Source: a virus. Taken from it: a DNA stretch of 38,083 nucleotides. The stretch spans positions 1-38,083 of IMG/VR virus record IMGVR_UViG_3300042134_000050. One strand, written 5' to 3'. Every line of letters begins with the position of its first letter. The stretch's first letter is position 1. Both the position numbers and the translations under genes were made by a program. This document shows, piece after piece, positions 1-38,083 of this stretch. The notes under the pieces are model-generated. The model ran no database searches. It was not told the origin of the DNA and worked only from the letters and a program-made list of their open reading frames with translations.

Positions 1-127
1 GGGATCGTCTTGCCGGCGAGACCAGCGAGCACCGCGGCACCGAGCATGGCCAGGGACTGGGCAATGGGGCTCGGGAGGCCGGCGGCGAGCAACTGGAGCG
101 CATCCGCTCCCGCGAGCAGCAGTGGCA
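1..127. repeat. 127-bp terminal direct repeat, left copy
   Basis: This stretch is identical, base for base, to 37957-38083. The leftward gene at 413 stays open through the joint and finds its stop at 37935, so the two ends are the same locus. A repeat of exactly 127 bases matches a common largest k-mer in de Bruijn assemblers. It is therefore more likely the overlap of a circular or circularly permuted assembly than a true terminal repeat of the virion DNA. Confidence 0.95.
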
Positions 128-413
128 CCAGGGCGGCCGGCACTAGCGGTGTGGTGAAGCGGATGGCGGGGGACGGGGCGAGCGCCAGGAAGGCTGCCAC
201 CAGCGCCACGATGCCCGCCACGGCGCTCCAGGGGTGGGGCAAGAAGCCGTAGGCCCCAGCGGCGAGCGTGGCCAGGCCGCCCGCGAGGGTGGTGGCCCAC
301 TTCGGAAGGCGGAGGGTGGGCTCGGTGGTGGTGAGTACGCCGTAGGGCGCGCCCTTGTCGTCGAGAACGGGGGCGATGCTCTCCCGGAGGCCGGGGATGG
401 TTTCAGAGGTCAT
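1..413 (-). CDS. multi-pass membrane protein, holin candidate (5' part; crosses the circle joint)
   Basis: This is the start-proximal part of a 144-residue protein that begins with ATG at 413 and continues across the joint to a TGA at 37935-37937. It is rich in Ala, Leu and Gly. Hydrophobic stretches follow one another after about residue 40, with short turns holding FLPHP and APSP, which suggests three or four membrane spans. It lies last in the L1 block, 14 bases after a gene with a membrane anchor and coiled coil. Size and topology fit a phage holin or another small inner-membrane protein. No family signature is visible, and the holin role is inferred. Confidence 0.75.
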   Translation of the reverse strand, partial: MTSETIPGLRESIAPVLDDKGAPYGVLTTTEPTLRLPKWATTLAGGLATLAAGAYGFLPHPWSAVAGIVALVAAFLALAPSPAIRFTTPLVPAALVPLLLAGADALQLLAAGLPSPIAQSLAMLGAAVLAGLAGKTI

Positions 414-427
414 GCCGGGAGTGTACC

Positions 428-886
428 TCACGCGGCGTCGGAGCCACCACGGCGGAGCGGGTGGTCTTCGCGCATGAGCAGCGTGTCCATCTTCGCCATG
501 AGAGAGACGTATTGCTGACGAACCTCGATGAGCATGAGGCCGGTGCCGTACTGCTCTTTCTGGAGGGCGTGAATCATCTCGCGCAGCTCCCGCCGCTCGC
601 GCTCCGACTCGGTTGCTCGACGCTCGAGGTCCGCCGTCAGTTTCTCTCGGGCCGCCCGCTCCGTATCCAGCGCCTCTCGGCGCGCCTTGGCCTCGGCCTC
701 CAGCCCCTCCTTCCGGGCCCCGGACTCGCTGGAGTGGTCCTGGCGGAGCGTCTCGACGCGCTCCCCCATGGTGTTGTGCGACTTGAGGAAGGCGAGCACG
801 CCGCCCCCAACGAAGAGCACCAGGCCAATGGCCACTGGCGACGACTCCGTCAGGACGCTTTGAGCCAAGAGGACCGGGAGGTGCAT
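428..886 (-). CDS. membrane-anchored coiled-coil protein (spanin-like candidate)
   Basis: A 152-residue protein. Residues 1-33 hold a hydrophobic segment (VAIGLVLFVGGGVLAFL) that would anchor it in the inner membrane. The rest, about residues 40-125, is charged, with Glu/Arg/Ala heptad-like repeats that predict a long coiled coil. This layout is that of an i-spanin (Rz-like) or a holin accessory protein, and the next gene is a holin candidate. ATG at 886 is preferred because the hydrophobic segment then sits at the N terminus. A TTG at 931 is an alternative start. No lipobox-bearing partner gene is embedded here, so the spanin role is unproven. Confidence 0.75.
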   Translation of the reverse strand: MHLPVLLAQSVLTESSPVAIGLVLFVGGGVLAFLKSHNTMGERVETLRQDHSSESGARKEGLEAEAKARREALDTERAAREKLTADLERRATESERERRELREMIHALQKEQYGTGLMLIEVRQQYVSLMAKMDTLLMREDHPLRRGGSDAA

Positions 887-934
887 GGCGTCAAGGTGCC
901 ACGTCTCCCGGTGTGCGGCAATCCGCCACAATCC

Positions 935-1318
935 CTACGGGCCCATGGACGTGTTGGGTTTCGGAGCCGGGGCCACTGGCACGAGACACTTGCCGTCCCC
1001 CTCGAACGCGCCATCCGGGCAGGGGGGCTTGGACGCATGGGGAACCCAGCAGGCCCCGTCGAACTCCACCTGAAGCCGCGGGTAACACGGAGGAGTCTTC
1101 TGTCCGGGCAGTTTCTTCGCGGCGGAGGTCAGGGCTCCTGGCGGCATCCAGACGATGTCCGAGACGAACGCGGCTGGCATGGGCTTGAGCGCGGCCGCGC
1201 GCGGCGAGACAGCGAGGCGGCCAGGAAACGCCAAGGCCCCGGCGATTATCGCCAGGGCCCCAAGGGAGGTCCCCGCCTTCACGAGCGGGGGGACGGGAGG
1301 GAGAGGTGGACGGGGCAT
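935..1318 (-). CDS. membrane-anchored protein with a Cys-rich domain resembling a myxobacterial one
   Basis: A 127-residue protein. Residues 15-33 form a membrane segment after a Pro-rich start. The C-terminal half (about 71-124) has four Cys (78, 90, 100, 111) in the pattern PGQKTPPC, GACWV, KPPC, GKCLVPV, ending in a Pro-rich NTS tail. From memory, a domain with this spacing is common in myxobacterial proteins, often at the C terminus of or beside Ser/Thr kinases; I could not check this. The domain would lie outside the membrane and could form two disulfides. It is the main clue to host lineage. Function unknown; perhaps taken from the host to act on an envelope or kinase partner. Confidence 0.8.
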   Translation of the reverse strand: MPRPPLPPVPPLVKAGTSLGALAIIAGALAFPGRLAVSPRAAALKPMPAAFVSDIVWMPPGALTSAAKKLPGQKTPPCYPRLQVEFDGACWVPHASKPPCPDGAFEGDGKCLVPVAPAPKPNTSMGP

Positions 1319-1332
1319 GGCCCCAGTCTACC

Positions 1333-1938
1333 TCACAGCGACTCGTGTTCGCGCGGCGAGCAGATACTCAGGCGTGGTGCCACGGCGCAGGGGTTGACGA
1401 TTGGAAGCATCTGGGCGGCGCTCTCGGCAACGTCAGCGCCAACACCGAGGCCAGCGGCAAAGGCGGCGCGGATGGCGTCCGCAGTCATCCTCCATTTATC
1501 GGGGTTGCTGGTCTGCCACTCGTCATTGTTGCTGGCGAACTTCAGCAGGGCTTCCAGGTCGGTGGCGGTGGCGCTACCGGGAGGCCCTCCGTTACCCTTG
1601 CAGGTATCGTCCCGGTGGCGGCGCACGGAGCGGCGAACCTTGCTCCCCTTCCCCTTCCTGACCGTTTCGTCCATCTCCGACGCTGGGTTGCTGCGCGCCT
1701 CAGAAGATGTGGACACCTCCGCCCAGGCGAGGATGTCCAAGGCCGTAGCCGCTATGCAGTCGGCGTTGGCCCCTCGAACGTACTTCGCCGCCACCTGTCC
1801 AACGCGCTGGGAACGCTGCCAGATGTCCTTCCATGCCCCCCTGTCAATGCCGTCAGGGCAGTTGGTGAGGCTCAGCGGAGGCGATGGCTGGGCAATAACA
1901 GGCGTGGCGAGCAGGCACAGCAGGGCGAGGCATTTCAT
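1333..1938 (-). CDS. Sec-exported protein of unknown function
   Basis: A 201-residue protein with a clear signal peptide: MKCLALLCLLATPVIA, then cleavage before QPSPP. The mature part has Cys in TNCPDG, ADCIAA, DTCKGN, NPCAVA and SICSPR, so disulfides are possible. The middle (about 95-125) is basic and Gly-rich, and the C-terminal third is Ala-rich and probably helical. The Cys in the leader is not in a lipobox. ATG at 1938 overlaps the upstream stop as ATGA. No family recognised. Export places it in the periplasm or outside, so lysis, envelope remodelling or superinfection exclusion are possible roles. Confidence 0.8.
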   Translation of the reverse strand: MKCLALLCLLATPVIAQPSPPLSLTNCPDGIDRGAWKDIWQRSQRVGQVAAKYVRGANADCIAATALDILAWAEVSTSSEARSNPASEMDETVRKGKGSKVRRSVRRHRDDTCKGNGGPPGSATATDLEALLKFASNNDEWQTSNPDKWRMTADAIRAAFAAGLGVGADVAESAAQMLPIVNPCAVAPRLSICSPREHESL

Positions 1939-2141
1939 GGGTTCTCCAGGGCGGCTTCGGTGACAGCGAAGATAGCAGAGAGTCCGAGGGTGGCGACCAT
2001 GTTTGGCAGGGGCTGGCCGCTATCGGGTTTCAGGGCCTTGGCCATTTTCCCCGCCTGAATGAGGGCTGAGCGGAGCCGGACCACCTCGGCCTCCAGGGCC
2101 TCCACCTCCGCGAGGTGCGTGAGCGCGAGGGCGGGGCTCAT
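1935..2141 (-). CDS. small protein of unknown function
   Basis: A 68-residue protein. An N-terminal amphipathic stretch (EVEALEAEVVRLRSAL) looks like a short coiled coil. It is followed by a weakly hydrophobic C-terminal segment (MVATLGLSAIFAV). ATGA overlaps couple it to the genes on both sides. Not recognised. A small tail-anchored membrane protein is possible. Confidence 0.7.
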   Translation of the reverse strand: MSPALALTHLAEVEALEAEVVRLRSALIQAGKMAKALKPDSGQPLPNMVATLGLSAIFAVTEAALENP

Positions 2142-2254
2142 CGACGCACCTCGCAGTAGGTTTGCCAGCCGCCTTTCGTGTAGCGCGCCATCGCGACGTA
2201 GATTCCCAGGCCTAGGGACGTGAGGATGGCGGTCGGGAAGTCCTCGCGGCTCAC
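2138..2254 (-). CDS. 38-residue single-span membrane protein
   Basis: A tiny gene with a GTG start that overlaps the upstream TGA as GTGA. A strong Shine-Dalgarno (AGGAGG) lies in the end of the upstream gene. Residues 8-24 (AILTSLGLGIYVAMARY) form one membrane span, with a short polar tail ending in CEVRR. Not recognised. It sits among other small membrane and exported proteins of L1. Confidence 0.65.
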   Translation of the reverse strand: MSREDFPTAILTSLGLGIYVAMARYTKGGWQTYCEVRR

Positions 2255-2865
2255 AGCCCCTCCTCCTTCGCGCGCTTGATGGACTGGTCGACACCAGCGG
2301 ACCACCGGGAGTAGGCGGCCTTCTCCAGTTGCTCCTCCTCCCACTGTGCTTGGCGCCGCTTCGCCGCTGCCTCGGCCATGTCCTGGGCGCGATCGACGAG
2401 GACGACGTTGATGAAGCCGTCGAGGCATTGGTGGGCCTTGCTCTCCTGTCGATAGCAGGGGTCTTCTGGGGCCTCGACGAAGCGGGAAGCGTACTTGGTA
2501 ACGGCCAGCGGAGCCCGACTCCACGCCGCGCGCAACTCCGTCTCGTGCAGGGCCATGTCGGCGATGGCGCCCAGCGCCTTTGCGTCGTCATGCCCGACAC
2601 CATGTTCGAAGTCGAACACCGCGCACACGTCCCCGGCCTGCTCGAGGACGGCGGAGCACTCGTCGCGCTCGAGCTCTTCGAGGGCGATGTGGGCGCCCGT
2701 CGATGGATCCCGAACTTCGATCACAAGAATCTCTTCGGCCCGTGGGTCAATGCAGCACTCGTACGTCCCGTGGCCCGGCACGAAGCAGTCGAACCGCACC
2801 TGCTCCGGCAGCTCGCACGTCAACGACACTGGCGTCCCGCAGGACGTTCTCAAATCCAGGTCCAT
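2251..2865 (-). CDS. unknown phage protein, acidic N-terminal half and charged helical C-terminal half
   Basis: A 204-residue protein. ATG at 2865 is chosen over an upstream start because GAGGAG lies 6 bases before it. The N-terminal half is acidic with several Cys (SCGTPVSLTCEL, FDCFVPG, YECCIDP, DECSAV, DVCAVFD) and probably beta-rich. The C-terminal third (about 140-204) is helical and charged (MAEAAAKRRQAQWEEEQLEKAAYSR is its core, positions about 165-189). No signal peptide, so it is cytoplasmic and the Cys may bind metal. Its end encodes the ribosome site of the next gene. Function unknown. Confidence 0.8.
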   Translation of the reverse strand: MDLDLRTSCGTPVSLTCELPEQVRFDCFVPGHGTYECCIDPRAEEILVIEVRDPSTGAHIALEELERDECSAVLEQAGDVCAVFDFEHGVGHDDAKALGAIADMALHETELRAAWSRAPLAVTKYASRFVEAPEDPCYRQESKAHQCLDGFINVVLVDRAQDMAEAAAKRRQAQWEEEQLEKAAYSRWSAGVDQSIKRAKEEGL

Positions 2866-2928
2866 GTTCTCTCCTCGGGCCACCACAGCCCGGCATCGCC
2901 TTTCGGCATCACTGCTAAGGCCCAAGGA

Positions 2929-3138
2929 CTACTTGCTGAACGACGACTTGAGCGCAGACTCCAGCCACAGCATGGCCTGCTCGGCGTTTGTTGCCGCCAG
3001 GGCCACCTGCCGCCCGCCCACGCTGCGGCCCACTTCCATCTGGGCGAACTGGATCGCCTTCAGCGCCTCCGCCAACTTCTCCTGCGCCTCGGTCATCTCC
3101 TGCTGTCCGGTGCGGCTCTGCTCGTTCACTGTCGTCAT
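2929..3138 (-). CDS. small helical protein of unknown function
   Basis: A 69-residue protein, almost all helical (Ala, Gln, Glu-rich). ATG at 3138 has AGGAGA at good spacing. It is flanked by gaps: a 9-bp hairpin lies between it and the upstream gene, and 63 bases without a gene follow it. It may therefore be controlled partly on its own. Not recognised. Confidence 0.75.
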   Translation of the reverse strand: MTTVNEQSRTGQQEMTEAQEKLAEALKAIQFAQMEVGRSVGGRQVALAATNAEQAMLWLESALKSSFSK

Positions 3139-3179
3139 GGCGTTCTCCTGGCGAGGCGGCATGCCCCGCAACGCCCGAA

Positions 3180-3202
3180 GCCCGCTGCTTGTGGCAGCGG
3201 GC
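3180..3202 (-). terminator. 9-bp hairpin, possible leftward terminator or attenuator
   Basis: GCCCGCTGC (3180-3188) pairs perfectly with GCAGCGGGC (3194-3202) around a 5-base loop, 8 bases after the stop of the gene ending at 3211. In the leftward transcript it is followed by TTCGGGCG, which is not a good U tract. It could weaken read-through or protect the 3' end. Confidence 0.4.
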
Positions 3203-3210
3203 GGGGTGCG

Positions 3211-3411
3211 TCAGGTGATGGCGCCGAGTCTCTGCGCCTTCATCTTCTCGGCCTGGGTGGCGTCCGACCAGTCTGCCCACACGAGGTCATCGCGGCCGAT
3301 GGCGTCTTCGGCCTTATCCACCGCCCGCCCCCCGCTCTCGTGCTCCAGGTAGCCCAGGACTTCGAATTCGGGGGTGTAGATGACGAAGGTCTTCAAGTTG
3401 TCGAGGCTCAT
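3211..3411 (-). CDS. small unknown protein, first gene after an internal operator/promoter
   Basis: A 66-residue protein. It begins with a short beta-like stretch (TFVIYTPEFEVLGYLE) and continues as a charged segment (DKAEDAIGRDDLVWADW). ATG at 3411 is chosen because AGGGAGA precedes it. It is the first gene downstream of a candidate promoter whose spacer is a perfect 16-bp palindrome, so it probably heads a separately regulated part of L1. Not recognised. Confidence 0.75.
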   Translation of the reverse strand: MSLDNLKTFVIYTPEFEVLGYLEHESGGRAVDKAEDAIGRDDLVWADWSDATQAEKMKAQRLGAIT

Positions 3412-3451
3412 CGCTGTCTCCCTGCGGCACCAGCGCCGCGTTGATGAGTCA

Positions 3452-3480
3452 TAGATACAGGCAACGATATCGTTGCGCAA
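3452..3480 (-). promoter_or_regulatory. candidate leftward promoter with a 16-bp palindromic operator in its spacer
   Basis: On the minus strand TTGCGC (3480-3475) and TATCTA (3457-3452) lie 17 bases apart. The spacer is filled by the perfect palindrome GCAACGATATCGTTGC (3461-3476). The half-site GTTGC and the longer CGTTGCGC also occur in the control region at 33656-33690, next to the Cro-like gene. Transcription would start about 35 bases before the ATG at 3411. The palindrome is certain; the promoter call is moderate because the -35 box is poor. Confidence 0.55.
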
Positions 3481-3489
3481 GAGGCGAAG

Positions 3490-4068
3490 TCACTTTTCGT
3501 CTCGGCAGCCTCGGGCAATGGCGAGCAGGACATCGCGGAAGGCTGGCGGAGTGGCGCTCGCCCCTCGCTTCGACAGCGTCGGCTTGTTTCGGTCGAACCA
3601 GCCTACCTGGTGGGTGCCGGGGCGGCGGCTCCAGTCGAGCTCCATGGGCCTGGGGCTCACGGTGTAGAGCCACGTGCGCTTGCGGGCGGGATGGCCGTAG
3701 GCGCTCTGCCACACCTCGCACACCCAGCCTCCGTCAAGGCATCTCCGCCAGCCGATGCCCTCGGGCCGCGTGAGGCCGTGCGCGGGCCATGCGTTGCTGC
3801 CAGCGGGGTGCTCCAGGACGCCGCCCCACTGACGCACGGATGCCAGCGCCGCGGCGAAGCACCCGCCATCGTTGCCGGGTCGGTTGTGCTCCCCACCCCA
3901 GCGCTTGAAGTTGAGTGCGGCAAAGTTCACCCACAACTGGCAGGGGGGGTGCGCCACTACCGGCCAGGGGCCCGCGTAGCTCCTGGCGTCCCGGGCCTCT
4001 GGCCACACGTCCACCCCGGGCAGGCCGGCGTAGCATCCGCGCTCGTCCACGTAGAGGGCGGCGATCAT
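3490..4068 (-). CDS. C5-cytosine-methyltransferase-like phage protein
   Basis: A 192-residue protein of a family I know from Gram-negative phages and prophages. Visible marks: an N-terminal VDERGCYAGLPGVDVW, then HPPCQLW (40-46) like the PCQ catalytic motif IV of C5 DNA methyltransferases, LEHPAGS (85-91) at the place of the motif VI Glu, ARKRTWLY (128-135), and a closing TPPAFRDVLL (173-182). It is far shorter than a full C5 enzyme (over 300 residues) and lacks a clear target-recognition domain. It may methylate phage DNA against restriction or bind a modified nucleotide. The start overlaps the upstream stop as ATGA. Family moderately sure, activity unproven. Confidence 0.75.
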   Translation of the reverse strand: MIAALYVDERGCYAGLPGVDVWPEARDARSYAGPWPVVAHPPCQLWVNFAALNFKRWGGEHNRPGNDGGCFAAALASVRQWGGVLEHPAGSNAWPAHGLTRPEGIGWRRCLDGGWVCEVWQSAYGHPARKRTWLYTVSPRPMELDWSRRPGTHQVGWFDRNKPTLSKRGASATPPAFRDVLLAIARGCRDEK

Positions 4069-4253
4069 GGCTTCGGTGCCTCGCGCAGCTCCGGGAAGGG
4101 GGCCAGGAGGGAGCGGAACTGCTCGAGCGTCATGTTTACCCCGGAGGACTCGATGCCGTCCGACGTCGTGAGGATGTACCGACCGGATGGATATCCCAGA
4201 GGGGCCACGTACTCGCCCGGTGCCGTCTCCACCTTCATGAAGCGCTCGGTCAT
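4065..4253 (-). CDS. small unknown protein
   Basis: A 62-residue protein. ATG at 4253 has a strong GGAGGA upstream, which rules out longer readings of the frame. It holds a beta-like first half (YVAPLGYPSGRYILTTSDG) and a helical end (TLEQFRSLLAPF). ATGA overlaps link it to the methyltransferase-like gene and to the upstream membrane peptide gene. Not recognised. Confidence 0.75.
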   Translation of the reverse strand: MTERFMKVETAPGEYVAPLGYPSGRYILTTSDGIESSGVNMTLEQFRSLLAPFPELREAPKP

Positions 4254-4363
4254 GGCTTCCTCCTCCAGATGTCTCGGGCGATGGCCAGGAGGACGCAACA
4301 GGTAGCGAGCGCGGTGACGGAAACTGCGGCGGCGAGCACGAGCAGGGCGGTGTCGGGACTCAT
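4250..4363 (-). CDS. 37-residue single-span membrane peptide
   Basis: A tiny gene between two coupled neighbours, with ATGA overlap on both sides. Residues 6-27 (ALLVLAAAVSVTALATCCVLLA) are strongly hydrophobic, followed by a basic tail IARDIWRRKP, so the C terminus should face the cytoplasm. Function unknown. Its tight coupling supports it as a real gene. Confidence 0.65.
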   Translation of the reverse strand: MSPDTALLVLAAAVSVTALATCCVLLAIARDIWRRKP

Positions 4364-4719
4364 GCGCCCTCCGTCCCAGCCCACAGGGCCTGCATGTGCT
4401 TCCACTTGCCCTGGAGCCATGCGCGCACCGCCGCTTCGTCCTCGGGCCCCACCTTGACGTGGTGGCTGCATGAGATGCTCTTGCGCTGAAGCACATAACC
4501 GAGTTTCAGCGTCCCGGCCCCGTGCACGCTCTCCGGATTCCCGTCCTCGTCCAGGGCCTCCACCCAGTCCCAGCGGCACAGGAGGTTCAGGTCATCGTCA
4601 GCATCGCCCCAGGCGGCCATGAACTCCGCCCACGAGTCGTAGGTGAAGTGCCACCCATTCTTGAAGAAGTTGCCCTCGTTCCAGTAATACGGGTGCTCGT
4701 GCTCCCAGATGTGGCTCAT
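4360..4719 (-). CDS. unknown soluble phage protein rich in Trp and acidic residues
   Basis: A 119-residue protein. The first half is rich in Trp, His and Asp (HIWEHEHPYYWNEGNFF, FTYDSWAEFMAAWGDADDDL). The second half has beta-like segments and a CSHHVKVGPEDEAAVRAWLQ stretch. No signal peptide or membrane span. ATG at 4719 overlaps the stop of the XRE-type regulator gene as ATGA, so it is the second gene of L1 and probably expressed early with the regulator. No family recognised. Confidence 0.8.
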   Translation of the reverse strand: MSHIWEHEHPYYWNEGNFFKNGWHFTYDSWAEFMAAWGDADDDLNLLCRWDWVEALDEDGNPESVHGAGTLKLGYVLQRKSISCSHHVKVGPEDEAAVRAWLQGKWKHMQALWAGTEGA

Positions 4720-5066
4720 GCGCCCTCCAGGGCGGAGGCGATGCGCAAGACCTGCTCGTCCGTCAGCGTCCTCCAGCGGTGCGCGAGCGCGAGCGCGATG
4801 GTGTCGCGCGGTCCGGACACGCCAAGGGGCAGCGTGGACTCCTTGTAGTAGCGCGCCCGGGCGTCCATGAGCGGCCGCCACTCGACGCCGAGCGCGACCG
4901 CCACGTCCATGGTCCGCTGGGGCCCCCAGGGCGCCCGTCTGTCGTGTTCCATGTCGGACACGTAGGAAGCCGTGATGCTCAACTTCTCGGCCACCCACTC
5001 CAGCGTCCTGCCCGCGTCCTGCCGGGCCTCGCGCAGTAGCTCCCCGTACGTCTTTGCTGTAGTCAT
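4716..5066 (-). CDS. XRE/Cro-CI family transcriptional regulator
   Basis: A 116-residue protein. An N-terminal helix-turn-helix domain covers residues 5-62, with the typical TLEWVAEKLSITASYVSDMEHDRR region (helices 2-3 at about 21-44). A C-terminal segment (about 65-116) probably oligomerises. It should bind the 5067-5563 control region and repress L1, R1 or itself. ATG at 5066 lies 7 bases after a TATATT box on the minus strand (5078-5073), so the mRNA may begin at the ATG with no leader. No RecA-type self-cleavage domain is seen. It is either a short repressor or a Cro-like protein. Confidence 0.88.
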   Translation of the reverse strand: MTTAKTYGELLREARQDAGRTLEWVAEKLSITASYVSDMEHDRRAPWGPQRTMDVAVALGVEWRPLMDARARYYKESTLPLGVSGPRDTIALALAHRWRTLTDEQVLRIASALEGA

Positions 5067-5072
5067 ACAACG

Positions 5073-5101
5073 AATATACGCGTAAACGCGGAGAATTGTA
5101 G
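5073..5101 (-). promoter_or_regulatory. candidate XRE gene promoter with operator
   Basis: On the minus strand TATATT (5078-5073) is a fair -10 box. Directly upstream lies CGCGTAAACGCG (5079-5090), a 5-bp inverted repeat around AA, placed where a repressor would block the polymerase. The -35 region is weak (CTACAA). Expected initiation falls at or next to the ATG at 5066. Confidence 0.45.
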
Positions 5102-5136
5102 GACGCGGCACGTCGTCGAGGCTTGCTGACCCAGTG

Positions 5137-5171
5137 GGGTGTCCGATTTTCAGACACCCACCTGTCTGAAA
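5137..5171 (+). promoter_or_regulatory. two mutually exclusive hairpins (possible RNA switch)
   Basis: GGGTGTC (5137-5143) pairs with GACACCC (5153-5159). TTTCAGACA (5148-5156) pairs with TGTCTGAAA (5163-5171). The arms overlap at 5153-5156, so only one stem can form at a time. This is the layout of an attenuator or a pair of overlapping protein-binding sites in the leader of the late genes. Confidence 0.4.
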
Positions 5172-5203
5172 CGAGGACGCGCGGAGAAGTCGGTTCTGTG
5201 GTA

Positions 5204-5227
5204 CCCGGGGGAGTTAACGACCCCGGG
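5204..5227. promoter_or_regulatory. 7-bp inverted repeat with a central GTTAAC
   Basis: CCCGGGG (5204-5210) and CCCCGGG (5221-5227) flank GAGTTAACGA, whose centre GTTAAC is itself a palindrome. It is followed by AGGTCTTGTTAGG. It may be a weak hairpin terminator or a protein-binding site. Function unknown. Confidence 0.3.
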
Positions 5228-5563
5228 AGGTCTTGTTAGGGCTCCGGTGGTCGCAGGCTCCCACCTGCGCTGCGCGCCGTGCGGCTCGACGCCGCCGGAC
5301 GTCCGCTGCGGGCTGTCCGCTGCCGCGCCATGCTCCGACACGCCGAGGGGCCACGGGCATTCAGCCTGACCCACAGCCTCTGCCGGCGCCGTTGCTGGCC
5401 GGGTGACAGCCCTTCCTGGCGCTCTCGAACACGCGAAGCGGGTTCCGACCGAAGGTCGACGACGGGCAGGGCGCGGTAATCGAGGGAGTCGTGGTAGTCT
5501 CGGCAACTCGCTGTCGTCGGAAGCGAGCGAGCGTTTTGCCAGCAAGCATGCTACTTTGTGTGC

Positions 5564-6160
5564 ATGGCGAGCACCGAAGAAGGCGCCCAGGCACCCGGGG
5601 CGAAGAGAGGCAATCCCAACTGGAAGAAGGACGGGCCGTCGCCCAACCCGTCCGGGCTCACGAAGTCGCACCGGGAATTCCGCCGGGCCTTCATGGAGCG
5701 CGTCCCTGACGCCCTCGATCTTCTCGGGAAGTGGATGGAGGGTGGCGAGAGCGTCACCGAGGAAAACCAGCGCTTCGCTGTGCAGACGGTGTTGAACCGG
5801 GGTCTCGGCAAGGAGGGCAAGGCGAGCGAGCTCCCAGTCCTGGAAGCCCCGGTGGCCGCAGAGGGCGCCTCCGACACCCAGGCGCTGCTCGAGCGTACCC
5901 GGGCACTCATGGCCGTGGGCCTCGCGACGCTCCAAGCCCAGCAAGGCGCGGGAGACTTGGGCCCCGAGGCCCTGGAGCGGCTCGGCGGCGTGGCGCGCAG
6001 CCTGGGTGACATGCTCGTCGCGGAGGAGAAGGCCCGGCAGGCGAGCAAGCTGTCGGGGCTCAGCACGGACGAACTCGTGGACGTGGTGGGCAAGCTGCTG
6101 CCCCGCGAGGCCCTGGAGCGCATGTTGGCCGCCCGGCAGGCGGACGAGGTGAAGCCGTGA
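5564..6160 (+). CDS. terminase small subunit (probable)
   Basis: A 198-residue protein and the first gene of the late block. The N terminus has a basic Gly/Pro/Asn-rich stretch (AKRGNPNWKKDGPSPNPSG, residues about 13-31) like the GxPNP start of small terminases and DUF5681 proteins. It continues as a helical, charged protein. It would form the ring that recognises phage DNA and loads it on the large terminase encoded 1.7 kb downstream. ATG at 5564 is used; a GTG at 5558 is an alternative. Neither has a clear Shine-Dalgarno, so leader RNA structure may matter. The call rests on the motif and position. Confidence 0.8.
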   Translation: MASTEEGAQAPGAKRGNPNWKKDGPSPNPSGLTKSHREFRRAFMERVPDALDLLGKWMEGGESVTEENQRFAVQTVLNRGLGKEGKASELPVLEAPVAAEGASDTQALLERTRALMAVGLATLQAQQGAGDLGPEALERLGGVARSLGDMLVAEEKARQASKLSGLSTDELVDVVGKLLPREALERMLAARQADEVKP

Positions 6161-6378
6161 AGCGCGACCTGTGCGTGCGTTGCGGCCACGGAGGCGATGG
6201 GCTCATACGTGTCGAGGAGTCCGGGTGCAACCACGCGGCGCCCGTCGCGCCGGTGGGCCACCCAGACGAGTGCAGTTGCTCGGACTGCTACTTGCGCGAA
6301 CTGCGAGATGCCCTGCGCGCCCTCACCGCCGAGCACGGCTCGCAGTGTCAGTGCCAAGGGTGTGAGGTGCTTCGATGA
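6157..6378 (+). CDS. small Cys-rich zinc-ribbon-type protein
   Basis: A 73-residue protein with CVRCGH near the start, a second cluster CSCSDCYL in the middle and CQCQGCEVL at the end. Three clusters of paired Cys suggest structural zinc. ATGA overlaps couple it to the small terminase and to the next zinc-ribbon gene. Function unknown. Such proteins may bind nucleic acid or protein partners in packaging. Confidence 0.8.
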   Translation: MKRDLCVRCGHGGDGLIRVEESGCNHAAPVAPVGHPDECSCSDCYLRELRDALRALTAEHGSQCQCQGCEVLR

Positions 6379-6674
6379 AGCGCACTCGATGCAGCCGCTG
6401 TGGCCGTTGGCGTCCCCGCCGGAAGATTCGCCCCGGGCACTTCGCTGGCCGCCTCTGGGTAGAGGGCCACTGCGTCCGAGAGAACACGTACTCGTGCGCC
6501 GAGCGTGTGGAGAGGAGCGAACGTCAGGGAGTCACGAGGCTGCGTGGAAACGCCGAGCGTGGATGGAAGTGGAAGAGCGTCTATCCACGCAACCCGCCCG
6601 CGTCGCCACCCCTACGACACTTCGCCGACGTCGGATGGGTGCGTCAGTGGTCCGGGAAGAGGCCGGCCCGGTGA
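6375..6674 (+). CDS. small zinc-ribbon-type protein, paralogue of the gene at 27965
   Basis: A 99-residue protein opening with MKRTRCSRCGRWRPRRK, then GHCVREN and TYSCAERV. The first 17 residues follow the same pattern as the start of the leftward protein at 27965-28204 (C-S-x-C-G-R-x-R-P-x-R-K), so the two look like paralogues in different operons. The rest is basic and poorly structured. It overlaps the gene before as ATGA and the acetyltransferase as GTGA. Probably binds nucleic acid; role unknown. Confidence 0.75.
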   Translation: MKRTRCSRCGRWRPRRKIRPGHFAGRLWVEGHCVRENTYSCAERVERSERQGVTRLRGNAERGWKWKSVYPRNPPASPPLRHFADVGWVRQWSGKRPAR

Positions 6675-7153
6675 GCGCCGCTCAGCCTCTCAACGCGCTG
6701 GCTACCCATGGGCCGGTGGCCTTTGTCCTCGCGGGGTCTCCGGCGCATGGCTTCGTGGTGGACTCCCTCTGCAAGTCCTACGAGGCGCACATGCTCGACG
6801 GGCTGGGGCTGCCCATCGCGGAGGAGATGCCCGCAGCCCTCCGGCGCACGCTGCTGTCCGCGCTGCACAGGCGCGTCACGCGGGCCCTTCAGCGGGGCCG
6901 CCTGCTCATGGCCGTGGCGCTCGACTCGCCCGACACGTACCTCGGCTATGCCCTCGTCGAGGAGAGCGAGGCCAGCGTGCGCGTGCACTACGTCTACGTG
7001 TTGGCACACGCGCGGCGGAAGGGCCTGGGTCGGCTCCTGGTTGAGACGGTGGTGAGCGACACGCCCGAGAAAGCGCGCTACTACTCGCACCACACCCCCG
7101 CTGGGGCCGCGCTAGTGCGCCGCTTCGGCATGCTGTACCAACCCAAGGAGTAG
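6671..7153 (+). CDS. GNAT-family N-acetyltransferase
   Basis: A 160-residue protein with a GTG start overlapping the previous stop. GNAT motif A, the acetyl-CoA pyrophosphate loop, is seen as VYVLAHARRKGLGRLLVE (108-125, with the R-x-K-G-L-G turn at 115-120). It is preceded by the strand GYALVEE and followed by a helix and the ALVRRFGM end. It would transfer an acetyl group from acetyl-CoA to an unknown substrate. Genes of this type occur beside terminase genes in several podoviruses. It may modify a host protein or a packaging or virion protein. Family fairly sure, substrate unknown. Confidence 0.85.
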   Translation: MSAAQPLNALATHGPVAFVLAGSPAHGFVVDSLCKSYEAHMLDGLGLPIAEEMPAALRRTLLSALHRRVTRALQRGRLLMAVALDSPDTYLGYALVEESEASVRVHYVYVLAHARRKGLGRLLVETVVSDTPEKARYYSHHTPAGAALVRRFGMLYQPKE

Positions 7154-7156
7154 GCG

Positions 7157-7651
7157 ATGCCGAGCATCAAGAGCGTGCAGTTGGAGAAGGCGGTGTCCAT
7201 CGACGGGACGGAGGGGCGCAGCCTCTACGAGGCCGGCGACAGGTGCCGGATTGAAGTGGCGCAGGGTCTGCTCAACGTCTTCGTGACGCGCACCATCACC
7301 GACGAGAGTGGCAACCGGGACGTGGAGTTCGGCGCGGGCTTCCCGCTGTCCGGCGGCGGTGTCCGGGTGGTGAAGTACCAGGACGGGGTGCCCCCTACGC
7401 AGAACGTCGCCGGCGAGGCGCCGCGCACCCTCTCCGCCACGCCGCCCACCGACACCCAGGGCTTCGATCCCACCCCCACGGTGAAGAAGAGCGAGGAGGC
7501 GGAGAAGCAGCGCGAGGGTGTGAATGAGCAGCGCCAGAAGCAGATCGACGCCGCCGCCTCGGTGAATGAGGCCGCCCAGCACCCCGAGAAGAGCGAGGCG
7601 GTGAAGGAGCAGCACCGCGAGGCCGACAAGCACGCGAAGGGGAAGAAGTGA
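7157..7651 (+). CDS. unknown late protein with a charged tail
   Basis: A 164-residue protein. The first 75 residues look beta-rich (RCRIEVAQGLLNVFVTRTI, GVRVVKYQDG). A Pro/Thr linker follows (about 88-107), then a long hydrophilic helix rich in Lys, Glu and Gln to the end (HREADKHAKGKK). It lies between the acetyltransferase and the large terminase, so a packaging or virion role is likely. Not recognised. Confidence 0.8.
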   Translation: MPSIKSVQLEKAVSIDGTEGRSLYEAGDRCRIEVAQGLLNVFVTRTITDESGNRDVEFGAGFPLSGGGVRVVKYQDGVPPTQNVAGEAPRTLSATPPTDTQGFDPTPTVKKSEEAEKQREGVNEQRQKQIDAAASVNEAAQHPEKSEAVKEQHREADKHAKGKK

Positions 7652-7827
7652 GCGACACCGCCACTCCGCCCGTCTTCGAGGACCAGGCCACGTGTCCCCA
7701 CCCGACCTGGGTGCCCTTCAAGAAGTTCGTGGTGGACCGCGAGCGCATGTTGACGCGCTCCTTTCTCTACGCGTGGTGCCCTCGGTGTGACCACCGTCGC
7801 CCGGGGCCCGAGGACGAGGTGGCATGA
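7648..7827 (+). CDS. 59-residue zinc-ribbon-type protein
   Basis: A small gene with GTG at 7648 overlapping the previous stop and ATGA overlap into the large terminase. Two pairs of potential ligands are seen: CPHPTW (about 16-21) and WCPRCDHRR (about 43-51). It probably binds one zinc. Tight coupling to the terminase suggests it is made with the motor. Function unknown. Confidence 0.75.
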   Translation: MSDTATPPVFEDQATCPHPTWVPFKKFVVDRERMLTRSFLYAWCPRCDHRRPGPEDEVA

Positions 7828-9317
7828 GAAGCACCACCGCCCAGGCCCATGCCGCCCTCGTGGAACTGGCTGGGCGGTACTCCGTGGGCAAGGCGAGCAC
7901 CGAGGCGCCCTCGCGCTTCGCGGACTTGCTCGCCACCCTCCAGCCCCGCCAGCGCGCCTTCATCCGAACCAAGGCGCGTCGCGTGGCCCTCCTCGGCACC
8001 CGGCGCAGTGGCAAGACAACGACGTCGCCCGTGGGGCTCTTCGATGCCGCCGAGCGCAACCCGGACTGCGTGGTGCTCTTCCTCGGGCGGACGAGAATCC
8101 GCGCCAAGCAGCTCGTCTGGAAGAGCCTCTGCCGGGCGAACAAGGAGTACCGCCTCGGCTACAAGGAGAACCACACCGAGTTGACGCTCACCCACCCGTC
8201 CAACGGCGCCGAGGTGCGCCTGGACGGCATGGACAACCTGTCCGAGCTGGAGAAGAAGCGCGGCGACAAGCTCGCCGAGGTGTGGATTGAGGAGGCGCAG
8301 AGCATTCCCGAGGACGTACTGCGCAAGGCCATTGAGGACGTGCTCTGGCCGGCCCTCCTCGACGTCTCGGGCGTACTGCGCATGATGGGCACCCCGGGTT
8401 ATGTGCTCTCCGGCCTCTGGTACGAGGTGACGCGCAACGAGGACGACGCGAGCCGTGCCCAGCGCGCGAGCGGGTGGGAGGTGTTCGAGTGGAGCGGCCT
8501 CGACAACCCCGCCCTCAACCACAAGGGCGAGCGCATCTGCGACCTCTTCGCCGCGGAGCTCACCGCGCTCGAGGCAGATCCCGCCAAGGGCCCCAAGCAC
8601 CCCAGCGTCGTGCGCGAGTACCGGGGCCGATGGTGCAACGACACCAAGGGCCTGTACTACGCCTTCAACCCCGCGCTGAACCTCTACGACGGCCGCCTGC
8701 CCGAGGGGCACCACTGGCGCTACGTCATGGGCGTGGACTTGGGCAAGAAGTACGCCCGGGTGACGTGGGCCTTCAGCGAGACGCACCCCGTGGCCTACGA
8801 GGTGGCGGGGCACAAGCAGCCCTGCACCAATGCCAATGACTGGAAGGCCCAGACGCTCCAGGGCCTGGACGGTCACCCCATCGAGGCCGCGCCCGTGGAC
8901 TACGGCGGCCTGGGGGTGGGCATCATCGAAGCGTGGCAGCAGGACGGCCTGCCGGTGGAGTTCGCCGAGAAACAGCACAAGGACTCCTTCGTCATGCTCT
9001 TTAACGCGGCCCTCGAGGCGGGTCAGGTGAAGGTGCTGCGCGGCGGCGCCTACGCGGGCGAGCTCGCCACGCTGCCGAAGGACCCTGACTCGCCCCCAGC
9101 CAAGCCTCCCCAGCCCAAGGCGGGCTTCGACGACCACTGCTGCGACGCGGGCCTCTACGGCTGGCGCAGGGTGCGCTCGCTGTGCGGCGCCGATGACAAA
9201 CCGGCACCTCCTCCTGGCAGTCAGCAAGCGGAGCGTGAGAGGCTGGCGGAGGTACAGCGCGCGTACCTGGAGAAGATCCAGCGGCAGCGCGACTACCAGG
9301 AGAGTGACACGTGGTGA
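7824..9317 (+). CDS. terL: terminase large subunit
   Basis: The 497-residue packaging motor. The N-terminal ATPase domain has Walker A GTRRSGKT (58-65), Walker B LAEVWIEEAQ (150-159) with the catalytic Glu pair, and the coupling motif MMGTPG (187-192). The C-terminal RNase-H-fold nuclease shows VMGVDLG (Asp305), PVDYGG (Asp359) and FDDHCCDAGLYGW (Asp436/437/441), the acidic residues that hold two metals. It docks on the portal, cuts concatemers and pumps DNA into the prohead. Length is normal for the family. ATG overlaps the previous gene as ATGA. Confidence 0.95.
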   Translation: MRSTTAQAHAALVELAGRYSVGKASTEAPSRFADLLATLQPRQRAFIRTKARRVALLGTRRSGKTTTSPVGLFDAAERNPDCVVLFLGRTRIRAKQLVWKSLCRANKEYRLGYKENHTELTLTHPSNGAEVRLDGMDNLSELEKKRGDKLAEVWIEEAQSIPEDVLRKAIEDVLWPALLDVSGVLRMMGTPGYVLSGLWYEVTRNEDDASRAQRASGWEVFEWSGLDNPALNHKGERICDLFAAELTALEADPAKGPKHPSVVREYRGRWCNDTKGLYYAFNPALNLYDGRLPEGHHWRYVMGVDLGKKYARVTWAFSETHPVAYEVAGHKQPCTNANDWKAQTLQGLDGHPIEAAPVDYGGLGVGIIEAWQQDGLPVEFAEKQHKDSFVMLFNAALEAGQVKVLRGGAYAGELATLPKDPDSPPAKPPQPKAGFDDHCCDAGLYGWRRVRSLCGADDKPAPPPGSQQAERERLAEVQRAYLEKIQRQRDYQESDTW

Positions 9318-9643
9318 AGCCGGACGATCTCGCGGCGGTACTCAAGACGCTGTCCGTGCACCGGGTGGCGCATGCGGCCTTCAGCGGGGACGGCACCCTG
9401 CGATCCGTGCGCTTCGCAGAATTGCTCGGCCCCGATCTGTACGACTGCCCGGGCCCCTCGAGCGTTGTCGTGTCGCGCGAGGAGTACGAGAGATTGGAGC
9501 AGGGCCTGAAGGTGTCCGACCGGGATGCCCATGCCGATGAACAGCCCGAGCAGGAGCGTCGGCTGGACGAAGCGGCCCGCAGTGCGCGCCCCCTGAGCGG
9601 CCTACGTGCGGATGACCCGCTCTTCGACGGGGTGGAACCGTGA
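9314..9643 (+). CDS. unknown protein between terminase and portal
   Basis: A 109-residue acidic protein. GTG at 9314 makes the usual GTGA overlap with the terminase stop; another GTG three bases upstream is possible. The first half looks folded (DDLAAVLKTLSVHRVAHAAF, SSVVVSREEYERLEQ). The second half is charged and ends in LRADDPLFDGVEP. A small accessory or virion protein is likely from position. Not recognised. Confidence 0.75.
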   Translation: MKPDDLAAVLKTLSVHRVAHAAFSGDGTLRSVRFAELLGPDLYDCPGPSSVVVSREEYERLEQGLKVSDRDAHADEQPEQERRLDEAARSARPLSGLRADDPLFDGVEP

Positions 9644-11532
9644 GGCTACTCAGGGGCAAGGACGTCAACTTCCACACCCGCTGGTGGCAGGCGGACGCCG
9701 AGCGCGTGCACGAGGCCGTGTGGGCCATGGCGCGGGACATGGAGCCGGACCAGAGCGCCCGGCGCACGGAGAATCGCACCCTGCGCCAACTCTACGGAGC
9801 GAAGGGCTCCGGGGCCTCCGCGCATGGGGACGGGACGCTATCGCTCGGCCCCACGTGGAGCCCTCGGGGAAACTGGACTTACAACGTCATCCGCACCGCG
9901 GTGGATGTCCTGGGCGCCAAGGTGGGCCGGGGCAAGCCCAAGGCTTCCTTCGTCACCACCGGCGGTACGTGGGCCGAGCAGCGCCGGGCCAAGCGGCTGG
10001 ACAGGTACGTCTACGGCTGCATGCACGCCGACGACTTCTACCGCACCGCCCGGCGCGTCTTCCGGGACGCGGCTGTCATGGACGTCGGTGCTGTCATGGG
10101 CTGGGTGGAGGACGGGCGGGTGCGCCTCAAGCGGGTGGACCCGGACGAAATCAAGGTGGACGTGGCGGACGGCTACTACGGCGAGCCCCGCACTCTCGTG
10201 CGCTCCTACGTGGTGGCCCGGGACGTGGCGCATGGCTGGGTTGACTCCTGGCACGCGGACAAGAGCGAGGACGAGCGCAAGGAGATGCACCGGGCCGTGG
10301 AGGAGTCCGCGCGGGGCATGGACCACAACCGCGCGGCCCACCTGCTTCAGTCCTTCGGCGACGTGGTGCAGGTGCACGAGGCGTGGCACCTGCCCACCTG
10401 CAAGCCGGACGCGAAGGGCAACCACAACGGGCGACACGTGCTGGCGCTGTCCAGGGTGGCGCTGGTGGACGAGCCAGCCACGTTTTTCCCCTTCGCATTC
10501 TGTCGCATCTACGAGCCGATGAGCGGCTGGTACGGGCAAGGGGTGGGTGAGGTGCTGGCGCCGCACCAGAAGGGCATCAACCTGGCCATCCGCCGCATCG
10601 GCGACATCGTCACCAACGGCGCCACCATGAAAATCTGGCTGGACTCCGGCTCGAAGAAGGTGAGCGAGCAACTCTCCAGCAACGAGTCCAACATCGTCAT
10701 CAAGGGCGGGGCTCGCCCTCCCGTGGTGCTGGCCCCCGGTGTGGTGCCACCGGACCTGTGGCAGCTCGTCGAGTGGCCCATTCGCCGGGGCCTCGAGCAG
10801 GTGGGCATCAACGAGACGGCTGCCGCCGCGAGCAAGCCCGCCGGCCTGAACAGCGGACAAGCCCAGAGGGATTACCAGGACATCCAGTCCGAGCGACAGG
10901 CGCCGGTGCATCTCGCCTTCGAGGACTTCGTCCTGGACGCCGCGCGCCTCGTGGTACGCCTGTCCGCCAAGGCGGCGGAGGATGGTACCAGTCTGAAGGC
11001 CTTCTTCCCCCGGGGGCGCCGAAGCGAGCCCATTTCCTGGGACGAGGTGGCCGCCGATGAGGAGTCCTTCACTCTTCAGGTGCACAGCACGAGCAACCTC
11101 CCAACCACCCCCACGGCGCGCAAACAGTACGTGGAGGAGCTGTGGGCCTCGGGGCAAGTGGACTCCGCGGAGTACCGCCGGCTGCTGGATATGCCGGACA
11201 CCGACGCGTCCACCGACCTGGCGCTGGCGGCCCGGGACATCATCGACGCCACTCTTGAGCGCATGCTGGACGGGGACGATGGCGAAGGCGCGGAGGATGC
11301 CTACGCCCCGCCGGAGCCCTATGACGACCTCGCGTACGCCATGAAGCGCGGCCTCATCGTCTACGCCAAGGCCCGAGCCGACGGGGCCCCCGAAGAGCGC
11401 CTGGAGCTCGTCCGCCGCTACCTCCTCGCCGCCGAAGAGCTCATGCGGCAGGCCCAGGCGGCCGCCGGCCCGGGCGACATGCGCGCCCCGGATGCGGCTA
11501 TGCCCACCGCCCAAGCAGTCCCACCGCAGTAA
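9640..11532 (+). CDS. portal protein
   Basis: A 630-residue protein of podovirus portal type. It forms the dodecameric ring at the capsid vertex through which DNA passes, and it contacts the terminase and connector. Support: length, position between terminase and scaffold, the N-terminal WWQADAERVHEAVWAMARDM helix, the stretch GQGVGEVLAPHQKGINLAIRR (about 302-322) typical of the portal clip and stem region, and the following GLEQVGINETAAAASKPAGLNSGQ segment where portals of this kind carry a conserved GxxSG-like loop. The C terminus is Ala- and Gln-rich. GTG start overlaps the previous gene. Confidence 0.88.
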   Translation: MRLLRGKDVNFHTRWWQADAERVHEAVWAMARDMEPDQSARRTENRTLRQLYGAKGSGASAHGDGTLSLGPTWSPRGNWTYNVIRTAVDVLGAKVGRGKPKASFVTTGGTWAEQRRAKRLDRYVYGCMHADDFYRTARRVFRDAAVMDVGAVMGWVEDGRVRLKRVDPDEIKVDVADGYYGEPRTLVRSYVVARDVAHGWVDSWHADKSEDERKEMHRAVEESARGMDHNRAAHLLQSFGDVVQVHEAWHLPTCKPDAKGNHNGRHVLALSRVALVDEPATFFPFAFCRIYEPMSGWYGQGVGEVLAPHQKGINLAIRRIGDIVTNGATMKIWLDSGSKKVSEQLSSNESNIVIKGGARPPVVLAPGVVPPDLWQLVEWPIRRGLEQVGINETAAAASKPAGLNSGQAQRDYQDIQSERQAPVHLAFEDFVLDAARLVVRLSAKAAEDGTSLKAFFPRGRRSEPISWDEVAADEESFTLQVHSTSNLPTTPTARKQYVEELWASGQVDSAEYRRLLDMPDTDASTDLALAARDIIDATLERMLDGDDGEGAEDAYAPPEPYDDLAYAMKRGLIVYAKARADGAPEERLELVRRYLLAAEELMRQAQAAAGPGDMRAPDAAMPTAQAVPPQ

Positions 11533-11550
11533 CCGCAGGAGATGAGCACC

Positions 11551-12543
11551 ATGGAAGTCGCCACCGGCACCCCGGCGAATGCAGCATCCGAAGCAGCCCC
11601 GCAGCAGCCCCCCACGGCGACACCGCAGAGCGCCCAGCCTCAGTCCAAGGGTCCCGACCTCAAGGGCCTCCAGGGCGCCGTTCAGCAGGCGAAGCAGAAG
11701 CGCCAGCAGGAGTTGAGCGCCTCGAAGCAGATGGAGGCCCTCAGGCCCCTCCAGGAAGTGGAGCAGCTCGTCAAGCAGGGCAAGCTCGCCGAGGCCTTCC
11801 AGAGGCTCGCGGGGCAGGACAGGCTCACGGAGGGCTACCAGCAACTCACCGAGGCGGTGCTGGGGACGAAGGATGAGGAGGCGAAGCTCGCCGCCCTGCC
11901 GAAGTCCGTGCGTGAGCAGCTCGAGGAACTGCGTCGTTTCCGCGAGGAAGCCACCGGCAAAGTGGCGACGGTGGAGCAACTCCAGGCGGAACTGAAGAAT
12001 CTCCAGGACGAGCGGGACGGAGCGCGCAAGGCCTTCGAGGCCCGGGAGCGCGAGGCCACGGCCGTCCGCGTCTTCACCTCCGGCCTGAAGGCAGTGGAGT
12101 CTGCCGAGGGCCTGGAACTGCTCAGCGAGCACCCCGAGAACCAGCAACTCATCGAGCGGGAGTGGACGGCTCTGCTCACATCGAAGCGGGCCGAATTTGC
12201 CGTCCTCTCGGCCCAGGACAAGCACGCCTTCGCGGAGAAACTCGTCCTGGAAGCCGCCAAGGCGGTGCAGCAGCGTCTGGAGAAGGAGTCCGAGTGGCTG
12301 TTGAATTCGGGCTACGCGAGAAGTAAACTCCTCGGCAATGTCAAGCCCGTCGGTACGGGCAAAGCACCGCTGAAGTCCTCGGCCAAGAGCACCCCGGCGC
12401 CGACCACCAGCCCCCCGCCGCGCACGAGCCCCCCGGGTAGCCTGGGTGAGCCGAGCGGCGTGGACTTGTCGAAACTCCCCTACAAGGACCGCGTCCGCCT
12501 CCTCCGCGAGGAAGAGCGCCGCGGCTTCACTCAGCCTCGCTGA
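11551..12543 (+). CDS. scaffolding / capsid assembly protein
   Basis: A 330-residue, Gln/Glu/Ala/Lys-rich protein with a disordered N terminus, a long predicted coiled coil (about residues 30-190) and a Pro/Thr/Ser linker before a basic C-terminal end (LPYKDRVRLLREEERRGF). That shape is typical of scaffolding proteins, whose basic C-terminal helix touches the capsid protein. It lies between portal and capsid genes, as expected. ATG at 11551 is preferred over ATG at 11542 because AGGAG (11537-11541) abuts the latter and is 9 bases from the former. Confidence 0.85.
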   Translation: MEVATGTPANAASEAAPQQPPTATPQSAQPQSKGPDLKGLQGAVQQAKQKRQQELSASKQMEALRPLQEVEQLVKQGKLAEAFQRLAGQDRLTEGYQQLTEAVLGTKDEEAKLAALPKSVREQLEELRRFREEATGKVATVEQLQAELKNLQDERDGARKAFEAREREATAVRVFTSGLKAVESAEGLELLSEHPENQQLIEREWTALLTSKRAEFAVLSAQDKHAFAEKLVLEAAKAVQQRLEKESEWLLNSGYARSKLLGNVKPVGTGKAPLKSSAKSTPAPTTSPPPRTSPPGSLGEPSGVDLSKLPYKDRVRLLREEERRGFTQPR

Positions 12544-12578
12544 CGGCCAAGGCCTGTCGGCGCTCCTAGGACTCCGGC

Positions 12579-13802
12579 ATGCCCGATACCACCGTCGCAT
12601 ACCTGCTGAACAAGATGTTCCCCAAGGGCCTCGCGGACACCACGTTCCGCGACCCCAAGAACACCTTCCTGGCCCTCGTCGGCAAGGACCCGGCCGCCAA
12701 GGGCGACTCCTTCGAAGTGGCCCTCCAGTACTCGCTGGGCGGCGGGCGCTCCGCCGACTTCGCCACCGCGAAGCGGAACAACAACGGCGGCGCGGGCGGG
12801 AAAATGCGCTTTGGCTACGCCGATGACTTCGCCTGGGCTCGGGTGCCCGCGAAGGAGTGGCAGGCCGCGAAGAATAACGGCGGCGTCACCGACATCCTCG
12901 ACCTGAAGTTCTCCAACGCGATGCGCAAAATCAAGCGCTCGCTCGCCACCGGTGTGGCGGGGGACGGCACCGGCAACTTCGGCCGCATCGCCTTCCTGGC
13001 GGGCACGGGCTCCCCGGTGGTGCCTGCCGGCGCCTTCCGCCTCGCCGACTGGCGCCAGACGCAGAGCATCGAGGTGGGCGACGTCATCCAGTCCAACCCC
13101 ATCCGCTCTGGCAGCCCGGGCACCATGCGCGCGGGCACCGCCGTCATCACCAAGGTGACGCGCGGCCGCGCCTCTGGTGGGCTCATCTACTACACCGCCG
13201 TGGGTGGTTGGAGCCCGGTGGTGAACGACTACCTGTACGTCGAGGGCGACTACGGGGTGAAGATCAACGGGGTGCAGGCGTGGATTCCCGATGTGGCGCC
13301 CACCACCGGTGACAACTTCGGCGGCGTGGACCGCAGCGTCGACGACGTGCGCCTCGCCGGCATCCGCGTGGACATGACGGGACAGTCCGCCTACGAGGAC
13401 GCCCTGGTGCTGGGCATGGAGGAGTTCCGCACCTACAGCGCGGACACCTCCATCATCATCACCAGCCCCTACGACTTCACCCGCCTCGAGAACGAGCTGG
13501 GCGACAAGAAGCGGATTGTGGATATCCCCAACCGCTATGAGTTGGGCCTCACCGGCCTGAAGATGGCGGACGGGAGCGTGCTCACCCAGGACCCATGGTT
13601 CCCCAAGGGCAAGGCCTACCCCCTGGCCCTGGACACCTGGACGCTCATGTCCATCGGCGATGCGCCGCACCTCGCGGACGAGGACAGCCTGAAGATGCTG
13701 CGCGTGTCCGACGCGGATGCCTTCGACGCGATGATGCGCTCGTGGGCCAACTTGAAGTGCGACGACCCCAGCCAGAACGGCGTCATCCTCCTGCCGGCCT
13801 GA
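12579..13802 (+). CDS. major capsid protein
   Basis: A 407-residue protein in the usual place after the scaffold and followed by a strong terminator, as for a highly made product. Its composition is that of an HK97-fold capsid protein: a loop region rich in Gly and Asn (about 50-75), a long helix with KRSLATGV (about 120), and a C-terminal ARxxDxDAFDAMMRSWANLKC-like region (about 380-396). Podovirus-type capsid proteins of about 400 residues are usual. It builds the icosahedral head. No N-terminal protease is seen, so the scaffold rather than a delta domain probably directs assembly. Confidence 0.88.
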   Translation: MPDTTVAYLLNKMFPKGLADTTFRDPKNTFLALVGKDPAAKGDSFEVALQYSLGGGRSADFATAKRNNNGGAGGKMRFGYADDFAWARVPAKEWQAAKNNGGVTDILDLKFSNAMRKIKRSLATGVAGDGTGNFGRIAFLAGTGSPVVPAGAFRLADWRQTQSIEVGDVIQSNPIRSGSPGTMRAGTAVITKVTRGRASGGLIYYTAVGGWSPVVNDYLYVEGDYGVKINGVQAWIPDVAPTTGDNFGGVDRSVDDVRLAGIRVDMTGQSAYEDALVLGMEEFRTYSADTSIIITSPYDFTRLENELGDKKRIVDIPNRYELGLTGLKMADGSVLTQDPWFPKGKAYPLALDTWTLMSIGDAPHLADEDSLKMLRVSDADAFDAMMRSWANLKCDDPSQNGVILLPA

Positions 13803-13816
13803 GTCCTGGCCCCTCC

Positions 13817-13850
13817 GGTCTCACCCGCGTAGGGTGAGGCCCTCTCTTCT
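13817..13850 (+). terminator. rho-independent terminator after the capsid gene
   Basis: GGTCTCACCC (13817-13826) pairs with GGGTGAGGCC (13832-13841), including one G-U pair, around a 5-base loop. The pyrimidine tail CTCTCTTCTC follows. It lies 14 bases after the capsid stop and would raise capsid mRNA relative to the genes downstream, with partial read-through. Confidence 0.75.
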
Positions 13851-13862
13851 CGAGGTGACGAC

Positions 13863-14108
13863 ATGGCCGAGGGCAGCGCGATGAAGGAAGTTGGAGACCT
13901 GCTGGCGGGAGACGTGGCCGAAGAGGCCGGGCCGCTCGGCGAGGAGTTGGGGCCCGAGGAGGGTGCCGACACCGCCGCGCTTGAGCGGGACGCGGCCACG
14001 GCCTTCCTCGGCGCGGTGAAGGCGGATGACCCAGACGCCGTGGTGTCCACCCTGCGCGCGCTCATGGACCTGGTGAGCCTCGGGCCCGCCATGGCCGAGG
14101 AGCTGTAG
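13863..14108 (+). CDS. small acidic protein after the capsid gene
   Basis: An 81-residue protein, strongly acidic and Ala/Gly-rich, likely helical (VGDLLAGDVAEEAGPLGEEL, TAALERDAATAFLGAVKA). GAGGTGA lies before the ATG. Its position after the terminator and before the connector gene suggests a minor structural or assembly protein. Not recognised. Confidence 0.75.
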   Translation: MAEGSAMKEVGDLLAGDVAEEAGPLGEELGPEEGADTAALERDAATAFLGAVKADDPDAVVSTLRALMDLVSLGPAMAEEL

Positions 14109-14111
14109 TCC

Positions 14112-14786
14112 ATGGGGCTCGTCACCCTCGCTCAGCTACGCTCCCGGGTGCGTGAGGCGGCGGACCTGGAGGCCAGCGCCGGCTTCATCTCCGAGGCGCA
14201 GTTGACGGGCATCATCAACCGCGCGTGCTGGGCGCTGGACAGCCAGCTCCACCGCACCTGGGAGGACTACTTCTGCACCACGCTCGAGGTGACGCTCTCC
14301 GGCACCTCGTACGCGCTGCCCGCCGACTTCTACAAACTGCTCTTCCTCGACGTGCGCGGCTCCGACAGCCAGTGGAGGCCGCTCGGCCAGTACAAGCTCG
14401 CCGAGCGCAACTTGCTGCGCAACGCCACTGAGAAGCGAGTGGAGTGCAACCGCTACCGGATTCTCGGCAAGACGCTGACACTGCTGCCCGGCCTCACCGC
14501 GCCCACCCCGGCGGTACTGGCCTACTACCCCCAGGTGGCGCCCCTGGTGCTGGAGACGGACACCCGGGACTATCCCAACGGCTGGGAGGAGTGGGCGGTA
14601 CTGTGGGGGGCGCTCGTGTGTCTCGTGAAGGAGGAGCGCGACACCACGGGGCTGGAGAAGCTGCTTGCCCGGGAGCAGGAGCGCATTGCCCTGGATGCGC
14701 CGGACCGGGACGCGGAGCCCATGGGCCCGGTGGACGTCGAGGCCCAGCAGTGGGGCGAGGGCATCGCCTCCTGGCGGAGGGGGTAG
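14112..14786 (+). CDS. head-tail connector (tail tubular protein A / adaptor-like)
   Basis: A 224-residue protein. The N-terminal helical part (LAQLRSRVREAADLE, ISEAQLTGIINRACWALDSQL) and the following DYFCTTLEVTLSGTSYALPADFYKLLFLDV segment match the pattern of podovirus adaptors (T7 gp11 / P22 gp4 type), which join the portal to the tail tube. A C-terminal helical region contains ALVCLVKEERDTTGLEKLLAREQERI. Length and place after portal and capsid agree. Fairly sure of role, less of exact family. Confidence 0.75.
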   Translation: MGLVTLAQLRSRVREAADLEASAGFISEAQLTGIINRACWALDSQLHRTWEDYFCTTLEVTLSGTSYALPADFYKLLFLDVRGSDSQWRPLGQYKLAERNLLRNATEKRVECNRYRILGKTLTLLPGLTAPTPAVLAYYPQVAPLVLETDTRDYPNGWEEWAVLWGALVCLVKEERDTTGLEKLLAREQERIALDAPDRDAEPMGPVDVEAQQWGEGIASWRRG

Positions 14787-14789
14787 CCC

Positions 14790-15557
14790 GTGCGTCTGCC
14801 GAAGTTCCAGACGCTTCGGCCCGGCGGGTTGCTCGGGCGCGTGGAGGACAACGTGGCTGAGTTCGCCCGGGCCCTCACTGACGAGCGCTCTGGGCTGCTC
14901 GCCCACGGCCTCACCACCACGGACAACGCCCGTGGGCGCGTGTTTCGGCTCCAGTCGGTGACAGTGCCGGACGACTGGCAGCCCCTCAACCTCGCGGCCT
15001 CGTGGGTGCTCTTCGGCGCCGCCCAGTTCGGCGCCAACGTGGCCGCGCGCTCGGACGACTTCGGCTTCTGCGAGGCGCGGGGGGCCATCCGCGCCAACGG
15101 CGCGGTGTCGGCGGGCTCGCGCATCCTCGACTTCACCTCCGCGTTCGCCCCCATGGCCGACGGCAACCGGCGCACCGTGGTGGAGGTGCTCGGCAGCGCG
15201 GGGGCGGTGGAAATCATCCCCCCTGTCTCCGGGGCCCCCGCCGGAGCCATCAACTACGCATGGGGGAACACCTCCTTCCTCGACCTCAGCAGCGTCCGCT
15301 GGCGCGCGGCAGGCGGCCCGGTGCCCTGGCCCGTCGCCTCCCAGGTGGTGGTGCCGCTCGGGGATGACTACCCCGGCTCGCCCGAGCTCGTGCGTGTGGA
15401 GGACGCCTCCCCTGGGGACGGCACCCACTTCGGGCCGCTGCCGGTGTGGTGGCGGCTGGATCGCATCGGCAACGCGCCCGCCGTGCGTCTCGTGCGCATC
15501 GGTGGGCTGCGCCCGCTCATCACCTACAACCTGACACTCTCCGTCCTCTCCGCCTGA
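14790..15557 (+). CDS. tail-associated structural protein, unknown family
   Basis: A 255-residue, beta-rich protein with a GTG start. It contains alternating hydrophobic segments such as GRVFRLQSVTVPDDWQPL, GANVAARSDDFGF and VRLVRIGGLRPLITYNLTLSVLS. It lies between the adaptor and the very large tail protein, where podoviruses carry tail-completion or nozzle genes. No signal peptide. Role inferred from position. Confidence 0.75.
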   Translation: MRLPKFQTLRPGGLLGRVEDNVAEFARALTDERSGLLAHGLTTTDNARGRVFRLQSVTVPDDWQPLNLAASWVLFGAAQFGANVAARSDDFGFCEARGAIRANGAVSAGSRILDFTSAFAPMADGNRRTVVEVLGSAGAVEIIPPVSGAPAGAINYAWGNTSFLDLSSVRWRAAGGPVPWPVASQVVVPLGDDYPGSPELVRVEDASPGDGTHFGPLPVWWRLDRIGNAPAVRLVRIGGLRPLITYNLTLSVLSA

Positions 15558-15566
15558 AGGAGCCCC

Positions 15567-18500
15567 ATGCCGCTGGTACCTCAGACGATCGACATCCCCT
15601 TCGAGGGGGGCTTGGACACCTCCACCGACCGGCGGAAGGTGATTCCGGGGAAGCTGCTCGAACTGGAGAACGCACGCTTCGTGGGCACCTCCCTGGAGAT
15701 GCGATCCGGCACCTCCTTCCTCGCGGACGGGGTGGTGGGTGGGGGCTCCTTGTCTTCCGCCGTGGCGGTCGCGGAGCGGGATTCCGAACTCCTGAGGTGG
15801 ACGGCGGATGGCGTCTATGGGCGTTCCTCCGCTGACGCGCCTTGGGTGCGCAGGTCGTCAGCGCTGGATGCCACGCCTCTGCTCTTCGACGTCTACCCAC
15901 AGGTGCAGCGGCCCAGGAACTGCGATGCATTCGATTGCGCGACGCTCCTGGGCATCACCGTGTACGTATGGACGGAGGGCGAGCAGACTTCGGGTACAAC
16001 CACGCGGCGACGCCTCTACGCCACCGTTATCGACAACAACACCGGCGTCAGACACCAGGACGCCATGGTGGTGGACACGGCGGATGACTCGGATGAGGCC
16101 TGGCGGGTTCACCCCAGACTCGTGACGGCCGGCGGAACGGTCATCCTCGTCTACGGCCTCCCCGTGCTGGCGGATGGGCCGGTTGCGCTGTATGCGCGAG
16201 CGCTGCTGCCGGGCTCGCCCCAGTCGTTCACTGCGCGCGCGCTGGTGGCCAATCCGCTGTACCAAGCAACACAGGCGTTTCGGTACGCCTTCGATGTCAT
16301 CGACCTCACGACTGGACCCGTCACGTCGACGTCTCCAGGGACGTTCGTTCTGGCGTCAGGTGGCACGTCCGGTGTGGAACTCCGCTGGTTCACGGTGGCA
16401 ACCACCGCGCCTGGGACATTCACGCCGTCCGGAGCAGTCACGACGCAAGCGCCAACGACGGGTGGGGCAACGGCGCAGGCCTTCACCCACGTCCGACTCG
16501 GAAAGCTGGCGGACCTGTCGCGTCTTTTTCTGACGTTCCGCCAGACGCTCACCAACCGTCTTGAGTTGCATACGTTCCGCACGTCCGACCGCGTGCGGTT
16601 GTCCGGGGCCGACCTTGCGGCGGTCGTGGACGGCAAGGTGGCGATGGCGGAAATGGCGACAGGATCCATGACCGCTTTCGTTGAAGGGACGGGCAAGGCG
16701 TCGGGGCAGGACATCAGTCGCGTAACGTGGAACGCTGCTGGGGCCATCACCGCCTCTGTGACGGTATGGATCCAATGCATGCGTCTGGCGGGCATCCCAT
16801 GCCAGGTAGGCGGCTCGTGGGTGGTGCCATGCTATTACGTGGACACCAGGACCAACACATCTGGCCCCGACCTGCCGGGCATCCAGCCGACCTTTTTCCT
16901 GTTGGATGCCGCGACGGCGCGCGTCCGTGCTCGAGCGCTGGAAGGAGAGGCGGGGGCCCCCGTCACGAGCACGTGGCACCTCCCCCACAACCTGGGCTCC
17001 GGCGCGGTGGCTTCGGTTCCTTTGTTGCGCCGGGGCCGACTGGAGATCCAGGTTACGAACGGGGCCATCATCGACCTTACCCCGTCCGGCATCGTGAGGG
17101 CGGAGTTCTCCTCCGCTTCGCCGTCCGTCCTGGGGCGGTTGTATGAAAACGGGCTCCTGCATGTCGGAGGAGCCCTCCCAGCCATCTACGATGGCGCGCA
17201 GTGGGTGGAGGATGGATTCAACCTTCAGCCTGAGGGCATGACGGCAACCGTCCTCGCCACCACCGGAGGGGGCCTGTCCGCTGGCTCATATTCCTGGGGC
17301 CTCGTCTATGAATGGACCGACAGCACGGGCCGCATCCATCGCTCAGCGCCGCATGTGCCGATCCGGCTGACTGTCGTGGCCAACAGCATCGTGTCCCTGA
17401 GGATGCCGTTCCTCTTCGTGACGTCCAAGGTTGGTGTGCGGCTATCGCTCTTCAGGACCCAGGCGAACGGCACCACCATGTACCGATTAGGGACGTCTCA
17501 GCAGGCGTACGGAAACGTGGACCCATCCGCCGGACCCGGCAACACCTTCCTGGAGTATCGCGACTCCGCCAGCGACGCCTCAATCACAGACAACGAGGTG
17601 CTGACCTATGGTGGCCCACAGGGAGGCACAAGCGGTGGCGAGTTATGGCACCGCCCGCCACCGGCCTACGCATCAATCCACCAGCACATGGAGTACGTCA
17701 TTTCCCGCGTCATGGGCGCTCCATTCAGCTACGCATACACCCTCCCTGTGCTGGTCGATGCGGCTCCCGCATGGGCGGTGGAGTTGAGGTTGGTGATCCC
17801 GAGCACGCATGGGAGGGCAGTGGCCAGCGCATCTCTCGACGCGACACTCATTCTCCTGGCCGAGAGGGGGTGTTTTGCCGTGGTTGGTCAAGGCCCCGCT
17901 GCTGACGGAACGAGCAATGGATTCACCTCTCCACAGCACGTCACTGGCTCCGCTGGCTGTCGCTCAGCAGCGTCCGTGGTGTCAACTCCGGACGGGCTCA
18001 TGTACCAGGGCAAGGACGGGTTCTACCTGCTGTCCCGCTCGCTGGAGACGGTGAAATTGGGGGCGCCAGTGGACGCGTTCTCGTCCTTGTCCGTCGTGCG
18101 AGCGCTCGAGGTCCTCGTTGCCGCCACGACGGCCAACCCATCCGGGCGTCGTGAGGTGCGCTGGTACACGGCGGAGGGGAGAACCCTCGTGTATGACCTG
18201 ACCAACCGGCAGTGGGGGACGGACACCGGACAGCCGGCGTCCGATGCCTGTCTCATGGGCGGGTTGCCGCACTTCTCGGACGGGGTGCGTGTCCGATATG
18301 ACGACGCGTCCAGCATCCTGGAAGGTGGGTCTATCTTCTCCTCCGTCATCGGCACCGCGTGGTTGAAGTGGGGTGGTTTCGTGGGCCTGGAGCGCGTGTG
18401 GCGCGTGGTGTTGTTGGGCACCCTCCGACCCACCACGAAGGTGAAGGCGGAGTTGTTCCACGACTACCAGGAGGCAGCCCCGGGCTCGACGACCGAGCAG

Positions 18501-18716
18501 GTGTACCAGGGCGCCGCCGTGGGTGGGCCCGAGGTCTTCAATCTGCGCCAGACGCCTGGGCGACAACTCTGCACCGCCCTACGCGCCCGGTGGACCCTCA
18601 CCCCGCAGCCGACTGGACCTGTGGACACGGGGAAGGTGGGATTGACGTCGGTGACGTTGGAAGTCGGAGTGCACCCTCGCGCCTCGAAGCGGCGCCAGCA
18701 GTACTTGGGAGGCTGA
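15567..18716 (+). CDS. large tail protein (tail tubular B / nozzle-like)
   Basis: A 1049-residue beta-rich protein, the biggest of the window. The N terminus (PQTIDIPFEGGLDTSTDRRKVIPGKLLELENARFV) has the FxGGLDTSTD-type opening known from podovirus tail nozzle and stabilisation proteins (T7 gp12 / P22 gp10 type), followed by many repeated beta segments. It would form the distal tail tube and may contact the host. From about 16000 to 17950 third codon positions hold clearly more A and T than in neighbouring genes, suggesting that the central domains came by recombination. Start ATG follows GGAG. Confidence 0.8.
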   Translation: MPLVPQTIDIPFEGGLDTSTDRRKVIPGKLLELENARFVGTSLEMRSGTSFLADGVVGGGSLSSAVAVAERDSELLRWTADGVYGRSSADAPWVRRSSALDATPLLFDVYPQVQRPRNCDAFDCATLLGITVYVWTEGEQTSGTTTRRRLYATVIDNNTGVRHQDAMVVDTADDSDEAWRVHPRLVTAGGTVILVYGLPVLADGPVALYARALLPGSPQSFTARALVANPLYQATQAFRYAFDVIDLTTGPVTSTSPGTFVLASGGTSGVELRWFTVATTAPGTFTPSGAVTTQAPTTGGATAQAFTHVRLGKLADLSRLFLTFRQTLTNRLELHTFRTSDRVRLSGADLAAVVDGKVAMAEMATGSMTAFVEGTGKASGQDISRVTWNAAGAITASVTVWIQCMRLAGIPCQVGGSWVVPCYYVDTRTNTSGPDLPGIQPTFFLLDAATARVRARALEGEAGAPVTSTWHLPHNLGSGAVASVPLLRRGRLEIQVTNGAIIDLTPSGIVRAEFSSASPSVLGRLYENGLLHVGGALPAIYDGAQWVEDGFNLQPEGMTATVLATTGGGLSAGSYSWGLVYEWTDSTGRIHRSAPHVPIRLTVVANSIVSLRMPFLFVTSKVGVRLSLFRTQANGTTMYRLGTSQQAYGNVDPSAGPGNTFLEYRDSASDASITDNEVLTYGGPQGGTSGGELWHRPPPAYASIHQHMEYVISRVMGAPFSYAYTLPVLVDAAPAWAVELRLVIPSTHGRAVASASLDATLILLAERGCFAVVGQGPAADGTSNGFTSPQHVTGSAGCRSAASVVSTPDGLMYQGKDGFYLLSRSLETVKLGAPVDAFSSLSVVRALEVLVAATTANPSGRREVRWYTAEGRTLVYDLTNRQWGTDTGQPASDACLMGGLPHFSDGVRVRYDDASSILEGGSIFSSVIGTAWLKWGGFVGLERVWRVVLLGTLRPTTKVKAELFHDYQEAAPGSTTEQVYQGAAVGGPEVFNLRQTPGRQLCTALRARWTLTPQPTGPVDTGKVGLTSVTLEVGVHPRASKRRQQYLGG

Positions 18717-18717
18717 C

Positions 18718-19551
18718 ATGGGCTGGAATTGGAAGACCAACAGCATGGAGAGCAGCGATCCCGGCGGCGGTGGGGTTCCGCCTCCTCCTCAGGCCCCGCC
18801 GCCACCCCAGCCCGCCCCACGAGTGGCGACCCAGGGTGGCGGTAGCCGGAACCCCTTTGATCCCAACGTCAACCCCGTACTTGGCTTCATCTTCGGCAAC
18901 GACGAGAAGCCCGGCATCCTCGGGACGGGCCAATTCAAGGCGGACCCCAGCGCCGGGCAGATTGCTGGCATGGACACCCTGCGCGCCCGCGCGGACTACG
19001 GCTACAACCAAGCCCTGGGCGCCAACCCTGGCGCCGCCTTCCAGGGGCAGCAGATGGCGCTGGCGGGAGACCTGCTCGCGGCTTCCCGTGGAGAGGGGCC
19101 GAGCGTCGCCCAGCAGCAGTTGAACCGAGGGATGGACGCCAACGTGGCAGCGAGCGTCGCGCTCGCCAATACCGCGCGTGGTCCAGGCGGGGCCGCCCAG
19201 GTGGGGCAGGTGGCGGCCCAACGCGCCAACATCGGACAGCAGACGGCGGCGGACTCCGGGCTGCTGCGCGCCCAGGAAATCGCCCAGGCGCGCGGGCAGC
19301 TCGCCCAGGTTGCGGGGCAAGGCCGGGAGCAAGACATGGCGGCAGAGGCTCAGAAGCAGCAGATCGCCATGAACTACCTTCAGCTCGGCTTCACGGCGGA
19401 GCAGGCCCAGCAGCAAGCCGCCATGGACTTCGAGCGGCTGCGCCAGGGCTCCTACTACAAGACGGCGGACAACCAGTACCGCGTGGTGAAGGATGTGGCG
19501 GCGGGTATCGGTCAGGCCACCGGCATTGGTGCCGGGGCCCCGAAGGCTTGA
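18718..19551 (+). CDS. virion / ejection-type protein, Gln-Ala rich
   Basis: A 277-residue protein. A Pro/Gly-rich N terminus (GGGGVPPPPQAPPPPQP, about 19-35) is followed by a long helical region rich in Ala, Gln and Gly (about 80-250), as in ejected internal proteins such as P22 gp7/gp20 and T7 gp14. These leave the capsid with the DNA and help it cross the envelope. It is the first of three such genes (18718, 20104, 22060), the usual number in podoviruses. The trio is split by the lipoprotein gene. Role inferred from composition and position. Confidence 0.75.
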   Translation: MGWNWKTNSMESSDPGGGGVPPPPQAPPPPQPAPRVATQGGGSRNPFDPNVNPVLGFIFGNDEKPGILGTGQFKADPSAGQIAGMDTLRARADYGYNQALGANPGAAFQGQQMALAGDLLAASRGEGPSVAQQQLNRGMDANVAASVALANTARGPGGAAQVGQVAAQRANIGQQTAADSGLLRAQEIAQARGQLAQVAGQGREQDMAAEAQKQQIAMNYLQLGFTAEQAQQQAAMDFERLRQGSYYKTADNQYRVVKDVAAGIGQATGIGAGAPKA

Positions 19552-19555
19552 TCTC

Positions 19556-19963
19556 CTACCCCTCGCTGGGGTGACACGGGATGTCCCACACGAGGTCCGT
19601 GTAGGGCGCCCCCTGGCTGAAAGTCATCTTCGTACTCTTCCAGTCGGGAGCCATCTTGAAACTCCAGACCCCCACATTCTCTTGGTTCTGAGTGGGGTTG
19701 CGTGTGACGACGCAGCCCGCTTCGCTGCTCTGGCTGGATGTCTCCGGGTGCACTGCCGTCGACTCCACGCCCATGCCGCGCATGATGACGCTGCACGTGC
19801 TGACCACGGTGCCCTCCTCGAGCGTCCAGGCCGCATGTCGGACCTGGGTCGGCATGTTCACGTTGGGGACGGTGATGTGCTCGGAGCATTCGACTCCGGG
19901 CTCCATCGGCGAGCCGCAAGCAACGAGCGAGATGGCGAAGCAGAGCATCAATATTTGGCGCAT
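19556..19963 (-). CDS. lipoprotein moron inserted in the late block
   Basis: A 135-residue protein read against the late genes. It starts with a type II signal peptide, MRQILMLCFAISLVAC, with lipobox L-V-A-C and Gly at +2, so it should be lipidated and placed in the envelope. The mature part has Cys in VECSEH, STCSVI, GCVVTR and IPCHPS, suggesting two disulfides. ATG at 19963 is chosen since AGGA lies 8 bases upstream; an ATG at 19972 has its AGG directly adjacent. It has its own candidate promoter and a hairpin at its stop. Such genes often change the host surface or block superinfection; no family recognised. Confidence 0.85.
   Translation of the reverse strand: MRQILMLCFAISLVACGSPMEPGVECSEHITVPNVNMPTQVRHAAWTLEEGTVVSTCSVIMRGMGVESTAVHPETSSQSSEAGCVVTRNPTQNQENVGVWSFKMAPDWKSTKMTFSQGAPYTDLVWDIPCHPSEG
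19558..19572. terminator. short hairpin between convergent gene ends
   Basis: ACCCC (19558-19562) pairs with GGGGT (19568-19572) around TCGCT, overlapping the last codons of the leftward lipoprotein gene and lying just past the rightward stop at 19551. There is no U tract, so it would be a weak terminator or a 3' end protector. Confidence 0.3.
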
Positions 19964-20021
19964 GTGGGTCATCCTGGTTGAGGTGGAAAGGGAATTGCTG
20001 CTCCCCGCTGAGTGGCATCAG

Positions 20022-20050
20022 CAGATACGACACGGCTGGACCCCTCACAA
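20022..20050 (-). promoter_or_regulatory. candidate promoter of the lipoprotein gene
   Basis: On the minus strand TTGTGA (20050-20045) and TATCTG (20027-20022) are 17 bases apart, in a 140-base gap that is more AT-rich than its surroundings. The start would lie about 50 bases before the ATG at 19963. Just to the right CTTTCT (20078-20083) pairs with AGAAAG (20088-20093) around TCGC, close to the ribosome site of the rightward gene at 20104. Confidence 0.35.
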
Positions 20051-20103
20051 TGAAACAGGCGTGAATTTCACATGTTACTTTCTTCGCAGAAAGCGAGGCG
20101 CAC

Positions 20104-21864
20104 ATGCCGCAGGTGCTGGGACAGAACGACAACGGGACGTGGAACGTCCAGACGGATGACGGGCGGCAGGTGACGACGGCGTACCTCCCGCCGGGGCTCG
20201 CTGCCGGAACTCCGGCTCCCGCCGAGCAGATGGCTGCGCTCACGGGGCTGGGAGCGCCCGCCCCGTCCGCCGGGGGCACCTCCACCATGGCGCCGCTGCC
20301 CACGGAGGTGGTGTCCGGCTGGCTCGCGGCGGGGGCCCCGGCGGCTCCGCCGCCCGCACCAGTAGCGCCCGGTGCCGCGCAGCAACTCACCCAGGACGTG
20401 CTCGGCACGCCCCGCCCGAAGGGGCTCGAGTTCAACGGCTTCCGAGGGGACCCGGCGGTCCCCATGCGCAACGGGGAAATGCTCGGCCACACCCAGGGCT
20501 ACGCCGCGCGTTCGGACATCGGCGGCGCAGCTCCGGCGGCCCCCACTCAGGCCCCCGCCCTTCGCCCCGTCTCGGACTTCATCGACCTACCCCCGGGGCA
20601 GTCCGCCACTGCCCAGCAGACGGCGAGCGCGCTGGTGCCGGTGCCCTTCTCCGGCGCGGCCCCGGGCGACATGAAGGCGATGAATGCCGCCTTCGCGCAG
20701 CAGGCGAAGGGCGTGCAGGCCGCCGCTGACGCTGCCGCCCAGGGGGCCGCTGCCGAGGCGGCCGTGTACGACGTCCAGGCCCAGGCCGCGCGCCAGCGGG
20801 CCCTTCAGGACTCGGAGCGGCGCCAGGCCGTCACCCAGGGCGTGGACGACGCGGTCCAGACGTACTCCTCGCTCGTCTCGGAACTCACCACCCCCTCGGG
20901 CCAGCTCGACCCGGGGCGTTGGTGGAAAGACCGCACGACGGGCCAGAAGATCGCCGCCTACGCCTCGTCCTTCCTCACCGGCTTCGCGGGCCGCCCGGAC
21001 GCCATCCAACAGGCGATTGACCGGGACCTCGAGGCCCAGAAGGACACCCTCGATAGGATGGACCGGGCGAAGATGCAGCGCCTGGGCGCGTCCCAGGGGC
21101 TCGTGGGGATGATGCGGGACCGCTTCTCCGACACCCTGCTCGCCCAGAACGCCGCCCGGCTCGCTGCCGCCGAGTACGAGGAGAAGGAGACGAAGGCCGC
21201 CGCCGCGCGCGCCCAGGGCCCCCAGGCCCAAGCGGCCGCCCAGGTGCGCCTCGGGGAGATTGCCGAGCGGAAGGCGAAGTACGCCGCGGAGATGCGGGAG
21301 CGCGCTGCACAACTCGCCATGGCCCGGTACGAAGCCCAGTTGAAGCTCCAGCAGCAGGCCGCCGCCCAGCAGGCCCAGTCCGGCGCGGTGGTGCCGCTCG
21401 CGAGCCTCACCCCGGAGCTACTCAAGCGCGCGGTGGTGGTGGCTCCGGGGCAGGCCGTTCTGGCGCTGGACCCCGACTCCGCTGGGAAGGTGCGTGCGCT
21501 CCAGACGGGCTACAAGGACGCGTCGGGCCTCATCAGCGAGATGATTGCCCTGCGCAAGAACTACGGGGGCGAGACACTCAACCAGGACGCGGTGCGCACC
21601 GGCAAGGGGCTGCGCAGTTCCTTCCTCCTCACCCTGAAGAACCTCGAGCAGACGGGCGCCCTGGACAAGGGGACGGTGGAAATCGTCGAGCCGATGATTC
21701 CGGAGGACCCGCTGGAGTGGAAGATGGGGACCACGGCGCTGATGGAGTCCACGCTCAACACGGTGCGCGGGAAGTTCACCAACGCCTTCATGACCTTCAC
21801 CGGGCGCGCCTCGCCGGACATGGACAACTCCGTGGCGAAGAAGGATGCGAAGCCCGCGAAGTAG
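20104..21864 (+). CDS. large virion / ejection-type protein
   Basis: A 586-residue protein. Residues 1-60 look beta-like and begin MPQVLGQNDNGTWNVQTDDG. A Pro/Ala-rich region follows to about 200, then a very long Ala/Gln/Glu/Lys helical section (about 190-440), and a compact C-terminal part. The pattern matches internal virion proteins ejected with DNA. It restarts the late block after the lipoprotein insertion. An alternative is a coiled-coil tail protein. No lytic transglycosylase motif was seen. Confidence 0.75.
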   Translation: MPQVLGQNDNGTWNVQTDDGRQVTTAYLPPGLAAGTPAPAEQMAALTGLGAPAPSAGGTSTMAPLPTEVVSGWLAAGAPAAPPPAPVAPGAAQQLTQDVLGTPRPKGLEFNGFRGDPAVPMRNGEMLGHTQGYAARSDIGGAAPAAPTQAPALRPVSDFIDLPPGQSATAQQTASALVPVPFSGAAPGDMKAMNAAFAQQAKGVQAAADAAAQGAAAEAAVYDVQAQAARQRALQDSERRQAVTQGVDDAVQTYSSLVSELTTPSGQLDPGRWWKDRTTGQKIAAYASSFLTGFAGRPDAIQQAIDRDLEAQKDTLDRMDRAKMQRLGASQGLVGMMRDRFSDTLLAQNAARLAAAEYEEKETKAAAARAQGPQAQAAAQVRLGEIAERKAKYAAEMRERAAQLAMARYEAQLKLQQQAAAQQAQSGAVVPLASLTPELLKRAVVVAPGQAVLALDPDSAGKVRALQTGYKDASGLISEMIALRKNYGGETLNQDAVRTGKGLRSSFLLTLKNLEQTGALDKGTVEIVEPMIPEDPLEWKMGTTALMESTLNTVRGKFTNAFMTFTGRASPDMDNSVAKKDAKPAK

Positions 21865-21895
21865 CGCTCGGCCGAGGCCAGTCGTATCTTCCCCA

Positions 21896-21993
21896 GGCCG
21901 TGTGCGGGGTAACGGTGGCCCTCGGTCCCCTTCGGTGGGGTGAAAGACGCCCGGCAGTACGCACGGGATTCCGGTTCAAGTCCGGTCACGGCA
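21896..21993 (+). ncRNA. tRNA-like structured RNA with a long variable arm
   Basis: The 195-base gap between two virion genes holds a tRNA-like fold. A textbook T loop TTCAAGT (21975-21981) sits on a CCGG/CCGG stem. GCCGTG (21897-21902, written as GGCCGTG from 21896) pairs with CACGGC (21987-21992) as acceptor. GGG/CCC makes a D-type arm around a loop with GG. GTCCC (21925-21929) pairs with GGGGT (21937-21941) around a 7-base loop. CCCG/CGGG (21950-21953, 21964-21967) makes a class-II-like variable arm. The anticodon would be UCG or CGG by register, which does not fit class II tRNAs, and the first acceptor pair and several conserved D-loop bases are missing. A decayed tRNA or a mimic is possible. 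Confidence 0.35.
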
Positions 21994-21999
21994 GGTGGA

Positions 22000-22032
22000 G
22001 GGCTCTGGGGCAACCCGGGGCCCTTCGTCTTT
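22000..22032 (+). terminator. rho-independent terminator after the tRNA-like RNA
   Basis: GGGCTCTGGG (22000-22009) pairs with CCCGGGGCCC (22014-22023), with two G-U pairs, around the GNRA loop GCAA. TTCGTCTTT follows. It shares the 15-mer GGCCCTTCGTCTTTG with the terminator at 37848-37888 and nearly matches the one at 37311. Confidence 0.75.
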
Positions 22033-22059
22033 GCGGGGCAGGCCGGTTATCTTGCCCAC

Positions 22060-25000
22060 ATGGCACAGGTTCTCGACGTCGCGACGCAGCAAGTGGTGGA
22101 GGTGCCCGACGACGAAGTGACGCAACTCGTCGCCTCCGGGAAGGCGCTGCTCCCCAAGGGACAGGTGCGCGTCACCAACGCGGCGGGCGAGGCAGCCACG
22201 GCCCCGGTGGAGAAGGCCGCAGAGCTCTTCTCCCAGGGCTGGCGGTACCGCTCGGAGGCTGAGGACCGGGCCGCCGCGCTTCAGGCAGAGTACGGCGACC
22301 GGCCCCTCGCGGCGGGTGCAGCGGGCGCGGCCCGAGGGCTCACCCTGGGACTCTCCGACGCGGCGCTGACGGCCTCCGGCGTCGTGGCCCCCGAGACGCT
22401 GCGCAACCTCGAGGACCTCAACCCCGAGCCCAGCATCGGCGGAGAGGTGCTCGGCACCGCGGCAAGCACCCTCCTCACGGCGGGGGCGGCCACCCCGGCG
22501 GCCCTCGCGGCGCGCGGCGCGGCGCAAGTGGGCGAGCGGGTGGCTGCTGGCGCGGGAGGCCGGGCGCTCGTTCGGCTGGGCGTTGAGGGGGCGGTGGAGG
22601 GCGGACTCCAGGGGCTCGGGCGGGCTATCACCGACGCGGCCCAGGAGCGTAACCCCCTCACCGCCCAGAAGGCCCTGGCCAGCACCGCCGAGGGGGCGCT
22701 GCTCGGCCTGGGCGCCGGGGCTCTCTTTGGGGGCGCGGCGGACCTGGTGACGCGGCGGGGAGCGCGCGCGTCGGGAGAAGTGGCAGAGGAGGCGGCGGAC
22801 ATCGCCGACGAGTTCCCGGAGGCGCTGCCCACGGGCACGCCAGCACCGGCATTCACCCCTGGTGCCGCCCCCGCCCAGGGGCCCCGCGACTTCTCCGGCA
22901 AGCTCCAGTCCGCCGGAGGCCCTCCCTCAGGCGGTGGGGGCGCGCCTCCATCCAGCGCTCCGCCCCCGGCGGCGGGGGGCGCTGGACGTCCTCCGCCACC
23001 CGGCGGTTTTGATGACGTGGCCACGGCGGCCCAGCGCATCGCCGCGCCGGTGAAGGCCGCCATCGAGAAGAACCCCGGCGTCTTCAAGCGGGTGTTCGAA
23101 GCGCTCGACCTGTCGTTCCCTGACGCCAACGAATGGGTGCTGCGCGGCCTCGATGTGAAGAAGAAGGCCGTAACCCTCCTGGACCAGAAGGAGTTGCTCG
23201 ACGCGGCCCCTGAGGCGCTCCGGAGAGACCCCCGTTTCGCCAAGGTGAAGAACGGCAAGGACGCGAGCGAGCTCATCGCGAAGAAGTTGGAGGAGGAAGG
23301 CGCCACGGTGCGCAGCCGAGCCGAGCACCTCGACAAGCTCATCCACTCGCGAGATCAGCTCGATGTCGAAGGGTTCGCCGAACGCGCCTCCAGCGAGCTC
23401 ATCGCCCCCCTCGCGCGCGGCACCGTGGACCAACGCAAGACGGCCCAGCGCCTCCAACAGGAACTCGACGCGTTGCTGGACCGGGCCGACAGCCTCCGGG
23501 CGCGGGTGGACGGCTCCGGCCCCAACGCGGTGTCCGGCCCCCAGCAGCCCGTGCCCGCCGTGCGTCCCCGGGACACCTCGGGCCGTTTCCTCACCTGGAA
23601 GGAGCGCCGGGCCGCAGAGGCTGCCACGATGGGTGGGGAGGTGGCGCCCCTGCGACTCACCTTCGCCGAGGGCGAGGACTACAAGCGAGCCCTGGATGGA
23701 TCCCTGAAGTGGGATTCCACCGTCTCCAACGCTGACCGGGACGCCCTGCGCCAGTTGCGCGGCATGTTTAACGCCGCCCAGGAAGAAGCGGCGGAGCGCG
23801 TGTCCTCCCGGCTTGGCTCGGACGTTTTCGAGAAGTGGAAGGTGGCCAAACAGGAGTTCGGGAAGATGGCCAGCCTCAACGACATCGCCCAGGAGCGCCT
23901 CCAAGCCGCGAAGACGGCAAACCGCCTCTTCTCCCTCACGGACAACATCGCCGGAGCAGCGGCGGGTGCCGTGGGCGGGGGCCTCAACCCCGTCGGCCTG
24001 GCCATGGGCCTGGGCGCGGCTCTGCTCAACAAGTGGGGCCGGGAAAACCTCCCCTTCGTCATGGCCCGCGCGATGGCGGACTACGAGCGCAGCCCCGGGG
24101 TGAAGCAGGCCGCGCGCGCGCTGGTGAAGCGTCTCCAGGGCGCCGCCCCACGGGCCGCGCCGGGTGAGGAGCCCCTGGTGCAGGCCGTCCAGCAGGCTGC
24201 CCAGCAGGGCCCGGGCGAGGCGTGGGTGATGCACACCGTCTTGTCCGGGGCCACGGAGTACCGCGCCCTGGCCGAGCGCGAGGGCCTGGCGCAGTACCAG
24301 CCCGAAACGGACGAGGAGGGCCAGCAGCGCGCGGGCACGGTGGCTCGGGTGGAGGCTGCCGCAGAAACCTTCGACAAGCGCGCGGACGCCGCGGCGAAGG
24401 GTCTGCTCTCCGGGAAACGGACGCCGGTGAAGACGCTCCCCCGCGCCGAAGCCATGGCCCGGGCGGAACGGGTGGTGGAGAACGCAGCCAACCCCGAGGC
24501 TTTCGTGGGTCGGGTGGCCGAGCGAGTGGCTTCGGTGGGTGCCCAGGCGCCGGGGCTCGCGCAGGACATGCAGGAGACGGCGGAGCGCGCCCAGGCCTTC
24601 CTTGTCACCAAGGCGCCACGTCGCCCGGTGGGCCCACTGGGCGACGTGCCCGCCCTGCGCGGCCCCTGGAAGCCCTCGGAGATGCAGCTCGCGAAGTGGA
24701 CGGCCTACGTGCGCGCGGTGGAGTCGCCCGCGAGCGTGCTCGAGGACGCGGCGAGCGGGAGCCTCACGACGGAGGCCGTGGAGGCCCTGGGGGCGGTGTA
24801 CCCGGACCTGCTCGCGGACATACGCTCCCGGGTGCTCTCCGAGGTGGCGGCCCACCCCAAGGCCCTTGACTACAGCCAGCGCCTCGCCTTGGGACAGCTC
24901 CTGGGTCTCCAGCTCGACGCGAGCCAGTCCCCGGCCTTCATCGCCGCCGCCCAGGCGGCGCACCAGGCCCAGCCCGCGAAGCCCCAGGGCAACGCCTCCG

Positions 25001-25077
25001 CCGCGTCCCCGCGAGCCTCCAAGCGCCTCAACCAGGAGTATTCTCCCGCCGACGCCCTCACCCAACGGAGTGCCTGA
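22060..25077 (+). CDS. giant internal virion / ejection protein
   Basis: A 1005-residue protein starting with ATG at 22060, just past the terminator; the frame is open further upstream through the RNA region, which is ignored. The N-terminal third is Ala/Gly-rich and hydrophobic (about 85-260, e.g. GAARGLTLGLSDAALTAS, STAEGALLGLGAGALFGGAA), fit for entering membranes. A Gly/Pro-rich linker lies at about 275-330, then long charged helical regions to the end. This is the layout of the largest ejected protein of podoviruses (T7 gp16 / P22 gp16 type). No lysozyme-like catalytic motif was found. Role inferred. Confidence 0.8.
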   Translation: MAQVLDVATQQVVEVPDDEVTQLVASGKALLPKGQVRVTNAAGEAATAPVEKAAELFSQGWRYRSEAEDRAAALQAEYGDRPLAAGAAGAARGLTLGLSDAALTASGVVAPETLRNLEDLNPEPSIGGEVLGTAASTLLTAGAATPAALAARGAAQVGERVAAGAGGRALVRLGVEGAVEGGLQGLGRAITDAAQERNPLTAQKALASTAEGALLGLGAGALFGGAADLVTRRGARASGEVAEEAADIADEFPEALPTGTPAPAFTPGAAPAQGPRDFSGKLQSAGGPPSGGGGAPPSSAPPPAAGGAGRPPPPGGFDDVATAAQRIAAPVKAAIEKNPGVFKRVFEALDLSFPDANEWVLRGLDVKKKAVTLLDQKELLDAAPEALRRDPRFAKVKNGKDASELIAKKLEEEGATVRSRAEHLDKLIHSRDQLDVEGFAERASSELIAPLARGTVDQRKTAQRLQQELDALLDRADSLRARVDGSGPNAVSGPQQPVPAVRPRDTSGRFLTWKERRAAEAATMGGEVAPLRLTFAEGEDYKRALDGSLKWDSTVSNADRDALRQLRGMFNAAQEEAAERVSSRLGSDVFEKWKVAKQEFGKMASLNDIAQERLQAAKTANRLFSLTDNIAGAAAGAVGGGLNPVGLAMGLGAALLNKWGRENLPFVMARAMADYERSPGVKQAARALVKRLQGAAPRAAPGEEPLVQAVQQAAQQGPGEAWVMHTVLSGATEYRALAEREGLAQYQPETDEEGQQRAGTVARVEAAAETFDKRADAAAKGLLSGKRTPVKTLPRAEAMARAERVVENAANPEAFVGRVAERVASVGAQAPGLAQDMQETAERAQAFLVTKAPRRPVGPLGDVPALRGPWKPSEMQLAKWTAYVRAVESPASVLEDAASGSLTTEAVEALGAVYPDLLADIRSRVLSEVAAHPKALDYSQRLALGQLLGLQLDASQSPAFIAAAQAAHQAQPAKPQGNASAASPRASKRLNQEYSPADALTQRSA

Positions 25078-25503
25078 ATGCACCGTCTCGCCCTGCTGCT
25101 ATCCCTACTCTCTGCCACGGCCTTCGCCGCGGGCCCATACACCGCCTCGCAGCCCCTCACCCGTCCCGCACCCGCCGGCAACCCGACAGACCCCGTGGCC
25201 TTCCCGGTGCCGCCCATGTCTCTGGACAGCACCGCCCGCTACCGCGTCACCGTGTGCGCCGCTGAGGGGGCCACCCTCGCCGGCACCGGCTCCATCCGCC
25301 TGTGGCTCTACCACCCGCGCGCACAGGCGTGGGGCTTCAACCCGGCGCAGGATCTCACGGTCACCACCACCGGGGCCCGCTGCCAGAGTTGGGGCCGCAG
25401 CGTGGACGTATCCTTCGGCTACCTCCAGCCCTCCGCCGTCGCGTTGGGTGTCTCCGCTGGGACGACGGTGACGGTGTACGTGGACACGGTGGCCACGCGA
25501 TGA
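25078..25503 (+). CDS. Sec-exported small beta protein in the late block
   Basis: A 141-residue protein directly after the giant ejection gene (stop TGA then ATG with no gap). It has a clear signal peptide, MHRLALLLSLLSATAFA, with cleavage before AGPYTA. The mature part looks like a beta sandwich, with Cys60 and Cys102 able to form a disulfide (VTVCAAEG, ARCQSW). Virion proteins are normally not exported, so this protein may act in the periplasm or on the cell surface, or coat particles after lysis. No family recognised. Confidence 0.82.
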   Translation: MHRLALLLSLLSATAFAAGPYTASQPLTRPAPAGNPTDPVAFPVPPMSLDSTARYRVTVCAAEGATLAGTGSIRLWLYHPRAQAWGFNPAQDLTVTTTGARCQSWGRSVDVSFGYLQPSAVALGVSAGTTVTVYVDTVATR

Positions 25504-26129
25504 GGCGCACTCTTCTGGCCGGCGGCGCAGTCCTCCTGCTCGCGGGCGTGGTGCGTGCCCAGGTGCTCAACGAGCAGACGGCGGAGGGGGCCTCGGGTGT
25601 CATCTCCGAGCCCACCACCGTGCTCGCGCCGGTGACTATGACGAAGGAACTCAAGGCGCAAGGCGGCGTCATCTCCTCCTTCATCCAGTCCGGAGACGTC
25701 CAGGCCAACACCGTGGATGCGGGTAGCGTGCGCGCCAACACCGCAACCCTGGGCGCCGTCGACGCGGGCACCATCACCGCCAGTAGCCTCACCGTCACGG
25801 GGGAGACGACGACGGGCTCGCTCGAGGTGATGGGCGCCACCACCTTCCGGGAGCGGCCCACTGGAGTCGTCCTGGGCGGCTCGCTAGTGAAAGCGGCGGC
25901 CACGGGGCTCTCGGTGGGCTGCTCTGTCTTCGGGACGGTGCCGGTGCCCGGTGCGCTGGTGGGAGACGCGTGCGTCCCGAGTTCCATCCCCACCTCAGCA
26001 CTCACGCTCGGCATCACCTATGACTGCTACGTGACGGCCCCGGCGACCGTTACGCTCCGGAGTTGCGGCCTCGTGGCTCTGGTGAGCGCCCCGGCCGGCA
26101 CGTACCAGGTACGCGTCATCGGTCCTTGA
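25500..26129 (+). CDS. Sec-exported fibre-like protein with beta repeats
   Basis: A 209-residue protein, ATGA-coupled to the previous exported protein. The signal peptide is MRRTLLAGGAVLLLAGVVRA, cleaved before QVLNEQ. Residues about 62-115 show a short repeat (GDVQANTVDAG, GSVRANTATLG, AVDAGTITASS, SLTVTGETTTG) of the kind that folds as a triple beta helix in phage fibres. The C-terminal domain (about 120-209) has four Cys (141, 158, 176, 189), fit for two disulfides. It is the last gene of the late block, the usual place of the receptor-binding protein, yet it carries a secretion signal. Role open. Confidence 0.82.
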   Translation: MRRTLLAGGAVLLLAGVVRAQVLNEQTAEGASGVISEPTTVLAPVTMTKELKAQGGVISSFIQSGDVQANTVDAGSVRANTATLGAVDAGTITASSLTVTGETTTGSLEVMGATTFRERPTGVVLGGSLVKAAATGLSVGCSVFGTVPVPGALVGDACVPSSIPTSALTLGITYDCYVTAPATVTLRSCGLVALVSAPAGTYQVRVIGP

Positions 26130-26316
26130 GTTTCACCGCCCTCGGCCACCCGTAGCCGGGCCGGGGACGTCGGCGCCACCGATCACGGATGCGGTCCACG
26201 CCCTCAGGGCCATGGCCGACGAGCCACAGCCCAAGGAACGCGGCTCCGACTTCCAGTCCAGCGAAGCCGAATCCGAGCGCCACATCCATGAGGCCCACCG
26301 CGTCTTCAGGCGTCAT
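26116..26316 (-). CDS. small membrane protein, holin candidate
   Basis: A 66-residue protein at the end of L2. A hydrophobic segment (about 8-34) is followed by a basic tail (RIRDRWRRRPRPGYGW, about 43-58), as in short holins. GGAGG lies before the ATG at 26316. Its 3' end overlaps the end of the rightward fibre-like gene by 14 bases. It is three genes downstream of the amidase, so a lysis role is plausible. Not recognised by family. Confidence 0.7.
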   Translation of the reverse strand: MTPEDAVGLMDVALGFGFAGLEVGAAFLGLWLVGHGPEGVDRIRDRWRRRPRPGYGWPRAVKLKDR

Positions 26317-26440
26317 AGCCGCCCTCCCGCATGTCGAGGATGCCTCGCCAGTACCGGACGAATAGTTGCTTCGGCCCCACCCAGCGGATGTGGATGCCGT
26401 GGGGACCGCTCCAGACTCCTCCCATGCGCCAGACCATCAT
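26306..26440 (-). CDS. 44-residue basic unknown protein
   Basis: A small gene beginning at ATG 26440 with GGAGG upstream; it overlaps the stop of the gene before and, by 11 bases, the next start. The sequence is rich in Trp, Gly and Arg (VWRMGGVWSGPHGIHIRW). No membrane span. Not recognised. Support comes from the ribosome site and coupling. Confidence 0.55.
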   Translation of the reverse strand: MMVWRMGGVWSGPHGIHIRWVGPKQLFVRYWRGILDMREGGYDA

Positions 26441-26643
26441 GGCTGCCTCCGGGGTGACCGCATGCCCGCCAGGACTACGGCCGCCTCGGGCACGAGACAG
26501 CAACCACCATCACATGACCAGCCAAGCCGAATTTCATCGCGGGCGCGACATTCGTGCCGCGACGTCATCCCAGCTACCCGAGCCATGTCCGGGTTGGCGT
26601 CCTTCCATCGCTCCCCCTCAGCGATCTCTCTGAAGGTTCTCAT
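26437..26643 (-). CDS. 68-residue unknown protein
   Basis: A small gene after the endolysin. It has GGGAGG before ATG 26643 and overlaps its neighbours on both sides. It has a helical start (REIAEGERWKDANPDMARVAG), two Cys clusters (HECRARDE, SCDGGCCLVP) and a weak hydrophobic stretch near the end. Not recognised. It may be a lysis accessory protein or a small metal-binding protein. Confidence 0.6.
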   Translation of the reverse strand: MRTFREIAEGERWKDANPDMARVAGMTSRHECRARDEIRLGWSCDGGCCLVPEAAVVLAGMRSPRRQP

Positions 26644-27191
26644 GCCGTCCTCCCCGTGAGCATCTCCCTCACCCTGCCCCAGTCGAAGTTGTCGGCGGGG
26701 TCCGTCTTCCGGCCCGGGGCCACGTCGCGGTGGCCGAGGATGTAGCCGACGTCGAGCAACGGCATCGACGAGGCCACCACGCTCTTGGCCGTGCATATGA
26801 GCGTGTGCTTCCATCCCTGGCGCCGCACGATGCCCGGCAGCAGCTCGCCCAGGGCTCGGTACTGGGCCTCAGTGAAAGGCGTCACCCCGTCTCCGGGGTT
26901 CACGAGCTCGATGCCGATGCTTCGCTGGTTGAAGTCGTACGCCTTGCAGGTCTCCCATGGGAGGCGCCCAAGACCCGCGTGCCATGCCTTCAGGCTCTCG
27001 GATACGAGCCGGTAGACGGTACCTCCGTTCGTGATGACGTAGTGGGCGCTGACGCCGCTCTTCGGATTGCTGAGCCACTCCACGGACGGCCAGGAGTCGA
27101 CGCTCGCCGTGTGGTGCAACACCACGGTGTCCACGCGGACGCCGGGCCTGCGCGCGGAGTGGTTCGGCGAGGGGTGGTCGATGATGGTCAT
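26640..27191 (-). CDS. N-acetylmuramoyl-L-alanine amidase, endolysin (Amidase_2)
   Basis: A 183-residue protein of the Amidase_2/PGRP fold, a zinc enzyme that cuts the bond between MurNAc and L-Ala in peptidoglycan at the end of infection. VVLHHTAS (23-30) gives the first zinc His, GHRDVAPGRKTDPADNFDW (153-171) gives the second His and the Asp ligand, and SIGIELVNPGDG (91-102) is the conserved core strand. No signal peptide or cell-wall-binding domain is present, so it needs a holin to reach the wall. GAGGAAG precedes ATG 27191. Upstream and downstream neighbours are coupled. Confidence 0.93.
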   Translation of the reverse strand: MTIIDHPSPNHSARRPGVRVDTVVLHHTASVDSWPSVEWLSNPKSGVSAHYVITNGGTVYRLVSESLKAWHAGLGRLPWETCKAYDFNQRSIGIELVNPGDGVTPFTEAQYRALGELLPGIVRRQGWKHTLICTAKSVVASSMPLLDVGYILGHRDVAPGRKTDPADNFDWGRVREMLTGRTA

Positions 27192-27538
27192 GGCTTCCTC
27201 GCGAGGCGCGCGGCCTTCTGGGCGGGCGTGTGCTTCTCCCACGGGAAGTCCCGGTAGGTGCGCGTCCTGCCGCATGAGCCCCCGAAGAATGGATCCTCCG
27301 GACTGGTGACCACCGCCACAGGGACGCCTGCACGCTCCCATTCCTCGTGCAAGTCCACCTGTGCCGTCTCCATCTTCCCACCCGGCATCTTCACCTCCGC
27401 GAAATGCACCTCGCCATCCTTCATGCACATCAGGTCCGGCAGCCCCTTGCCGGACAATTGCGTCACCGTCCAGCCGCCCGCGCGCAGGGAATTGATGATG
27501 TTCGGCTCATTCGCGTCCCGCTTCGCGGCGCGCCTCAT
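27188..27538 (-). CDS. VRR-NUC-type PD-(D/E)XK nuclease
   Basis: A 116-residue protein with the full VRR-NUC pattern: GKGLPDLMCM (30-39, Asp35), HFAEVKMPGG (45-54, Glu48 and Lys50) and the following QVDLHEEWERAGVPVAVV (60-77). Such stand-alone nucleases cut branched or damaged DNA and are frequent beside phage replication genes. A basic C terminus may bind DNA. ATG 27538 overlaps the previous stop as ATGA. Family sure, exact substrate unknown. A role in Holliday-junction resolution before packaging is likely but inferred. Confidence 0.85.
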   Translation of the reverse strand: MRRAAKRDANEPNIINSLRAGGWTVTQLSGKGLPDLMCMKDGEVHFAEVKMPGGKMETAQVDLHEEWERAGVPVAVVTSPEDPFFGGSCGRTRTYRDFPWEKHTPAQKAARLARKP

Positions 27539-27804
27539 TCAGCCACCCCCGCTCGCCTGAGAACGTCCAACGTCCTCGTGCATCGCGTGCAGTCACACTT
27601 CTTCCCATGCTCGTGCTGCCAGTCATCGAGCAGCGCCAGCGCCTCGGGCAGGACGGTAGCCTTCTTCGCCGTCTCCTCGTCCCGGAACTCGGCGACGTCG
27701 GACCACTCCACCCGCTCGCCACTCGTCGTATGGGTGACGACCACCACCTTGAGCGGGTTTTCATGCGAGACATCCCACTTCCAGTCGCCATCCACGGGCT
27801 TCAC
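27535..27804 (-). CDS. small unknown protein with a C-terminal CxC-x2-C motif
   Basis: An 89-residue protein with GTG start at 27804 and AGGAGG seven bases before. The first half is beta-like (WKWDVSHENPLKVVVVTHTTSGERVEW), the middle helical, and KKCDCTRCTRTLDVLRRAG ends it, which could bind zinc. GTGA overlap with the upstream gene. Not recognised. Confidence 0.75.
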   Translation of the reverse strand: MKPVDGDWKWDVSHENPLKVVVVTHTTSGERVEWSDVAEFRDEETAKKATVLPEALALLDDWQHEHGKKCDCTRCTRTLDVLRRAGVAE

Positions 27805-27968
27805 GTTTCACCTCCTACCTGTGCAACGAACATGCACGCGCACACCACGGCCATGCAGCCGAACGCCAGGGCATTCCACGCATGCAGTCCCATAGCCTCC
27901 CATCCGCACAGGCCCGCCAGCCCGAAGATGGCCGCGAGCATCAGCACCCTCTGCCGCGTCGTGGTCAT
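27801..27968 (-). CDS. 55-residue two-span membrane protein (holin-like)
   Basis: A small gene whose product has two hydrophobic stretches, LMLAAIFGLAGLCGW (9-23) and WNALAFGCMAVVCACMFVA (31-49), with both ends inside by charge (N-terminal TTTRQR). Two-span proteins this small occur as class II holins, and the endolysin is two genes downstream. The C terminus lacks the usual charged tail. ATG 27968 overlaps the upstream stop. Role inferred. Confidence 0.65.
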   Translation of the reverse strand: MTTTRQRVLMLAAIFGLAGLCGWEAMGLHAWNALAFGCMAVVCACMFVAQVGGET

Positions 27969-28204
27969 CGGTACACCCCGCGCCACTTCGGGGCGGCAAT
28001 GGATTCGCGAGCACGGGCCCTGTTCAGGCGCGTCACGTATCCGGCCGCACGCGTCTTGGACAGCCAGCGGCGAAGGCGCGCGTTGATCACGATGTCTGCG
28101 CACCACGCCCCCTCCAACTCGCACCGCCAGCCGTCGGCGAGGCTCATCCACATCTTGCGCAGCGGCCGTCTCCGCCCGCAGTTCGAGCATCGGCGCATCT
28201 TCAT
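27965..28204 (-). CDS. small zinc-ribbon-type basic protein, paralogue of the gene at 6375
   Basis: A 79-residue protein starting MKMRRCSNCGRRRPLRKM, with further Cys in WRCELEGAWCADI. The opening follows the same pattern as the protein at 6375-6674. The C-terminal half is strongly basic (INARLRRWLSKTRAAGYVTR), so nucleic-acid binding is likely. ATGA overlaps on both sides. Function unknown. Confidence 0.75.
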   Translation of the reverse strand: MKMRRCSNCGRRRPLRKMWMSLADGWRCELEGAWCADIVINARLRRWLSKTRAAGYVTRLNRARARESIAAPKWRGVYR

Positions 28205-28407
28205 GGCTCCATCGCCTTGCGCACGCCCGCGCGCACCGCCTCGACGGACACGCCCTGCCCCTGGGCGGCCTGCACCGCGGACTCACAGGTGCCGTCCAGT
28301 ACGTCCCGCACCGCGCGGGTGATGCGGCGCTGCTTCTCCGCTTCTGCCTGCTCACGGAGCGCGCGGCCCTGATACAGCGCCTCGAACAACTTCGCACCCA
28401 TGCTCAT
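28201..28407 (-). CDS. small helical protein of unknown function
   Basis: A 68-residue, mostly helical and charged protein (EALYQGRALREQAEAEKQRR, ITRAVRDVLDG). Both ends overlap neighbouring genes. It may be a small DNA- or protein-binding factor. Not recognised. Confidence 0.7.
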   Translation of the reverse strand: MSMGAKLFEALYQGRALREQAEAEKQRRITRAVRDVLDGTCESAVQAAQGQGVSVEAVRAGVRKAMEP

Positions 28408-29147
28408 GGCTTCACCACCGCGTCATAGGCGGCGAACGCCTCGTAGGTTTTGCTACTCACCTTCGTGGGCTCGTCCTGATCGTGCATCTCCTCGCGAAGC
28501 GCCTCAACCACTGCCTCCGCCGCCAGGAGGCGGTCCAGGAGGGCGGGGCCCGCGTGGTGTCCACCGCCAGGATTGGGAGCACGCTCCAAGATTTCAATGG
28601 CACGCGCCACAAGGTTCCAGTCGTCCTTGCGGCGGTAGGCATGACGGAGTTCCGCCGAGGCGCGCACCACCTCGGACACGAGCGCCGCGCAGTCCGCCTC
28701 GGCCTTCAGTCGCGCTTGGTCGAACTCATTGGCGGTGAGTTGCCACTCGCCGCACTGCTTCTCCATGGCGTCCAGTTCCGACTCTAGCCTGTCTGCGCGG
28801 GCCTGCTCCATCTCCGCGCGGGCCACGGTGGACTCCCAGTCCGCATGCGCCTTCCTGGCCGTCTCCACCGCCGCATCCCGGTCGTTCTCCGCCTGCTCCT
28901 TCAGCGCCTGCTCCTGCGAGGCGCATGTCTTCCAGTCGTCGGCGGCCTCGCGCGCGGCGTCCCGCTCCCTCGTGGCGATGCGCGCCTGGTCTCTGGCTTC
29001 CTCGGCTTCGCGCTCGGCGGTTGTCGCGCGGGACTCCATGGCATCGGCGGAGGTGCGGCAGAACTCCGCCCGCTTCTTCCAGGTCTCAACCTCCGCCAGC
29101 AACGCCTCGTTCTGCTGCTCCAGGGCCCACTGGAAGTTGTCGCTCAC
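28404..29147 (-). CDS. long coiled-coil protein
   Basis: A 247-residue protein. GTG at 29147 is chosen because GGAGG lies 7 bases upstream and the start overlaps the previous stop. Residues about 5-150 form an almost unbroken charged coiled coil rich in Glu, Ala, Arg and Asp (ATTAEREAEEARDQARIATR). The last third is helical with RKDDWNLVARAIEILERA and ends DAVVKP. No membrane span. Proteins of this type are common in myxophage and other GC-rich phage operons without a known role. It may scaffold other proteins. Confidence 0.8.
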   Translation of the reverse strand: MSDNFQWALEQQNEALLAEVETWKKRAEFCRTSADAMESRATTAEREAEEARDQARIATRERDAAREAADDWKTCASQEQALKEQAENDRDAAVETARKAHADWESTVARAEMEQARADRLESELDAMEKQCGEWQLTANEFDQARLKAEADCAALVSEVVRASAELRHAYRRKDDWNLVARAIEILERAPNPGGGHHAGPALLDRLLAAEAVVEALREEMHDQDEPTKVSSKTYEAFAAYDAVVKP

Positions 29148-29317
29148 GGAGCCACCTCCACGTCGTCGATTTCCCAGTCGGGGAACCGATCCGCCCTGAT
29201 GAGTGCGAGAGCTCGCTCCTCCTTGGTCAAGTCCGTCGCGGATTCGCCGTGTTCGTGTTCCACTTCGACTTGGACAGTGCACTTCGCAATCAACTCGACA
29301 TCAACAAGTGTCTTCAC
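29144..29317 (-). CDS. 57-residue acidic protein
   Basis: A small gene between coupled neighbours, GTG at 29317. The product is acidic: VDVELIAKCTVQVEVEHEHG is a beta hairpin-like start, followed by DLTKEERALALIRADRFPDWEIDDVEV. GTGA overlaps on both sides support it as real. Not recognised. Confidence 0.7.
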   Translation of the reverse strand: MKTLVDVELIAKCTVQVEVEHEHGESATDLTKEERALALIRADRFPDWEIDDVEVAP

Positions 29318-29571
29318 GTCTCATCCTCCTGCCCCACCACGGGCTGAGTCACTGTGCCTGCTTCTCGCTGCTGTGCAAGTTCATGCGCTACGCGCCACGC
29401 CGTGGCGGGAGCGATGACGCGGATGCGGTCTCCACTGTCGTGCATCCAATTCCCGCTCGGTGTCTCTGCCCACCCTACCGCGCGCAGCTCGCGGGCCATG
29501 GCGGCGATGGGGTTGGCTTGCTCGCACTCTCGACACTCCGCGTGGTCGAGAAGACCGTGTGGACAGGTCAC
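29314..29571 (-). CDS. small Cys/His zinc-binding-type protein
   Basis: An 85-residue protein, GTG at 29571 after GGAGGAG. It begins CPHGLLDHAECREC (3-16), a common start of small phage zinc-finger proteins, and continues with a helical part and GWAETPSGNWMHDSGDRIRVIAP. GTGA overlap on both sides. Function unknown. Confidence 0.75.
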   Translation of the reverse strand: MTCPHGLLDHAECRECEQANPIAAMARELRAVGWAETPSGNWMHDSGDRIRVIAPATAWRVAHELAQQREAGTVTQPVVGQEDET

Positions 29572-29762
29572 GCCTCCTCCAAGTCACAGCAGGGCGGAGG
29601 CACCACGCGTCGGCACGTGCGGTAGTGCGGCACGCCGTGCGCGCAGCGAGGGTGCGTGGGGTCGTTCACGTCGCGGGAGTGGATGAGCGGAGCGTGGTAC
29701 TTGGCCCCGAGCGGCTTCATGCTGCCGCAGTCCTCGCAGGACTCGACTTTGACGGTACTCAT
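29568..29762 (-). CDS. small Cys-rich zinc-binding-type protein
   Basis: A 64-residue protein with CEDCGSMKPLG (9-19) and RCAHGVPHYRTCRR, then PPCCDLEEA, enough ligands for one or two zincs. It directly follows the helicase loader (stop/start overlap at 29759-29762). Function unknown; it may bind DNA or a replication protein. Confidence 0.75.
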   Translation of the reverse strand: MSTVKVESCEDCGSMKPLGAKYHAPLIHSRDVNDPTHPRCAHGVPHYRTCRRVVPPPCCDLEEA

Positions 29763-30745
29763 TCGCTCTTCCTCGCCCGTTTGGGCGGCTCGAAGGCCAG
29801 CACATTCTTTGGGTCCCCGCCGATGACCGCCCGACTTCCACCGCGACTCAACTCCACGACGTAGCCTGCTTCCGCGACACGCCGCCACAGCCGGCCTCGC
29901 TGCCCCGGCTCCTGACCCATGAAGTCCAGGCGGGATTCCAACTCCGCCGCCGTGAGATTGCTCGTCCACACCGTCACCCGGCGGGAGGCATGGCGCTCCG
30001 CCACGAGCCGCTGGAAGAGCTCCACCTCCTCGGCCCCCAGGCGCTCGGCGCCGACATCATCCAGCACCACTGCGCGGGCGCGGAGCAGTTCCTCCATCGC
30101 GAAAGCGGACCGTCCGGCCATGCTGTATGCCTTTGCCTGCCGGGCCACTTGCACCAAGTCGGCCGAGTGGATGAGCACGAAGGGGCGCAAGCCCGCGTCG
30201 TCCGAGCCCCCGGCGCGCTCGTTCCACGGGTAGCGGCGGATGAAGTGCTCCAACACCGCCGCCGCCGCGACCGTCTTCCCGGCCCGCGTTGGGCCCGCCA
30301 TGACGAGGAAGGGGTAGCGCATGGCTCCAGGCCGCCCACCAGGCCCAATCTCGCGACCTTGGGCCAGCCAGGCCCTCACGGCGCGCACTCCCGTCCACTC
30401 CTCCGACAGGTTGGCGAGCGTGGCGAGGTGCTCGGCCCGGACTCCGGCCCGGGTGAGGTGGGGGCGAGGGTCCAACCGCTCCGCGTCCTCCCGTGTCTCG
30501 GCGGCCTTCCGGCACTGGTAACCGTAGTCCAGGGCGCCAGCCGCCCGCCACATGTCCAGGAACGTATGGCAGTGCTCCGAGGCGAAGCGGGGGTGCCGGG
30601 CGTCGCAGTCCGGCGGGCAGAGCACGATGGCCCGGGCCTCGGCTTCAAAGCGGGCACGTTCCTCCCGGTCCTTGCGCGCGGCCTCCAGGACGAGGGCCTT
30701 GAGCTTCGGGTGCATCGGGACGGTGTCTTGCGGCTCGAGTGGCAT
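29759..30745 (-). CDS. DnaC-like AAA+ helicase loader
   Basis: A 328-residue protein. The AAA+ ATPase part has Walker A MAGPTRAGKTVAAAAV (149-164), Walker B ARAVVLDDVGAE (223-234) and a sensor-1 region VTVWTSNL (257-264) with Asn263. The N-terminal 120 residues contain a Cys/His cluster (CPPDCDARH, EHCHTF) and charged helices, probably for binding the helicase. It should load the host replicative helicase at the phage origin, like lambda P or DnaC. It is coupled by TGATG to the replication initiator gene, the classic O-P order. Confidence 0.9.
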   Translation of the reverse strand: MPLEPQDTVPMHPKLKALVLEAARKDREERARFEAEARAIVLCPPDCDARHPRFASEHCHTFLDMWRAAGALDYGYQCRKAAETREDAERLDPRPHLTRAGVRAEHLATLANLSEEWTGVRAVRAWLAQGREIGPGGRPGAMRYPFLVMAGPTRAGKTVAAAAVLEHFIRRYPWNERAGGSDDAGLRPFVLIHSADLVQVARQAKAYSMAGRSAFAMEELLRARAVVLDDVGAERLGAEEVELFQRLVAERHASRRVTVWTSNLTAAELESRLDFMGQEPGQRGRLWRRVAEAGYVVELSRGGSRAVIGGDPKNVLAFEPPKRARKSE

Positions 30746-31620
30746 CAGTAGGGCTCCGTGGCGTCAGAGGCGGGGACGTGGACGGGGGGCAGGGTGTCCC
30801 AGTTGTGCCGGGACATGGTGGGCGGCTGGGAGCCCCGTTGCTGGACGATGCCGAGCACCTGGGGCGCGTTCCAGTTGCTGCGCAGAACGACGAAACCGGA
30901 CACCGTGGGGAATCCGCCCTTGGACCACTCGAGCAACCGGCCCCAGCGGGCCACTACCTCCGCCGCGCTGGCCTTCGAGGAGTTGAGCAGCCAGGAGACG
31001 GTGGTGGCGTCCACCGTGCCGTTGCCGCTCACGTACGGCCGGCCGGTGACCTCGAGGAACTTCGCCTCCAGGGCTCGCCAGAGCTCGGGCGCGGGGCCGG
31101 TGGCTTCCTTGCGCGGCTTCCTGGATGTGGGAGGAACGCCCACCAACGCGACCGGCGCGACAGCGACCGGCGCAGGTTTCTTCTCTTCTCCTTTCTGCGT
31201 CTGCGTCTGCGTCTGCGTCTTGCGGGCGGGTTCTTCGCCGGTACCGGTCCGGTTTCCCTCCGGTTTCCGACCGGTCCGCCTCCGGTTCTTCTCCCAGGTC
31301 GACTTGTAGCGCTCAAATCCAGTGAGTCTGTATCCGTCGGCCTCCGACCGCATCAGGCCGACATCCAACAGGGCCTGGGCGAGCGCCTCTGCCGGTCCGG
31401 TCCACCCCACGGAACCGGCGAGCAACCGGTCCGGTACCGTTCCGGTTCCCGCTATGAATCCGTCCGGCGGGCGATCCTCCGGCGCCCGGGCCAGTGCCCA
31501 GGTCCACAGGTCGAGCATGAGGCCCATCGCCTCGCGCCGGCTGATGCCCAGCAGCGCACCGAGGTCGCCTGCGTGCGCGCCAATGAAGTCCGCGTCCACC
31601 TGGAGCCATGGGAATCTCAC
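30745..31620 (-). CDS. replication initiator / replisome organiser (lambda O-like position)
   Basis: A 291-residue protein. The N-terminal domain (about 1-108; FPWLQVDADFI, LLGISRREAMGLMLDLWTWA, DVGLMRSEADGYRLTGF) is a winged-helix DNA-binding domain of the phage replisome-organiser type. A basic, flexible linker (about 110-172) includes four Thr-Gln pairs (135-142). The C-terminal domain (about 175-265; WRALEAKFLEVTGRPY, ARWGRLLEWSKGGFPTV) probably contacts the loader. Iteron-like repeats lie inside the gene at 31238-31286 and 31392-31446, so it may bind its own gene as origin. GTG start at 31620. Confidence 0.82.
   Translation of the reverse strand: MRFPWLQVDADFIGAHAGDLGALLGISRREAMGLMLDLWTWALARAPEDRPPDGFIAGTGTVPDRLLAGSVGWTGPAEALAQALLDVGLMRSEADGYRLTGFERYKSTWEKNRRRTGRKPEGNRTGTGEEPARKTQTQTQTQKGEEKKPAPVAVAPVALVGVPPTSRKPRKEATGPAPELWRALEAKFLEVTGRPYVSGNGTVDATTVSWLLNSSKASAAEVVARWGRLLEWSKGGFPTVSGFVVLRSNWNAPQVLGIVQQRGSQPPTMSRHNWDTLPPVHVPASDATEPY
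31195..31218. repeat. hexanucleotide tandem repeat (CTGCGT)x4
   Basis: Four perfect copies of CTGCGT lie in the initiator gene, coding Thr-Gln four times in the linker. As the unit is two codons, slippage would change linker length without breaking the frame. The left flank is pyrimidine-rich (31177-31194), less GC-rich than its surroundings. Confidence 0.9.
31238..31286. repeat. 11-bp iteron-like tandem repeats (candidate replication origin)
   Basis: CCGGT occurs six times here, beginning at 31238, 31244, 31249, 31260, 31271 and 31282. The last four are exactly 11 bases apart, giving units CCGGTTTCCCT, CCGGTTTCCGA, CCGGTCCGCCT and CCGGTTCTTCT. An 11-base period is not a multiple of three and the encoded residues (about 112-128) do not repeat, so the protein does not explain it. 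Tandem sites on one helix face inside an initiator gene resemble the lambda ori in gene O. Confidence 0.65.
31392..31446. repeat. second cluster of CCGGT iteron-like sites
   Basis: CCGGT starts at 31392, 31397, 31426, 31431 and 31442; the last two are again 11 bases apart. The cluster lies about 105 bases upstream, in the direction of transcription, of the first one and codes for residues about 58-76 of the initiator. It may be an outer part of the same origin. Confidence 0.5.
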
Positions 31621-31949
31621 AGGGCGACCTCGGCGCGTTCAAGGGCCAACTGGAACCGGATGGCCGCCGCCAGTTCCACGGAGCGCTCCGCAATGCGGCC
31701 CCAGGCGCTGCTGCCGGTCTGCTCGAATCGCCGCCGCGAGTAGGCGCACGCGTCCAAGGCCTCTTCGTAGCAGTCCACTGAGGCCGAGCGCTCTCCGTCG
31801 ACGCGCAGCGGTTCCCCGTACCGTTCGATGCCGAGATGGTGCCGGGCCAGCATGTCGGCCTTCAGCCGCTCGACGAGCCACGCGGGGACATCCGGGCCGA
31901 GGACGGCCTCCGCGTCCGCGATGACCATGGGCCAAATCTCCGGACTCAC
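31617..31949 (-). CDS. conserved phage protein, MazG-like helical motif
   Basis: A 110-residue helical protein, GTG at 31949. It contains MLARHHLGIERYGEPLRVDGERSAS (33-57) and DCYEEALDACAYSRRR (59-74). The RYGxPL then EEALDxxxY pattern is one I know from many phage genomes, and it resembles the metal-binding helices of MazG-type nucleotide pyrophosphatases, although the full EExxE...ExxD set is not complete. It lies directly upstream of the initiator gene in the operon. Function uncertain. Confidence 0.8.
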   Translation of the reverse strand: MSPEIWPMVIADAEAVLGPDVPAWLVERLKADMLARHHLGIERYGEPLRVDGERSASVDCYEEALDACAYSRRRFEQTGSSAWGRIAERSVELAAAIRFQLALERAEVAL

Positions 31950-32509
31950 GGCTCCCGCCTTTCGATGGAGAACACGGCCCCGGCCGGGGTAACGCGGACG
32001 TACCAGAAGCCGATGCCGAGCCGGTGCAGGGCCTGGGCGGTGATGATGGAGCCCTTGCTGGCCTCCAGGTTTGTGTGGACGCAGTAGGCGCGCTCCGGCT
32101 TCGCCTCCGCCATGGCGACGTCACGGCGGGCGGCAGCGGCGCCCCAGGACAGTCCGGGCTGCTCGGCCTGAAGCCGCTCTGGCTGGAACCACCGGACGCT
32201 GCGCTTCTCCTTCGGCCACTCCTCCATGCAGGCCAGGAGGGCGAGGTGGTCAGCGCCGATGGCTCCGGGGGTCTCCGTACTCCGTCCGGGAGGCCCGTCC
32301 CCATTCAGGAGGATGAGGCTGTCGCCGTGGCGCGGCCACTCGTCATCACCGCCGCCGATGAGCAGCCGCAGGAGGTCCATGGACATAGGCGGGACGCCGC
32401 CCGGCTCGCCCGCGAACTCCAGCGCCAACGTGGCGTGGAGCGCCAGGGCTCGGAACACGGGGAGATGCCTCCAGGAGAGGGAGCGAGAGCCCCACATGAG
32501 GACGCGCAT
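31946..32509 (-). CDS. DUF2493/SLOG-like Rossmann protein (probable)
   Basis: A 187-residue protein. It starts MRVLMWGSRSLSWRHLPVFRAL, close to the MRVLVTGSRDW opening of DUF2493/YspA SLOG-type nucleotide-binding proteins. It has GDSLILLNGDGPPG (about 62-75) in the place of the glycine-rich loop, ADHLALLACMEEW, and ends with IITAQALHRLGIGFWYVRV. It may bind a nucleotide or ADP-ribose-type ligand. GTGA overlap with the gene downstream. It starts one base after the stop of the upstream gene. Fairly likely family, unknown ligand. Confidence 0.75.
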   Translation of the reverse strand: MRVLMWGSRSLSWRHLPVFRALALHATLALEFAGEPGGVPPMSMDLLRLLIGGGDDEWPRHGDSLILLNGDGPPGRSTETPGAIGADHLALLACMEEWPKEKRSVRWFQPERLQAEQPGLSWGAAAARRDVAMAEAKPERAYCVHTNLEASKGSIITAQALHRLGIGFWYVRVTPAGAVFSIERREP

Positions 32510-32510
32510 G

Positions 32511-32720
32511 TCAGGCGCCTCCATGAGCGCGCGGGCGGATGCTCTCCACGTGCGCCTTGCAGACTGGGCACGTGCGGTCCAGCAACCGGGACATGCGGTC
32601 GAACTGCTGGACGTCCGCAGCACTCCGGCAACGGGAGGTCCTCTTGCCGCACTTCGTCGTGGAGTTCAGCCACTCGTGAAAGTGAAGCGGCCTCGGCTTC
32701 TTCGGCATCTGCTGGGTCAT
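32511..32720 (-). CDS. small basic zinc-finger-type protein behind a leader hairpin
   Basis: A 69-residue protein, ATG at 32720. It contains TTKCGKRTSRC and a later TCPVCKAHVESIRPR, so one zinc site is likely. It heads a sub-operon: upstream lies a 150-base gap with a strong hairpin (32727-32769) and a candidate promoter. The best Shine-Dalgarno (GAGGAGG) lies inside the hairpin arm. Probably a DNA- or RNA-binding regulator; not recognised. Confidence 0.72.
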   Translation of the reverse strand: MTQQMPKKPRPLHFHEWLNSTTKCGKRTSRCRSAADVQQFDRMSRLLDRTCPVCKAHVESIRPRAHGGA

Positions 32721-32726
32721 GAAACA

Positions 32727-32769
32727 CCGATGCCCCTCCTCACGGGGCCAGCCGGAGGAGGGGCATTGG
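32727..32769 (-). promoter_or_regulatory. 15-bp leader hairpin holding the ribosome site; possible terminator
   Basis: CCGATGCCCCTCCTC (32727-32741) pairs with GAGGAGGGGCATTGG (32755-32769), one G-T pair, and an inner CGG/CCG stem caps it after a bulged A. In the leftward transcript the second arm carries GAGGAGG, the only good ribosome site for ATG 32720, so the stem could hide it. A short TGTTT follows, so partial termination is also possible. Confidence 0.55.
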
Positions 32770-32840
32770 GTGGCGCGAGGAAATCTCACGCCCGTGCTTC
32801 ACAGGTCATCGAGGTCCCTGGCCGAACCTCGTCTGCGTTA

Positions 32841-32869
32841 ACTCTACGTCCCGGCGGGCCGGGGTGCAA
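32841..32869 (-). promoter_or_regulatory. candidate internal leftward promoter with inverted repeat in the spacer
   Basis: On the minus strand TTGCAC (32869-32864) and TAGAGT (32846-32841) are 17 bases apart. The spacer holds CCCGG-CCCG-CCGGG. The layout is like the 3452-3480 site. It would make a leader of about 110 bases before ATG 32720, with a 6-bp stem (32810-32815 with 32826-32831) and the large hairpin. Confidence 0.35.
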
Positions 32870-33235
32870 CTACAAGGGCAAGGGCTCCTGGCGCTCGGCG
32901 TTGTCCTTCTCGACGCACGAGGCGCACAGGCGCATGCGGTCGAGGGGAAGGGCCCCGTTGCAGCGCTCGCAGCCACGGTCCTCGTGGATGCCACCCTTGT
33001 TCCAGGCTTCGAAGGCCCGCTCTGCCCGATTCGCCTGCCGGACTTCGTCGGCGGTGCCTCGCACAGCGGCGCCACACGCAGAGCAGGCGATCCGGCTGTC
33101 AGCCGGGCCCATCCAGCCGTTCGCCATGGCCCACGTGGGTATCATCGGCCCGTCGCATCGCTCGCCGTGAATTTCGGCGCGGCACTTCGGCGTGTCGTGC
33201 CATGGCAGTGGGCGACCCTTGTTCGTGGCGCTCAT
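32870..33235 (-). CDS. Cys-rich zinc-binding-type protein
   Basis: A 121-residue protein with Cys pairs: PKCRAEIHGERCDG (17-29), IACSACGAAV (49-58), GCERCNGALP (88-97) and RLCASCVEKD (102-111). Two zinc ribbons seem likely. The last two pairs resemble a DksA/TraR-like or short rubredoxin-type knuckle, but the match is loose. ATGA overlap with the gene upstream. It may bind RNA polymerase or DNA; role unknown. Confidence 0.78.
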   Translation of the reverse strand: MSATNKGRPLPWHDTPKCRAEIHGERCDGPMIPTWAMANGWMGPADSRIACSACGAAVRGTADEVRQANRAERAFEAWNKGGIHEDRGCERCNGALPLDRMRLCASCVEKDNAERQEPLPL

Positions 33236-33414
33236 TCCGCCACCTCCGCCACGGGCGGCCTGTAGCAGCCGCGGCCCACATCGGACCCATCAGCGGGCGG
33301 GTTGCAGAGCATGAATCCATCCTGCATTTCATAGTGCCGCTCGCACACCCGCGTCGGGCAGCCCTCGCAGAACACCACGCCCTCGTCGCTCTCGCAGTAG
33401 TCACACCAGCTCAT
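33232..33414 (-). CDS. 60-residue RING/B-box-like zinc protein
   Basis: A small protein with CDYC, FCEGC, RVCERHYEM and MLCNPP: the order C-x2-C-x9-C-x2-C-x4-C-x2-H near the N terminus resembles cross-brace zinc folds. ATG at 33414 overlaps the stop of the Cro-like gene. It is the second gene of L2 and so made early with the regulator. Function unknown. Confidence 0.75.
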   Translation of the reverse strand: MSWCDYCESDEGVVFCEGCPTRVCERHYEMQDGFMLCNPPADGSDVGRGCYRPPVAEVAE

Positions 33415-33641
33415 GACTTGTTCCCCACCCAGGCGCGCATCCGGATGCTGGGCGCGGCGCTCTCGATGCGAGCCGCCAAGTCGACGTCGCAGGCCACCTC
33501 GTTGCGGACGAGCCTCCGGACAGTGGCGTGCGAGCAGCCGAACCGCCTCGCCGCCTCGTAGTACGACACCCTGTGACGCTCCATCCAACGGAGCAGTAGT
33601 TCTCCGCCGCTCGGCCTCTTCTTCTCTTCGGTCTGGTCCAT
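33411..33641 (-). CDS. Cro-like helix-turn-helix regulator
   Basis: A 76-residue protein. Residues 25-63 (VSYYEAARRFGCSHATVRRL, then VRNEVACDVDLAARIESA) form a helix-turn-helix of Cro/YdaS type, with the recognition helix at SHATVRRLVRN. ATG at 33641 is preferred to an upstream start at 33662. A candidate -10 box ends 8 bases before it, so the mRNA may have no leader, as for lambda cI. It probably binds the half-sites in 33650-33696 and perhaps the palindrome at 3461-3476. It has no ligand or cleavage domain. Confidence 0.82.
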   Translation of the reverse strand: MDQTEEKKRPSGGELLLRWMERHRVSYYEAARRFGCSHATVRRLVRNEVACDVDLAARIESAAPSIRMRAWVGNKS

Positions 33642-33649
33642 GGGATGAC

Positions 33650-33696
33650 AGATTAGTTGCATCCTTCGCGCAACGCAACTATAACGTTGGTCAACG
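33650..33696. promoter_or_regulatory. divergent promoter/operator region of L2 and R2
   Basis: Rightward: TTGCAT (33657-33662), 17 bases, TATAAC (33680-33685), then AGGAGG before ATG 33722. Leftward: TTGCGT (33678-33673), 17 bases, TAATCT (33655-33650). The boxes interleave. Half-sites form inverted repeats: AGTTGC (33655-33660) with GCAACT (33675-33680), and CGTTG-GT-CAACG (33685-33696). Binding of one regulator could switch both directions. The minus strand also reads CGTTGCGC, as at 3471-3478. Confidence 0.55.
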
Positions 33697-33721
33697 CCGC
33701 GCTGGTGCGGCAGGAGGCGAC

Positions 33722-33874
33722 ATGAAGACGGGCGGATACGTGGTGCACGTGCTCACAAGGCGCAGGCGCAAGGTCCTCGCTGTGTCGGACCGGCGTGCGA
33801 GGCTGGAGGGAATCGGCTGGGTGGGCCTCAACCCCGAAACGAAGGTGCCTGCTGGATATGAGGTGGTGCCGTGA
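33722..33874 (+). CDS. 50-residue basic protein, first gene of R2
   Basis: A small gene with AGGAGG at good spacing before ATG 33722, directly downstream of the candidate rightward promoter. The product is basic and beta-rich (YVVHVLTRRRRKVLAVSDRR), ending in PAGYEVVP. GTGA overlap with the next gene. It may bind nucleic acid. Not recognised. Confidence 0.75.
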   Translation: MKTGGYVVHVLTRRRRKVLAVSDRRARLEGIGWVGLNPETKVPAGYEVVP

Positions 33875-34476
33875 AGATGACCGTCACTGACGCGCTTCGG
33901 GAGCTGCTGGACGAGAAGCATCACCCTGTCGTGTTTCGGGCGTCGGAGCGGCTTCGTCTTCGCATCTCGGAATTGGAGGGGTGCGTGGGTTGCCTGGAGG
34001 CCCAGCTCGCCTCCGCCCGCGACGCGGCGCTGGAGGAGGCGGCTATTGAGGCTGAGGACCCTCGCGATGGGAACGAGCGCATCGCTGCTCGCATCCGCGC
34101 CCTGAAGTCCAAGCCCGCGCAGGGGCACACGCGTGGGTGCATGGATGCCACAAGCGGAAGCGGCGAGCCATGCGTCTGCGGGCCGCACGAGGTGCTGTGC
34201 GAGCACGGCGCCGGAGAGGGTGTGGAGCGCTCGACGTGCCACCCGCTCACGGAGATGGCCTCCGAGGAGAATGACCTCCTGCCAAAGAAGCGGCGTCGGG
34301 AGCACGAGTACGGGGAGGAGAAGCCAGCCATGTTCGGCACCACGGTGGCCTATTGTACGCATAATTCGTGCATGGCGATCCGAGTGAAAGCGAGAAAGGG
34401 CGGGCACACTTGGTTCCGGCAGGCGCCTGCCGAAGAGCTGACCGACGAGCCCGGCCCGTGCGAGGTGGATCCATGA
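33871..34476 (+). CDS. unknown protein with Cys clusters
   Basis: A 201-residue protein (GTG at 33871; an ATG at 33877 is also possible). The first 90 residues are helical (SERLRLRISELEGCVGCLEAQ), followed by a Cys/His-rich part (RGCMDATSGSGEPCVCGPHEVLCEHG, about 89-114, and STCHPLTE), and a C-terminal part with YCTHNSC. It is probably metal-binding. Coupled to neighbours by overlap. Function unknown. Confidence 0.75.
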   Translation: MKMTVTDALRELLDEKHHPVVFRASERLRLRISELEGCVGCLEAQLASARDAALEEAAIEAEDPRDGNERIAARIRALKSKPAQGHTRGCMDATSGSGEPCVCGPHEVLCEHGAGEGVERSTCHPLTEMASEENDLLPKKRRREHEYGEEKPAMFGTTVAYCTHNSCMAIRVKARKGGHTWFRQAPAEELTDEPGPCEVDP

Positions 34477-34628
34477 GCGCCTTCAAGGACTCGGGGCACC
34501 ACTGGTGGCAGGAGTGCCAGTTATGCGGCATGGCGTGGTTCGTAGGGGATGAGCCGGATCATAGCCGCGACTCGGAAGCCACGTGCCAGCGCTGTGAGGC
34601 GGACGCAGCGAAGGAGGTGGAACAGTGA
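34473..34628 (+). CDS. 51-residue zinc-ribbon-type protein
   Basis: A small gene between coupled neighbours. The product has ECQLCGMAW (14-22) and TCQRCEADA (37-45), a simple two-knuckle zinc ribbon, with His8, His9 and several Trp. It overlaps the exonuclease gene as GTGA, so it may assist recombination. Function unknown. Confidence 0.75.
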   Translation: MSAFKDSGHHWWQECQLCGMAWFVGDEPDHSRDSEATCQRCEADAAKEVEQ

Positions 34629-35608
34629 GCTTGAGCCACGAGGACAAGAAGAAGGTGGGCGGGAGTGACGTCGCCAGCGTGCTCGGCATCTCGCGATACG
34701 GTGGACCGCTGGTGCCGTACCTCCGGATCGTCGAGGACGTCGAGAAGGACGACAACGGCACGCTGATGCGCGGGCGCGACCTGGAGCCCGTAGTGCTCGA
34801 GCAGTACCGGCGAGCCACCGGTATCGACATGCAGATGGGCAGAGTGGTGCGCGGGCTGCTGGGGCATGAGCGCGCATCTCCGGATGCTATCGCCTACCCG
34901 GAGCGCGGCATGTGGCGTGTGGTGGAGGCCAAGACGGCCTCCTGGCGCGTCATGAATGATTGGGGCGAGCCGGGCACGGACGCCATCCCGCAGGAGTACC
35001 TGGTCCAGGTGCAATGGTACCTGGGGTCCGTCCGGCAGGACCCACGGGCTCGATGCGCGGATGACGTGGGGGACGTCCCGGCCCTTGTCGGGGGCGAGTT
35101 CGGCATCTGGCAGGTGCGGTACGACTCCGAGGTGTACGAAGCCCTCCGCGAGGGCGTGAAGCGATTCTGGATGGACCACGTAGTACCGCGCCGTCCCCCG
35201 GACCCAACCGGTTCCACCCAGGAGGGCGAGTTCATCCGCAAGCGCTACCCGAAGCACACGGCCAACGCGCTCGACGCGGCCACGCTGGAACCCATGGCGA
35301 TCTACACGCTCGACGAGCACCGACGCTGTGTGGAGGGTAGGAGGGCGGCCATCAGGGCCGAGGAGTTCTGGGAAGCCAAGGTGAAGATGCTCCTGGCCGA
35401 ACACGAGGGCGTGATGTGGCCGGACGGCACCCGCCTCACCTGGAAGCAGAGCAAGCCGAGCACGGTAACGGATTGGGAGAAGGTGGCGCTGGACCTGACG
35501 ACGGGCGCGGAGTTGGACCCGGCCTGGGTCAAGGAAGTGGTGAAGAAGCACACGACGCAGCGTGACGGAGCTCGGCCTCTGGTCTGGCGCGAGGGGAAGA
35601 AGCGATGA
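34625..35608 (+). CDS. YqaJ-type viral recombinase / lambda-exonuclease-like nuclease
   Basis: A 327-residue protein of the PD-(D/E)XK exonuclease group. GGSDVASVLGISRY (12-25) is the typical opening, RGRDLEPVVLEQY (49-61) gives Glu54, SPDAIA (85-90) gives Asp87, WRVVEAKTAS (97-106) gives Glu101 and Lys103, and PQEYLVQVQWYL (122-133) holds the conserved Gln residues. It would degrade one strand of double-stranded ends so that the annealing protein encoded next but one can pair the other. C-terminal 100 residues are charged and helical. GTG start. Confidence 0.9.
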   Translation: MSLSHEDKKKVGGSDVASVLGISRYGGPLVPYLRIVEDVEKDDNGTLMRGRDLEPVVLEQYRRATGIDMQMGRVVRGLLGHERASPDAIAYPERGMWRVVEAKTASWRVMNDWGEPGTDAIPQEYLVQVQWYLGSVRQDPRARCADDVGDVPALVGGEFGIWQVRYDSEVYEALREGVKRFWMDHVVPRRPPDPTGSTQEGEFIRKRYPKHTANALDAATLEPMAIYTLDEHRRCVEGRRAAIRAEEFWEAKVKMLLAEHEGVMWPDGTRLTWKQSKPSTVTDWEKVALDLTTGAELDPAWVKEVVKKHTTQRDGARPLVWREGKKR

Positions 35609-35877
35609 GCACGAAGGCGATCCAAGAGGCATTGAGGATGTTGCGGGATGCGGACGGCGACTCTGGTGCGAACGGTGGTTGCATCGCGGCGGCCGATGAG
35701 GCGGAGAAGGAATTGGAGGCCATTCGCAAGGCGTGCGAGGCGCTGGCCAACAACAGCATTGGGGACTACGTCTACGACGTTCGCGATCGAGAGTTGAAGG
35801 GCTGGGACGGGCCGCGCGTCACTGCCTGGGGCAGCGCTTCGCAACTCATCACCACCATCGCCAAGGAGTCCAAGTGA
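35605..35877 (+). CDS. small helical protein between exonuclease and annealing protein
   Basis: A 90-residue protein, acidic and helical in the first half (LRMLRDADGDSGANGG, DEAEKELEAIRKACEALANN), with a conserved-looking end (VTAWGSASQLITTIAKES). Both ends overlap recombination genes, so it probably works with them. Not recognised. Confidence 0.75.
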   Translation: MSTKAIQEALRMLRDADGDSGANGGCIAAADEAEKELEAIRKACEALANNSIGDYVYDVRDRELKGWDGPRVTAWGSASQLITTIAKESK

Positions 35878-36710
35878 GCACCGAAGAGAAGAAGAACGAG
35901 GAAAAATCCCTGGCGACGTCCGCGCCGCTGCCGTTGCTGGCGCAGTCCTTCGGGGAGTTGCACCGGCAGGCACGGGCCCTGGCGCCCAGCGCGCTCATCC
36001 CCAAGGGTCTCCGCGGTGGCAACATTGAGGAGACGCTGGCCAACGTGACTCTGGTGCTGGCCTATGGCCGGGAGGTGGGCCTCGGGCCCGTGGCGAGCCT
36101 CTCCGGCATTGCCGTGGTGAACGGACGCCCCTTCGCCGAGTCCCAGACGCTCGCGGCTCTGGTGCGCGCCTCCGGCCACTGCCGCTACCTGCGCCGGGTG
36201 GAGTCGTCGAAGACATCTGTTACGTGGGAGACGTGGCGAGTGGGCGAGCCTCAGCCGGAGCGCCGGACCTTCTCCATGGCGGACGCCCAGGCCGCCGGAC
36301 TCGCGGGGCGCGACACGTACAAGGCCCATCCGGAGAGAATGCTGGGGGCCCGCGCTCTCGGCTGGCTTCTGCGCGACGTGTACCCGGATGTGGCCAAGGG
36401 GCTTGGAACGGAGGCCGAACGCGAGGATGCGCAGTACGCAGATGCGCCGCCCCCCGTGGTGGTCGAGCAGCCCGCCAAGGGCGTAGAGGGCCTGAAGAGC
36501 ACGCTCAAAAAGAAGGCAGAGGAGCAGAAGGCGCTGCCGTCCGCATCGCCTTCGTTCGCTGACCTGGACCGGCAACTCGAAGCCGCACGCAAGAAGGAGC
36601 AGCTCGCCGCGGCGCGGAACAAGGCACCCGTCTCCATCCACGACCCGAACGCCGAGCCGCCCGAAGACCTCATCCTGCCTGGCCAGCGCCAGCCTGGGGA
36701 GGAGGGATGA
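35874..36710 (+). CDS. RecT-like single-strand annealing protein
   Basis: A 278-residue protein. It has the pattern of phage annealing proteins: LIPKGLRGGNIEETLANVTLVLAYGREVGLGPVASLSGIAVVNGRP (about 42-87), LAALVRASGHCRY, RRTFSMADAQAAGLAGRDTY and MLGARALGWLLRDVYPDVAKGL. These are the conserved blocks of RecT-type proteins encoded beside YqaJ exonucleases. The C terminus (about 200-278) is charged and may bind the nuclease or SSB. It anneals complementary strands during repair and concatemer formation. GTG start overlaps the previous stop. Confidence 0.85.
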   Translation: MSTEEKKNEEKSLATSAPLPLLAQSFGELHRQARALAPSALIPKGLRGGNIEETLANVTLVLAYGREVGLGPVASLSGIAVVNGRPFAESQTLAALVRASGHCRYLRRVESSKTSVTWETWRVGEPQPERRTFSMADAQAAGLAGRDTYKAHPERMLGARALGWLLRDVYPDVAKGLGTEAEREDAQYADAPPPVVVEQPAKGVEGLKSTLKKKAEEQKALPSASPSFADLDRQLEAARKKEQLAAARNKAPVSIHDPNAEPPEDLILPGQRQPGEEG

Positions 36711-37009
36711 GCCCCCAGGAGAAAGCGCTTCGCCACCACCTGGAGCACATGCCCACGGCGCTCCGGCTCCTGGACGAGCTCATGGCGGCGCAGAAGACGT
36801 CGGGCCTGGAGGACGCCATTCAGGTGTTCGCGGAACTCCAGGCGGAGAAGCAGCGCCACGCCCTGCGCCGTGACGCGTCGAAGGAGGCCCGGGAGGACTG
36901 CGCGAACGAGGCCAAGCGCGCGGCGTGGGCCAACCACATCCTCAGGGCCCGTCTCGGGCAGATGAAGAAGCCGCCCCGCGTCCGGGCCAAGAACGAGGCG
37001 AAGTCATGA
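36707..37009 (+). CDS. small basic helical protein
   Basis: A 100-residue protein, mostly helical (LRHHLEHMPTALRLLDELMA, AIQVFAELQAEKQRHALRRD) with a basic end (GQMKKPPRVRAKNEAKS). Overlaps on both sides tie it to the recombination module. It may bind DNA. Not recognised. Confidence 0.75.
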   Translation: MSPQEKALRHHLEHMPTALRLLDELMAAQKTSGLEDAIQVFAELQAEKQRHALRRDASKEAREDCANEAKRAAWANHILRARLGQMKKPPRVRAKNEAKS

Positions 37010-37173
37010 CGTGGCGAGGGATGATTGTGGCGTGCCCACGGTGCAACTACATGGACGCCGAGACCACGGAGGAAGAGGACGACGGCGATGCGGTGCTGCT
37101 GTGTGAGTGCCTGTCCTGCGGCCATCAGTGGGACATGATGGAGAAACTTGCGCCACCTCCGGAGCAGCCGTAG
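37006..37173 (+). CDS. 55-residue zinc-ribbon-type protein
   Basis: ATG at 37006 overlaps the previous stop. The product has CPRCNYMDAETT (10-21) and CECLSCGHQW (34-43), separated by an acidic loop: a plain zinc ribbon as in many small phage proteins and in TFIIS-like folds. Last gene before the terminator at 37311. Function unknown. Confidence 0.75.
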   Translation: MTWRGMIVACPRCNYMDAETTEEEDDGDAVLLCECLSCGHQWDMMEKLAPPPEQP

Positions 37174-37310
37174 GTGGGTGGTGGGCCACGCCTGGGGCTC
37201 ACGAGGCTCCTCCCTCGCCCAGGAAAACCAGCCGAGCGCACCGGGCCCATCGTGCGCACCAGTAGGCCCTGACTGGAGGTGAGCGGGGACGTGGCAGCGG
37301 ATGCCGGGTG

Positions 37311-37342
37311 GGGCCTCGGGGAGACTCGGGGCCCTTTCTTTT
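37311..37342 (+). terminator. rho-independent terminator of the recombination operon
   Basis: GGGCCTCGGG (37311-37320) pairs with CTCGGGGCCC (37325-37334), two G-U pairs, around the GNRA loop GAGA, followed by TTTCTTTT. The stem design and tail resemble the terminators at 22000 and 37848. The 137 bases before it, from 37174, hold no gene. Confidence 0.82.
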
Positions 37343-37385
37343 GCGGTGACGCCCGCGGGCGATGTAGTCCAACCAAGGAGACGTC

Positions 37386-37646
37386 ATGGAAGCGCATGCG
37401 CAGACGAGGTTCGAGAAGTTGAAGGCGGCGACGGACTGCCGGTGCCCGCTCAGGCCGTATTACACGCTCGGCTCGTTTGGTTCCGGGAGTTCGGATGAAG
37501 ACAGGCTGCTCGACGAGTGGCAGCGAGTTCATGGGGAGCACCCCTACGCCAAGGCCCGGGACGAGGTCGCCAGGCAGATCCAGTGGGCCGTGCTGAAGCG
37601 CGCGGACGCCGAGCGGATGGTGCGGGAGCTCTTCGGCGACGAGTAG
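37386..37646 (+). CDS. 86-residue unknown protein after a terminator
   Basis: A small rightward gene with AGGAG before ATG 37386. It has a Cys pair (TDCRCPL, about 16-22) and a helical C-terminal half (ARDEVARQIQWAVLKRADAE). As a terminator lies 44 bases upstream, it needs read-through or its own promoter. TTGCGG (37341-37346) followed by the palindrome CGCCCGCGGGCG (37350-37361) is a weak candidate. Not recognised. Confidence 0.75.
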   Translation: MEAHAQTRFEKLKAATDCRCPLRPYYTLGSFGSGSSDEDRLLDEWQRVHGEHPYAKARDEVARQIQWAVLKRADAERMVRELFGDE

Positions 37647-37847
37647 TTGCGTCAGACGCCTCCCGGGTCTACCGTCTTGGGAGTGCGTCTCCCGTCCCCT
37701 CGCAAGGCGGAAGGCGCACAGCACGGGTGCCGAAGACACAGCCGGAAGAATCGTCTGGTCCGAGGCATCCCAGTCCACCCCGTGAAGCCCCGCGTCCTTG
37801 CGAGCTAACACGGTCAGGAGCCCCGCCCGGGGGCGTGGCAAGCAGGG

Positions 37848-37888
37848 AAGACGAAGGGCCGGGAGGCGACTCCTGGCCCTTCGTCTTT
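37848..37888. terminator. strong bidirectional terminator between R2 and L1
   Basis: An 18-bp stem: 37848-37865 pairs with 37870-37887 (one G-T pair) around the GNRA loop GCGA. The arms begin AAGACGAAGGGCC and end GGCCCTTCGTCTT, so either strand gives a stem with a U-containing tail. It lies in a 288-base gap without genes (37647-37934) where rightward R2 and leftward L1 converge. A smaller GC hairpin precedes it at 37820-37834. Confidence 0.88.
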
Positions 37889-37934
37889 GTGGGTGCCCTC
37901 CACAGTGAAGGGTCCGCACAAACCCGGCACAAAC

Positions 37935-38083
37935 TCAGCGGGTGAAGATGCGTGTGGGGATCGTCTTGCCGGCGAGACCAGCGAGCACCGCGGCACCGAG
38001 CATGGCCAGGGACTGGGCAATGGGGCTCGGGAGGCCGGCGGCGAGCAACTGGAGCGCATCCGCTCCCGCGAGCAGCAGTGGCA
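37935..38083 (-). CDS. 3' end of the joint-crossing membrane protein (holin candidate)
   Basis: This is the stop-proximal part of the gene that starts at 413. From 38083 down to 37957 it repeats codons also present at 127-1, then adds eight unique codons (ending TRIFTR) and the stop TGA at 37935-37937. In the closed circle the gene has 144 codons plus stop. The last membrane span (SLAMLGAAVLAGLAG) is followed by a basic end. Confidence 0.75.
   Translation of the reverse strand, partial: PLLLAGADALQLLAAGLPSPIAQSLAMLGAAVLAGLAGKTIPTRIFTR
37957..38083. repeat. 127-bp terminal direct repeat, right copy
   Basis: Identical to 1-127. It should be removed once when the contig is closed into a 37,956-base circle. 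Confidence 0.95.

Follow-up and report, generated by a model that had tools for sequence, protein, structure and literature searches.

The stretch of DNA analysed here, referred to as the window, covers an IMG/VR virus record in full (38,083 bases) and has a G+C content of about 68%; it is highly probable that a region within its replication initiator gene is a phage replication origin of the lambda type, embedded in the coding sequence and built on tighter iterons. This reading is based on a density and spacing of short sites beyond both chance and coding constraint, on a site lattice conserved between phages, on motifs that change in distant relatives and are again repeated at 11 bp, on a weak-duplex tract and on the adjacent helicase-loader gene.

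The Initiator Gene and Its Surroundings

The initiator gene (30745..31620, minus strand) begins with a GTG start codon and encodes a protein of 291 amino acids, residues 5-148 of which match PHROG 9474, 'replication initiation protein' (E=2e-10). The same PHROG was matched by 10 of the 11 aligned family members, i.e., the window protein and 9 of its 10 relatives. No homologues of the window protein were found in INPHARED phages or GTDB genomes, and the relatives come from IMG/VR only. The helicase-loader gene (29759..30745, minus strand) adjoins the initiator gene and codes for a DnaC-like ATPase (PHROG 50, E=3.5e-15; PHROG 3277, E=8.7e-13; PF01695, E=1.2e-5). Genes for a RecE-like exonuclease and a RecT-like annealing protein lie on the plus strand at 34625-36710, divergent from the replication genes.

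The initiator itself is without a Pfam match. AlphaFold2 modelled residues 5-116 with confidence (pLDDT mostly 83-95) as an N-terminal winged-helix DNA-binding domain, the codons of which occupy 31273..31608 on the minus strand, followed by a disordered linker (residues ~117-177) and a helical C-terminal part that was modelled less confidently. Structural alignment with VIA-align gave matches to winged helix-turn-helix (wHTH) proteins, among them the plasmid initiators 4pt7 and 4pql of the RepA_N type and the Rep-DNA complex 5kbj, all with Z 4.3-4.8, which is level with unrelated wHTH proteins; the best E-value of a Foldseek search was 0.75, and a PDB sequence search with the N-terminal profile returned no meaningful match. 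We infer from the predicted fold that the N-terminal domain binds DNA.

The cumulative GC skew of the record reaches its minimum at 33.6 kb, within a broad trough that spans about 30 to 34 kb. The earlier note on this DNA had proposed to map the replication start by GC skew, and the result is compatible with a start at about 31 kb, but the minimum is broad and is confounded by the switch of gene strand near 33 kb; for this reason GC skew was set aside as evidence for the origin.

Clustered Sites and the 11-bp Array

Eleven CCGGT sites had been described within 209 bases, and this was confirmed: the plus strand carries CCGGT at 31238, 31244, 31249, 31260, 31271, 31282, 31392, 31397, 31426, 31431, and 31442, the minus strand at 31243, 31270, 31414, and 31425, which gives 15 sites on both strands within 31238-31446. 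This is the densest 209-bp segment of the record, the runner-up elsewhere holding 4 sites, and its density lies above that of first-order Markov sequences of the same dinucleotide make-up, in which the best segment averaged 4.9 sites and never held more than 7 (60 runs). The proposed series of four sites exactly 11 bases apart stands as to the step but not as to the count, since 31238 belongs to it too and the exact series therefore has five members (31238-31282). The pair at 31431 and 31442 keeps the same step, as claimed.

Along the minus strand the series forms part of an iteron array of six contiguous 11-mers at 31223..31288, GAACCGGAGGC GGACCGGTCGG AAACCGGAGGG AAACCGGACCG GTACCGGCGAA GAACCCGCCCG, the last of which is degenerate. 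Tandem Repeats Finder independently reported arrays of period 11 (31248-31287) and of period 6 (31194-31220). The array codes for the linker, and iterons make sense in the codons of a disordered linker, because such a sequence is free to serve the DNA. A second ACCGG/CCGGT sub-cluster (about 31392..31448, minus strand) codes for residues ~58-77, within the predicted winged-helix domain, so that the assignment of the whole cluster to the linker, as first made, is right for 31223-31288 and wrong for 31392-31446. Extra binding capacity or autoregulation are plausible roles for this second cluster; no phase rule that would fit looping between the two clusters was found.

One may ask if high-GC codon choice and a low-complexity linker could by themselves yield CCGGT-like strings with no function at the level of DNA. 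ACC, GGN, and CGG codons are indeed common here, and the lag-11 self-similarity score of the window gene taken alone is marginal (p = 0.075 and p = 0.22 in two runs) because the codon pool is rich in them; this score was therefore not relied on, and the case is carried by exact-site tests and by the relatives. The control was a synonymous-codon shuffle that kept both the protein and the codon pool (2000 runs). The real gene contains 21 sites against a shuffle mean of 11.0 and a maximum of 18; pairs of sites on one strand with an exact 11-bp distance number 6, where the shuffles average 0.81 and reach 4 at most. As to the view that an 11-base step cannot come from codon or peptide repeats, the exact pairs exceed those of all 2000 shuffles, and 11 is not a multiple of 3. 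The shuffles exclude a coding artefact, and together with the comparisons given below they make such an account of the region very unlikely.

Conservation of the Lattice in Close Relatives

Two close relatives, L001 and L002, are 59-60% identical to the window protein over ~197 amino acids, and both clusters are present in each. The linker sites of both phages fall on the lattice of the window, at gene nucleotides 335+11k, despite a change of the peptide (NRTGTGEEPARK vs NRSGSEEKPERK); in L001 the lattice position 379 is lost and a good site stands at 390, where the peptide is different. The proposed outcome that the 11-base spacing is kept where the protein varies was therefore obtained, both on this shared lattice and in the new motifs that distant relatives repeat at 11 bp, and the close relatives did not show the refuting outcome, a linker protein kept without its repeats.

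Among the window, L001, and L002, identical synonymous codons amount to 72-89% in the domain cluster and 65-90% in the linker cluster, compared with 42-51% over residues 1-55, where the proteins are 80-89% identical. When pooled, 99 of 124 synonymous codons (80%) are identical in the two clusters vs 135 of 269 (50%) outside them; the pooled Fisher p is ~1e-8, the pairs being non-independent, and single pairs give p = 0.0004 and 0.016. The synonymous conservation in the clusters reflects selection on the DNA itself; recent recombination could have contributed in the near-identical linkers of the window and L002. That the lattice and the synonymous sites are kept between phages also speaks against a coding artefact.

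Changing Motifs at a Constant Step in Distant Relatives

The N-terminal domains of the distant relatives are only 30-57% identical, and the motif differs, but the 11-bp step stays. The repeated motif is TCCAGCGGACR in L003, GAACCCGGCRC in L009 and L010, AACCGAC in L024/L025, and GGACGTCCNNN, i.e., GGACGTCC plus 3, in L027. Palindromic GACGTC-core iterons are spaced at 11 bp in both L027 (gene nt 366-407) and L061 (gene nt 357-387), the initiators of which are otherwise divergent, suggesting a shared type of recognition.

Over the family, Stouffer z is 5.9 for lag 11 (4.4 for the non-redundant set) and 3.7 for lag 22 (3.2), and no other lag exceeds 1.6. For 12 initiators z averages 3.17 (lag 11) and 1.89 (lag 22), whereas 62 other ORFs of the same loci average 0.10 and -0.17, a lack of signal that speaks against a coding artefact. 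In L061, which was held out in the sense that it was found after the rule had been set, lag 11 is the top-scoring lag (z 4.9) and the least stable tract lies at gene nt 408. The same method applied to lambda O as a positive control returned lags 20, 23, and 44, which are the known iterons. Lag 11 is weak or absent in L008, L028, L046, and the L012-type group.

In some cultured phages the pattern is found as well. GATATCA repeats are spaced at 11 bp in Xanthomonas PBR31 (z 11), DC33, and ctEw122, the N-termini of which are related, and three copies of AACCGTTCA follow one another at this step in a Microcystis phage. By this method no clear iteron or tandem-repeat signal was obtained for TP901-1 rep, Carin1, and Venkman, and the rule is therefore not universal.

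Several observations on these loci stand apart. A DnaB-type replicative helicase is encoded downstream of the initiator, in the place of the loader, in L001 (2535-3926), L008 (5043-6440), and L028 (3918-5387), and in some other relatives neither a loader nor a DnaB-type helicase was identified downstream. In Vibrio phage 1.183.O (MG592549) the annotation places a 'CRISPR spacer' within the DUF1376 initiator gene (positions 1372-1401 of locus L049), in the repeat-rich linker region, and this spacer is probably an artefact of origin repeats. Limnohabitans phage DC33 (PQ492659) is classified as Inoviridae, yet it has 39 kb and a replication gene of the tailed-phage type, which makes the label doubtful.

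The Weak Tract and the Short Tandem Repeat

A putative DNA-unwinding tract is located at 31173..31203 (minus strand); it is purine-rich on the coding strand, CAGACGCAGAAAGGAGAAGAGAAGAAACCT, and just 0.27% of all 30-bp windows in the record have a lower stability. Its coding strand lies within a 68-nt run free of T (31175-31242). The pyrimidine-rich stretch that had been noticed alongside the sites, like the helicase-loader gene after the initiator, is as claimed. The weak tract is found at gene nt 418 in the window vs nt 446 in lambda O, and a weak stretch lies directly past the iterons in lambda and in each relative tested, with its peak at gene nt 399-460. Synonymous shuffles of the relatives give more stable tracts than the real genes do (Stouffer z 6.7; z 2.5 for lambda O by itself). 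A second weak-duplex segment, at 31303..31333 between the two site clusters, is such that 0.19% of 30-bp windows are less stable; this weakness may be an effect of the protein, because the segment codes for a conserved aromatic/Lys motif.

Between the iterons and the weak tract there is a tandem repeat (AGACGC)n, which is (CTGCGT)n on the plus strand (31194..31220, minus strand), codes for TQTQTQ and is the strongest 4-8-nt tandem repeat of the whole 38-kb record. In 22 of 30 initiator loci, which include several N-terminal types, the linker stretch contains the top-ranking short tandem repeat of its locus, vs 1.6 expected; not all of these loci are independent, and one of them, L046, was found via the repeat itself. 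The units are 5, 6, or 7 nt long (for example, AACCAAG in BA3, TACCCAA in 234P9, GGAACAG in P12026, ACAGAG in DC33, and GCCAGA in the Microcystis phage), and those of period 5 and 7 cannot derive from a repeated peptide. A disordered linker could tolerate in-frame slippage by 6 nt, which would suit a coding artefact, but units of 5 or 7 nt are not easily accommodated in this way and occur at the same place in other phages. The 5-7-nt strip past the iterons may be a second element of the origin.

Two further ideas on the hexanucleotide were dismissed. The tract (ACGCAG)n does not serve as a universal origin marker, its exact sequence being found in unrelated genes of other phages too, and it is informative only by its position in initiator genes. 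For (CTGCGT)n as a CTG primase site there was no evidence.

The weak tract also bears on the possibility that the sites are an autoregulatory operator, to which the initiator or another phage regulator binds within the initiator's own gene to control transcription, the origin lying elsewhere. Tight 11-bp phasing suits cooperative binding of any regulator, and the second sub-cluster lies farther upstream in the gene, a position suited to a roadblock. Nevertheless, an operator would not predict a weak tract and a tandem repeat at the same downstream distance in nearly all relatives, nor a shift of the motif along with the N-terminal domain, nor the fixed linker position shared with lambda O, and we consider it unlikely that regulation accounts for the array.

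Proposed Mechanism and Its Implications

In the proposed origin, the N-terminal winged-helix domain would bind ACCGG-core sites in a row, one helical turn (11 bp) apart, so that the protomers would stack on one face of the DNA. With the initiator bound, the weak tract next to the sites, (AGACGC)n-AGAAAGGAGAAGAGAAGAAA, would come under strain and open into single strands that pair little with themselves, and the DnaC-like loader encoded by the next gene would place the host DnaB helicase there. Replication would then start at the array region. More tentatively, and with doubts that outweigh our confidence, these features can be seen as a shared two-part code that does not depend on the sequence of the initiator, in which an 11-bp site lattice is followed by a strand-biased strip of 5/6/7-nt units for opening and single-strand loading, a phage counterpart of DnaA-trio/DUE repeats.

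For most of the phages known only from metagenomes, no origin has to our knowledge been mapped. An origin of the kind proposed here would be readable from sequence alone, as a non-triplet 11-bp lattice within a gene, with a short tandem repeat and a weak tract after it. Since this rule held through the change of motif, in the held-out relative and in some cultured phages (PBR31, Limnohabitans DC33, and the Microcystis phage), it could be made into a predictor. The embedded origin would also explain the odd linkers of such initiator genes.

Nucleases with Initiator-Type Domains

In contig IMGVR_UViG_3300043717_000020 the gene L007 (4001-4765) encodes an N-terminal domain 65% identical to that of the window initiator (132 amino acids), fused to a MUG113/T5orf172 (GIY-YIG) nuclease. 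It stands directly upstream of the initiator gene of the same phage, L003, the N-terminal domain of which is only 40% identical to that of L007 and the repeats of which differ. The linker array is lost in L007, and the domain cluster retains 5 sites vs 7-9 in initiators. Odn is an ICP1 nuclease that cuts satellite origins (PMC8263062, PMC10448857), and L007 shares its architecture of an initiator-type DNA-binding domain joined to a nuclease; L007 may therefore target origins like that of the window, as a candidate origin-directed nuclease. Alternatively, it may be a homing-endonuclease insertion, a reading to which the gene order at L011 points. Because a related contig joins so similar a domain to a nuclease, the finding in the window is linked to phage-phage competition.

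A second such gene, L011 (4001-6391 in IMGVR_UViG_3300037511_000504), combines an initiator-type N-terminal domain with a GIY-YIG-like C-terminal part and is followed by a separate gene resembling the C-terminal part of an initiator and then by a probable DnaC-like loader (by eye); its appearance suggests either a split initiator or the insertion of a nuclease.

It is extremely unlikely that the array of the window is a packaging, partition, or nuclease-target site instead of an origin. Direct-repeat arrays also form centromere-like and pac sites, and related contigs do have nucleases with an initiator-type DNA-binding domain, such as L007. However, the array is placed within the initiator gene and beside the loader, no terminase or par genes were seen adjoining it, and the motifs vary between phages in step with the N-terminal domain of the initiator itself.

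Comparison with Known Systems

Origins inside initiator genes are textbook knowledge for lambda and SPP1 (PMC7466680, PMC6316719). A limited literature search found no paper describing 11-bp iterons in a phage initiator gene, and no experimentally mapped origin for any PHROG 9474 member was found in the literature searched. As far as this search shows, what is new here is the contiguous one-turn spacing, its persistence through changes of motif, the presence of sites where the DNA-binding domain is encoded, and the 5-7-nt strip that recurs between phages.

In lambda, O binds the iterons, and unwinding requires at least two of them together with the AT-rich tract (PMC7466680). The earlier note had seen the lambda O/ori/P plan with a different iteron, and the plan is indeed recognizable: as in lambda, iterons occupy the codons between the DNA-binding and C-terminal domains, an A/purine-rich melting tract lies immediately past them at the same position in the gene, and the helicase loader comes next. 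The likeness is architectural only, since no similarity to the lambda O protein was detected (BLASTP of the window initiator, E = 8.1). Lambda has four 18-19-bp inverted-repeat iterons that start 20, 24, and 23 bp apart (PMC7466680), in contrast to the six contiguous 11-mers of the window, where a second cluster is also present in the codons of the DNA-binding domain.

The oriL of SPP1, situated in gene 38 (G38P initiator, G39P loader), is by its description alike in having direct repeats and an AT-rich unwinding element in the initiator gene and a loader gene (PMC6316719); SPP1 has a second origin, oriR, ~13 kb away, whereas none was found here. The RepA_N iteron plasmids and satellites (pTZ2162, pSK41, PLE RepA) employ a winged-helix initiator on semi-palindromic direct repeats (PMC7145576), the winged helix of the window protein being a prediction that matches them no better than other wHTH proteins. 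The iterons of PLE, unlike those of the window, are ~30 bp long and lie outside coding sequence (PMC8263062). Melting tracts commonly have repeats close by, among them the DnaA-trio/DUE repeats of bacterial and plasmid origins, which are short motifs that recur within such a tract or next to it (PMC10797057). The candidate strip described here differs from these in that its units are 5-7 nt long, vary between phages and are often free of T on the coding strand.
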